In this document: one piece after another, positions 1 through 64,000 of the stretch | Layout: each line of letters begins with the position of its first letter | Numbering within the stretch: the first letter of the stretch is position 1 | Assembly: GCA_015345905.1 (NCBI GenBank) | Contig: JADDTR010000016.1 | Coordinates: forward strand, 500,631 to 564,630 | Reading direction: 5' to 3' | DNA length: 64,000 bases | Origin: Aotearoamyces nothofagi | Taxonomy: Eukaryota; Ascomycota; Leotiomycetes; Leotiales; Tympanidaceae | Made by a program: the position numbers and the translations under genes | Notes under the pieces: generated by a model | Told to the model about the DNA's origin: nothing | The model's input: the letters and a program-made list of their open reading frames with translations, nothing else | Databases searched by the model: none

Positions 1-1799
1 GCAGGGAGCTCTTCGATGAAATGGGCGCATGTTTCTTGGTCGAGGCCGCCCGGCCGGATAGTTCGTCGTCAGTTGGCGCCGCTGGGGAAGGTCGTACTGC
101 GGACAAGCCCGCGCTGCACCTGCGCTGCACTGCAGCCGGCCGTACAGGCGTGCTGTGCTGGCCACGCCGGCCGGTAGGGGGGAGCACAGGGCCAGACAGG
201 ACCAGGAAGCCCGCCATCTGCGCGTCCGACCCGACACACCGACACACCGACACCTGCAGGCGTCTATGAGTCATATTTAGACACCCCCGGCGACTGGTCC
301 GCGCCGTCCTCTGTCCCCGCCGGGATCGCATGCACGGCGGCTCGTGGCGGAGGGGGGAGGGGGGGCGAGTGTAACGGCCTCCTCGCGCGTCAAGCAAAAC
401 GGCGTCGGGTCGGCGCGTCGGCGCGTGGGCGCGTGATCCAGGTAAATATAGACCCGCGGGCGCCAGGATGGGCGGCGGCTTTAGAGGCAGGGTGGGCGAG
501 GCCGGTGCGACGGCCGTGCTGTGGGACAGCTGGGCTGGGCGAGCTATAGCTCCAGCGGCTGCAGAGTGAAACCGCGTCATCTACACGCGCTGTATGCGTA
601 ATGCTGCCTGTCTCGCCGTGAGCACGACGCCTGGCCGCTTAGAGTTTGATGAGAGGGGAGAGGGAGGGTTCCCATAGCCGCCGCCTTGCCGGGCGCGTAG
701 AGTGCGGCTGTGCTGTGCTGTGCTGTGCAATGTCCCCCTCTTCCTTCTCTCTCCCTCTCTCCCCTCCTCCTCTCTGCCACGTCGGCCCAGCGTACCCGAT
801 CCCGTGACGCCGTTCTCGATCCTGCCTGCAACAGATATCGGCTCGAAGCACGACGGAAGGGAAGCACAGATCGACCCGGTCACGCAGCTCTAGACGCCCC
901 GAGGCGAGCTCCGAAAGCGCGTAACGGCCGCCCGAATAGGCAGCCCCCTCCATGATTCGTCCCCCGCGACGCGCGCGCGCGGACAGGGCGTCGGCTAGGC
1001 GACGCGACGCCGACGCGGACGCGCTGCAGCGGAGCGAAGAGTGCCCGAGCGCGAGCCCGCCCTGCCGCAACCCCGCAAGATGCGGAGCCGAGCCAGCGAC
1101 GAGTCACGGTGCGTCTGGTCTGGTCGGGGATCCTGGTTGGTCCGCGCTGCCCCTGCCATGTTTCGACCTTGCGGATGTTTCAGATCGGTGACTCACGCCA
1201 TGACGATGCTGCTGTTCCGTAGCTGCGATCGCGAGATTCCCTCGAGCGAGATATCTGGGTGCTGACGTCGCGGGCCTCGACGGTGCGCGGTGGAGATCTT
1301 GCCTGCGTGGCTGTACTGGACGGTACGGTACGGACTGGATGCGAGCTTGCTCTGCGGATCGGGTGTCGGACTATCTCCCATCCTGCATGTGGTGATGTGA
1401 GAGGTTTGTGCATAGAGGTTCGTAGAGGGCTTCTGATTCGAGGCCGAGGCTGAGGCGGTCCAGCTCTCGCCGTCTCCTCTTCGTGCTCTCTTGTACTGTG
1501 CATGCAGTGATAACTTGACCCAGCTGCCGATATGTCGTGGTTTGCAGCAGTACTGATACAGTGGTGGCATACCTTTTACTCTCTCGTCAACCATCACAGC
1601 GCCGAAGGGAATGCCGAGGTGCGTGATTAAAAGTCTTGTTCATTAATTAACACTCTTCAGTCTATGTCATCGCCTGCGGTTCTATCCGGGCGGGGGGGTT
1701 CCAACTCCATTGCAATGCATTGTTCCAGCCAAAGCCAACCTTATCCCTTCCCACACTCTATCCCGTCCAAACAAACTCCTCTGATCTTATCACACCTGC
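1..1799. other. Intergenic, GC-rich, no supported gene
   Basis: No reading frame here shows recognisable protein features. The frames seen on both strands are short, overlap each other and are biased by GC-rich or CT-rich sequence. There is a short TGCTG run near 708-727 and a pyrimidine-rich tract near 735-775. The segment lies downstream of the channel gene that ends at 1800, so it probably holds that gene's 3' end plus regulatory DNA of a neighbour outside the window. Confidence 0.5.
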
Positions 1800-4700
1800 T
1801 CAGCCCGTCCACCCTTGCCCTCCTGCATTTTGCCTCCTGCTTCTGAAATAATCATAACTCGTTGGCTCATCCACTGGTTCTTCTTCTTGTTGGGGTAGTC
1901 CACCATATCCGCGAGGGCCACCACCCAAGAATCCTGGTGCTCTTCGCTCTAGAGATTCTTCCCTTGGATGACGTCTCAGACTTGCAACAGGACTTGCAAC
2001 AGGCATATCTGCTGCGCCACTAACGAGGCCTTGCTCCGTCTCGCTGTCGTTGCGATGTGCATAGAAGCGATGGGAGCCAATATCACCTTGCACATCGTAG
2101 TTTGCGGGAGGGACATATCCAGCCGGATACGTAGTCCCACCAATGCCCGCTGCCGGAGCTCGGCCAGCTCCACGCATTGTTGGTGCTGGACTGCCTGATC
2201 TAGATGACCCAGGTGAGGTATAAGCTCCCTGGTGAGTATCCGCTGTTCCAGGTCGGTGTATAGGATCCGCATAACCACGGAAAATCTGTCCTCCTCCGTG
2301 GTCATCGCCGAATTCGGCTCTATTTTTATAGTAAGAAAAGTCGAGCTGCGATTCTGGGACGACTTCGAAGCCAGGAATCGCTGGATGCTTGCTTGAATAG
2401 CTTCTTCCCGGTTGTCCAGCTTTCATGGAGTCCAAGGCATAAGTGTCGGAATATCCAGAGACAGAAGTCATATCTGAAGAGTCGGGATTGTTGCTATCCG
2501 ACAAACGACCCCGATAGATGGATGCCAAGATATTTTGAGCCTTCGCATGGACCATAGGCGTCATAAGCGGCTGATACAATGCTGGGTGGCCATACCTGCT
2601 AGCCAATCTATCGCTAGGGTGTTTAGCAGTATATTTATCTGTCGGTCCACTTTCAATATTTTTAAGCATATTTCGCGTGGTGTAATAGTGAGTCTTGTCG
2701 TCAAAAGCACGACTGCAGTAGATCTTGAATGCCACCATGAGGAACGGTAAGGGAATGACCGCAAAGGCTTCGGTATGTGCGGCATCACCTACAACCCAAA
2801 CCGAAAGGAAAACCACGAGGTTGGAGAGGATGGTTGCGAAGATCATGCGGTTAAAGAGTATTCGCCAGAACATACCACCAGACTCAGTCTTGGTGACAAA
2901 TATGTATAGAAGTAGGTACTTCTTGAGATATACATCAACAAGGAAGTATAGTGCTGCGCAAGGGATGACGAGTGGCTGAAGAGTTGCCCAGCAGAGTGCG
3001 ACTGTGGCATAAAATAGAAAGTAGTTGTAATAGGTCGCATAGTCAAACGCAGGAGGTGCAGTCAATTCGATCAACTCTCTAGGTGTGGGACTGGAAAGCT
3101 TTCTTACACAGAAACTCCAGAAAAGCGTCCAGAGTTGTGCGAGATCAATAGCAGCTCCCAAATTCCGCTGTAAAAGCCATGTGATCCAAAAGGCGGATAT
3201 GTTGCAGAGGGATCTGAATGACGAGCCTGCAATATCTGCAGCTTCGATGGCATCCCAAGCATTGCTACCAGAACCCGTCTTTTGGATAACAACGCTTACA
3301 AATTGCCATATTGCGCCGAAGATCGAAAATACGATCAGATTGTTAAACACAAAAAATGTGTAGAGCTTACTGGTGACATGCCGTTCACGAGAAGTCTTTG
3401 ATCGATCGCCAGCCCTTATAGCGAGGCGTCGAAAGATGATAGGCAGTAGCAAAAAAACCAGTGAGGTTAGAGCTGGCGAAGCGACACCTTGAACAATTGA
3501 CCAGAGCCTGGTGTTGGCAGCCAGTGAATGTTGGAAACCTTTCCAGACGAGACCAAGATTTGACAAGTCAAGTAGGAAAATAGCAATCATAGCGTTGGGT
3601 GCAATCCAAAGTACAGTCAGGGCCATAACCCAAAGATTGTTGATAATGCGTCTCCATCTTCTCTGTGACTTGTTAAGGGGCATATTCTTCCAAATAACGT
3701 CGTTCGGCCTTGGTGCTAGCACGATAGTTGTGCCTTGCGGGTGCTTTTTTCGGGCAGAAAATGCAATGCTATGAGCCTCTGCGATGTCATCGTAACTGGT
3801 AAAGCCGTAAGACAATGCATTGCGCTTATCGATCGTTAATCGAACTTCCTTGATCTCGATTTCTAGGTCTTTAATACGCCCCGCAAGATATTCGATAGCA
3901 TCTACCTTCTGACCCCGAGGATACGATCCATATGAAGGATCTTTCTTTGACGGTTTACATACTGGACGAGATTTCGGGAGCTGGTCAGGGTTTTTGAGAT
4001 ATTTCGCAAGGTATTTCTCAAGTTCTCGAACATGCTTCTCGTGCTCTTCTATGAGCTCTGGAAGATCTTTTACGTTCCTGGCAATGGCAGATCGAGAGAA
4101 TGACGAGGTGGGTACGACTTCATCGATCAGTCGTCCAATGCCTTCGTCTGAGCGAAAAGATTTTGGAATATCGTTAATCTGTTAAAATTAGTGGTGTACA
4201 TGAAAATGCATAGACTAGATCCATACCATCAAGGTCCTCGCATGGAGACTGCATTGGTATTCCTGGCTACTGAAATATTGCCGTCTGAGATGGACTACCT
4301 TTCGATAGTTATACCAGAGAAATCCCACTATTACAGTATCAAATAGCCACGCGCATATGACCTGGCCCCAATTCGCCTGACCAGAAACATTGAGCGGTGT
4401 CAATTTGGCAATCAGGCTGGTGTCCGCAAATTTTGTACCCTTAACCAGATTTATAGGTATCAGAATTCCACATCCAATGACTGAAATGATGAGGAAAATG
4501 TTTCGACACATTCTCGTGAATCGCATGAAGATTGTGGCATCGAGACCGACATATAGGATCAGATCCTGTTCCTTTGTTCTGACCACAGGCGTAAACCACG
4601 CGAACATCCCCTTGCCCATTGCAGGCGGAGCATGTTTGTCGTCGGCATGTTTGAGTTTCGGTGCATACACAACTGAGTTATATGGTCGGAGGAGAGAGAA

Positions 4701-4914
4701 TGCGAACGCTAGGACGATGGTGAAGCCGATAGAGGTACCCAGGGACGCCCAGATCGAATCTTGTTGTAGCTAGAAATTTTAGCATTGAAGGCTGTGTAGC
4801 TGTGTCAAGGTAACCCACCGATTGACGGAAAGGATCTGCCAACAGAGACAGGAGCTCATCACTTGCAGAGCTTCGCCTGGGGAGCGAGGCTTCTACATGG
4901 CTTGCTGGATGCAT
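1800..4914 (-). CDS. CSC1/RSN1 family (DUF221) osmosensitive cation channel-like protein
   Basis: Three exons (4914-4819, 4769-4227, 4178-1800) encode about 1005 residues. The two introns are 49 and 48 nt, and both junctions are in phase 0. A first membrane span lies near residues 38-57, followed by two more spans, which is the RSN1_TM layout. A long charged cytosolic region follows (about residues 214-390, PHM7_cyt type, with EHEKHVRELEKYL). Then comes a block of hydrophobic spans beginning near TVLWIAPNAMIAIFLL and a polar Gly/Ser/Pro-rich tail of about 250 residues. Members of this family are TMEM63/OSCA-related, mechanically or osmotically gated cation channels or phosphate-responsive proteins. 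The fungal paralogues (RSN1, PHM7, CSC1) cannot be told apart here. The start ATG was chosen because it splices directly into the first span. Function is inferred from family; the gene structure is well supported. Confidence 0.88.
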
Positions 4915-6346
4915 GGTAATGAGCGGCTATGACAGGCCAAAGGCCAGGTCAAAATTTAGAGTGTATCCCGTACAGAACCGTAGGTATCGAAAGGGGGGTT
5001 TTCGAAGGCTCTGCTGTCAGGTAATGAGGCTGTAGAGTGGAAGGGAAGGTGGCAGGACTAGATTGGACGGCAGGCGTGATGCAGTCGAGGGACAAAGAAA
5101 AAAGCGGCACTGATGTCGTGAATCTGATTCGCGGTAGTGTATATCTGAAACACCCGCCAAAGAAGCACGTATTTGCAACAATTGATTGAAACGAAGGATA
5201 ATAGTTGGAGCACATAGAATGGAAGAGAGGAGGAGGAGGAGAGAAAGGAGGAGGGCAATAGGAAAAACGGCGAGTGGTGGACGGACAGGAATGCTGCCCG
5301 GGGATGGGGATGGGGATGGGATGGGGATGCTGCCCTATCGAGAGGTCTGTAGATACCTACAGTACGGATGCCTTGCTGCACGGCCGGTGCAGCAATGCGC
5401 GATGACGAGCTCGACAGCGTCTCTTCGGTGGATTCCAGCGGCCTGTCCAGGCCTGCAGAGGCCGAGAGACAACGCAGCGAATAGAGCGTTGCGGACGAGA
5501 CTTTTAGCCCCTGGCGAGCATTTCCTGTAGAACATTTCGAACCTTTGGAACCCGTTTCGCGTTTTGCGAGATGCCACGCCTTCCCTGAAGGCGGCAAGTT
5601 CAGGCTCGCCTAGTCGCCGGCCGTTCTATTCTTAGACCCTGGGGCGGCCTCGGTCTCCCTAGACCCCGTCTACGTCTGCAGCACTTCACCTTCACGGCGC
5701 CCTTCATTCTCCCACTCGTCTCCTCTCCGCTCCTCTACTCCATATCAACCCTTCTTCTAAACATTTGGCCTCCTTCCGATGTCCTGTGAATCTTTTATAT
5801 ACTGTGGTGCGCGAATAGATGGATTACACAGCAGGGCATATCAGTCCCTACTTCGTATCCGTATCTACGTACCGCCTTGGTACTGTATGCATATACCTGG
5901 GTCCAAGCGGCTGATAGGGGAAGCTTCTTCTACCACCGCATACCACACACAGCAAGGTACTTGTGCAGGTGAAATATACTATTCTTGGCTGTCCCGTCAA
6001 TGTCATACTGGCTGCTGGCTGCTGGCTGGGCTTTCTGGCACTTGAGCATTGTTCTGATCGTGTGCCGAAGGTTGGGGTGCATGGTTGCTTGGTCGTATCC
6101 CGAGCACGGCATGGCAGGCTGGAGTAAAAAGCTTATTGCTTGGTACCCATACCGTACATCAGGAATGCGGATCCGACATTTATCGCTGACTAAGGTATGT
6201 TCCAGGCTGTCATAATTATGTTGTTGTATAAATGTATAAATGTAGTATACTCTTATCTCCCTGTCTTCTTCGCTTCGCACACGATAGGAATTCCACTCCA
6301 CTCCACTCCCTTTTATCTCCTTTCTCTACACCACCCTTTCTTCCTC
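4915..6346. other. Upstream region of the channel gene, no supported gene
   Basis: This is the 5' side of the minus-strand channel gene. On the plus strand, purine-rich GGAGGAG tracts occur near 5221-5260 and GGGGAT repeats near 5299-5330. Read from the gene's own strand these are CT-rich, as is common near fungal transcription starts. None of the overlapping small frames has recognisable content. From about 5800 onward the sequence is mixed and more AT-rich. Confidence 0.4.
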
Positions 6347-6823
6347 CTAGGCCACTTCTCTCTGCACTTCTCTTTCAGCCATCTCGGCCACTTTGCTTAG
6401 AGCTTCTCTTTTTGCCGGCTCGGCCACTTTCCTTAGAGCTTCTCTTTTTGCCGGCTCGGCCACTTTCCTTAGAGCTTCTCTTTTTGCCGGCTCGGTATCT
6501 CTCCTCAGGCCGAAATTTCCTCTCATGAGCTTCTTAATTGCGACGTCTTGCATCTCAATCCCGTGGCAGCCCTTGCACGGCAGCTTGGCAGATTTTCTAC
6601 CAGTATGAAAACCTAGCAGAGTGGTTATTGAATTGTCCTTGACGATCTGTAGCCGCTGCTTTAATACTTCACTTTCGGTATCTAATGTCACAATTAAGGC
6701 CTAGGGGTGTTCTGCTGTTTCGACCTTCAGTTAGATAAAGTCTGGCGTGCAATCTACATCAGTAGGAAGGGTAGTATCTTCAGATCGGTACTGCCCAACG
6801 TGAACAAGAGTATCTAGATCCAT
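6347..6823 (-). pseudogene. Decayed reading frame of unknown origin with a 12-residue repeat
   Basis: One minus-strand frame runs from an ATG at 6823 to about 6347 and keeps protein-like composition with about two interruptions. The last part is open for 114 residues. It contains CKGCHGIEMQ and then three copies of the 12-residue unit EPAKREALRKVA. I do not recognise the family. Its origin is unresolved: host gene fragment or mobile-element fossil. The persistence of one frame across the interruptions is the reason for calling it decayed coding sequence rather than chance, and confidence is modest. Confidence 0.35.
6387..6494. repeat. 36-bp tandem repeat, three copies
   Basis: Three nearly identical head-to-tail 36-bp units start at 6387, 6423 and 6459. 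They differ by one base in the first copy. The unit length is a multiple of three and encodes the 12-residue repeat of the decayed minus-strand frame. A degenerate further copy lies on the 6350-6386 side. Confidence 0.85.
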
Positions 6824-9328
6824 GGCCTCGTTTGGCTCATTTGATGTGTATGTAAATGTAATTATGGCAGTCAGCAATAATAGATCTACCACAGAAACAA
6901 ATCATAGAAGTAAGCGTTCAGCAAGGCTCAACACGAGCTATGTCAAATAGTGAATATTGACGCTTGTTTATGACTTGACAGAACCGAGAACATGGTAAAA
7001 GCAATGGACACAGCCTAGTCGAGGAAGAAGCACCTCCAAGCTGATATTCCTTCTTTTTGAAAATACCACGTACATGCTCAATCTTTTGTACCCCTCCATT
7101 CAACAGTTCCCTTCCTCTTATCGAATCACCTGTACTCTCGCTCCTTCTGCCTCCTTGCTCCAAACATCTCTAATCTCAACCATGTTCTCCTAAACGAACA
7201 AGCCATGTACCTTCAAAAATGCCGATTTTTTTAGAGAAGGACCTGTGGGATTTGTAGGTTGTATTATTCTATAGCCCATCACTTCATGGACTCATTCAAC
7301 CATCTCCTACAACCCCTCCGTGGTCTCGGTTAAACTCTCTTCCGACCCGTCTATACCTCCCTACCTATGCCTTTCAACAGTCCTCCACCCCAGCATTGTC
7401 CACCGTCGATAAATCCCTACTGGCCCCCACGAAACCGTTTGGAAACGTGTTGCTTTTCCTAGATCAGACTGGTTATATAAACAGATTGCAAACACCAGAT
7501 GTTGAATAAAAGGGCAGGGCCTGCAGCATATATTCTCCGTTGGGCTCTCTGAAGGAGTAGTACTGCACCTCTATCAAACAGAGTCGATAGGTAACCAAGT
7601 GTCCTACCTTGTGGAAGACTAGTGATAACGTGGGGTTCACGTGTCGAGTAGCTAAGTTGTGGATGGGCAAAACGGAAGGAAGAAAGCGACGGCGCTACAA
7701 GACTAAGGTAGGTCAGATTGGGGACAGACTGGTTCACCACGCATCTTATACTTTTATGCAAGAGACACACGTCACCGACGAATGACAAAGGCTTCTTGTT
7801 GATTCGTAGGCTAATGAGCATGAGCAGAATCGACTGGCAGTGACGATCCTGCTTAAGGTATACTTTTACAAGCACCCTAGCGGAAATCAATATCCAGGGA
7901 AGGGAGAGAAGGATCAAAGGCCGACTCTGTTCATCGGCATATGAAGAGCAGCTCGTTGATGAAGCAGGAGAGCTAGATATCATCAGTATACTCACAGTGC
8001 ATTGTGCTCGCCAAGGAGCCAGCACAATTGACGGGTCTCTCAACAAGTAACCTAAGGGCAAGGCCTCTCAGGCGTAAGATTAGTTGGATTCGAAGTTTTC
8101 CGGTGCCAATGGTTCGTTCAGATGAGTATGCGTGCTACTCGCATGATCCATCCCAATCGCATGATCCATCCGGCTGGCGTGATCCATCCAACTCCCTAGC
8201 CGCCAGTCACCACGAGGCATCAATTCCCAGCAGACCACGGACAATGGGTGCTGGCGCGGCTCGAAGGATGTCCGAACGGCTTCAAAGTGCGCTCGATGGA
8301 GATATACGAATATGATTGACAGGCATCGCACGGCGCTGAAAGGTCAAGCACGCCCACGTGTGCTGCAAAACGAAATCAGCATCAAGAGCGCCACGCCTAT
8401 TGGTGGGGCAGAGAATCATGATCATTATGAATTACAGGGCTGCTGTACTACTTGTGCCCCTGACCGAGGACTGGGTGCGTAAAGTCCCCTATTGAACAAA
8501 GCTTTTCCCTCCTTTGACTTCGTTGTCCCGCTATTCTGCTATTGCAGTAGAGCGCCTCGTCTAGCAGGCATTGTTCCTTGGATTTAAACATCCGTAGCAG
8601 CAACCGCGCCATCTATGCGCGTTTCTCGGCTTCTGGTTGGTGTAGAAAGGCGCCGGCGTGCCCTGTCGCTTGTGCCGCGCACCCTGAGCCCTACGGCGAC
8701 TAATGCCTAAACGGGCGCTTGGGGACTGAACTACAGGTCGTTACTATACAAAATGAGTGTCTGTCTTTACAGTCCGTCTACTTACCACGCCGACCTAATT
8801 GTCCCTGCTTCGTCCCGTCTTCGTACCTACTTTGCCCCTACCTCGTACAGTGGTGTAAGTGCTGTAACTACTTTGTATTTATCACTTCTACAGACTACTA
8901 CTGCCAAGTACGACTACTGTGGACGGTGGACGGTGGACGGTGGACGGTGAACAGCGGACAGCGGACAGTGGGACAGCCCAAATGAATATTCACCAAACCC
9001 TCCAGGATCTACTAAGTAGTTCCGTACCTCGGTACGTACGTACAGCCCTGAATGCTACTTGCAAGTTAGGATGCCTATTAGGTGGACCTACAAGGTCCCT
9101 GCCCTCTCCATTATTTATGGCTTATCCAGAACATCCAACGCACGTGTTTCTCTTGGACAAATAGTCCTGCACAATTTATGTCGGCTAACATGGTTCCCAT
9201 CGCCGTGGGTTTCCAAGGAGCGTTATAAGAGGTGATGATGGTCTCCTTATCAATGGTTTTGGATCGCGTACCCTCCTGCCGGTACCCCACTACCGTGTTT
9301 TTCTCTGCTTTGTTCCTTTGTTGCAGAG
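6824..9328. other. Intergenic, no supported gene
   Basis: About 2.5 kb without a convincing gene. A minus-strand frame at 7459-8061 (200 codons) is the longest, but it has no recognisable domain. Short GATCCATC-type repeats occur near 8140-8175 and a GGACGGT tandem at 8921-8949. The last few hundred bases are the probable promoter and leader of the wall protein starting at 9329. Confidence 0.4.
8921..8949. repeat. GGACGGT short tandem repeat
   Basis: Four direct copies of a 7-bp GGACGGT unit, followed by degenerate ACAGCGG copies to about 8969. Confidence 0.8.
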
Positions 9329-10965
9329 ATGCGTTTTCTCAATGGCTTCAGTGTTATTGGGACTCTTGCTGTCCTTGCTGTCCCTGCCTATGCTTTAAGC
9401 TCTGCTACCACCTCTGCGACAACTGCGACCTCTACCAGCCACAGCCTCGATTCTACCAGTACGTCTGGCCCAAATAGCACATATATCGGATATACCACCA
9501 CTTCGGTTGCTTCGCTATCCTCGACCAGTAGCTCAAATGCTACTTCCACCAAAAGAACTTGCCGGGCTCGGACCTCTACCGGTACAAGCCTTACGAGTTC
9601 TTATGTTAGTGGAGTGACATCAGGTTCTTCAAGCTTAACGATCACAGCCAGCTACACTTCAGTTACAGGCCTAGCTTCTACATCGTTGACCTTGACGACC
9701 ACAGCCAGCTCCGCCAGCTACACTTCAGCTACAAGTCTGTCATCTACATCTCATTCAAGGACATGTCGTGCCCGAAACTCCACGAGCACAATCGTATCTA
9801 CTGGCTCTTACACTAGTTCACTCCCTAGATCTTCAGCGGTCTTGACAACATCAGCGAGCTATGCTTCCACCAGTAGCCTATCTTCGACCAATTCAAGAAC
9901 TTGCCGTACCAGAAACTCCACCACTACCGTTCTTTCAAGTGAAACCTCGTCAGCCCTATCCTTGATCTCTACCGTATCTGTTAGTGGAGCTGCTTCCGTT
10001 ACAGCTTCACCATCAACATCGAGTACTTCTAATGGCATACAATTCACAACATCAACTGTATACACAACTGCGTTGTCGACGATCGTCGCCTCCGGGTCAA
10101 CCACTGTTGTAACTAGCACCATTGTCTTATACACTGTAAGTATATTTACATCCCTAGCTATATCTATGCTAATTCATACAAGACCGTCTGCCCTGTCACT
10201 GCTACCTCAACAGCTCCAACAGCCGTCAGCACCTCAGCCGTCAGCACCTCAGCCGTCAGCACCTCAGCCGTTGAAATGACGACTTCGGTTGTATATACAA
10301 CCACGGTAATCACTGTCACTAACTGCGCTTCAACCGTAACGGACTGTCCAGCTAGATCTACCAGCGTCATCACATCAACAATTGTACTGTACACAGTAAG
10401 TACTTTTCTTCTTCCCGTTATCTATAATTTTAACTTGAAATAGACTGTCTGTCCCGTTTCTGCTGTCTCAGCCACTGGGGTCGCCGCTGCGACTTCAGCT
10501 GTGAATAGCCAGGCCTCAGAATCTGCTGCTTCTGCATCTAAAGCTTCTACATCAGCTGTGAATAGCCAGGCCTCAGAATCTACCTTCTCTGCATCTGCAG
10601 CCTCTACATCAGCTGTCAGTAGTCAGGCCTCCGTATCTTCTGCCTCTGCTTCAGCTGCCAGTAGCCAAGCCTCCGTATCTGCTGCCTCTGCTTCAGCTGC
10701 CAGTAGCCAAGCCTCCGCTTCTGCTACCTCTGCAGCAACTGTCGGTAGCAATGCTTCCTCGGAATCAGCCAACTCCGCATCAGTCTCCTCTTCCAATGCA
10801 GCTGCCTCCAAGACAACAGGCAGCACAGCATCAATCATCACTAGCTCAGCTTCCTCTACAGCAACTAGCACAGAATCCGTGGCTTCCAGCGGTGCTGTTG
10901 GCTTTAGCACGAAGGGGTTGTTTTCTTTGATCGCTGCTCTCTCAGCTGCTCTTTTCTTGATCTGA
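9329..10965 (+). CDS. Ser/Thr-rich GPI-anchored cell-wall-type protein
   Basis: Three exons (9329-10135, 10183-10395, 10444-10965) encode about 513 residues. Both junctions are in phase 0, and both introns are 47-48 nt with GTAAGT donors. The N-terminus is a clear secretion signal (MRFLNGFSVIGTLAVLAVPAYA). The body is almost entirely Ser, Thr and Ala, a likely O-mannosylated stalk. It carries three RTCRxR cysteine blocks near residues 71-195. The C-terminus ends in a hydrophobic stretch (GLFSLIAALSAALFLI) preceded by small residues, the pattern of a GPI addition signal. Exons 2 and 3 each begin with TVCPV, a motif common in fungal surface proteins. The third exon has imprecise repeats around SSQASVSAASA. 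The likely role is structural or adhesive in the wall; no enzyme domain is visible. Confidence 0.85.
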
Positions 10966-11338
10966 GTATAAAATCTCGATGAGATTACTAATTTAAAATT
11001 GGTATGTAATTTAGTATATAGACTTATAATATAGTGGCCCTCTTCTTGTACATATTTAATCTACGCTTTTTGAGAATGCGTAGAGTTTAGACAATCGAAT
11101 TTGTATAGTTCCCCAATACTGTTCTGATAGTTTACGTAATAGATGTGTGAACAGTGTGATTGCTAATGATTTATTTCTTCATTGCTTGTCCCATCCAGTA
11201 TTGATAAATAACTAGCGGTGATGTGGGTATAGCCAAAGCCGATACCAGTTCACAGACATGGGTATCTCCAAATACGTATACACAATAATAGAATCCTCAG
11301 ACTCTGATGCCTTATGTGCAGTATGTACATGGTACCAA
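10966..11338. other. Convergent 3' region, AT-rich
   Basis: This lies between the 3' end of the wall protein gene and the 3' end of STN1. It is AT-rich, with several TTTAAAT/TATA-like stretches suited to 3' end formation. No gene is seen. Confidence 0.5.
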
Positions 11339-12331
11339 TCAAAACCCCAATGCATCATACTTCCCAGCTGCTCTCCTCCTCGCAGCCATCGAAGGATAAT
11401 TAGCTTTATTCACCGGATCCAGTCCCTCCTCTTTCCTTTTCGAGACTTTCTCCTCCGCTTTCTCCCTCTGCCTCTGCTTCTCGCCGCTCTCCCGTCCACT
11501 CGCCTTCCCATTCGCTGCCTCCTTCAGCTCCTTCGTCTTTGCCCTGATGGCCCTCTTGATCTCCGTCTTCCTCCGCCTCTCCTCCTCCTCCCTCCTCAGT
11601 CTCGTCTCCGTGTCCTGGTCCTCCAAGCACTTCCTCTCCTGCTCCGCGCTCACCACCCACGGCCTGGATAGGACGTCCTCCCTGAACCGTCTCACATCAT
11701 TCCAGCACTTCACCTCGGCGTTCGTATCTCCCAACAACGTGATCGCCTTCATGCGTATCTGTTTCGTGTTGCGGAAGACCCCGATCCCGCCTTTGAGCTT
11801 GACGACGCTGCCGACGGTGATGTGGGTGAGGTTTGGCCCATCCGGACTTATCTGCAGCGGTGCTGGTGCTGTGGGGTCTGGCCGAGGAGGATTCGTCGGC
11901 GCATTCGAAGCCGCGTCGGGGTTGTTTAGGTCGAGGTTGGGCTCGGGTCTGGGCGGCGCAGCGCACGTAGCTTCGATGTTGACACCACTGCTATCATCGA
12001 GGATGAAAACCATGCGGCCGGGGAACTCGTCGATTGCAACGATGACGCCCGTCAGACGGACCCATTTTATCGGATGGTTGAGACAGAAATAGATATTCTG
12101 GTCTGCACAAGCAAAACGACAGCGTTCCGGATCAGCATCATCCTATCCCGGCATCCGCAAGAGCGCATCACGAAACGGATGGATAATAAGAGAGGACGCA
12201 CCGTCAAAACCGGAGACCTGGGTCAGGCCGTGCACGTCGCGGGCCGAGAGCGGAACCCATTTGCTGAGCGTGGGGGAAAGACCGTGGCAGTACTGCGGGT
12301 AGATGGGGATGGAGGAGGGAGGGACGGTCAT
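11339..12331 (-). CDS. STN1: Stn1-like CST complex subunit, telomere capping
   Basis: Two exons (12331-12202, 12102-11339) encode 297 residues. The intron is 99 nt with a GTGCGT donor and a GTGCAG acceptor. The N-terminal region reads ...LSKWVPLSARDVHGL... and, after the splice, NIYFCLNHPIKWVRLTGVIVAID, then ILDDSSG. This is the signature of the Stn1 OB fold (about residues 10-160), which binds single-stranded telomeric DNA with Ten1 and Cdc13/CTC1-type partners. The OB fold ends near the conserved VKCWNDVRRFREDVLSRPW. A Lys/Glu/Arg-rich helical tail of about 110 residues follows in place of the winged-helix domains of yeast Stn1, as is usual in filamentous fungi and fission yeast. Neither exon alone gives a complete OB fold, so the splice is well supported. 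Confidence 0.85.
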
Positions 12332-13383
12332 GGCATGTTGGCATGGGGTGCCTGGGTCGCGGAGATGTTGCCGTCGTGAGTCGTGGTGTTGTTGATGGGT
12401 TGCTGAAGTCTGATGGATGACGCGTTGGGAAGCGCGTGCGAGGTGCGATATCACGTGATGCCGACGAGACGTCGGAAACTGATGCCCATGGCAGCAGGTG
12501 AGTTCAAAGGTAAAATTCTTTGCCAGTTTGTTTCTAATTTAGAAGCCAGTAATGTCCTTTTTATTTTTGATTTATTTTTGATAATATGTTACAATAGATC
12601 AGTAGACATATAGCACTTCTTTTTTTATTAAATTATACGAGAATTTTGAAAATCTAATATTGAATTTAAACCCGAAATAGCCCAAGAAATAGAAATATTA
12701 ACCAGAGACTGAATCTTTTATGTATTTACCTTCACGGTTCATCTAACTCCCTAAGCACCAATAAGAAATAGCCAATTAGCGTACAGGTAAAACGAAGTTA
12801 ATAAGTTGTGCCAGCCAACCCGCTTAACGTTCTCATATAAAGCTGCCATCCTCCAAAAAGCCCCCAAAAACAAATCCAAAGCCCTGGGCAACCCCCAAAA
12901 AAGAGAAAAGAAAATACTAAGTACAAAAACAGGGATAAAAAAGGCAAAAGAACCACAAGCCTGTCACTTTCGTGCTTACTTGTGGTAGAAACTACTATCA
13001 GAGCGGATCGGTTGGGGCTACCGAGACGCACTGAATTGGTTTCTTTTTTTTCGTAGTCTTGGAGTGAATCAAGTTGGGGCTACTTGACCACTGTACCATT
13101 CGACCGTGATGGGAATTTGCTTATTGGACTATATGAAGTATCTGCGGATACACCTCGTTAAAATTTCCGACAGTTCGACCTTAGCTATCATATATCATGT
13201 CATTACTGGTACGAAAGGGACTTCCATTTTACAAGACACCCATTATTTTTAGATACTCCATTTCTATTAGATGCAGTATAACTATGAACGTTTTTATAAC
13301 CCTTCCTATTCATCATTATACCCATGCCGCTTTCCTGATTCATAACTCCGTAGAATGCATGTGTTGATCAAATTACTCTCGCA
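12332..13383. other. Intergenic, AT-rich middle
   Basis: Upstream of STN1 the first 150 bp is ordinary sequence. From about 12500 to 13380 the DNA is strongly AT-rich, with poly-A/T runs and no frame of any quality. It could be an old decayed insertion altered by RIP-type C-to-T mutation, but no recognisable element remains. Confidence 0.4.
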
Positions 13384-14459
13384 TCAGCGCTTGGTCCGCT
13401 TTGACCGACGTCCATCACCTGCCTCTGCTTCTGATATAGTATTGCCTTTCTTCAATTTTGCCGCTGCCTTCTGAAATGCTTCCTCTGAAGGTTCACTATC
13501 TTCCTCTCCAGCTCGCTTCTTTCCTTTCTTCAGTTTAGGTTTTGATGATTTACTGCCACCGCCATACTTTGCTTCGAGGTTGTCCAAGAAACTGCTGCGG
13601 CCTTGTTGTCTTTTGAGGATAAGTGCCTTCAGTCCTTCCTCACCATTGTCATTCTTCCCTTTCTTGCCAAACAACTGGTCCGCAACCCCCAGCTCTTTTG
13701 CATATTCCATAGCCTCCTCGCTTTCATCATTCGCCTCATTAATCCGCTTCTGTTTCGAAGCTACAGATTCATTAATGTAAGCATTGTGTGCCTTGACATC
13801 TCCACTGGAAATTGCAGTATCGATGATGACTCGGAAGCGGTCTTCATCTTCAACCGGATTGCTTAGCATGACAACCTCATAAACCTCGTCCATATTTCCC
13901 CTGTGCCTTTCAAAAGCTGCTAGGATGTCGTCTTTTTCTTCGTCAGATCCTTTGTACTTCTGTGCAAACTTTTCAATGGCATCGCTTGAGACGACATCTT
14001 TGTACTGCTCGCTGTAGAACTCGGACCAGCTAAATCCATCTGAGTCTACGATGGACTCGGACGTTGAGCCGGTGGTATCATAACGTTTGCGACGAACTGG
14101 GTCGGAAAGAATGGCGTATGCAAAGGCAACTGACTGAAATGTGGTGTGGGCGGTGGACTTCAGGTGCTCAGGAGCTTTGTCTGTAGGTGATATTGGGTCA
14201 GAAAGATCAAGTAGTGATATGAAAAGGTAAAATCAAACTTGATAGGAAGAAGAATAATAGTATGATGTAAGGTGTATCATCTAAATCTGAAGATTGAAAG
14301 ATTCTCAATAGTTGACATACCTGGATGGTTCTTCAACGCAGCCTTGCGATAAGCGGACTTGACCTGGTCCGCAGTAGCTGTCTTTTCAAGCCCTAGAACT
14401 TCATACGGGTCAATGGAAGGAGGCTCTTCATCAAGAAGATCTTCTTCGCGTGGAGCCAT
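13384..14459 (-). CDS. DNAJC9-like J-domain protein
   Basis: Two exons (14459-14321, 14180-13384; intron 140 nt) encode 311 residues. The J domain spans roughly residues 16-90: DPYEVLGLEKTATADQVKSAYRK, then the catalytic HPDK tetrad, then FAYAILSDPVRRKRYD. The intron splits the codon for the Asp of HPD, so the motif appears only after splicing. The middle part (SWSEFYSEQYKDVVSSDAIEKFAQKYKGS) matches the DNAJC9 family, which couples Hsp70 to histone H3-H4 handling in animals. The C-terminus is Lys-rich and ends in RRSKRTKR, a likely nuclear localisation signal. It is divergent from the deaminase gene with a 297-bp gap. J-domain assignment is certain; histone chaperone function is inference from family. 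Confidence 0.88.
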
Positions 14460-14756
14460 TGTAAAGGTCTTTAAAGTTTCTTCCTTTGGTAGTGCGGATG
14501 TCCTAGGTGACGAGCGCGTTAAGTGCTGAGGTGAACGCGACGAAAACGAGCTAAGCCTCAAATAAGGGCGGTAGAAAGCGGCAATTATGAAGCTATGATC
14601 TATCGGATTATGCCGTAGAAACAAATATAACTGATACTCACGAGGCTCTGCGACCGAAGAGTCCAGCTTGGTGAATTGATATAGAGAATTAGAATGATAC
14701 AAAGCATTGTTCAAATTTAAATCATAATCTCTCACTCAACAAACAAAGCATAAGCC
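14460..14756. promoter_or_regulatory. Shared divergent promoter region
   Basis: The 297-bp gap between the start codons of the J-domain gene (minus) and the deaminase gene (plus) must hold both promoters and leaders. No classical TATA box was identified with confidence. Confidence 0.5.
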
Positions 14757-15287
14757 ATGGCCTCCCAACCCACTCCACCGATACCTTCGGGCGATCATCG
14801 AGCCTACATGCGATACGCCCTTGATCTGGCTCGAAAGTCACCTCCAAAGCCTACAAACTATCGAGTCGGAGCATTGATACTCAACGGTACCACAAATGAA
14901 ATCCTGGCTACAGGCTATACACTCGAGCTGGAGGGCAACACTCATGCTGAGCAGTGCTGTCTAATTAAGCTCTCGAAACAACACCAGGTTCCAGAAGAAC
15001 GTCTATCGGAAGCTTTGCCAGAGAATACAGTGTTATATACGACTGTCGAACCTTGTGGGAAGAGATTGAGTGGGAATCTACCCTGTGTAGAAAGGATATT
15101 GAGACTTGGAAATGGGATCAAGACTGTATATGTTGGAGTGAAGGAGCCGGAGAAGTTTGTTGGCGAGAACACGGGCAGGACGAAGTTAGAACAGGCCGGT
15201 ATCAACGTTGTACTTGTGGATGGATTAGAGGATGAGATCCTTAGAGTCGCTACATCAGGTCATAGACCCGATGAATCTTTAAGCTGA
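14757..15287 (+). CDS. Cytidine/DRAP-type deaminase family protein
   Basis: A single exon of 176 residues. The zinc site of the cytidine deaminase-like fold is intact: HAEQCC (about residue 62) supplies the His ligand and the catalytic Glu, and EPCGKRLSGNLPC (about residues 98-110) supplies the two Cys ligands. The insertion between the two cysteines and the following RI.RLGNGIKTVYVGVKEP...LEQAGI resemble the RibD/Rib2 deaminase domain of riboflavin synthesis, which acts on a diamino-pyrimidine phosphate. A pyrimidine or tRNA substrate cannot be excluded. There is no pseudouridine synthase or reductase domain, so this is a stand-alone deaminase. Its 3' end lies only 50 bp from that of the methyltransferase gene (convergent). 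Confidence 0.8.
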   Translation: MASQPTPPIPSGDHRAYMRYALDLARKSPPKPTNYRVGALILNGTTNEILATGYTLELEGNTHAEQCCLIKLSKQHQVPEERLSEALPENTVLYTTVEPCGKRLSGNLPCVERILRLGNGIKTVYVGVKEPEKFVGENTGRTKLEQAGINVVLVDGLEDEILRVATSGHRPDESLS

Positions 15288-15337
15288 CATGCGCATTCCA
15301 TTTCTACCATCACTATCCTATTATCGTTCTTTCCCGA

Positions 15338-16276
15338 CTAGAGTTTCTTCACAAACACGCCTAGCACGAATGGCAAGCTACTCCATTCTCCCACTTTCTC
15401 CAAATCTATCAACTCCCATCCTCCATCTTTCTTGGCCACATCCTTCAACACCTCAATGGTATTTCTGTCTAGGTTGCAGCCGCCCATGACGAATGGCCAC
15501 CCTAGACACATAAAAGCCCATTGTAGTGCTCTTGACACAACACTCCCCTTCCGAGTTCTCCATGGGTTTCTCACATGCTCACAAACGAGTATACTTCCAC
15601 CGGGCTTGAGAAGGTCATACAGCGATTCAACCGTCTCTATTGGGTTGGCAATGCTGCACAGTACCTTGGAAGAAATGATGGTATCGAACACTGCTTGCTT
15701 TTCGTTCTTGAGCAATCCAATCTCCCTTAGTTTTGGACGCAAACTGTCTCTCTCCCCGCCACATGCGAGAAGATGGTACTTTCGTCCCAAGCCAGCCTCG
15801 TCAACTGCTTTCTTCAACGGTTCATGGAGAGAGACGCAAGGCTCTGCGCCATAAATTTCTTTAATACCAAGATTGGTGTAATATTTGGTCTGTCTTCCAT
15901 CTCCAGGGCCAATTTCAAGAACGATACCAGTGGCAGACCCTAATAAAGGTACTACGTTCTTCAAAGGACCCTGCGTAGTATCCCCGCCAGCCATAGCAAG
16001 CCATGTGTTCCCAAATGCTTTGTCACGAATTTCAGAGATGCGAAACAGAGCAGAAGGCTTGGTGAGCGCAGTTATGATGAGAACTCGCCAGAAATCTTGA
16101 AATTTTCAGCATTTATAGCGGTATTAGATATGGGATAGCTTACGGTAGAATGCAAGGATGTACAACGCAGCAAGCTCAGCATAGTTCTGTAGTCGCTCAC
16201 CTATGGTGGCCGAGACAGAAGCATCACCATCCACACCCGAAGACGGAGAGGAGAGGAGCTTCGTAATATCAACCAT
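15338..16276 (-). CDS. Class I SAM-dependent methyltransferase (METTL7-like)
   Basis: Two exons (16276-16144, 16095-15338; intron 48 nt) encode 296 residues. A short N-terminal region has a hydrophobic patch (YAELAALYILAFY). The SAM-binding motif I is VLEIGPGDGRQ (about residue 95), followed by the acidic motif II region and a motif-IV-like DTIISSKVLCSI. LYDLLKPGGSILVCEHV is the post-motif helix and strand. The overall pattern and C-terminal GCNLDRNT resemble METTL7/thiol methyltransferase-like proteins of fungi. The substrate is unknown. The splice restores a continuous frame ending YHFWRVLIITALTKPSALFRI, which reads well. Confidence 0.78.
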
Positions 16277-17015
16277 CTTGATAACGAGGATGAGACTTAA
16301 AAACACTGTACAGATTTCGTCTCGGCACTATGAGAAAACGTGGCGTGAAGAGAAGTGTAAAAGAGGATGGGGCACGGTTGATATAAGATTTGTAAGGTGT
16401 CATGCTCCATGTTATCTGCAACGGTAAACTCCTTTCAGCTATCAGGGTAGCCGATGGCGGAGCAAGACTGATTAGCACGATGCAATGCATATGCCGTGAT
16501 TTATAGACTTAGTAGCAAACCACAATCAATTGCTTCAAGGGTGCTTGTTCCTATGAATTATGTTGGTGGCTATGCCGATGCTTACCGTATAGTTTACCCA
16601 CTTCGCCGGCGTGTATCTTTGACATGAATTGATCTTTAGAAAGAAGGAAAACTACCTGATTGTAAGGAAGGGCTTGTTTATCATTGCCTTCAAGGATGGT
16701 CGAATTATATTCAACGTTGATATGTGCTTGAGGCTCCCGGAGCTTATCAACGATACAGTAGAGGTTGTGCTTCGTTCTATCCTCCTATCTAGGTTTGCAG
16801 ATAGTATGTGTTCGGCGCGTATTGATTGGTGAACGCCCCTGGCTTGCATAATGTCGTCATGACAAGGCTGCTATTCGGTGTCTGTCTCTGCTTCACGACT
16901 ACTAAATGTGATAATACAAATAGCAACTCATCTACCAACCAAAAAAATACAGTAATGTGATCTTTAGATCTATCTTCAATACTAAAACCATTTACAATCC
17001 AACTACCAAGTCACG
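16277..17015. promoter_or_regulatory. Divergent intergenic region (methyltransferase / DUF1295)
   Basis: 739 bp between two divergent start codons. Only short overlapping frames without protein character are present, so it is best read as two promoters and leaders. Confidence 0.45.
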
Positions 17016-17999
17016 ATGACCCTGACAACCACTCTCCTACAACTCACGAACTTCCGCAACCCCTTCCTCCGCACTCTAATCCCATCCGTCTCTGCAGCAT
17101 TCGCTCTCCAAACTGCTGTGGCAATTCCATCAATCCTAGCACAGTCAGAGCGGTTCTATGACCTCTCAGGCTCTCTGACATATCTCTCTGTCACGGCGTT
17201 GAGTTTGTATCTTCCAACTCTACGAGCTCGAGCCTTGGCTGCTGCAGCGGGATCCCCGAAGCCTACCTGGCCCGGCTTGGTGGCTGCATTCAATGGCACG
17301 GGAGGTCCTAATGGCTTGAATTGGAGACAAGTAGTGCTGAGCGCTGCTGTTACTATCTGGGCTACCCGGCTGGGAACATATCTCTTCAAACGAGTTCTTG
17401 ATGACGGACATGACTCTCGCTTTGATGACATCAAAAAATCGCCTCCAAAATTCCTCGTCGCGTTCATGGCTCAGGCAGCATGGGTATCTTTCTGCCTCAT
17501 GCCTGTCCTCGCCTTAAATTCCATACCCCATAAGCTACTCTCCACCCTCCCCGCTCTGTCAGTTACCGATGTTACTGGCATCTCCCTCTTTATTGGTGGT
17601 CTCGGCTTTGAAGTTGCCGCAGACCGACAGAAGACTGCTTGGGTGCAAGAGAAGAAAGCCAGGAAACATGAGGAAGACTTCCTCACTCGCGGCTTGTGGA
17701 GCAAGAGCAGACATCCTAACTACTTTGGAGAAACGACGCTGTGGTCAGGCATTGCTGTTGCTTCAGCAGGCGTGCTAGCAAGCAGTGTTGGCCAAGTGGG
17801 TATGGGGCTTGCAGGGACAGGATATGGAAGAGTGCTCGCACTTGGGCTGTGTGGGATTAGCCCAGCATTTGTGACATTTTTGTTGTTGAAGGTTAGTGGG
17901 GTACCATTGAGTGAGTCCAAATACGATAAAAAATACGGAGACAGGAAGGATTATCAAGAGTGGAAGAAGAACACGCCTATGTTCATTCCAAAGTTTTAG
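17016..17999 (+). CDS. DUF1295 / steroid 5-alpha-reductase C-terminal-like membrane protein
   Basis: A single exon of 327 residues. Several hydrophobic spans are visible (near residues 20-42, 50-70, 108-125, 150-175, 190-205, 250-290). The C-terminal third has the family signature GLWSKSRHPNYFGE (about residues 228-241), then hydrophobic segments and SESKYDKKYGDRKDYQEWKKNTPMFIPKF. This signature is typical of DUF1295 proteins, related to the methyltransferase/reductase superfamily that includes sterol C14 reductases and ICMT. The exact reaction is unknown for fungal members. The gene faces FBP1 tail to tail with a 190-bp gap. Confidence 0.85.
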   Translation: MTLTTTLLQLTNFRNPFLRTLIPSVSAAFALQTAVAIPSILAQSERFYDLSGSLTYLSVTALSLYLPTLRARALAAAAGSPKPTWPGLVAAFNGTGGPNGLNWRQVVLSAAVTIWATRLGTYLFKRVLDDGHDSRFDDIKKSPPKFLVAFMAQAAWVSFCLMPVLALNSIPHKLLSTLPALSVTDVTGISLFIGGLGFEVAADRQKTAWVQEKKARKHEEDFLTRGLWSKSRHPNYFGETTLWSGIAVASAGVLASSVGQVGMGLAGTGYGRVLALGLCGISPAFVTFLLLKVSGVPLSESKYDKKYGDRKDYQEWKKNTPMFIPKF

Positions 18000-18189
18000 G
18001 TACCGGATAGAATAATCCATATCACAGGCGGATTGGGCAACTGCGATAAAAGTATGAATATCGATGGATCATTAGTCAATTCCATACTGATAGCTTGCTT
18101 ACCCCTAATGTTGCACAAAATAATGTGACTGCCCGCTGATGTAATTCCACACAAGTCCAGCTTTCAAGCATGTTCAAAAGCCATTCAGC

Positions 18190-19342
18190 CTATTTTGTAT
18201 ACTTCGCGTGAACGTCGATGACCTTCTGCACCTCATCATAACTACCCATAAAGATTCCTGATTTGTCATGGATTTGAGTTGGCACAATCTCTAGCATGCG
18301 TTGCATCTTGCTATTGACTGCTTGGCCACCAGCTAGAAGTTGTTAGTTATTATATGCATCATATGTTAATAAAGGATTTACCATTTTCAAATACCATAGC
18401 CATTGGCGCACACTCATACAGAATCCGCAACTTTCCTTTCGGGTTCTTCTTATCCGTCGGATAAGCAAAAATACCACCATAGAGTAGCGTACGATATGCA
18501 TCGGCAACCATACTACCGATATATCGCGCGCTGTATGGCTTTCCTCCCTCGGTCGCTGGGTACTTGAGGCTGTCAAAATACTCCTTTACAGGATCTTCCC
18601 AATACAACGAGTTGCCCTCGTTGACTGAGTAGATGGCACGTGTTTTAGGAATTCGCATGTCAGGGTGTGTCAGAATGAATTCCCCAAGCGCATTATCCAT
18701 CGTGAACCCATTAACGCCTCTGCCCTTCATAGTGATAACCAGTTGTGTCGAAGCGCCATACATGGTGAATCCAGCGGCAACGAGCTCCGTACCAGGCTTT
18801 AAGAGATCCTCCTTTGTGCCTTTCGAGCCCTCTGCAAGCTTATGAATACCGAAGATTGTACCGACGGACACACCTGCGTCTAAGTTCGAGGAACCATCGA
18901 TAGGATCGCATGCCACGGCGTAGCGGGCGGTGGGGTGGACGTCTGTGAAGTCAATGGCTTCCTCCTCTTCTTCGGAGACGAGAACAGCACATTTTCCCGA
19001 GGAGCGCATGGCTGCGATGAATAGGTCATTCCCAATGACATCAAGTTTCTTTTGGTCGTCGCCCGTGATGTTGGAGGAGCCAGCGAGACCGGTCAAGTTG
19101 ATCAGGGTAGCACGACGAATATAGTAGGCGATAGATTTGAAAGAGAATTGGAGGGCATGGCACAGGAGCCTACAATGAGCTTAATTAGTATTATCTACAA
19201 GGCCAATTGCATATAGAACTTACGTGAAATCGCCAGTAGCTTCCTTGTGTCTTACCTGCTCTTCCGTTAAGAATCTTGTGAGAGTAACGATGTCTGTGTT
19301 GATCTTCTCTTGCTGAACTGGGTGTTGACTATTGGACACCAT
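18190..19342 (-). CDS. FBP1: Fructose-1,6-bisphosphatase
   Basis: Three exons (19342-19224, 19169-18382, 18332-18190) encode 349 residues; the introns are 54 and 49 nt. The protein opens with EKINTDIVTLTRFLTEEQ. It contains the metal- and phosphate-binding signature CDPIDGSSNLDAG, the FTMYGASTQLVI and YSVNEGN segments, and the catalytic C-terminal segment YECAPMAMVFENAGGQAV, which spans the last intron. It hydrolyses fructose 1,6-bisphosphate to fructose 6-phosphate in cytosolic gluconeogenesis. Length matches fungal orthologues (about 350 residues). No odd residues were seen. Glucose repression is expected from the family, but I cannot point to a decisive site. Confidence 0.95.
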
Positions 19343-20336
19343 GATTTCTGAAACGATTCAAAGTATGAATTATGGTAAGGAGGGCTGAAGGTCCAATGTT
19401 GGGTCTTGGGCAGTATTATGACGGTTGGAGGTTCGGGTTTATGCGGAGTGCCTGCCGAGCTTCGTCTTTTAAGTTATCAGTATCACAGCCTCGGAGAAAT
19501 TACGTCGCTGTGGGTCTTGCACCTTCTTGGCCAGCAAAAGATAAGTTAGAAGACTATGGATGATGGCAAATATATATGGAACAAATTAGAGGAAAAGCCG
19601 ACGACAATAGTGGAGATGTAGGGACTTATACGTAGTCAATTGCCATCACACGACGACCCGCGGCTGTCCCTTTCACCAGCTGGCTATAGGCCCCCGCAAT
19701 CTCGCACAATTGGAGCAATCTTCGGCAATGCCCCGCGCTACAACGCTAGAGACGGAGGAAGGGGAATGCATGGGACGACGACTATTTCCCGGCTACTGAT
19801 CGATCGCTCTCCCCGGATGCTCAGCAATCTCGTCAAGAAGACTGAGCCAGACTGTCTTGGTAATGCTTGTGGCCTGGTGGCCGATGCTATGATTAAGCAG
19901 GCTGCTGAGCCGGAGAGCTCTGGCCTTCTTGCTGAGCAAATCGACAGTGGATGTTCCACTGCGTAATAGGCAGAAGGCATACTCGGGTTCTGAAATCAAT
20001 AAATAGTGGTCACATGAATCAACACTGTAGCAGTCCTCAACCCCCAATTTCCCTAATTACTGTATCGTACGCAGCTCTCTGATCCTGCAACAATTCCTAC
20101 GTATTGCGCTCCGAGATACTTAATGTCCGCCCTTCCCCGGATGGGGCTTTGGTGGGGAACGGAATAAGTCGGGACTTTGGGCGAACAACGCATGAATATT
20201 GTTCCGTCGTTAGGGCACGTGATTCATGCCTTAGGTTTGGATATGCTCGGTTGTTTTGGCGCTACGGGTTCACACTTGATAGAAATTTTGAGCTTCGAAG
20301 CTGTCTCTCTCTTCACCAAACATATTTATCCAAAAT
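19343..20336. other. Intergenic, probable promoters of FBP1 and of the snoRNA host gene
   Basis: About 1 kb with only short frames that lack protein character. The right-hand part precedes the plus-strand snoRNA host transcription unit. Confidence 0.4.
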
Positions 20337-20836
20337 GTGATCAACCACCTCGTTGCTGCTCAAGGCAGTTCATTCCATACACTTCCAGAGATCCGAGCTC
20401 TTTTGCTCTCCTCTGCTCGCAAAGGATCCAGTTCGGTGTGCTTGCACTCGACGCGTTTCCCTTCCGACGATACCACCTTCACCGTTGATGATGGTAAGCT
20501 TCCAACCCTTTCTTTTTTTGCTTTTCCTTTGCATGATTATAAAACGCATTCAATATTCAAACTAGAGTTGTTGATAGCTTTCGATCCAAGGAGCTGAGAG
20601 GCTTAGTCTCCTCAACGCCGATTGGGTCTGCTAATGATATTAATCCGCACGTCAGTATGATACGCAAAGTTTTTGGGATCTCGCTGTACCATCTCTTTAA
20701 CAAGAGAAAGTGCTAACTGTACCCTTTAGAATTTTCATCGCAACCTATCTGATCTCCTCTCCGGACATCGATATGGACTTAGGAGCTATATCGCTTAACG
20801 GTATGTTTCTCTCCTCTTCCTCTTTGCTTCTTCACT

Positions 20837-20941
20837 GGTGGCTATGATGGCACTGTGCGTCCCTCGGGGCGTATAGGAATTACCGACGAAACAGACCCTA
20901 AAAAGTCTTTGACGAAAAAATGGCTTTAATACTGAGCCACC
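20837..20941 (+). ncRNA. Box C/D snoRNA, snR77-like (predicted 18S U578 guide)
   Basis: A terminal stem pairs GGTGGC (20837-20842) with GCCACC (20936-20941). The C box is ATGATGG (20844-20850, last base off consensus) and the D box is CTGA (20932-20935). An internal guide GGAATTACCG (20876-20885) is complementary to CGGUAAUUCC of 18S rRNA. The degenerate D' box CGAA follows at 20887. Counting five bases upstream of it places the target on the U that yeast snR77 methylates (U578). The rRNA sequence is from memory of yeast. The element sits inside the intron-like segment 20801-21009. Confidence 0.75.
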
Positions 20942-21078
20942 ACAAACCCTCTCTTGGTTTTATTCTGATGATTGGCTTTACATGATGCTAATTTGCATCT
21001 GAACATTAGGCCCTTCCTCACCAGGTACGAACATCTCGCAACCCTCTTCCACCTTGCACAACTTTGAAAAGATGAGAC

Positions 21079-21229
21079 GGCACTGGGCTCCGACAGCTCC
21101 GACAAGATCGGGCTGGCTTGTGAACGGAGATGCCATTTTGCGGCAGGCCTAGAAAACCTCGCCCACTGATCACTGTCATATAATCTTGGCTACTTGATAA
21201 TGCGTTATGAGGCCAGATGGCTAATAACA
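21079..21229 (+). ncRNA. Possible H/ACA-like structured RNA
   Basis: A first hairpin is formed by GGCA/TGCC (21079/21131), CTCCG/CGGAG and, above an internal loop, ACAAG/CTTGT. An ANANNA-type box AGAAAA lies at 21151-21156. A second hairpin (CCA 21163 with TGG 21218; TCATA with TATGA) is followed by ACA at 21227-21229. This order matches an H/ACA snoRNA, but the spacing from pocket to H box is longer than usual and no target was assigned. It sits in a possible intron, 21025-21237. Chance structure is a real alternative. Confidence 0.28.
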
Positions 21230-21394
21230 AGACGTAGATCTGCTTCCAGTCTCTTGGTGCTGTTATGCTGCCTAGCTGTTGCAGGCACTGGGCTGACTAA
21301 AGTCTTGCTGGAAACTCGCCATATTACGAGGCTGTCGTTCATTGCGCCTCTTCTTCCTGTAGGTTTCAGCATTTCTTTCCTTCTTCCTATTACT

Positions 21395-21475
21395 ATGATG
21401 AGCATTTTAGATGACGAGTCTGATCCGGGTAACCGATGTTGACACAAATCAAATTATACCATTCATGCCTTCTGA
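21395..21475 (+). ncRNA. Box C/D snoRNA with two 25S guides (core)
   Basis: C box ATGATGA (21395-21401), internal D' CTGA (21420-21423) and D box CTGA (21472-21475). The D' guide TTAGATGACGAG (21407-21418) is complementary over 12 nt to 25S CUCGUCAUCUAA. The D guide CCATTCATGC (21459-21468) is complementary over 10 nt to GCAUGAAUGG, only ten bases further on in the same rRNA. In yeast this stretch carries C2197 (snR76) and A2220 (snR47). The plus-five rule points to nearby but not identical bases. It lies within the intron-like segment 21359-21543. The mature ends are not resolved. Confidence 0.75.
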
Positions 21476-21655
21476 CATTATTCTTTTGCATAAAAGTGAT
21501 ACTTCATCATTAGCTGCATCAGATGTTAACGTGTGGCAAATAGGACCTTGATCCAAGAGCGAAGCAAGAAGACGGCTGGATGGCCCTTTATGGTGGACTA
21601 TGGCGCTGGCGCAATGTGAGGGTACGTGTTAAGACCTTTTCAATTCTGGCTTTCC

Positions 21656-21740
21656 AGCATTATGATGATCTCGACGGACAAATGACAAGCATATGTCCAA
21701 GCTTTACGGCGATGACGAGCCTGTCTTAACTGAATATGCT
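21656..21740 (+). ncRNA. Box C/D snoRNA, snR74-like (predicted 18S A28 guide)
   Basis: Terminal stem AGCAT (21656-21660) with ATGCT (21736-21740); perfect C box ATGATGA (21662-21668); D box CTGA (21730-21733). The internal guide GACAAGCATATG (21684-21695) is complementary over 12 nt to 18S CAUAUGCUUGUC near the 5' end of the small-subunit rRNA. A degenerate D' CCAA follows at 21697. The fifth base upstream of it pairs exactly with A28, the site served in yeast by snR74. It lies in the middle of the intron-like segment 21622-21800. Confidence 0.85.
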
Positions 21741-21904
21741 CTCTTCAATCTTTTACTATTGTCGTCAATCCGCTATCATTGCTGACAGTATTCCTAATAG
21801 CTTTTGCTCACCTTGGCTCAAGACGAAATGTAATGCATTAGTGCACTGATAAGCAACAATTATGGTGAGTCTCTTATCTCTTTCTTTATAGTCTGCTTCC
21901 TCCA

Positions 21905-21997
21905 CTTTACATGATGATCAATTATCACGACGGTCAACATAGCCACACGTTGGTATTGATGATAACGCCTTTGACAAGGCATTAGATCTGACTTCTT
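21905..21997 (+). ncRNA. Box C/D snoRNA with a 25S guide near the peptidyl-transferase region
   Basis: C box ATGATGA (21911-21917), C'-like TTGATGA (21956-21962) and D box CTGA (21988-21991). The segment TCACGACGGTC (21925-21935) is complementary over 11 nt to 25S GACCGUCGUGA, the stretch holding the sites of yeast snR69 and snR71 (C2948, A2946). The D' box is degenerate, so the exact methylated base is uncertain. It lies in the intron-like segment 21865-22058. The outer ends are approximate. Confidence 0.7.
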
Positions 21998-22240
21998 TTA
22001 CAACTTTCCTTGTTGAAATCTTTGAATTGTTGAGAGAGCTTGACTAACATTCAAGTAGTTCATAATTAGTAGTTGTATTCGAAGTCATTTCTATGCTTTG
22101 ACTGAGACTCCTGGAGGCTCATGTCTAGTGAAAACAGCCATAATGTCCAACTAGCTGGGCCTTGGTTGTTAGACCTTGACCGCTGTGGGCTTTGCGAATA
22201 TGCAATACTCGAAATGACTCGTTACTCGAGCAACCCCCGC

Positions 22241-22804
22241 GAAGAGTATTCTGTCTAAAATCACTGATCGACTACCTGAGATTCCTACCAGTGATGAGAT
22301 CATGGGAACTGGTTCTCGAAATTAATTCGCCATGATCTCATCACTGTTAAAGATGCTGGCAGTGAAGATCCGAGCCGTGTTTTCTATTCGCAGAGCTCTC
22401 TATCCATCGCAATACATATTCTGGAATGCTCTTCTAGCCATCACAATAGACATAGTCAATGCCAAAGACTTCAAGACAAATACTTCAATTGCTGGATACT
22501 ATGTCATTACTATCTACCAACTATGCATTTAGATGTCGCTCTTGGCTGCTCAATTCATTTGATAATTGTCTGATCTTGATACGAAAATCGGTTCGGGGCA
22601 CTTGTGATCTAATCTCATGCTTGAATTTCTTCTAAAACTAAGCCTATGCAAACCTAACTTCATGATCATAGTATCCATACAATGCAAATCTATTATACTA
22701 TGAAACGCCTTGGGTATAATGCCGCACAAAACAGCCAATGCCAGCTGATGTAATGTAATCGCGAGCTGTGAATCTTTAATAACTCCTCCATTGCTTCCGC
22801 ACTC
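22241..22804. other. Intergenic between the snoRNA host gene and the carboxypeptidase
   Basis: AT-rich, with small frames only. It contains a strong inverted repeat (listed separately). Confidence 0.4.
22289..22346. repeat. 17-bp perfect inverted repeat, potential hairpin
   Basis: The arms 22289-22305 and 22330-22346 are perfect reverse complements (core AGTGATGAGATCATGG), separated by a 24-nt loop. It could be a structured 3' end or processing signal of the upstream snoRNA host transcript, or a small inverted-repeat remnant. Confidence 0.8.
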
Positions 22805-25108
22805 TCAAACATTCATTAGCACGGCCACACTCCCGAGCCCTACCATCAGTGGCACAGAGCCAACCATAACCACTGGCGGGCTAGCCCGAGAACTTGGTGT
22901 AGCGGTGGCGGTATATGCACCCGTCAAGACATCCGTCACCGTCACCGTCCCGGTTTGAGAGGATAGGACCGATGCCGAGGTCACAGACGCTATGCCTAGC
23001 GAGCTCCAATCGCTAGCTGCGCTGTAGAGAACGCCGTTTATGATAACGCCTTCGTCGTTGATAATTGCGTTCTTCTGGTCATCCGTGCACGTGTTTGGGA
23101 TGTTCCTGACCCAGCATGTTGCGGAAGGAGACGAAGGCAGGCTGTTTGTGTGTGTCGCGTTCGCGGTACCAGTGCTATTATACTGTGATAGGTCGGCGAT
23201 TTCGCCTGTCGAGACAGATGTCCCGTCTATGATGCGAGCAAAAACTTGAAAAGCTGTTTCAGGTTGATATGCTGGGACCGAATGTCCGGCATCGTATATG
23301 CGGCTGAATGATAAGTTGCCATACTGGCGAACTACACCGCCAATGTAGGAATCGTTGACAATAATAGGAGCATACCCGGCAGTAGGAAATTTTGAAGGGT
23401 AGTCTCCTGATGTGTCTGCTGCAAGCTGGAGCGATATTGCCTCACCACCAAGCCAGTTGCAGATGTAATCTCTGTCCCCATATATCAATCCGACCCGGAC
23501 TCCAGAGTTGAGAAGTGCGGCGAGTTGAGGAACGTAGTTATCACGTTCATAGTCGCCGGTAGACACGAATGCATCGTTGACTTGGTAGTCGGTTTCCGTA
23601 TAATTGACAGGTGAGCCAATAGCGCTTAGAAACGATGCCGTATTAAGGTATTCGAGGTAAGTGCTGGGAGGAAATGGGTCCGGTAAGTAGTGTCCGATAT
23701 CATAGTAACTTCTCCCTGAGTCACCATAAGGCTGCATAACATTCTCAGTGCAAGTTGTGGTTGCAGCTGAGCACAAAGAATTAACTGTGTCTACATCACC
23801 ACTGTTATTCGTATCTTGAGCCGCTTCAGCATCTCTGCACTTGCTGATGGCGTCTGCACAGCCTCCAGAGGCATAGAAGCTTGCATTTGCGAGTTTAGCG
23901 CGAGTTGGGTTGATAGCGGCTAAGCCATAAGTATTATTGATGGCCATGACAGGATAGAATGGTGCTTGGATTAAGTCATCAATGCATCCATTGATGATAC
24001 CCAAGGACACAAGCTTGATGGGTAATGTTCCATTCTTAGAGATGGTGCCATTTAGTCGCTTGTTGTTTTGGGCCTCCCACAATGTTGCAAATGCTGGACC
24101 ATACTTTCCACCATAGCTTTCGGCGAAGAGATTAACTCCAACGACCGACGAGGTCGAATTGTCGGGGTTATATTGGGGGAAAGATCCAAGGAAGCCTTGA
24201 AGCATATGCCAGATAGCCATTGCAGCTATTTCTGTAGTATTTGCAGTGCTATTTGAGTTCAGCGTGCTAAATGTACCGTTCAGAAAGGTATCCGCTGGCT
24301 GAGAGTTTGGAAGAACCTGAGGCGGGGAATAAAGGTTTGCGGTTAAGAGATCGAGCGAGCCATTCGTAGGCGTGTCGTAAGAGAATCCTACTTGGTTTGG
24401 CTAGAGCACGTTAGCAGGTGGTACACATGCTATGGGAAAAGATGCAAAGACGCTTTGCATCTGGAAACGCCGCCAACGAACTGCAGGACCCGAAGGAGGG
24501 AAAAAGATTACAGCAACTTGTTGCAGCCTTCAGCTTCTCTCAAACAGCTGACCAAATGATTATTGGCCCAATTGAAACCCTACCATAGTGGTGCGCTGGT
24601 ATACACATGGGCGCGAGCCGTACCTGTACTAGACCTCGAGGTGACTACATGATATAGCCTTGACGCACGTCCGAAACCAAAACTGACATACCTGATCAAT
24701 ATACAGCATATTCGACATCCTATCCCATCCCCAATCCCTAGTCATTGTACCGAACTCTCCTTCGGCAATCTCAATAGCTTCGCAAGGTCCCGTCTCTAGG
24801 AAGAGCCCATACATCGAGCTTGTCCCCGGCCCGCCATTGAGCCATACCGTCAACTGCGAAGTCGTGTCTCTCGCAGCAATGAACCAGAAGAAGGTATTCG
24901 TAGGGTACTCTCCGGGTATGTGAACCCAACCAGTGTACTGTTGTTGCGTGTCGAAGGCCGTCTGGCAAGTGCCGACCGGGGGGGATTTGTAAGAGATCGT
25001 TATGTTCCCATCAACGGGAGAGGTTATTGTCGTCAAATTCGATTGCGAAGGCGGGTACTGAGCAAAGGCTTGAAATGCTAAGAGACAGATAGATAGAAAT
25101 GCGTACAT
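22805..25108 (-). CDS. Secreted serine carboxypeptidase, family S10 (carboxypeptidase S1-like)
   Basis: Two exons (25108-24692, 24400-22805) encode 670 residues, with an unusually long intron of 290 nt. The signal peptide is MYAFLSICLLAFQAFAQ. S10 hallmarks are present: WLNGGPGTSSMYGLF (substrate-binding loop, about residues 86-100), DQPNQVGFSYD created across the splice, and FAESYGGKYGP around the nucleophile Ser. The catalytic Asp lies near YGDRDYICNW and the His in DAGHSVPAYQPE. Many NxS/T sites suggest N-glycosylation. The last 30 residues are hydrophobic (VVMVGSVPLMVGLGSVAVLMNV) after a Ser/Thr-rich stretch, suggesting a GPI anchor. It releases C-terminal residues from peptides outside the cell or at the wall. 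Confidence 0.9.
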
Positions 25109-25615
25109 GTTCGTCGGATCATTGTTGGTTCCCTTCAGAGACCGAACGTTGAGGTTGATGTCCGGCTACTGTTTTCCGGATATGCAGGTACGCCGGGGAG
25201 TGAGTGCCCAGAAATAGGCTGGAGAAGCGTTAATCCGATATATGCAAGGGCATGAACGTAAATGGATTTTTAAAAAAACATGTAATACATAAAGTGCGGC
25301 TCCTAACGATCGACGACGACGTCTACTCCGTCCGTTCTGGGAGCGAAGGAAAGCTCATTCAGAGTAGGAGTCGAGCTTTCGTTAAGGGATGTCGCAAGCC
25401 CGAAGTCGCTAACTTTCAGCTCGTATGTATGCAGCATTGGTCTTGCGCCCCAAGATATTAGCGGCTTTACCGCGTCAGGGGAGTCAGGGTGACAGATATT
25501 TAGAGATGTATCTGTGTCCAGGTAGCTTCAATGTGTTTCTTTCCACACGTCTATAGCCGCGGCGAGCGCTATCTGAGTCCCTTCGAGTATATATCATTAA
25601 TCGCTTCTCTTAACA
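25109..25615. promoter_or_regulatory. Divergent intergenic region (carboxypeptidase / unknown 588-aa protein)
   Basis: 507 bp between two divergent starts. A TATATAT stretch near 25588-25594 lies only about 25 bp before the plus-strand ATG, so it is unlikely to be that gene's TATA box. Confidence 0.4.
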
Positions 25616-27382
25616 ATGTCCAAAGTGCCTGACGCCTCTGATATCATCACATATATCGGTGTGCCATTGGCAGTTCTTGGAGTAGCTCCGATCTTCTACA
25701 ACACCATCACCACCCTCGCTGCACTGTCCAAAGTTCGACGCACCCTTCGCAAAAGTCATTTGGCAGGCATCACTCGGGGCGATGTCGTCAATCACGTGAT
25801 TGAGGCAGAACTGCCTAGATTCAGTGTAGCCCCTTTGGATAGGGAAGAGCAGAGCGATGGATACTGGAGGCTGTGTGAGCATCCAAGTCTGGTTCCCGGC
25901 GGGAGCTGGACCATTTTCAACTGGAAGATGCAGGCTGTGGGGATCAAGACTCTGAGGATAGAGTACGCGGACCAGCTGAGGCAACCACAAGCTGAGATAG
26001 GCTTCGAGGAGTTGATCAGCTACTTACTTGATCTGGGTGCTATGCCAAATGCGCCAGGATTTCGGATGCTTCGAACCACCGGGTTGTGGATTCCCGTTGG
26101 AACAGCTCTGCTACTCTCCCCAGATCAGCATGAAGCTGCGTTGACAATCGCTCCTCTTGATGATTCGGATGGACATCTCTCATTGGCAGTCCGATGGTCT
26201 CGAAAATGGGTAATGAGAGACAAGGCGGCATTGCCGCCATATTGGCTTCGGATCGCAGCTCCCGTCCGCCGGCCACATGCGATTCAGAGTGAAAGAGGTT
26301 CGTCGGTGAAGGGGGGAGAGTTATTTACCACCGAGCTTAACTCTGAAGATACTAAAGCTGGGCACTTGGACCAGACAGAGACATCTACTGAAACAACAAA
26401 AGCTGAAGGGTCAATAGAGGCGGCATCTGATGAAAGCGAAACCAAAAAATTTGAGAACAGAAAGTCCAGAGACAATTCCATAAAACTAGCCAGTTTTATT
26501 TCAGCAATTCGTTGTCATATCAGTATCGATGGCGTTATCAATGGAATGGCCGAGGACTCCAATCTTTATCCTTTCGAGTATTTTGACATCAGCCATCTCC
26601 GAATCCACAAAGGCACTACCAACACAACCGGCATATGGTTTGCGAGCGCAGCAACAGCTCTCGGCTCCTCCAGCCACACCATCCTCTGGAACTACCACAT
26701 CCCGGCAGAGATCCTCTCCTTTGCACGAAAAGACACAATCCCATGCGGTATCCTCGTCTTACTGGAAGCAGTCGAAGAATCTGCTACACCGGAATGGGCA
26801 ACCAAGTATGATGACTCCGAAGTCGATCGCGAACGGGCACTTGCAAGGATGAGAGAGGAAACTGCAGCGCGAATGAGAGAGGGCAGACTGCCTTTTGAAC
26901 AGCGGAGAGCAGTCTTTGAAGAGAGAAGTGTCGAGAAACATCATCAGTGGGTTCAAGATCTAAATGACAAGAGACGTCGGGATGCTCAGCGGGTAGAAAC
27001 GCGGACGATCGAGGCTCTTCAAAGCCCGAAGTGGGATGCAAAACTTGTTGCTGAGCACAACCTGAACTGGTTGCAGAAGCACAAGCACGTTGACGAAGAC
27101 TTCGATATGAGAACCTGTGTGGAGAGCTTACTATTCAGGATGGTCACCGACCGTGACTTCGCAGCAAGCTTGACGAACATCCTTGATGCGTGGAAGACCT
27201 GGGTCGATAATGGCGGGATGAAGAGAGTAGACTTCGCGATGCTCAAGGAGAAGCAGGAGATGTTCGCCTACGCAAGCCTTGTCACGTCGATAATTCGACG
27301 ATCCGTCACGGCGGTTGAGGGGTCGCTGGCTATGGATCTGCAGGAGTCGATCAGGATATGGAAAAAGGTTCGGCTCGGATGA
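25616..27382 (+). CDS. Conserved fungal protein of unknown function, one N-terminal membrane segment
   Basis: A single exon of 588 residues. The N-terminus has a hydrophobic segment (ITYIGVPLAVLGVAPIFYNTI, about residues 10-31) without a cleavable signal, followed by Arg/Lys-rich sequence, which suggests a membrane-anchored protein. Residues 50-210 form a folded-looking region with aromatic patches (GGSWTIFNWKMQAVGIKTLRIEYADQ). A Ser/Thr/Glu-rich linker follows near residues 225-285. The C-terminal half is charged and helical (ALARMREETAARMREGRLPFEQRRAVFEERS). I recall similar N-terminal regions in many uncharacterised Pezizomycotina proteins, but no function is known to me and I assign none. 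The start codon lies about 25 bp past a TATATAT stretch, leaving a very short leader unless transcription starts further upstream. Confidence 0.75.
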   Translation: MSKVPDASDIITYIGVPLAVLGVAPIFYNTITTLAALSKVRRTLRKSHLAGITRGDVVNHVIEAELPRFSVAPLDREEQSDGYWRLCEHPSLVPGGSWTIFNWKMQAVGIKTLRIEYADQLRQPQAEIGFEELISYLLDLGAMPNAPGFRMLRTTGLWIPVGTALLLSPDQHEAALTIAPLDDSDGHLSLAVRWSRKWVMRDKAALPPYWLRIAAPVRRPHAIQSERGSSVKGGELFTTELNSEDTKAGHLDQTETSTETTKAEGSIEAASDESETKKFENRKSRDNSIKLASFISAIRCHISIDGVINGMAEDSNLYPFEYFDISHLRIHKGTTNTTGIWFASAATALGSSSHTILWNYHIPAEILSFARKDTIPCGILVLLEAVEESATPEWATKYDDSEVDRERALARMREETAARMREGRLPFEQRRAVFEERSVEKHHQWVQDLNDKRRRDAQRVETRTIEALQSPKWDAKLVAEHNLNWLQKHKHVDEDFDMRTCVESLLFRMVTDRDFAASLTNILDAWKTWVDNGGMKRVDFAMLKEKQEMFAYASLVTSIIRRSVTAVEGSLAMDLQESIRIWKKVRLG

Positions 27383-27821
27383 GGGAAAGTGTCACAAACG
27401 TTCTGTCTCTAGATTGGCGTTTCGATGCCAAGTTACAAGTTGAGAAATCTGCCAGTCCAATGGGCATAAAGAGATCCGGCGTCGAGGACGACGTATAATC
27501 GTGGTTCCGGGCCCATTTACGCCAACTAGAGCGGGAGGAATTTCCTATGTCCACACTATAAGCATATGGCGGGAGGATTTACAGCAACCTTTGAGAGAGG
27601 AGAGCGGTCTTAATATCTACAGATGCTCTCTATCAGTCCGTCTATAGGGTCTGAGGAAGCGAGCTAGAAGGCCACCTTTTGAGACACTCATAATTCTGCA
27701 GCATCAGTTCCCTTGCAATTTCAGCATCCCACATGTCGAAGTGGGCATTTCAGTTTCGGTCATGCAAACCCACAATCAGATGTAAACACCAAACAATGCA
27801 TTTTATGTACCCAGTCTCCAA
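27383..27821. other. Convergent 3' region
   Basis: 439 bp between the 3' ends of the 588-residue gene and RIB3. No gene is seen. Confidence 0.5.
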
Positions 27822-28596
27822 CTACGAACCCCCGTTAACCTTCTGACCCAACTTCCCCTCCTTCCCCTCCCTCGCCTCTATGAACAGCACCAAATCAGCA
27901 ATCGTGCAAACCCGTAATCCCCACCTCTTCCCAAACGCCAGACACCCATCCCTCCTCAGCATCCCTGGCGCCCTGTGTGTCGCCCGTCCCTCCACCTCCT
28001 CCCCATCGTCGACGATCTCGCTGATCGCCGCCACCATGCCCTTCCCGGCCAGTCTACAAAAGTCCACTGCGGCCTCCGTATGCCCGACGCGCTCTCTCAC
28101 GCCGCCGGCTCTCGCTCTCAGCGGGAAGACATGGCCCGGCCTCCTGAAATCCGCCTTCTCCGCGGTCGGGCTCGCCAGCGACGTGCAGGTGAGCGCGCGG
28201 TCGTGGGCGCTGATGCCCGTCGTCGTGTCCGGGTGGTTGGCGTCGATCGAGACGGTGTAGGCCGTGCGGTTCGGGTCTTCGTTGTCGGTGACCATCTGGG
28301 GGAGCGCCATTGCGTCACAGATGGCCGGCGTGGTCGGCGCGCAGATCAGGCCCGACGTGTGGCGGATCATGAAGCCCATCTTCTCGGGCGTCAAGTCCTC
28401 GGCCGCAATGATGAGGTCGCCTTCGTTCTCGCGGGAGAGGTCGTCGAGGACGACAATGAACTCGCCATTTTCTGGTATGGGCATTAGCGGGGTGGGAGGA
28501 GGGAGCGGAGCAGCAGGGGAAGGTACTGAATGCAGCGATTGTGTCTTCTATAGAGTCGAATTGCGCTGCCAGCGCTGTTGTATCTGAGGACGGCAT
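27822..28596 (-). CDS. RIB3: 3,4-dihydroxy-2-butanone 4-phosphate synthase
   Basis: Two exons (28596-28527, 28471-27822; intron 55 nt) encode 239 residues. After the splice the protein reads [31 protein letters not shown], the acidic metal-binding loop of the RibB fold, with RENEGD intact. Then follow TSGLICAP, TVSIDANHPDTTTGISAHDR and the His-containing GHVFPLRA.GGV..R.GHTEAAVD motif. It converts ribulose 5-phosphate to the four-carbon unit of lumazine in riboflavin synthesis. It is a single-domain enzyme as in fungi, not fused to GTP cyclohydrolase II. The C-terminal tail is Lys/Gly-rich. The gene is divergent from COQ3. Confidence 0.95.
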
Positions 28597-29144
28597 TGTT
28601 GTTGTATATACAAGACTGTTGTGTGGTCTAGGAAGTATCTATACGGCAGATCGAGTGATGTCCGTGCAATGTGTCGAGATGCCCCGCAAGGAGCCGCGGA
28701 GTTCGGAGAATATGTATCGTCTTGCGTGGAATCTGGCCGGCTGCCCAGCAGGAACAGTATGAATCTATGTACAATAAATTATCTCGAATAGGCCGGGGGT
28801 GGGAGCAGAGATGCACGGGGTTGTGGCAGAAGCATAAATGGGGGAATGGCGTGCTGCAGCGCTTCTTCTGGATTTTTGCTGAGTCTTTGATTATCATAGC
28901 AAGAGATAAAGTTTTATCATTTTCGGGTCGCATCTGTCATCCGTCGTCCGTCGTCCACGCATGTTCCGCACGGCAGCCTCGCATGCATCCCTGCCGACAA
29001 TCATTCGACTTCAACATCAGCATTGCGAGCCTCAGCAAAAGCCAATTGAGCCGCTCCCAGAGCCGCTCCTGCACTGCAATGCGATAGAAGACACCAAGAA
29101 GGACGTTGCACCTGCCCTCTCCCCGAGTATAATTCTTCTTCGCA
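28597..29144. promoter_or_regulatory. Divergent promoter region RIB3/COQ3
   Basis: 548 bp between the two start codons. No convincing TATA box or uORF was identified. Confidence 0.45.
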
Positions 29145-30038
29145 ATGCCGTCAACAGCTCCCCTGCGTCCGGCATCTCTGCGCAGCCTCCGCCTGCCCCT
29201 CCGCACCACCCCCGGGTTCCTGCGCTCCCATTTCCAGCAGTCCCGCAATCAGTCGGCCTCCTCCACGTCCACGTCCTCATCATCCCCCTCGTCCGTAAAC
29301 CCGACCGAGGTCTCCCACTTCAACGCCCTCGCCGCGACTTGGTGGGATGCCAACGGCTCCTCGCGGCTGCTCCACCTCATGAACCCTCTCCGCCACGACT
29401 TCATCCGCGCATGCCACGCCTCGCAGCCCACGCCCCTCGATCCCTCGCCCGCCTCGCTCCGCTATCTCGACATCGGCTGTGGCGGCGGCATCTTCGCCGA
29501 GTCGGCCGCGCGGCTCCCATCCACCGCATCCGTCACCGCAATCGATCCCTCCCCGGAAGTCCTGGCCGTCGCAAAGGCACACAGGAAGCGCGACCCGGGC
29601 CTGGCCTCGAAACTGGCGTATCTGGACACGTCCATCGAGGGCCTCGCTGCGCCGAAGAGCCCGGAGGAGCAATACGACGTGCTGAGCCTGTTCGAAGTCA
29701 TCGAGCACATTTCCAGCCCGGCGGACTTTTTGGATCAGTGTTTACAGCATGTCAGGCCGGGGGGCTGGATCGTCATGTCGACGATTGCGAGGACATGGAC
29801 GAGCTGGGTGACGACGAAGCTTGTGGCCGAGGATATTATAGGCATCGTGCCGCGGGGCACGCACGACTGGCACCAGTACTTGAACGCGGCCGAGTTGCAG
29901 GCATACTTTACGAGCAAGGCGGGATGGAGCAGTCCCAGGGCCATGGGGGTGATCTACGTGCCGGGAGTCGGTTGGAAGGAGGTCAAGAACAGTGAGAAGC
30001 TAGGGAACTACTTCTTCGGAATCAGGAAGGATGAGTAA
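29145..30038 (+). CDS. COQ3: Ubiquinone biosynthesis O-methyltransferase, mitochondrial
   Basis: A single exon of 297 residues. The first 35 residues are Arg/Ser/Leu-rich with no acidic residue (MPSTAPLRPASLRSLRLPLR), a typical mitochondrial presequence. The family starts VSHFNALAATWWDANGSSRLLHLMNPLR, which is characteristic of Coq3/UbiG. SAM motif I is LDIGCGGGIFAE near residue 108. LFEVIEHISSPADFL, VRPGGWIVMSTIARTW and GTHDWHQYL complete the signature. It methylates both hydroxyls of the ubiquinone ring on the matrix side of the inner membrane, in the CoQ synthome. Length is usual. The ATG at 29145 is favoured because it gives a full presequence. Confidence 0.94.
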   Translation: MPSTAPLRPASLRSLRLPLRTTPGFLRSHFQQSRNQSASSTSTSSSSPSSVNPTEVSHFNALAATWWDANGSSRLLHLMNPLRHDFIRACHASQPTPLDPSPASLRYLDIGCGGGIFAESAARLPSTASVTAIDPSPEVLAVAKAHRKRDPGLASKLAYLDTSIEGLAAPKSPEEQYDVLSLFEVIEHISSPADFLDQCLQHVRPGGWIVMSTIARTWTSWVTTKLVAEDIIGIVPRGTHDWHQYLNAAELQAYFTSKAGWSSPRAMGVIYVPGVGWKEVKNSEKLGNYFFGIRKDE

Positions 30039-33000
30039 TTGGGTGGCCATGCGGGTAGCCTTGCTGTATTATATAGCCCCGTCTGCGATGGCACGGCTGA
30101 GGCGCTCCGGATGTTCGCCATTGAGATAGACTTTTGTAGCTCTACAGCTTGTACAGTATGACGATTAATGACACGGCGAGCCGCAACTCGAGCATCAACG
30201 CATGCCGACCAAAGCCAGAGATGGTTATAGCGTGCTGAAGATCCGTCCACAAGTAGGATGTCCGAGCCCACGAGTGCCCTGGAGCCATCTCCGTCCCAAG
30301 TAAGGTGGGCATCCACTACCGTAACCAGTAGAGAGCACCGTACGATCGAAGCATTCCAAAACAGCCCGACAAGCCACGGCACATACATAAACCCTCCGTC
30401 CTCCATAGCGTCTTTCCAGATCTCCTATCTGGAGGAGCGTCTTCGGTCGTACTGATGAGTGGCTGCATTATACATAAGAGAAGAACTAAAAGGTTTGCTT
30501 GTACATAAAAAAACCCCAAGACTGGGAAGTATAAGAACACCAAAAAAAGAAATAAATAGACAGGACTTACTATAGAAGAAACGGCAGAGTCAAAAAGAGT
30601 ACACATTGGTAGATAGATTGATGTCTTCACTGTAAACTAGCAACATTATATTATAGTTATGGTCCCATGGAGCCTAGTAGAAAAGGGGCGTAGGGATTTA
30701 GGTCATATAAATATGTATATTTCCAAAGCACAAGTGAAACTCTAACGTAACGCCTACGCAGCATCTACCACCTATATAAATAGTGAAGCGCTTCTGCTCC
30801 AGGAGCACTTCAGGAATCAGTCTTCGTGTTGCATTACCTGCTACTATTCAGAGCTTCTACAGTAACTCCCGATATCTACCTAAGTATATTTAGTAAACCT
30901 ACCTCAGCGTTTCCCGGTAGTAGAATTCTTGCAATTATAGAAGACCGTGTAGTATATACAGATAGACCATCACAAGGCTCCACATTTTACCTCATTGTTT
31001 CCAATTGCGGACTTTAAATGCTGTAGCACGGCAAGAAATTATAATAACAAATAGCTAGCAGATAGAGAGGTATGGAGAGATCGTCGGAGAAGTTTTCGTT
31101 GCTCTAATATCATGTCCTGAGTCAATGAAGCGTCACATCATGGTTAGTAGAAAGATCTGCCGAAGCCACTTTTCCGCTACGTAAGTAACAGTATCATGAT
31201 CTTCAATCTCGAAACAGCCATGACGCTAGAATGCTGGCAAGGAATGACATCATATGACACCAGAGAACGAGGGTCGAAGCTTGCGTGCTATGTACCTTTT
31301 GTCTGTACCATATTATAATGGTAGAAAAGAAATGAAGAAACAAAGGAAGTGAAGAGGCGGCAAAGGGAGATAACACAGGGGAATATCTCTCCAAGTACGA
31401 TACCGATCGTCGAAGATTCCTTCGATGCGTGAATACCAAGGATACAAGACCTACTACCCTATATTCAACTTCCCATACCTATAAAAGGCTACACTACTAG
31501 GGGAAAGAATGCAAAATGACAAGGTCCAGCAGCAGGCGTGATAGGCGGTTTGGGAAGACGATGCAGATCTGAGTGCATGACACCGATGACGAATAAGGGC
31601 GAGACAAGTAAAGGGGATGCAAGATAACGAGAAAGAGAGAGAAAGAGAGAGAGAAGGGGGGAGGGGGGAGAGGAAGGGAACAGACCACACGACTGCTCGA
31701 TAAAGCAGCAGGCAGCGAGGGTGGTCATGTGATTCGGACTTCTTGGCCGCCCCGTCGCACCGCGTCCGAGACAGGAGTAGCAAGAGTGGCAGGTACAACA
31801 GGAGACGTTGGTGCGAGGGAGCGAGGGTACCTGGGTGGTTGGGGTTGGGTCGGTGCGTGTGCACATGCCAAACCCAAACCCAAACCCAAACCCTCCCACG
31901 GCGAAAAGGAAGAAGAAGAGAGACGGCAGGTTAATTTGGCCGCATCGGGGGTAGTGCAGTACGTACTGTAGAGGACAAAAAGTATGACTGCGAGACAGCT
32001 CAGCAGGCAGCGGTCGAGGGGTCCCATCGCCGTCCGTGCTTGACTACTACCAGTATAGCGCTCGCTCTCTGGTATCAAGGAAGACGACTCCGGCAGATCT
32101 CGTCGCTGCTGTCCGTCTGCTGCTGTCCATCTGCTGCTGTATTAACTACAGTACGTACTGTTCTTGCTGTTATTATTTGGTTTGATAGATATATGATACA
32201 TATGTACGTCTATGTATAGTTCAGTTAGCATTCAGTAACAGCAGCAGCAGTAACAGCAACAACAACAACATCACCATCAGCATTAGACTTGCTACAAACA
32301 AGAAAGGGAGATTGCTGCCCGATACGACTCGACTGTAATATCATATCGTACATCATATCGTGCATCATATCGTCCTATCGCCATATCAGCATACGAGGTA
32401 CACACATACCCATGCACAGTACCTAAGGACTGTACTGTAAGTAATAACAGAAGGGGTAATATACTTTGTAGTTCATGCGCCGCATCAATCACCGCCGCGG
32501 CAAGATATGCTGGCTGCGTTGTAATGCCTGCATGCATGTATGCATAATAGCGAGGGCAACCTACCAAGGTGTCATTGTGTCGTCCGGCCTGTCTGTAGCA
32601 AGGAAATCACGATTTCGTGGCGACGCTGTCTCTCGGGGAACGCAGATAGATAGGCACAGTACTGTAGATGGATAGATCCTAGAGATACATAGATGCATAG
32701 ATAGATCTACACGGCTCGCAAGTACTATCCAGATTGCCGTTTTTCGTTTCCACTTTCCGCTTCCCCTTCCGTTGCCGATTCTGTTTCGTTTCTACTGCCA
32801 CGGTGACTGCCGGGATATGAACTGCTTTGGATCGAGGCATTACAAGCCGACAAGCGAGGACACCAAATGCTGTTAAAGAGCAACAAAGCCAACAAGCGGT
32901 GGGAGGATCTGCAACGACTTACTGCTGTGTTGGAAATCTGAAACATCTACTTGGCTGATGCAAACCTGCCAAATATGCCCGGACGATGTCAGGACTCCAT

Positions 33001-36000
33001 CCGTACCTCTCCGTTCAGGGAAGTTTGAATGTCTCAAGCTTATGAACGGAAAGCTTGAATCTACTGTAGTATAAGGATCTAAGTTACGTACGGGATTGTA
33101 TGGTATGGCGTAATAGTTCCTCGGTTCCTGTGATGGAAAGCTTAGGATCTAGCATATGCAGCAATTGGGGGCACAGCTTGGGGGATTTGAACGCTGACTA
33201 CCTATCTGTACCGGGACTGACTATTGACAGCGAGTACTTTGTCCTTGATAGCTCGACGCCTAGTATAGATTGTCCTTCACCCAGGCTATAGTACCGATAA
33301 GTAGGTAGGTCAAAGCGACGACATGTCAGGGACCTCGTCACCCATGGACCGGACGGGAGGAGGTGGGTACGAAGTACAGGCCTGGAGATGGCCAAGGCAC
33401 CCTCTTGCATCTCACTATCTCACTCATCTCCAGGCATCTCCAGACATCCTCAGGGCTCCATGTCCGAGACCAAAGCGTCGTCTCCTTTTCTATCGCATTG
33501 GCCGTTAGCAATGCTTCTAGCTCCTTTCTAGAACGGCCAAATTTGCAAGAGAAAGTGAGACAGTGAGACAGTGTGTCAGAGACAGGGCGTCCGAGTGGAA
33601 TCCGGAATTGCGAATCAAAACTGGGCTGGTGTCTGGAGGTTGGGCCACTGGAACTGGCTGGGATACTGGCACTTGCAGTGGAACTGGAACTCGGACTAGG
33701 ACTGAGACTTGGAGACGGATTTTTAAGGTTTGTGGCACCCTTCAGACCGCCTTTGTAGCCGCGGATGATATCCGCAATACGAGGGATGTAGATGCCATAT
33801 TCCTTTCTGCTTATACATTATTTTGCACAATACGAAATTCTTCGTATACAACCCGTGGCACCACATCCACATCCACACGTTGCACATTTGACATTTGGCA
33901 TTGGATATTGGGTGTCGGCTTCTGTTTATCGGCGTCGAAAAGGATGGACATTTACATCCTGCCCTCGAGTTTGCTGTTGACTATCGGCATCGCTCGTATG
34001 GTGCGCGCGTGTGTGGCTGTTTTACAGGCCACGTCCATCTGGATACAAGGCACAAATGAACTGCTTGCAAATCTTACCCTGCATCGAGTCAAGGGCTGGG
34101 TTCAGGAGCAGGCCATGCTACGTGAAAACGTGCCATAGCCGCCCAATTTGCCGTCCCCGTCGTCTTAGTAATCGTTTCGAGCTGCATGTCTGCAAAGGAA
34201 TCATGCAAGTAATAATAAAAGCACCTATGACTGGCATGTTTCTGAAAATCAGTGCCGTCACGGCAGTTGGGCTAAGCATGAAATGAACCCATAAAAGGAG
34301 TCCATGGTTCTGCATCCCGAGTCCTGCTAAACCCTGCTGGAATCCGCTGAGGGATGGGGGGTTTTGTAGGGGACAAGGATTGACCAACAGCCTGGTGGTC
34401 CTAGCAGCCATGACGTGATAATTTCCTCCGTCATGCTTGAGGTGAAATCTGCAACAGCAACATAGGAATGATGAGATCTTTACGCGGAGACGGGAAATGC
34501 GGGAAATCGAACTTATATGGATACTGCGTTCGGAGTGACCGTAGACGAACACCAAAACATAACAAAAGAGCTTCTTCCGGAAGACTAGATGGAACGTCTC
34601 GGTGATGCAGCCCCCTGGTATACAAGTAGTAGGCGTCAAAGCCGACAGCCCAACGAAAGCCGGTGTAGAAAATGGGCGACTGGGCCAACCATGACTGGCT
34701 TGGTGTTGGACATCGTCGGATTACGGCGGACTTGGGTGGGCCTAAATTGGACAAGCAGGCAGAGCCGTCAAGCGCCATCTCCGACAAGACCAAATTCTGG
34801 CAAATCCTGGGCTCCAATAGGATGAGGACAAAGAGACGTTATCCCGGACACTAAGAGCACTCGGGCGTCTCACACAGGGATATTATGACGAGGCCAGGGC
34901 GCGCACTCGATGCAAAGAATCCATTCCATGGCAAGAAGTCACGAAGCGCAGTACGGTAGTACGGCATCTAGTCGCCTGTCGTTAGAAGTTTGGCTTGTAC
35001 CACGTGAGCTGCGCAAAGATCTTATCAGTTGCGGCTGAGAGACTCCCAGCAGTGTGCGAAACTGCATCTACGCTCCTTTGCAGGCGCGCAGGCGCGCAGG
35101 CGTGCAGCTGTACTCCCTACGCTCGCACGCAGATGCCGATAACAAGCCAGATAACAGAACAGGTCGGACGGGCACGCGGGTTTCACAGACGACACTCGGA
35201 CGTCGGTGAGAGAGTGGTGGGCAGGGGCCAAGATCCACCACGTCGCAACGGATCCTCTCTCGCCCACTGTGGTTAGAACAAACAAGGGAGCCACGTTCCT
35301 GTGATCTGTCGTCCAGTCCCGTCTTCCGTCAGTGGGGAGAGCTTCATTGGCCGCCGTTGATGGGTTCCGCGTCTGAGCTTTTGGGGATGGTAAAACCTCC
35401 GTCCGTCGTAATATATCTACTTAGTATTCGGTTTCATGGACTCGGCGAGAACGTGCAGGAATAGCTATTTACAGCGCATGCTGCAGCCGAGGTGCGACAC
35501 AACTATAGGTGTTCAAATACCATCCCCTCCGAGTAATTGCACCTCTGTTTTGCCCAGATCGCCAACAACCGGAGGTACAACTATCCAGGGGGGTGGCATG
35601 GTGTGAGTATTGAACGGGCGTTGGCTCCGTGACTTGTAAGAGTGGTGACTCGTGACTCGTGGGCGCGAAACCAGGCGAGCGAGATTCATCATTTACTACA
35701 ACCAGAATGGAAGGAAGCTTTCCATCCTGTTAAAGTACGTAAAGTACAGTATCACTTTCTATAGTTACTCCTACTCCGTACGGACTCTCCGTACGGAGAG
35801 TATTTTGCTCTTCCGTCGCCCGTATGCAGAAACATGCCTAGCGGCGCCTAGTAGGGTCCGCAAATAAGCAGAACGACATCAAGATCAATAAGACACACAC
35901 CGACATTCATTGCAGCAGCACAAGTCCTGCACTGTAGCTTTGCAGATCGTCAAGAGCGTGGTGTCTTCGGAGCGGTGCCGCCGTGTGGCCACTTCGTCTT

Positions 36001-36900
36001 CTACTTTCCCGCTTTCTGGAGCAAGTACACGGTACTTACCCGTCAAGCATACTTGGTAGTTCCCTCGCTCCACTCCCTACGTGGGCAGCCTGACACCATG
36101 ACCAGGCGACGGTTCAGGCAGAGTGGGGTGGCAGATCTGCTGAGGATTCGTATAAGGTTTGGCTGCTGAGCAATACCACAGTAACCCGAGGCCTAGTACT
36201 CCGTAGTTGCCGCCGCTGCTGCTTCCAGTCTCTGGGTGCCACAGGCCGAGTGTCCATTATCGCCAGAAGAAACCTGCCCGCAGCTTGCTTGCGGTGAATA
36301 CTCGACGCATATAATTTGGCATCTCTGTTGTAGAATACTTCCTTACTCTCCCTTCCGTATGCAATCTTATCCATTCCGTGACGCGGCGAGCAACGCAGCT
36401 GCACGGGCGCTTCAAAGCTCCGAATACGGTCAGTTATAGCGAAGGTATAGCACAGCACAGACAGGTATCGATCTGATAGCGACGAGCCATCGCCCGGAAG
36501 CTACAAGCGTTTCAGGACGCTGTGTCTGAAGGCACGTACCTTATTGGAGGAAGCTAGGCCTTCCCCGGTTTTGACGTGGCCTGCGTCTCTTCCTTCCTAC
36601 CTACCTAGGCTCGAAGGCTCGTAGGCCAAATCCTCGTAAGCTAGGTGGCGCATAGGCGGCAATGACGATGTGTCCCGGGCCACAGCACGTTTGGGTCATA
36701 GTGCCTCGATATTTGTGCCTCGTGAATTGTGCCAGGTAGAGCAGGGCGGGCGAGTGTTGAGCATCGAGGCTGTCCTGCCGGGCGGGAATGGCCTGGATAT
36801 GACCTTAGTCTCGCGGCAGGAGCCGCTTTGGGGTTGAGACGGGCAAGTACCTGCCCAACATGTACAGTACATGGCAGCAGGAGTGGGAGAAGCACAGGAC
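30039..36900. other. Long intergenic region, no supported gene
   Basis: Nearly 7 kb without a frame that shows protein family features, splice-consistent extension or a believable start. It holds simple repeats: a GA-rich tract near 31625-31675, (AAACCC) near 31869-31893, CAG/CAA runs near 32239-32270 and three CATATCGT-type copies near 32338-32375. Frames such as 31454-31899 (minus) follow the simple sequence. It may hold non-coding transcripts or distal control DNA, but nothing decisive is visible. Confidence 0.45.
31869..31893. repeat. Short AAACCC tandem repeat
   Basis: Four copies of a 6-bp AAACCC unit. It is not the fungal telomere unit TTAGGG/CCCTAA and is too short to be a telomere remnant. 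Confidence 0.75.
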
Positions 36901-37205
36901 CTGATGAAGGAACGTGCTGGAGAGCTGTGTGTGGTGGTGGTGGTGTTGGTGTTGGAGTGTCGGTGTGCAGACCGTGCGGGCGTGCGGGTGTGCGGTGCGA
37001 TGTGAAAGCGTGCTGCTGCCTCAGGTGTCGGTAGCTAGAGAACGGGAAGTACAGTGCAGCCAGTGCAGCCCAGCACAGCCCAGCCCAGCACAGGACAGAC
37101 CTTGCCAGCCTGTAGCGACCTCGACTCGCTAACTCGTGAACTCGCAGTCGCTATACGGGCACCGGACATCGCTAAGCTCCCTAAAGTGCCTGCCAGCCAG
37201 CGTAC

Positions 37206-37260
37206 TGTGGTGTCCTGTGGTGTCCTGTGGTGTCCTGTCCTGTCCTGTCCTGTCCTGTCC
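37206..37260. repeat. TGTGGTGTCC then TGTCC tandem array
   Basis: Three 10-bp units pass into about six 5-bp TGTCC units, suggesting slippage growth of one unit from another. Confidence 0.85.
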
Positions 37261-37694
37261 CTCCCACGCCTTCGCACTGGCCGCCTGGCCCTTGGCCCTT
37301 GGCCCTTGGCCCTTGGCTGGCGTGTTGGCGGACTTGGGTGCATTACCCGGCATGGCACTTGGGTACCCAGGCCTGCCAGGTACCCTTCTAGCACCTGTAC
37401 GTACGCCCCTACGGCACCTGCGGTACCTATGCACTTGGCTTGATGGAGGATTTGCATCAAGCCTCGGCGGGCTCGACGTCGGAGAAGCCATAGAGTGGTG
37501 CGTGCGGGCGACCCAAAAGCAGCTCCAATACATGTACTGCGCCGTACTGTAGATGCTGCCGTACCCGCGGATCTGCCGTAGTGTGCAGGTGGGCAGCAGC
37601 ATCCGGATCCTGTCCTGCCCTGCCCTGCCCTGTCCTGCCCTGTCCTGTCCTCTGCTACATAGCTCATGGGCCGAATACAGTATATACGATGGGA

Positions 37695-37722
37695 TGCGCT
37701 GCGCTGCGCTGCGCTGCGCTGC
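37695..37722. repeat. GCGCT pentamer array
   Basis: Five direct GCGCT-type units ending in GCAGT. Confidence 0.85.
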
Positions 37723-40250
37723 AGTGCATGCCGTCTGCTGCCCAACCACACCGACGCACCAACCACGTCACATCCGTCATATCTGTCGTGCACATACATC
37801 AAGCATACATGACGGCCGCAGACGTCCAGCCAGCAATCACAGGACGCGAGACAGCCGGATCAGATGCGCCTGGCGCTCTGGGGATGGCCAGCCAGCACAG
37901 CCTACAGCGGGCGCTAGTGGGCTGAGCGGAAGTGCAGGACAGTACCGCAGGGCAGGGCACATACTCCAGGTGTAGCGACTGCAACATATCGCCGTAGCTA
38001 CCGTGCTGTACTGTCAATTATCTTGCAAGACCCAGCCCTTTTGGCCTTTTCACGGCGAGCTCGTCCAGAACCGGTCCTGATGTCTCACACAGCTCCTCTC
38101 TGCCAGCGATCCTCTGCTGCCAGTTGCGAGCTATCCCTCTGATCTCATGACACCGCGACATGCATTGCACCCTATGCATTACCTGCTACGCGCTGTGGCT
38201 ATTCAGGCTGGCTGGCTCTAGGGAGAGGGCGGCCGATCCACAAGGGAGAAGGGGAACACGGAGGGTGGCATCGCTGGCAAGCAAGTTTGTCGCCTTTGCG
38301 GACTAACCAGATACCCATACAGCACGGTCGTATCATTTCCCTAGACAGCTTTGGATGAGCATGAACCAAATGGCATCGGCGACCTGACCCTTCTGCGGCG
38401 GCGACGTCTGGCGTAAGTTATGCCTGAAGCTCTAAAATTGCACAGCCCCATCCACAGCTGATGATGGCCCTACTAACTTACCTTATACTAGAACCCTCGG
38501 ATACGTAATAAAGTAATTGTAATAAAGTAATTGGCGCCGCCGGATATCCAGCGTACAGTGCAGTGCAGCGCAGAGCGTTCACCGTGGCACTGGACACAGT
38601 GCAGCACAGTGCAGCACAGCGCAGTACAGCGCAGTACAGAGTCCCTACCGTGTCCACCGCCCAGTGCAGTAGCATTGCAAGGAAATGGCCCCCAGTTCCG
38701 GGATCCAGGGCTCCAATCTTGCCATGTGCTGCGTGGATAATAAAAATAGCTGATCTGATCGGTCCGAGGTCACCGAAAGTGTTCGAACTGCGAGGCGATC
38801 AGTGCCTTCATTTCCCTTTCCCCGGTTCCCTCGCACGTTCGCGTTGTGGTCGCAGCGTCAGCGTGGTACCAGCCAATTCGCGGCTGTCAGTTATCAGTCA
38901 TCAGCCATCAGTCGTCGGCCATCAGCATCAGCATCAGCATCAGCCATCAGCCATCAGCGTCATCCTTCCACAGCTCGTGCACAAGGAGGTGGGTGCGTGT
39001 ACTGCGCCTGCAAGTTACGAGCTCCTGCAACCTCGACCTACACTCCGAGCCATCGATATCCAGCGCCCTTCTGGCGCTGCAACTTCCCATTTCCTCAGCG
39101 GCATCTTCGGTGGTGCCTGTAGCCACGTCTTCAAACGGCTTGGACAGACGGAAATGAAGGCGTGCCATTATTCAGAGAAGAAAAGTTTCAGGTGGATCAG
39201 TTTACCCTGCCAGCGTGCACTCTGTAGACAAGAATGCTACACCGTTTCTCCCACACCCTTTCTGAAGGGCTGCTTAGACTCCGTGGGCTCCGTGGGCTCC
39301 GCAGGCTGCTACTGTAGGAGGTTATAGATAGAGCAGGGAGCGGAGACGATGGCCCCTTCGGTAGCACTGAAGAATGGCCTCCTTGCCCAGATGCTGTCAA
39401 ACGGTACTTTGCTACTTCATAAGTGCTCCCTAGGCGTTTCAACCAGACCCTGTCGCCGCTAGAGGACTCGACAGCTTGACGGGGCGCACAGGGCTTCCGG
39501 GTTAATGCTTCTTGGTGTGGACGACGGGCCTTCTAGAAGACCGGGATGGCCTTCTAGAAGGAGATTTGGCATTGAACAGGAGAAATAACACAGAGCAGGG
39601 GCTTGCCCTGCTGCGGACTGGCCTCGAGGTGGTCACGCTGATTAGCCTGGACGACAGACAGACCTCGAACAATGCATGCCCGCGGGCAGCACGACAGCGA
39701 CTCGCGACTCGTGATTCGTGCTTCGTGCTTCGTGATCCGCGATTCGTGCGTCGTGCTGGGTGCTGGGTGCTGGGTGCGTCGTGCTTTCGTGCTTTCGTGC
39801 TTCGTGACGGGTTGCGTAGGGAGCGTATAGCGATCCCTTGCAAGCTGCCCGCTGGGGCGGTGGCGGGCCAGCTCCGCTCGCGACTGAAGCTGCGGACCGC
39901 CCGAGTCTTGCTGTGCAGCCGTACCCGTTCCTGCACCGTGTCGCAGCGCCCTCCTCTATGCCGCGACCAGCAGTGATCAGAGCCGCCGTGCCGCCCCAAA
40001 CGCGACTCCATGTGGTCTCCAGGTTGCTCCTGTCGACGGCCGAGCACCGCAGCCAGGCCCCTACCGCACCACCGCATCACGGCATCACCTCATCCCCTGT
40101 GCGGGCTGGCACGTCGCATGCTGGCACGTCGGCGCGCTGCACGCCTGCCCGCCCGCCCGCCTGCACGCCCGCACGTCTACTGTGCTCTGCACGCCTGTCC
40201 CACCGCCTGCCACGCCTGCGCCCAGTAGGTACGTGCTAGGGACGAGTCGG

Positions 40251-40280
40251 CAGGGCAGGGCAGGGCAGGGCAGGGCAGGG
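40251..40280. repeat. CAGGG pentamer array
   Basis: Six perfect copies of CAGGG, followed shortly by three copies of GCGTCCTG. Confidence 0.9.
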
Positions 40281-40430
40281 TGGCTAGCGACAGCGTCCTG
40301 GCGTCCTGGCGTCCTGGCGACCGCGCGACCTAGCGACCTACGTGTGTACCCTAGGTACCTAGCTACAGGTGTCTCCCTCCCCTACCGGCCCTAGCCTCTA
40401 GGTGCGGTGCGGTGCTGTGGCGCCTTGCCC

Positions 40431-42312
40431 ATTCCATTTAGCGACAACTTTTATTCCAGAGCGCACTAATTTCGGGGAACCGTCTAACAGACTCATCTGT
40501 TCGGTCAACCCCGTTATCAAGGCAGCGCTGTCCATCAAATAGGCACGGCAAAAGAAGAGGAATCTCGACGGCTCGCCGCTCACCAACCACACACCGTCTG
40601 CATCCTACACCGTTCCTCTCCCTCCCTCGTACTCCGCCGCTCTCTGCCTCTCCGCAACGCCGCCGAGACAGCGACGAAGCAGCATCGGCGATCCAGCGGC
40701 GACCGAACAGAGACGCCCCAGGTCGATTCTTCTCATTCCTCAGACGCCCTTACCTGAACACCTCCGCCGTCTCTCGTTCTGCCTCTCGTTCACGCCCGAC
40801 ATCTCCACGCGCCATCACGGCAACGCCCAAGGCTGCTTAGGCTTTGCATCGACATCCGCCCTCACAGAGTCGCCGATACCTCCTCGACACGGACCCTGCA
40901 TCGACGCAAGGTCTGGATCCCTCGGCGCCCCGACAATCTTGTGTGACGTGAAATTCCAAGGCGACTGCACTCGACAGCCTTGAACCTACGAAACCGGAGC
41001 TCTCTCACGGTCAGTTGTTGCAATTCTTCCTGTGCCTCCAGTGGTGCTTCCTGTGAGTGTAGCCGCTAACTCTCATGGCAGAAGTAGGTCCTGTCCTGCC
41101 AGTGGCACCTTCGATTAGGTACACTCTGCTCTTCGACTCGTCCCGATCCTGCGACAGCAGCTACCATCCAGATCCCGCCAGTCTGCAAGATCTCGGTGTC
41201 TGTGACAGCCTTCCTGCGCACTGAGTCCTGACGGCAACCACGAGGAGCATCTAAGTCTAGGGACAGAGAAGTAGGAGGAGGCGCAAATGCACAACCTTCC
41301 TGCAGCAACACTCTACAAAGATACAGCGCTTCAAACCACTTACGATATCGGGTACTTGTGCACGCCTTCACTCACGGTCTAGGCTCATATCCTTGATCCA
41401 GACAGCCTATATTCGCCGACCGCGACATCCTCAGTCTGATAGCTCACTCACTCGAGCAGACGAACCGCTGGCTCGTGCCTCAGACACTGCAGTATACCGA
41501 GCAGGCTAGAAAGAGATACTACATCAAGTCCTTCAACTCGTGACCGGGTAGTTGAACGCGCCTTCTACAGATCAAGAACAACCCTTTGTGGTACTTCTCG
41601 ACGGTGCTTTAGCACTAATTACGACTGTTTGAAATTATCACGTTATTCAACTGCGGAATTCCATGTAAGTTGCATGCTCATTTATCTCTGACCGCACAAC
41701 TGTAAGCGGCTGCGAAGTTGCCCGTGCGTGCCCAAACATTCCGCCCCCCCGCGAACCCGACACCCACATCGGCGGATACCCTGGAATTGGGAACTCGCCA
41801 GAATCTAAAGCGGATCTGGCTTGCTGTCGTGTCAAGCAGGGTGAGCACGGGTCGCTGCATACTTTAGCATTCATTATTCCACTTCTCTGCAACTACACTT
41901 GATATTTTTTTTCTACAACCTTGCTATTACGAACAATGAAGTCTTGAATCCGAACCTCGCAATTGAAAGCTATAAATGCTAACCCGCAACCAGGTTTTGT
42001 AGTGTGGTTCTAAGATAAAGATTTTGCAATTATCAAGGACTTCAATCACAGCACAATTTCCTCGTCCAGTCTTACAAACCAGCGGTGTACAGCTGAATTG
42101 TACATTTCTTGCGCGGTATTGAAGAGTGTGGACTGCGACAACCCTTCCCAAGGTTCCCACCCGAAACAACACCCGCAATATCGAGACATACCGCTAGCAT
42201 TCCCGATTCCACTCCTGGTTGTTGGACGAACACCTGAACCGAGCGCTGGATCACAAATCCTCTCCCTAATATCCCCCCATTTCCCAAAAAGTACGTCCCT
42301 CCCGAATTAGCA
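40431..42312 (+). promoter_or_regulatory. Probable promoter and long leader of the C2H2 gene
   Basis: After 40570 the DNA becomes CT-rich and then CA/CG-mixed with no repeats and no good frame (CCTCTCCCTCCCTCG near 40612), like a transcription start followed by a leader of more than 1 kb. Long leaders with upstream introns are common for fungal regulators. The exact start and any leader introns cannot be fixed by eye. Confidence 0.45.
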
Positions 42313-43772
<1,460 letters not shown>

Positions 43773-44845
43773 CTCATCAGAACCGAACTACGGTCCAGGA
43801 GTCAAAATGTACATGCCATCATGATGGCTTTCTTTTCCTACACATCACGCAGTCTGCTTCGATTTGCCCGATACCCTGTATATCTTTTGCATCGACGTTG
43901 CTTCCTCTCCTTTGCTACCCCCTTACAACTGGTGCTCCTAGACTGGCTCAAGCGTCCCGTCGCGAATTTCGTCACTGTCGCAAGACATACTATTCAACCC
44001 GTTCTGCGGTATGGCGCTGGCGTTTGTTATGGCTCTGAGCCGCCGGGATTTCTCATTCTCTGCTGGCTAGAAATGTGGCTGATGTCATGAGACATGATAT
44101 AAAAAGTTGCATTCATTGCTGGAGTGAAGGGTGGGGTGGATGGCTTTTTTATCATTTTTTGTAGAGTGTCGAGCTGGTCGTTTTCGCTCTTTGGGAATAT
44201 ATCAGTCGAACTAATTAATCAAATACTTATATCATGCCGTGTTTCGCTGTGAGGTGTGCGCCGGTTGTGACTTGCCTGGCTATAGCGTGCTCCTTGCGGT
44301 GCTGGGCTTCTATCCAGTTCCGACCTACTCAAGAAGCAGAGACGGGTTCAGGTGCAGTTATACGGAGAGGATAGTTGGCAAGGGAAGGGATGGCTGGAGT
44401 GACCAGATCAGATTACTAGGTACGGCCGTACGCTGGAGCTGGGACTTGTCGATGATCATATATGGCCATTGGCGACAGAGCAGCATCACACCATCGGGAA
44501 TTCAAAGCATGGCGCAAGGAAACGGGTCTGATGTGGCTTGCTTGCTTGCTTGCTTGATTGATTGCTTGTTTAGCTATCTCCTTACATTGAAGCCGCGAGA
44601 ACGCTTTTCTCGAATACAATCTGTCGCACATGGAGTAGTAGAAAGCAGGAGCAAATATGGGCAGGGATGGAGCTAGATGCGTGTAACGTCATGGTGGGGT
44701 GGTGCTGAAGAGGACATGCGCGGTCTGCTTTTTTTTTACTTTTGGAGGGACTGCTCTCTTCGTCATCGATCGAAGGAGAGACTTCTCACTCATCTGCCTA
44801 CCTCGCTCGCGCGACAAGTTGGGCGGGTGCAGGTCGCTCGTGAAG
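43773..44845. other. Convergent 3' region, no supported gene
   Basis: About 1.07 kb between the C2H2 gene and the 2EXR gene, both ending here. The plus-strand frame 44239-44676 has no features beyond a GCTT simple repeat (about 44538-44556). Confidence 0.45.
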
Positions 44846-45589
44846 TCAGGCGTATCGCTTCGCAACGATTTTGACTCTCGGAGCAAGCCAGTCTGGACGA
44901 AGGTCCTTGACACGGCCAAGGTGCGACTCGACAAGGCCGGCAGCGTCGTCGAACTGGCTCTGCGCCCTGGCATCGAGCGCGTCTCTGGCGACGTCGACAA
45001 AGGTCATTTCCGCGCCCGCAGGCGGCTGAGTTCCTCGGCTCGGTGCTCCACCGGCACCGCGCGGGAGGACAGCCAGCAGCTCCTGCAGGCCGGCCAGCTT
45101 CCCGGCGGAGAGCTTGCGCTCCAGACAGCCGAGCATCAGCGCGGTGGCGTCGAGGGCGAGGAAGCGGACGGCGTCTCGATCCTCGGGGGTCGCGACGTCG
45201 GCGAAGAAGCAGAAGTCGGCGAGGACGGCTATGTCGGAATGCGCGCTGCGTGCTGCAGTGCCGTGGCCGTCGAGGAAGCAGAGCACGTCGGTGGCGAAGT
45301 TAAAATAGCTCTTTCCCGGGCCGAGCGAGTCGCGCAGGGCGAAGGCGGGGAAACTGCCTCTCCTGAGGGCATCAGACCGGGTTTCATGGCTGATGCTGAG
45401 GAGCAGCGGCGCTGGTAGGGAGGGCTTCAGGAACATGGGAAAGCCGCTGACACAGCGTGTACGCAGTTGTACGAGGCGGCAGCGAGTGAACGCATAGGAC
45501 CAGACCAGGTCTCGGACTTCGACCGGGAGCTTGTTGAAGCAGGTAAAGGTTGTCAACGGCGTAGACGTGGCCGCAGTTGGTAAAGACAT
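44846..45589 (-). CDS. 2EXR domain protein
   Basis: A single exon of 247 residues from the ATG at 45589. The frame stays open to 45724, which would add 45 residues without domain character, so the shorter start is preferred. The N-terminal domain reads FTCFNKLPVEVRDLVWSYAFTRCRLVQLRTR...PLLLSISHETRSDAL. This is the 2EXR pattern found in large, rapidly varying families of Pezizomycotina proteins of unknown function. The remainder is Ala/Leu/Asp-rich, with DVLCFLDGHG and a helical tail. The coding region is GC-richer than its flanks. Function is unknown. Confidence 0.75.
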   Translation of the reverse strand: MSLPTAATSTPLTTFTCFNKLPVEVRDLVWSYAFTRCRLVQLRTRCVSGFPMFLKPSLPAPLLLSISHETRSDALRRGSFPAFALRDSLGPGKSYFNFATDVLCFLDGHGTAARSAHSDIAVLADFCFFADVATPEDRDAVRFLALDATALMLGCLERKLSAGKLAGLQELLAVLPRGAGGAPSRGTQPPAGAEMTFVDVARDALDARAQSQFDDAAGLVESHLGRVKDLRPDWLAPRVKIVAKRYA

Positions 45590-46271
45590 GCTGGACTTGG
45601 AGGAAGTTGGATGAGATCCTGGGTATGAAGAAAGGCGTCTTGAAGAAGAGTATTGGACCAGCTTGATACAGGCGCGAACAGATCCTGGGGATTCTTCGCT
45701 GTTGATAGATTGATGAGGACACAAGATGGGAGCATCCGATGCATTATATAGGTAGTTTGTCTCCGAGAATCACTAGATCACTAGATCACTGAGCACCTTA
45801 GGCGCATTTCCTAATTTGGAATATGCTCATATTCACTGATCTTCTCTTATGCAACAGCCGTAACAGGACTAGGGCACCGCCATTCGCCAAGCAGTTGATT
45901 CATGCACCTCGCAACTCGATGTAGTGATCCGGCCAAGATGAATCGAAGCTTCCCGACAATATCTGAAAAGGGGAATCTTACTTCTTTGCAGTTGAGGAGT
46001 TTCATGTTAATAGCAACCACTTAGTCGCTACTGACCTCCATCCTATCATTACAAACATTGCAGACACCACTTGCTTGCTATGGAAACAATGAGCAAGCAC
46101 AAACACTTATATTGCTGCTCTGGAGCATTGAGAGCTCGGCTTTTGCCCCCTGAGGTAGAGCGAAATCTTCCTACCTGGCTACATGTCCGGACCCGAAGGT
46201 AGTTTGCGCTGACTGATTATGCTCGAGCATACGTGGCAAGTGATTATGGTACGAAGGCGTTTTAAGAGGAT

Positions 46272-46303
46272 TACTACTACTACTACTACTAATAATAATA
46301 ATA
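46272..46303. repeat. TAC/TAA trinucleotide microsatellite
   Basis: About six ACT units pass into four AAT units. Confidence 0.9.
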
Positions 46304-46544
46304 GATATCTTCATGGCAAAACTCTGGCGACAGGCTGAGTGTCATCCCGTGACATTGCCTTTTCGACCCCGGAATTCTAAGGTGTCACGGGCGAACGTCG
46401 GCCCTTATGCACCCCACACTGCCGCAACTGCCCTGCGTGCCTGCATAGTGGATCGCATCGCGATTAGAAATCAAGACTCGAGGGCCTTAAAGCAAGTGGC
46501 CATCCCACTTCTTTCTTTGCGTCAATCCGAAATTCTTTGCACAG

Positions 46545-46550
46545 TATATA
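46545..46550 (+). promoter_or_regulatory. TATA box of the DsbA-like gene
   Basis: TATATA in the context CAGTATATAAGTCCC lies about 40-65 bp before the two candidate start codons and is followed by a pyrimidine-rich start region, a good core-promoter layout. Confidence 0.6.
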
Positions 46551-46613
46551 AGTCCCATCTCTCTCTTCTCTACACCCCAGCAGCATTGCATGTTCAGACC
46601 TACCTTTCGCAAG

Positions 46614-47417
46614 ATGACGCAATTCAACATCGAGATAGTGAGCGACACTGTTTGCCCGTGGTGCTATGTTGGAAAGAAGAAGCTCGAGTCGGCCATCTCG
46701 GAATACAAGGAGAAGCACCCGCAATCAAATGATACATTCTCTACAACATGGAAGCCATTTTATTTGAATCCTGCTGCACCAAAGCAAGGTATGTTCTTAG
46801 ATTCCATATCACCCCATCTGGGCGCATTATATATACAGCGCCAGTACAAACAGGAGGGACTCAATTCTTATGGGCAGCAAACTGACGTTATTATAGGGAT
46901 CGACAAGACAACCGCGTTCAACAACAAGTTCGGTGAGCAACGTACTCGCCAGATCTTCGAACGCCTCACCAAAGTTGGCCAAGAGACGGGCATCAACTTC
47001 AAATTCGGTGGCAAGACCGGAAACACCCGCAACTCCCACCGCCTCGTGCAGCTAGGAAAGGCGAAGTCTCCCGCGATCCAGACACGCGTCATCGAGGAGC
47101 TCTTCGCCGCCTACTTCGAGCAGGAACAGGATATCACAGACCCGGCGGTGCTGAAGGCTGCAGGCGAAAGAGCTGGCCTGGACAGGAAAGAGGTGGACGC
47201 GTGGATCGATGGTGACGATGGCGGAAAAGAGGTGGACGACGAGGTGGTACAGGCGCAACGACAGCAGATCAGTGGGGTGCCCAACTTCACGGTCAACGGG
47301 ACCTATGAGGTTGGGGGTGCGCAGGATCCGACCGTTTTCCTGAGCCTCTTTGAGAAGATCAAGGCAGGTGAGGCATCAGGGAAGGCGCAAGATGTCGACG
47401 CAAATCGCGGCTGCTGA
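46614..47417 (+). CDS. DsbA/FrnE-family thioredoxin-fold oxidoreductase
   Basis: Two exons (46614-46788, 46897-47417) encode 231 residues. An upstream in-frame ATG at 46590 would add eight. The protein starts with a beta strand and the active-site motif FNIEIVSDTVCPWCYVGKKKLE, a CPWC redox motif. It goes on to WKPFYLNPAAPK and then, after the splice, GIDKTTAFNNKFGEQRTRQIFERL. The cis-Pro loop GVPNFTVNG and GAQDPTVFLSLFEKI complete the DSBA-like (FrnE/polyketide DsbA-type) fold. The 108-nt intron has GTATGT and CTGAC...TATAG signals but no stop and no frame change. Homologue alignment from memory supports its removal. It is likely a cytosolic thiol-disulfide or glutathione-dependent enzyme; the substrate is unknown. 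Confidence 0.85.
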   Translation: MTQFNIEIVSDTVCPWCYVGKKKLESAISEYKEKHPQSNDTFSTTWKPFYLNPAAPKQGMFLDSISPHLGALYIQRQYKQEGLNSYGQQTDVIIGIDKTTAFNNKFGEQRTRQIFERLTKVGQETGINFKFGGKTGNTRNSHRLVQLGKAKSPAIQTRVIEELFAAYFEQEQDITDPAVLKAAGERAGLDRKEVDAWIDGDDGGKEVDDEVVQAQRQQISGVPNFTVNGTYEVGGAQDPTVFLSLFEKIKAGEASGKAQDVDANRGC

Positions 47418-48402
47418 GTCGAGTATATGAGTGATTACTGAACAGTAGATTCTGGAGTTACGCCGATAGGCTGGTCTTATGTATCATAGGCAAATTGTTT
47501 ACTCATCCACCCGGCGAGCGACGTGGAGTCGCCGGTGTTACGCTCGACCACAGCATATGCTGCCATGTGCCGATTGCCCCTGCAGCGCCCTACAACGTTA
47601 CATGTAGCTTGTACGACAGCCAGACGCACCCCATACGGCTCGAGCCAACGCCGTCCTGCAAAAGTACCATCCACCTCTGCGAAGACCTCGGTCTCGTCAA
47701 ATGCCGAGCAGGCTCGTACAAACGTCTCTGCTCTGCTGGTTTGATATCATATCTAGAACCGAACCTGGTAGTGGAACACAGAATCAACTTTCCGTCGCCG
47801 TATAGTACGACCAGATCGGCCGCGAAGAAAGCTATTCCTTCCAGACGCTCTCCTTATTTTCTCCCAATAACCTCAGTCTAGCACTCATATCAGGGCGTGC
47901 GTTAATGCCCGTAGGACCTTGCTCAGCGAGCTAGACAGTCTACAGTCATAACTCATAAGCTTTCATTGGTTGGAGTTCTCCTATGAGCTGCATATTAATG
48001 CCATCTAAAATATCCTCGAAAACAAATCCTTTCACATGGAAGTAAGATCAGCGAGTGATGGCGGCAGTTAGCTTCCCATAACTTTCAAAATTATCATCAT
48101 TTATTGACAGCAGTAAACTATCTCTCCGCTTCGTGTTTAATACAGCTGTAACCTCAAACCCTTTGCCATAACTCTGAAAGCCAAGCAGCCGTCCAAGCAG
48201 TTTTGACGAGTGGTTTGGGGCAGTTGCATGAAAGATTCAACGCCTTAAATTTGCTGGCAAAGTCGTAATGTTTTGGCTTCTCCTAAAGACTTTGAAAAGC
48301 CAGACCTGAACGCCTCGCTAATGTTGGGCAATTTTTATGTGCCAGCCTTGTTCCTGAATAACGCCTTGATCCCCCCTTTGTCCATTCACATTGCCATCGT
48401 GA
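47418..48402. other. Intergenic, no firmly supported gene
   Basis: About 1 kb between convergent ends (DsbA-like and TFA2). A minus-strand frame ending at 47477 looks somewhat coding-like (MAAYAVVERNTGDSTSLAGWMSK) but cannot be joined to a convincing start or upstream exon. From 47890 on the sequence is AT-rich. Confidence 0.4.
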
Positions 48403-49296
48403 TTATCGCTTCAAATGGTCATAATCCCGCAGTAGATGCTCCATGTGTGTGTTAGTAGTTCTTCCACCCTTGCGAGGTGGTCGCTTCTTCTTCTCCTTAG
48501 GCTTCAGAGGAGCCTTGATTCGCTTGCTCGGATCCTCGCTGGCTGGCTTTTGGCCTGCGTCCAACAACTTCATGACCAGATCATCTGGACTAGGTAGCTC
48601 GATTCTATGCCACATCCTTGTAAACTCATCATCCACCCGATTAACCAAAGATGGATCGTTTGCCCAGACAATTCTAGCGTGATTGTCCTTCTTTGTCCGT
48701 GTGACGAGGATCCGATGCTCCGTTTCGAGCTCAGTGATTGCCTCTTCACAGTTGGGCCATCCATCTTTCAGCTCCTTCACAGACACGCCTTGTGCATCGG
48801 CCTTCCTCTGGAGGTATGCTAGCAACTCGTTTTTGGTTCGGACATTGATGATAGGCCTATGCTTGAATGTACCAGAGTCCCATTCCTGTGATTTCCCCTT
48901 GGGATCCGGAATCCACTGAATCCTGCCATGTTTCCTGAGAATTGCCGCCAAGGTCCGCTTCTGCTGTTCTGGAACATTGACCTGGCTTAGATATTGCAGG
49001 ATCTCACGGAAGGTCTTCGCGTCACCTTTCTTCTTCAAGAACTCGATGATATAGGTCACTTGTGTGAATGAATCGCTACCGTAGCCACTATCTGCAGGTT
49101 GTGAGTAGACAATAGGCTGTGCTTCACGCTTGCGTTTGAGCTCTTTACTCTCGCCTTTTGAGGATGCGTTGGAAAGTGACGGCGAAGGCGCTGAGACTGG
49201 TGGAGGAGCAAGAGTACGTGGTTTGGAGACTTTGGCGGATGCGGACATCACATTGCTTTTAAAAGCTTCCTGAGATCTCTCCAGGTAGGACGACAT
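48403..49296 (-). CDS. TFA2: TFIIE subunit beta (general transcription factor)
   Basis: A single exon of 297 residues. A basic, Ser/Pro-rich N-terminus (about 75 residues) is followed by the TFIIE-beta core winged helix (TQVTYIIEFLKKKGDAKTFREILQYL). A second winged helix follows (NVRTKNELLAYLQRKADAQGVSVKELKDGWPN...ELETEHRILVTRTKKDN), with RIVWANDP near residue 210. The C-terminus is strongly basic (KRIKAPLKPKEKKKRPPRKGGR), as in Tfa2. It acts with Tfa1 in the RNA polymerase II pre-initiation complex to recruit and regulate TFIIH. Length matches fungal orthologues. It is divergent from the nuclear-basket gene. Confidence 0.93.
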   Translation of the reverse strand: MSSYLERSQEAFKSNVMSASAKVSKPRTLAPPPVSAPSPSLSNASSKGESKELKRKREAQPIVYSQPADSGYGSDSFTQVTYIIEFLKKKGDAKTFREILQYLSQVNVPEQQKRTLAAILRKHGRIQWIPDPKGKSQEWDSGTFKHRPIINVRTKNELLAYLQRKADAQGVSVKELKDGWPNCEEAITELETEHRILVTRTKKDNHARIVWANDPSLVNRVDDEFTRMWHRIELPSPDDLVMKLLDAGQKPASEDPSKRIKAPLKPKEKKKRPPRKGGRTTNTHMEHLLRDYDHLKR

Positions 49297-49927
49297 GATG
49301 AGGTTGCCGTTCGGTGTGCGAGTGGAGAAAATTTGAAAGTATTGTAGGGAGAGAAGCAGTGTAAGTAGGGGGAGCTACTGCGGCTTATTTCGAATGGGCG
49401 TTTTTGAAGTGACGGACAAAGGTCGCGATTCGAAAGATCGTGCTCACTCTGCCGTGTTTGAGGATTGAAGACTCGCCAACGAGATCGTCGTCGCCCAGTG
49501 TAATAGAAACCAAGCCCAGGTTTGACTCGACGTGGGGTCTTGATAAAATTTGACGTCAAAAGAAGGCTGCGAGCAATTATGTTTTGTCGCAAGGTACCTA
49601 AGCCTTGTCACATGGCGCTAGACGACGCTAGCCATTGTGTGTATGTTTTGCCGAAAGCGTATGTACCAGCCAGTATTCAGAGCTCAAAGAACTCCTTCAA
49701 TAGGAACGATTATCAAATAGCCAGAAACCGGGTCCAGTTCGCAAGAGGATGTGCTAGCAGCACGTCTGTTTAACAAGATCCCCTACAGGATTCTTGAAGA
49801 AATCACAACTACTATACGTCTGTCGCCTTGACTGACAGACGCGACCTACGCACATTCTACGAATAACCACCTTCGATGAGAAGATCTTGAACGACTGAGG
49901 TCTCCGTTTGTGGAGGTGTCCATCGCT
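49297..49927. promoter_or_regulatory. Divergent promoter region TFA2 / MLP1
   Basis: 631 bp between two start codons. No separate gene is seen. Confidence 0.45.
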
Positions 49928-52900
49928 ATGGCCACGGCAACACTAGATGTTGGGTACCTCTCAGCGTATCTGAAGGTCCCGCAACCAACACTCAGCAGCA
50001 TCCTCGATTCACCCACGGCCGAGCTTGTTCAAGTTGTGCTCCAAGCAGTTACAGTAAAAGCTCGGGAATATGAAGAACTTCAAGCTGATAGGCTTCGTCT
50101 TGATGTCGAATTAGAGAACGCTGTGCGAAGCTCGGAAACTAGAAGTGAGGGCTTGAAGGCTACGGTCGACAAAGCTTTGAAGGATGTTGAAGATCTGCGT
50201 GAGAAGCTGAGCTCTGAAGGTATATCTAGTACTGATGTCTATGCTATTCCTTTTACTAATATTTGTGTCTCAGAGAATACACGCGCATCACTCGAGAACG
50301 AGCTCCAACAGTTAAAGTCGTCTTCCTCAACATCATCCTCGGAGGTAGAAACGCTACGAATTCGAATCGCAACTCTCGAGGCAGGTAACCGGGAGACTCT
50401 AGCTGTCGTGGAAGCGAAGTCGACCGCGAACGATAGTCTTTCCGAAGAGCTTCAAAAGCAACACAAGAAAGGCCTGGAGCTAAGCCAGCAAATATCCACC
50501 TTACAGCAGTCTGTGCAGAATGCAAATTCGGCTGCTTCGAGCGCTAAATTCCGAGAGCAAAGCTTAACACAGGAATTAGAGCAAGTTCGACGTAACAATG
50601 AATGGCTAGATACCGAGCTCAAGACGAAGAGCGCCGAAGCGTTGAAATATCGCAAAGAAAAGGGCGCCCGGATTGCTGAGCTACAGAGGCTCAACGAGGA
50701 GGCAACTGCAAATCTTGATTCTTTGAAACGAACAGAACTTGCCCTGCGAAGCCGACTAGAAGAGGTACAGAAGAAAGCTGAGGAGTCATTAGCGAAGGTG
50801 CAACAGCTGCAGGAGGCGGCTGCGACAACAGAGGAAGGGTTCAGACAAGACCTCGAAAGTTCACGACGTCTTGCAGAGCTACAGTCCCAACAGACCGAAA
50901 CCCAGCGAAACCGTTTGAAGGAGGTAGAAGCAGCCCTGGAGAAAAGCAAGGACGACGCAGCAGACGAAATATCTAGATGCCGGCAGGAGACCGAGCTAGA
51001 GAGCCAAGAGCGTGCACGGTTGGAGAATCGTATTGCTGAACTTGAAGCCGAGATTGATCGCCTCGAGGCAACAGCTTCAGCACCACAATATACAGGATCT
51101 ATCCCAGGAACGCCACGCCAGGGCCTCAATGGCCTGCTTCGTGGGGGATCACCAGGCGTCTTTGGAACACCCGGCTCTGCAAGAGGCAAGTCCAGCATCA
51201 CAGCCACCCAGGCAATTGACGAGCTTTACAAAGTGAAAGGACAATTGGCGACTGAACGAAGGCGGAACGAGCGTCTTGTGGCAGAGATGGAAGAGATGGT
51301 GCAAGGTCTTGAAGCGAAACAGCCAGAGATTGAAGAGCTTCAAGCTGAGCATGAGCGCCTTCAACAAGAAGTGGTCGAAATGTCCAAGTTCGTCGACCAG
51401 ACTGGCAAGGATAGAGATCGTGCCAAGAAGGATGCTAGAAAAGCAGAAAGTGAAGCTGCGACATGCCAAGCTGAAGCGAACATTCTCCGACAACAATTAC
51501 GAGACCTAAGTGCGCAAGTCAAGATGCTGGTTTGTGATATTGACGCTCGTGAACGAGGCCTTGATGCCTTGACCGCTGCAGAGAGATCACAGCTTGAGCG
51601 TGTAGCGCGTGGAGAAGTCAGCGAGGAGGCGCTAGATGGACTCACTGATACCGATCGATTCATCAGTCAACGTCTGACAGTCTTCCGAAGCATCAGCGAC
51701 CTCCAAGAAAAGAACCAAGAGCTGCTGAAAATCACACGGCAGCTAGGTGCCCAAATGGAGAGCGAGGAGGCATTGGCAGCTAAACATCAAGCTGCCCATG
51801 ACCATGAACAAGTCCAGAAGCTCGAGGAGAAGATTGAGAACTACAAAGACGAATTGCAATCTATGGTCACTCGATCCGAAAGCTACATCAAGGAGAGAGA
51901 CATGTTCCGACGCATGCTTCAACACCGTGGACAGTTGCCTGCAAATTCAGATCTGGCATCAATTTTCGGCCAATCAGTCGATGGAAACGGTGTAATGACA
52001 AGCATTGAGCAGAGTCCAAATAACAAAGACAATGCCAATTATGCTACCCTGTTACGCGAACTCCAGAGCCACTTTGATCAATACCGGGAAGAGCAGGCTA
52101 TCGACCGCCGGACAATGAAGGAGCAGACCGAAAGGCTATCATCCGAGAAGGGATCATTACAGTCGGAGATTGCAAGAATAAGTAGCCAACTTACTCTGGC
52201 CAACGAACGTTATGAAATGCTTCACGCCAACTACACCATGCTACAGAGCGAGAATACTGAGCTTCAGAAACGATCCCAGATACTCTCCGAGGGTGCAGCT
52301 AAGCAGGATCTCAGGACGCAACAGGTGGCCGAGGACTTGATTGAGGCCAAGGGCTTGCTCGAAAGCATGCGAAATGAGACTGCAAATCTTAAAGCAGAGA
52401 AGAAGCTGTGGAAAGAGATTCAGGATCGACTCAGCAAGGACAATGAGAGTCTGCAGAATGAGCGTAGCCGACTTAACGCCTTAGTTGCCAACCAACAGAG
52501 CTTGCAAAATGAACGCGAGCTGTCGGAGTCTGAGACTCGACGAAGACTCCAGGCACAAGTGGAGTCGTTGGAGACAGAACTTGGTGCAACGAAGAGAAAA
52601 TTGAGCGACGAGATAGAAGACAACAAGAAAGCACAGCTGCGGAAAGAGTACGACTCGCAGCAAAGTCAGAAGCGGATCGATGATCTTGCCACAAGCCTCA
52701 GCTCTATTCGCGAGGAACTGGTTGCTACTAAAACAACTCGCGACCATCTTCAAGCTCGTGTAGATGAACTCACTATTGAGCTGAAGAGTGCCGAAGAGCG
52801 TGTCGAAGTCCTCCAGCCGAGACCGACCCCAAGGCCCGGTACCCAAACTCTATCTGGCGGTGAAGAAACGGAACCAGAAGACTCTATCAGTAAGGAGCAG

Positions 52901-55900
52901 GAGCTCGCCATTGAGGTATCCGAGCTCAAGAGAGATCTTGACCTAGCGAGATCGGAACTTGAAAGCACCAAGAGTCAGATGGAGCAGTACAAATCCATCA
53001 GCCAAGCATCGGAGGAGGAACTCCAGAGTTTCAATGAGGCACATGAGCAGTATCGGGAAGAGATGGATGGGATTCTTGAGGAGAAGAATTCTCAAATCCG
53101 TGAACTGCAACAACGAGTTGAAGATATCTCTGCTGAATTATCTGCTTCCAACAGCGAGCTCAATACCCTACGTAACCAACAAGCCGAGGTAGCTCAGCAT
53201 GCTAATGAGGAGAAGGCTGCTCTAGAAGTAGAAATCGCTAGGCTTCGCGATGAGGATGAACGGCACGCAGCCGCCGCCCAATTTCATCAACAAGATCTAC
53301 GAGCTCAAGCTGAGATTGCCTCAAAAGCCCAGCAAGATTACGAGAATGAACTCGTCAAACATGCTGAGGCAGCTAAGCTGTTGCAAAATCTCCGAGAAAG
53401 TTATAACCAGTTGAAGACCGAGTCAGTGGAGCTTAAAGCCGAAGCTGAGTCAGCGAAGGTTGCCCTGACTCAGAGCCAGACCTCTTGGGATGAAAGACGA
53501 GAACAGTTCGAGAAGGAGCTGACCGAGTTACGGACGCGTCGGGATGACGTTGGTTCTCAGAACAAGCTCCTCCTGCAACAGCTTGAAAGTGTTAGTGCCC
53601 AGGTTACTGCCCTTCAACAAAGCAGGGCTACTTTCGCAGAAAATGGCGAGTCGGAAACCCCCGCATCTAGTGCAGCAACAGACCGATCAGTTGAAGGCCT
53701 TCGTGAACTTGTGACGTATCTAAGGCGGGATAAGGAAATTGTCGATGTTCAGTACGACTTATCTATACAAGAGTCGAAACGTTTGAAGCAACAGCTCGAA
53801 TACGCTCAGTCACAGCTCGACGAGGCCAGACTAAAGTTAGACCAAGAGCGAAGATCGCAAGCGGACGGGTCCAGAAACTCCATAGCCCACAAGGATCTAA
53901 TGGAGAAGCTGAATGAACTCAATTTATTCCGGGAGAGTAGCATTACCTTGCGCAACGAGGCTCGTCAAGCACAATCTCAATTAGCAGAGAAGACGAAAAA
54001 GGTTGAAGAACTTCTTGAGTCAATTCAGCCAATGGAGATTAAGGTCCGCGAGTTGGAAAATGTTAAGGAGATGCAAGATGGCGAAATCAAACTGCTCCAG
54101 GAAGATCGTGACCGATGGCAGAAGCGCAACCAGGAGATTCTCTCAAAATATGATCGCATTGATCCAGCTGAGATGGAACAATTAAAGGAATCCGTCGCTG
54201 TTCTACAGGCTGAGCGCGATGCCTTGACGGCAGACCGACAACCCCTGCAAGAGAAGGTTCAAACTCTCGAGAGCGAAAAGGTGATGTGGCAGTCAACAAG
54301 ACAGAAGATTGTCGAACAAGCCAAAGAGCGTTCGCGGGTTCTTACCAAAGACAAGAATGAACGAGTAGCTGAGCGTGATGCTGCTATTCAAGAGAAGGAA
54401 GCCCTTGAGCAACAACTATCTTCTGTACGCCAGGAATTAGAGACAGTTATCCAAGAAAAGCAAGGCGTCGAGCAGCAACTCACAACTCTACAGCAGGAAC
54501 TATCATTTGCAAAGGCAGAAATCGAACGTGCTGTGAACAGTACCGGGCAACCTGAAACTGATCAGCCGGCTCCATCTACTGATAACACAACCCGAGAAAG
54601 TTCAGCCGTCGAGCAGCAACTGGAGACCGTACGAAACGAACTCGGGGCTGCTATTCAAGAGAAGCAGAATGTCGAACAGCAACTTGCAACACTTCGCCAA
54701 GAACTTGAAAGTGTACGGTCTGAAAGAGACCAAGCTTTGGATACCGCAGCTCGAGCCCAGGCAGAAAAGGCCACGCAGGTATCATCGGATTCATCAATGG
54801 AGAACGGTATTGAGGATGGTCAAGTGGACGAGGCTTCATCAGCACCGTCAGACAGCGAGAAGAAAGCTCTTGAAGAACGTGTCACCGCGGCTGAGGCAAA
54901 GGCAAAGGAGGAAGAGGAGAAGGCCAAACAATTGGAAGCGAATATGGACAACATTGTTAAGCAAAGATCTGAAAAGATGAAGACGGCACTGAACAAGAAG
55001 CTAGCAGAATCGAGGGATGCGACTAAAGCGACTCTCGAGGCGGAGTATGCGACAAAGCTTGAGCAAGAAAGGCTAATATGGTTAGCGGAGAACAAGCCTA
55101 CCCCAGCGGCCTCTTCAGCTGGACTAAAAGAAGGAGAAGCGGCCATGCAGGCTAGCCCGGCTCCTCCATCAATTGTATCAGCTTTAAAGACACCGGCAAC
55201 ACCATCAACCCCAACGAAAGCTGCAGCGACAATTCTTGCAGACCTTAACAACGTGTCCGACAGTCAACTGAGGGAATTGCTCTCGAATAATCCAACTGCA
55301 AAGTCTATTCTTGCAAATAACCTCAGAAAGAAATTAGAGGCTGAAACGCATAAGATCAAGGAGGAGTACGAAAAACAAAAGGAAGAGCTAGCTAAGAAGG
55401 CTGAAGATACGAAGACTCAAGCAGTCATAATGGAGGGGAAAAAGTCGTCGCTGAAGCTTAACATGACTGAAAACAGGGTCAGAAATGCTAGCGCAAAGCT
55501 CGCAGTAGTTGAGAAAGCAGCAGTAGAGACGCCAGAGAAACCTGTTGGCGAAGTCTGGGAAATAGCGAAGAACGCGAAGCCGCCTGCCAATAACCCGGCT
55601 CCTGCAGCGCAGACCCCTCAAGTTTCTGCCTCTCCAGCTACTCCCGCTACAACCCAAGCCGCGACAAATCCTACTGTCAAAGCTGAACCAACAAGTACTG
55701 GAATTCCACATGCTCCTGCTACTAATACTGCACTACAAGCTACGACAAATAATTCACTTCCTCAGCCAGCTGCTCATGCAGCGAGCGGTGCTCAAATGGC
55801 CAATGGAAATTCTTCACTTCCTGTCTCATCTTTACCTGTCAGCAATATTCCTGCAGTAAGTCTAACCAAGTCTCGTGACATTGAGTTCATTACTGACGTT

Positions 55901-56190
55901 TATAGCCTTCTGGTGGCCCTGCCCGGACGGGTATACCGACAAGAGGTGGAACTAATATTCAGCGTGGTGGCCGAGGCATTGTTCCATATCAGCCTCCTAG
56001 GAATATGTCTGCTAGTGGTGGTAGGGGAAGGGGGGGTCAGTTTCAAAGGGGCGGCGGCAATATGAACCCTGGAGCAGCAACATTCAGCCCAGGTACGGGG
56101 AACAAGCGTCCACGTGACGACAGTCAGAATACCGGGGCACAGCAAGGCAATGGGGGAAAGAGAATAAGAGGAGGTGGTCCCTCGGGATAG
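49928..56190 (+). CDS. MLP1: Mlp1/TPR-type nuclear pore basket protein
   Basis: Three exons (49928-50219, 50274-55855, 55906-56190) encode 2052 residues. The introns are 54 and 50 nt. The ATG at 49928 (MATATLDVGYLSAYLKV) is preferred over upstream non-ATG extension. From about residue 45 to 1630 the protein is nearly continuous coiled coil with Glu/Lys/Gln/Leu heptads. It is broken by a short Gly/Pro hinge near residues 385-410 (TPRQGLNGLLRGGSPG). A TPR/MLP1-like central block includes the conserved LQEKNQELLKITRQLGAQMES region. The tail turns acidic, then Pro/Ala/Thr-rich. The last exon adds an RGG-rich end with a basic KRPRDD...GKRIRGG nuclear signal. It forms the inner basket filaments and anchors mRNA export and checkpoint factors. 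Length fits fungal Mlp1 proteins. Confidence 0.93.
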
Positions 56191-56435
56191 ATACGCGGTC
56201 TAGGTAGTTTCCTTTTAGCTTGTACTATATTTTTCTCTGCATGGTTAGGTGTGTTCACAATCTAGTTCCGAAGGCGGCGTATATGGAACTGGTGAACAGC
56301 ATGTGCGGGGTTTAGCACTATATCACAACAGATAATGGCTTAGAGTCAAGGAAAATGGCAAAAAAATGGCTCGAGAAAAATGGCAATAATTACACTCTGT
56401 TAAACACCGCTTAGGTTTGAATCAACCTGTATGAG

Positions 56436-57050
56436 CTACTGAAACTTTGATGGATTGCTGGGTATAAGCCTCTTTAGCACATCCACTTGTCGTCTAGCCA
56501 TCTTCATTTTCAAATCCTCCACTGCGCTGTTATCCACTCGGCGCATGCCCGTTCCGTATATCACCGTATAATCTGGTAGCACCTCATCTTCCGCAACTGT
56601 GCAAAGCGGTCCAATCTTGCAATGCTAAAACACAAGAGTACTCAGCACGAGGCTCTCCAAAAGAATAACTGGTCATACCTTTCCAATAACAGCTCCCTTC
56701 CCAATTTTAGCATTGATTTCCACCACGCTCCCTTCTCCGACTCTCTTAGCCTCCACGACTGACCCGACTTCAAGGATAACACCATCTTCAATAATTACGC
56801 CTTCTGACTGACTGTCTGATGGGCTTTGGAGTCCAAGTATGCTTCGTTCGCTGAGGATGCATGTACTGCCGACAGTTACTGGGCCATGGGTTGAGATCAA
56901 CTTGGCTCTGGGGTGGATGACAGTTTCATGACGAATAGTAATAAGATGCGTGCCCGTCAACGAAGCAGAATCGGATATAGTAATGGGTGATGAGAGAGAC
57001 GTGGGAGGCTTCGGAGCTGCAGGAGCACTGGAGACTCGTTTGCTGGACAT
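56436..57050 (-). CDS. Dynactin subunit 6 (p27), left-handed beta-helix protein
   Basis: Two exons (57050-56679, 56624-56436; intron 54 nt) encode 186 residues. Hexapeptide repeats run through the protein: ITISDSASLTG, VIHPRAKLIS, GPVTVGSTCILSER, VIIEDGVILEVGSVVEAK and INAKIGKGAVIGKHCKIGPLC. They form the left-handed parallel beta-helix shared with gamma-carbonic anhydrases. LPDYTVIYGTGMRRVD is the typical p27 C-terminal motif. With p25 it makes the pointed-end cap of the dynactin filament and helps link dynein to endosome and nuclear transport in hyphae. It is convergent with MLP1 (245-bp gap) and divergent from the complex I gene. Confidence 0.88.
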
Positions 57051-57434
57051 GGCGTCTTTGAGAATGTTCGACGTGTCAATCTACACTGTGAATTCGAAAT
57101 CTGCAGTAAGTAAGCTGTAGTTGCATAGCAAAATAGAAAGGCAAATGGTAGCCTTGACATACTGTCAATCATCTTGAGCAATGAACGCCAATCTTTCTAC
57201 ATCTCTTAATCGCGATATATCAATCGAGAATATTGATACCGAGCCGACGCTCTATGCGCCACCGTAGAGAAAGCATCCAGCCAATCAACATCGATCAATA
57301 ATCGATGATGCTTCGGAGCCGAGCTAGTGATCGAACTCCAGTGAGAGGTCCCGTCGACGTTCGCGATTCTATATCAAAACTCCTATTGTCACGACTGGGA
57401 CAAATTGCTCAATTGAGCAGAGCCTTCTGTCACG
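57051..57434. promoter_or_regulatory. Divergent promoter region dynactin p27 / complex I 51 kDa
   Basis: 384 bp between start codons. ATCGAT-type short palindromes cluster around 57215-57305 (TCGATCAATAATCGATG), and the significance is unknown. Confidence 0.4.
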
Positions 57435-59110
57435 ATGTTATCGCGACACGGACCTTCTCCTAAGACTGCTTCTACAATCGCAGCGCGCGTATTGCCTTCA
57501 ACGGCGTGTGCCGGGTCCCGTTCACCTTCATCCGCCTCTACACAACAGGCTCGAGGTCTTGCCACCGTTCAGGATGCTCCGCCAGTACGACACTATGGTG
57601 GATTGAAGGATCAAGATCGTATCTTTCAGAACTTATATGGGCACCACGGTGCTGACTTGAAGAGCGCAAAGAAGTATGGCGACTGGTACAAAACGAAAGA
57701 GATCTTAGATAAGGGCCATGATTGGGTGGGTGACGCTCAATTGGACATCCCTGGACAGTATGTACTGACTATATGGATAGATTATCTCTGAGATCAAGGC
57801 ATCCGGGCTGAGAGGACGTGGTGGCGCCGGTTTCCCTTCTGGAATGAAATGGGTAAGCAAACATTTAGCCATTGTGTATGATGGTTGCTAATACAAACAA
57901 GTCATTCATGAACTTCAAAGACTGGGATAAAGATACGAAGCCACGATATCTGGTCGTCAATGCCGATGAGGGTGAGCCTGGAACCTGCAAAGACAGAGAG
58001 ATCATGCGAAAAGACCCACACAAACTGGTCGAGGGCTGTCTGGTTGCTGGACGAGCAATGAACTGCACTGCAGCATACATTTATATCCGTGGCGAATTCT
58101 ACCATGAGGCTACAGTTCTGCAGCGTGCTGTTCAGGAAGCATACAAGGATGGTTTGATTGGAAAGAATGCATGTGGAAGTGGTTATGATTTCGATGTTTA
58201 TGTTCACCGTGGAATGGGCGCCTACGTTTGCGGTGAAGAGACATCACTTATTGAATCACTCGAGGGAAAACCAGGCAAGCCTCGGCTAAAGCCTCCGTTC
58301 CCTGCCTCTGTTGGACTCTTTGGGTGCCCCTCAACTGTGGCCAACGTGGAGACAATTGCCGTGGCGCCCACGATTGCCCGAAGAGGCGGATCCTGGTTCG
58401 CATCCTTTGGTCGTGAAAGAAACGCTGGTACCAAGCTATACTGTATATCTGGTCACGTAAACAACCCATGCACAGTTGAGGAAGAGATGAGCATACCATT
58501 AAGAGAGCTTATTGACAAACACTGTGGCGGTGTCCGCGGTGGGTGGGACAACCTGAAGGCTGTTATTCCAGGTGGATCATCTACCCCTATCTTACCAAAG
58601 GCAGTCTGCGATAGCCAAATTATGGACTACGATGCGCTCAAAGATAGCGGATCCGGTCTCGGTACTGCGGCTGTTATTGTTATGGACAAGAGTACAGACG
58701 TTGTCCGAGCTATCTCAAGATTGAGTCACTTTTACAGACATGAGTCATGTGGCCAATGTACGCCATGTCGTGAGGGTAGTAAGTGGGTTGATCAAATCAT
58801 GAAGAGATTTGAAAAGGGTCAGGCAAGAGACCGTGAGATTGATATGCTACAAGAGCTTACAAAGCAGGTTGAGGGTCACACTATCTGTGGTAAGTAATCC
58901 GTTTTATCCTTGATAAAGAGTTCCCTCTAACGACAGATAGCTCTCGGCGAGGCCTTTGCATGGCCAGTCCAGGGTCTCATCAGGCATTTCCGCCCTGAAC
59001 TTGAGGCTCGTATGCAAAAGTATGCCGAAGAGAACGGAGGCACCGCTTTCGCCGGAGGATGGACTCGTGATTCTGTAAAGCAAGGGAAGCTCATTGCACC
59101 TGGCCAATAG
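57435..59110 (+). CDS. NUO51: NADH:ubiquinone oxidoreductase 51-kDa subunit (complex I), mitochondrial
   Basis: Four exons (57435-57725, 57781-57852, 57902-58889, 58941-59110) encode 506 residues. The N-terminus (about 40 residues, Arg/Ser/Ala-rich) is a presequence. After it come the conserved [14 protein letters not shown], the spliced [19 protein letters not shown] (NADH/FMN loop, spread over exons 2 and 3), [34 protein letters not shown] and the iron-sulphur ligands [12 protein letters not shown], with the fourth cysteine at GHTIC just before the last intron. It binds NADH and FMN, and the N3 [4Fe-4S] cluster, at the tip of the matrix arm. Length and all key residues are as expected. Confidence 0.95.
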
Positions 59111-59620
59111 AGAAGAGCTAGTGTAGAATGTATATATGAACTTTTCATTGCTGTATTGCTCACTCGCTCACTTTGGAGCTTCTCGATCCATACATGACTA
59201 TTGGTCCTTATATAGTAGTATTATAAGACTTCTGTTGCAATATGAAAAGGTATCCTTGAATCCGCTAACAACCCATAATATTCCTTATAGTATAATAAGT
59301 AGTATAATATATACCATCTAATAGTATTAGTATACTCTTAGAAGTACCTATGTAACTCGATAATCGTTAGAATAGTAGTAATTACTCTGATTAGTAGAAA
59401 TAATATTTATAATGTTCATGGTGTAAATGATGGTTTTTATTATCGAGTTCTCGGAGCTCGTCAAGTACGTTACGGACGTAAAGCGAAGGCATAAAGAACA
59501 ACGCTGGGCGCTGGGTGTATATGTAAGTGCGAAGTCTGTCAGCCGGAAACCAAATCGTAGAATCACACTCTTGCTTCGCATATTAAAGTATTATAATAAG
59601 CCAAAAATGACAAATCGAAA
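59111..59620. other. Intergenic, AT-rich
   Basis: Between the complex I gene and the tRNA gene. It is strongly AT-rich around 59270-59420, with TATA/AGTA repeats. No gene is seen. Confidence 0.5.
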
Positions 59621-59736
59621 GGATGGGTGGCCGAGCGGTCTAAGGCGCATGACTCAAGATCTATCTTCCCGAACTCAGTCCGGGCTTAAGCTTTCATGTA
59701 TCGAAAGATGCACGGGTTCGAATCCCGTCCCATTCA
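59621..59736 (+). tRNA. tRNA-Leu (anticodon CAA) with intron
   Basis: The acceptor stem pairs GGATGGG (59621-59627) with CCCATTC (59729-59735), with discriminator A. The D arm GGCCGAGCGGTCTAAGGC and T arm GGGTTCGAATCCC are intact, and they are also the A- and B-box promoters. The anticodon CAA lies at 59655-59657, with stem CATGA/TCATG. An intron of about 34 nt starts after position 37 (about 59659-59692), as in yeast tRNA-Leu(CAA). A long variable arm (GTATCGAAAGATGC) marks it as a class II leucine tRNA. A T run follows the 3' end (terminator). Confidence 0.95.
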
Positions 59737-60141
59737 TTTTTGGCCCCTTCGGCGGCGTGCCAGCTATCTACCGAGTCTGTACAGTCTCGTTACTCTACGG
59801 GCTCCTATTTTCTTTTGGCGTGTTTACATGGTGGTTTTGGCGGGCGCTGCTGCATATACTCCGACCCGGGCTCGCTCTAAACGGTAAGCGAACGCCAGGC
59901 GAGCTGTAAGCGAGCACTAAAACAGGCGATCATGCGTGATCGCCTAAAACTGCCGGCATGACATTTCAGGCTCTTTACTGAGGCGTGGGAAGCCTAAGGC
60001 CACCATTTCAAGAAGCTTCGTTTCTGTTGTTCTGAATCACTACTCTGTACTAGACTTTGGCGAATGATGTAACTGTAATCGGTCGACGGAACGATATGCT
60101 TACTACTGGCGAGGTGGATGTCATATATTTACCAGTTAGAA

Positions 60142-60267
60142 GTTATAGGTTAGAAGTTATAGGTTAGAAGTTATAGGTTAGAAGTTATAGGTTAGAAGTT
60201 ATAGGTTAGAAGTTATAGGTTAGAAGTTATAGGTTAGAAGTTATAGGTTAGAAGTTATAGGTTAGAA
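60142..60267. repeat. 14-bp tandem repeat, nine perfect copies
   Basis: Nine head-to-tail GTTATAGGTTAGAA units with partial units at both ends (GTTAGAA at 60135, GTCAGAA at 60268). The perfection of the copies suggests recent expansion. Confidence 0.95.
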
Positions 60268-60903
60268 GTCAGAAGTTGGAAATAGTTGCTGTTGGGTGAA
60301 TCATAGGCCCAAGGCGAGTGAGTTGTAAGCTTGCAATTGGCAGAAGCGACTGGATATCTAACAATCAAGGCTGGATAACAGGCAAGTAGTAGAAAGCAAC
60401 AAGGCAGATCAAAGATAGCTCTGTAAGGTATCGCCGAACAAGCCAAGGCCTAGCTGTACGTTCGTTCGTATCATATGGAGCCTTTTGATATTCGGCACTT
60501 GGCATCATGGCGGAGCGGAGCGGCAGAGTGCACCGTGGCGGAAGTGGTGCCTAACAAGTAAAGGCATCTATCGTCTATCGTCTATCATCTATCTATCGGG
60601 CTTTGGTATAATGCTGGAGATGGCGTAACTGATACGGAGGGAATGTACATGTCTATCCTGTCCATGTCTATACTGTAGAGACAGTCCGGCCCGTACAGTC
60701 TGTACACTGTACACTCTGCCTGCACAGCAGCACCCTGGAGCATGTCGGCGTCCGTCCGCAGCAACAAATCACAAAGCACCGATACGAGACGTCAGCTTGA
60801 CGTCTCTGTGGCCATTGGGCTGCATTTGCAGTCGACGTCACGCCTGGCGGTGGCTGGCCAGCACAGACAGCGATTCGCCCTGGGCCGTCAGGTTGACGTT
60901 CCT

Positions 60904-60941
60904 CCCTCTCCCTCTCCCTCTCCCTCTCCCTCTCCCTCTCT
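60904..60941. repeat. CCCTCT hexamer microsatellite
   Basis: About six CCCTCT units on the plus strand, in a generally pyrimidine-rich upstream region. Confidence 0.85.
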
Positions 60942-61585
60942 CCTTCCCGCGCAGTCCCCGCAGTCGTGCATCGCCTTCTGGGTTGTGGCACATGCCTAGT
61001 GGGTGCTGCGCGCTTTCCACTTTTCCACGGAATCACCCATATATCTCCGTTCTCCGTTCTCTGTTCTCTGTTCTCTGTTCTCCCTTCTTCCTTCTCCCAT
61101 CTCTGGATCTTCCATTGACATCACTACCACAGTCACGACTACGACCCTAGATTCTGGCTGACGCACATAGCAATCTTCTTTGTCTGCAACCTACCTCTCT
61201 CTAGGCGTGCTGAAGGGCTGAGAGACCGAGCTGTCTCGCGGGCCCGCATTGAGCGGTGAGCGGGGAGATCAGTCACAGCCTCGTCATTGCCACGACGCGT
61301 GGAGACACCGAGCCACGCGCTGCGCTTGCTTGACTCCGTTTGATACTGTGCACGCTTTGCTCACACGCCGCTGTACTGTGTATTACCAGATTCGCTCTTG
61401 TCAGGCTTCTCTGTGGGTGTTGTATGCTGCGCTTGAAAGGGTCCCGCATTTCCGCGGTAGAGGGGCGACACTGTGCTATATCTTCCCTCCACATCCTCTC
61501 CTCGTCGTAATCTCTCTTCGTCGCAACCTCTTCTCTTCAGAATATCGCATCATCTCTCCCCTAAAAGCAGACACGTCGTCACAGC

Positions 61586-64000
61586 ATGTCTCGACCATAC
61601 GGTGGTCGTGGGCGTGGTGGTGCAGAGCGCGGTGGAGGCTCTTTTCGAGGTGGTCGCGGAGGAGCCAGGGGAGGGTTTACAGCTGGCCCGGCTGAGGTCT
61701 TTCGGTATGCCCCCAAGCCAGCCATTTTCAAAAAGCAGCTACGTGGCGGCCGGCACTAACTGGCTGTTCGATACAGTGACCCTGCTGGCTCCTCCCTACA
61801 GCCTAACGCCGAGGTCACGAAGATCGAAAATGCTTTCATGGCCAACTCCGGGGGAATTGGAGCGTTAGCTAACCTCAAACTGACTGCTACTATGCCTGTT
61901 AGGCCAGGCCATGGGACTCAAGGCACTCCCATTGTGGTCTGGGCTAACTACTTCGAAATAACTCCTGCTAAAGGCTTGACACTGTACAAATACCATGTAG
62001 CCGTCGATCCTGTCAGTAAAGCCCCGAAGCCATCGAAGATTAAGCTTCGGCGTCTCTTTCAACTTCTCCTTGAAGATCCAAGATTCGCTCATGCCAAGTC
62101 TGATTTCAAGGCAATGCTTGTCACTCGGGATAGACTCGCAAACGCCACAATTGAAGTGGTCATCCCTTTCCGAGCCGAAGGAGAAGACAATCCTCGTGAT
62201 GATCCTCATACGTATCGCCTGACAATTGAAGAGACTGGTGCATTAGCTGTTTCTGAACTACTGGAACACTTGAAATCGACCAATCCAAAGTCGCCGGAAT
62301 TTGGTAGCTATCCTGACATCATTCAAGCACTGAACAATGTTGTCGGCCATTCTGCCCAATCCCGACAGGACATTGCTACGCTTGCTCAGAATAGGCACTA
62401 CTTGTTGGATCATAATAGGGCCAATCTGAGGGTGCTCGGAGGTGGAATGGAAGCTCTCAGAGGATATTTCAAGAGCGTTCGGCTGGGAACATCACGCATT
62501 CTCTTGAATGTGAACGTTACCCATGGTGCGTTCTACGAACCTCTGCGCCTTGATGCACTGGTGCCAAAACTCGGCAGTGGGAAGCTATCCAATCTGTCCA
62601 AGTATCTGAAGTATCTTCGCGTGGAGAGATTGCATCTCCCTGTGAAGAACAATAAAGCCGGTCTGAAAATTCAGAGTGTCGCGACAATTTGGGATTTGGC
62701 AACGCCGAACGATGGTTTCAGCGACGATAACCCCCCGCAGGTCAGCCACTTTGGTGCCGGTCCTAAAGATGTCAAGTTCTTCCTAAGACCTGGAGGTGGC
62801 CCCGCCGCAAAATCTTCCTCCAGGACCCCCGCGACGAAGAAAACAGCCAAAGGCAATTCTGGAAGATACATTTCAGTATATGATTATTTCACGCAATGTG
62901 AGTTGTGTTTCTTATCATATTTGCAATCGCCAGTTTCTGACACAATCATAGATTACCCGTCGATTAAGATGAACGACAGACTCCCGGCCGTCAATGTTGG
63001 TAATCGCCAGCACCCTAGCTATCTTCCAACTGAAGCCTGCATGGTATTGCCAGGACAACCCATGGGTAGGAAGCTTAGCAGTGACGAAACACGGCAAATG
63101 ATCGAGTTCGCGTGTAGGAGGCCTAAGGCCAACGCCGAGTCGATCGTCCGTGACGGAAAGGATGTTCTTGGGTTGTGTCCGCCAGGTAACGCCGGACTGG
63201 TGAGTTGATTCGCAGCTCTGGTGAAGAATCAATGGCTAACACTTCTCAAGACTCAATACGGCCTGTCAGTAAGCGCGACATTGATAACTGTACCAGCTCG
63301 AACCCTAGCACCTCCCTCAATTAACTATCTAAAGGGGAGGGTAATACCAAGGGCGGGTAGCTGGAACATGGAAGGTGTAAAATTCCACACTGGAACTGTC
63401 ATTGGCCGGTGGACTTATCTCTACATACAGTCCAACCGGCGCTCGAATAGTCCGGGCTTCAACGACAGCACCCACCTCAAGAACACTGTGGCTGCCTTTG
63501 CAGATTTCATGAATAGGTCCGGTGTGAGAATTGGCCCATTCATGTCTTCACCTCTACCACCTGTTATCCAGTTTCAGGACGGCCAGGATGCTGAAAACTA
63601 TAAACAAATATACGAGCTCCTGAATCGAATGTCCATATCCCGGGTCAAGCCTCAGTTTCTGCTGGTGATTCTGCCGTTTAACGATGCTGGCATGTACCGA
63701 ATGATTAAAACCCAGGCTGATATAGCGGCTGGCATTCATACTGTCTGTGTCGTCGGTAGTAAATTTGCGAAGGAAGCTCGGCAGGAGCAGTACTTTGCGA
63801 ATGTTGCCTTGAAATTCAACTTGAAGGCGGGTGGAATCAACCAGACGCTGGACACTGCTAAACTGGGAATAATCAGTGAAGGCAAGACGATGGTGGTAGG
63901 CATCGACGTTACTCATCCATCACCTGGATCAAAGTCAGACGCCCCAAGTGTTGCTGGCATTGTCGCTAGTGTCGACAAATTCCTTGGGCAGTGGCCGGCC
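61586..64000 (+). CDS. Argonaute protein (RNAi), 3' part outside the window
   Basis: Four exons are visible (61586-61704, 61777-62897, 62952-63199, 63251 to the window end), giving the first 746 residues. The N-terminus is an Arg/Gly-rich low-complexity segment (about residues 3-34). The N domain follows (GTQGTPIVVWANYFEI), then an ArgoL1-type linker (GGMEALRGYFKSVRLG) and a PAZ region (about 300-420). GLCPPGNAGLTQYGLSVSATLITVPARTLAPP leads into MID. PIWI begins with PQFLLVILP and GIHTVCV, and VVGIDVTHPSPGS supplies the first catalytic Asp at about residue 715. The remaining acidic residues and His lie beyond the edge, so slicer competence is unknown. The fungal paralogue (quelling QDE-2 or meiotic SMS-2 type) is not decided. 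Confidence 0.93.

Follow-up and report, generated by a model that had tools for sequence, protein, structure and literature searches.

The plus strand at 20527-21991 carries six box C/D snoRNAs in the order snR78/72 (U52), snR77, snR76, snR75, snR74/U27 and snR73/U35, and this locus is almost certainly the Aotearoamyces nothofagi copy of snoRNA gene cluster I (snR78/72-77-76-75-74-73), an intronic set of rRNA-methylation guides in a non-coding, spliced host. All coordinates refer to the window, i.e. the whole stretch of 64,000 nt that was analysed. The six C/D units, their guides, the splice-type motifs around them and the cluster I order snR78-77-76-75-74-73 on one strand are observed directly. 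The sequence-only reading of this DNA had already recognized an intronic box C/D cluster in a non-coding plus-strand host, which is borne out by the Rfam matches, the guides, the splice motifs and a longest ORF of 45 aa; it had counted four RNAs, without saying which four, where six were found, and two had therefore been missed.

The Rfam covariance search which that reading had proposed identified in the window, at the gathering threshold, two snoRNAs (Afu_513 and snR75) and one tRNA elsewhere. The Afu_513 match (RF01514, 87 bits, E 1.6e-16) covers 21065-21171 and corresponds to snoRNA 3, while the snR75 match (RF01185, 73.5 bits, E 4.6e-13) covers 21393-21477 and corresponds to snoRNA 4. A permissive scan of 20001-22700 returned 14 matches, including sub-threshold ones at three further places, namely the units designated here snoRNA 2 (Afu_300, 21.3 bits, cut-off 40), snoRNA 5 (SNORD27, 24.5 bits, cut-off 52) and snoRNA 6 (SNORD35, 32.7 bits, cut-off 36). 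The snR76 model overlaps the Afu_513 match (29.6 bits, cut-off 55), and the eight remaining matches were treated as chance matches or cross-matches on the same snoRNAs. No Rfam model matched snoRNA 1 in 20001-22700 even at the permissive threshold; four of the six snoRNAs are hence below the Rfam cut-offs or unmatched.

The members also show complementarity to rRNA. The segment 20337-22240 was compared with a working copy of the yeast rRNA sequence and its methylation sites, used in place of A. nothofagi's own; the LSU numbering of this copy is internally consistent, all 23 listed sites present in it carrying the expected base, and G805 and A807 fit too. Antisense runs of 9–12 nt occur at 7/7 guide sites: between 20557 and 21935 the segment presents, in this order, runs of 12, 9, 10, 9, 12, 12 and 11 nt to LSU U2421, LSU A876, SSU U578, LSU C2197, LSU G2288, SSU A28 and LSU C2959. 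These seven targets are the sites of yeast snR78, snR72, snR77, snR76, snR75, snR74 and snR73, respectively; except for the fused snR72, the guides are arranged as in yeast. Among 2000 dinucleotide shuffles of the same segment none had more than 4 of the 7 sites at a run of at least 9 nt, and 4 shuffles had 4. The observed run length was reached, in the above order of sites, by 1, 236, 42, 194, 3, 5 and 7 of the 2000 shuffles, and the runs to A876 (236/2000) and C2197 (194/2000) are accordingly weak when taken singly. When A876 is omitted, a single block among the 262 in the window contains all 6 sites, and one overlapping block contains 5.

The second snoRNA (20838-20940, snR77-like; box C ATGATGG at 20844, degenerate D' CGAA at 20887, box D CTGA at 20932) is closed by a terminal stem GTGGCT/AGCCAC, has a fold z-score of -3.1 and carries GGAATTACCG at 20876-20885, the 10-nt run that places SSU U578 at +5. 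SnoRNA 3 (21065-21171, snR76/Afu_513; AAGATGA at 21069, degenerate D' CCGA at 21090, CTGA at 21166) pairs through GCACTGGGC (21080-21088, 9 nt) with the stretch containing LSU C2197, again at +5. SnoRNA 4 (21393-21477, snR75; ATGATGA at 21395, D' CTGA at 21420, CTGA at 21472) has the 12-nt guide TTAGATGACGAG (21407-21418) to LSU G2288 and a second antisense element, CCATTCATGC (21459-21468), to LSU 2307-2316. SnoRNA 5 (21656-21740, snR74/U27-like; ATGATGA at 21662, degenerate D' CCAA at 21697, CTGA at 21730, stem AGCAT/ATGCT, fold z -0.41) bears GACAAGCATATG (21684-21695, 12 nt, +5 on SSU A28), and snoRNA 6 (21906-21991, snR73/U35-like; ATGATGA at 21911, degenerate D' CATA at 21938, CTGA at 21988) bears TCACGACGGTC (21925-21935, 11 nt, +5 on LSU C2959). 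The snR74 and snR77 sites and the pairing with the snR76 stretch, all three pointed out in the sequence-only reading, are thereby confirmed, as is the kinship with yeast snR72-78, which has the same order and target sites. In 7/7 guides the methylated rRNA base is paired with the nucleotide five positions upstream of D or D'; this fit is partly circular for the degenerate D' boxes, since only the D' of snR75 is an exact CTGA and the other five (TTGA, CGAA, CCGA, CCAA, CATA) were placed with the sites already in mind. The Rfam alignments give the same place for the D' boxes of snR76, SNORD27 (snR74) and SNORD35 (snR73). Box C (RUGAUGA) is exact in 3/6 snoRNAs and has one mismatch in each of snoRNAs 1, 2 and 3, and box D is CTGA in 5/6 and ATGA in snoRNA 1.

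Two short elements inside these RNAs deserve mention. The snR74-like RNA contains, at 21711-21719, GATGACGAG, a 9-mer that also occurs in the snR75 guide; here CTGT follows after one further base, and the element could act as a spare guide for LSU G2288 or reflect nothing more than a C'-box coincidence. In the snR76-like RNA, GCCTAGAAAACC at 21147-21158 is common to the Afu_513 and snR76 models and does not figure among the nine top-ranking rRNA matches of its segment; it may be a conserved half with no obvious target in rRNA. An exact-pattern search with the conserved 3' part of snR76 gave 0 matches in viral contigs and 0 in genome contigs, and a search for a eukaryotic LSU stretch in viral contigs gave 0 matches as well. 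A comparison of the six RNAs with each other for common origin by duplication found 3 of 15 pairwise local scores above the 95% level of the shuffles and one equal to it; the differences are small, and snoRNA 1 entered as 20525-20605 only.

SnoRNA 1 (20527-20669; box C ATGATTA at 20533, D' TTGA at 20571, box D ATGA at 20657) combines the snR78 guide on its D' side, TCAAACTAGAGT at 20557-20568 (12 nt, +5 on LSU U2421), with the snR72 guide on its D side, GCACGTCAG at 20647-20655. The latter is antisense to LSU 873-881 over 9 nt and puts A876 at +5 from ATGA 20657; the stem CTTTGC/GCAAAG closes the RNA. This 6-bp terminal stem is seen in the fold, which overall does not surpass the folds of shuffles (z -0.98). 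The distance from C to D is 128 nt, with the extra length lying between the two guides, and judging from its sequence the snR78/72 RNA looks enlarged. A CTGA at 20594 was considered as its box D and failed the intron-spacing test; with ATGA 20657 in this role the long form of intron 1 fits the other five introns. An alternative 3' end of intron 1, the CAG at 20655, would fall inside snoRNA 1. That box D may be ATGA, and that snR78 and snR72 are fused in Euascomycetes, is reported in PMC3596301. The Neurospora crassa CD5 RNA likewise joins the snR78 and snR72 guides, but is 80 nt long as a whole (PMC2780460), against the 128 nt from C to D in A. nothofagi. The available part of PMC8476143 makes no mention of snR72.

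All six snoRNAs lie singly in segments that open with a GT(A/G)-type 5' splice site and close with a branch-point motif plus YAG. Host exon 1 (20305-20493; its 5' end is arbitrary, and the sequence-only reading began at 20337) ends at the 5' splice site GTAAGC 20494 of putative intron 1 (20494-20729; CTAAC at 20713, TTTAG), in which the branch-point motif and the 3' splice site follow the end of box D by 52 and 69 nt. The predicted introns 2 (20801-21009; GTATGT, CTAAT at 20988, TTAG, with a longer form to CCAG 21024), 3 (21025-21237; GTACGA, CTAAT at 21221, GTAG), 4 (21359-21543; GTAGGT, or GTTTCA at 21363, TTAAC at 21526, ATAG), 5 (21622-21800; GTACGT, CTGAC at 21782, ATAG) and 6 (21865-22058; GTGAGT, CTAAC at 22044, GTAG) are on the same plus strand, and the last exon (22059-22260, with an arbitrary 3' end) holds the longest ORF of the spliced models. 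All 6 splice models examined share this maximum of 45 aa, with no ORF above 45 codons. In all six introns the start of box C lies 36-46 nt from the 5' splice site, while box D is followed at 48-52 nt by the start of the branch-point motif (CTRAY or TTAAC) and at 67-74 nt by the end of the intron; the three spacings occur together at 22 of 127,200 positions on both strands, a count that overstates the case, because the ranges were chosen after seeing the data. On the plus strand, a scan for C...CTGA pairs up to ~110 nt apart with the intron spacings recovered snoRNAs 2 to 6 and nothing else, and on the minus strand it recovered two pairs that overlap; snoRNA 1 fell outside its criteria.

The splice motifs between snoRNAs 2 and 3 allow two readings: either a 15-nt exon (possible exon 3, 21010-21024) lies between introns 2 and 3, or there is no exon there and CCAG abuts the GTACG of intron 3. 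A more specific proposal, namely that no exon separates the snR77 and snR76 introns (CCAG|GTACG, 21024/21025), that these are removed by recursive splicing and that an internal hairpin segment situated between the two guides has lengthened snR78/72, appears unlikely; if true, the exonless junction and the longer snR78/72 would each count as a variation on cluster I specific to this lineage. In Candida, cluster II has been reported to undergo recursive splicing (PMC5033589). Outside any snoRNA, exon 4 repeats part of the snR76 guide region, GGCACTGGGCT, exactly over 11 nt (21284-21294); since the match extends no further, the idea of another snR76 copy there was rejected.

For A. nothofagi we infer transcription, splicing, trimming and methylation. 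The non-coding host transcript would be made by RNA polymerase II and then spliced, and each excised intron would be debranched and trimmed back to yield one box C/D snoRNP. The snoRNPs are predicted to guide rRNA 2'-O-methylation at LSU U2421 and A876 (snoRNA 1), SSU U578, LSU C2197, LSU G2288, SSU A28 and LSU C2959 (yeast numbers), leaving the host exons as probable by-products without a protein.

Could the cluster be a degraded one, with some members, above all snoRNA 1, no longer functional as snoRNAs? The single mismatches in box C of snoRNAs 1, 2 and 3, the degenerate D' in five snoRNAs and the fact that four snoRNAs are under the Rfam cut-offs would agree with such decay, but the guides are intact in 6/6 snoRNAs, box D is preserved (five times as CTGA and once as the published variant ATGA) and terminal stems are present in snoRNAs 1, 2 and 5, which makes degradation very unlikely. 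Even less credence can be given to a Saccharomyces-like polycistron that is not spliced and from which an RNase III enzyme would release the snoRNAs by cutting between them: the gene order is indeed the same as in the yeast polycistron (yeast order: PMC3596301), but each snoRNA of A. nothofagi is flanked by regularly spaced splice motifs, and the Euascomycete cluster was found to be all intronic (PMC3596301).

The kind, order, intronic state and evolutionary comparison of this cluster are already in print, and the novelty implied by the sequence-only reading falls away, since the same cluster was described as all intronic in Euascomycetes, as well as in Basidiomycota and Zygomycota (Rhizopus), and as unspliced in S. 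cerevisiae and its close relatives (PMC3596301). These data also bear on the history proposed in that reading, an ancestral polycistron whose members later gained introns in this lineage. A comparison with yeast alone does point to such a polycistron-first course, but the distribution of the intronic form argues against it, and the literature draws the arrow in the reverse direction: the introns are regarded as ancestral, and the unspliced state of yeast is attributed to intron loss via degenerating splice signals (PMC3596301), with Candida as an intermediate (PMC5033589). The gain of introns is thus most improbable here, and the intronic cluster of A. nothofagi agrees with the published view of the yeast polycistron as a derived, intron-stripped form. 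The locus is real but ordinary, a further intronic example of a cluster that has been well studied. Its practical yield is six ncRNA genes that would be absent from an ORF-based annotation; the claim that such annotation would miss the cluster is plausible, and describes nothing special to this locus.

With the Euascomycete cluster I the A. nothofagi locus shares the order, the snR78/72 fusion, one snoRNA per intron and non-coding exons (PMC3596301); a comparison by text revealed no decisive difference, the peculiarities of A. nothofagi being the box C ATGATTA and the long internal part of snoRNA 1. That study predicted 323 introns in three clusters and verified 83 of them by EST or RT-PCR. 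The N. crassa RNAs CD5, CD24, CD12, CD7, CD21 and CD31 are all on chromosome VI, are all labelled 'Intron' and have the same seven sites (PMC2780460, Table 1), from which they would appear to form its cluster I; they share with A. nothofagi the seven target sites, the intronic state and a UHG-like host with short ORFs only, and the N. crassa cluster hosts were studied by RT-PCR (PMC2780460). The S. cerevisiae snR72-78 polycistron shares the order and the target sites but has no introns, keeps snR72 and snR78 separate and is cut by Rnt1p at stem-loops between the snoRNAs (PMC5033589). The cluster, or its members in order, has also been reported in Candida (PMC5033589), Exophiala (PMC5075926) and Trichophyton (PMC3890542). 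In Exophiala a transcript detected by RNA-seq hosts the cluster, with splice sites on both sides of each snoRNA (PMC5075926). In Trichophyton rubrum, TRnc_4259 to TRnc_4264 correspond to U52, snR77, 76, 75, 74 and 73 in order on one supercontig and were found as small cDNAs, but they are classed as intergenic or 5'UTR RNAs, and U52 lies ~1.8 kb upstream of snR77 (PMC3890542), compared with ~0.2 kb in A. nothofagi.

Several other features were noted in the window. Just 3' of the host, 22289-22346 (+) forms a perfect 17-nt inverted repeat (-33.3 kcal/mol, z -7.8), of which no further copy was found in the window with up to 3 mismatches allowed; it could be a 3'-end structure or a mobile-element remnant. 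The complex I 51K protein encoded at 57872-58897 has its best match in PDB 7zm7, from Chaetomium. Like the match to Afu_513, a snoRNA family of Aspergillus fumigatus, it is in keeping with a filamentous ascomycete as the source of the window. The tRNA match at 59621-59736 (+) is 116 nt long (Rfam, 46.6 bits), was not found by ARAGORN with the bacterial code and probably contains an intron. At 61838-63208 (+), a 456-aa open frame with Argonaute N-terminal and linker domains (Pfam ArgoN, ArgoL1) is presumably part of an RNA-silencing Argonaute gene.
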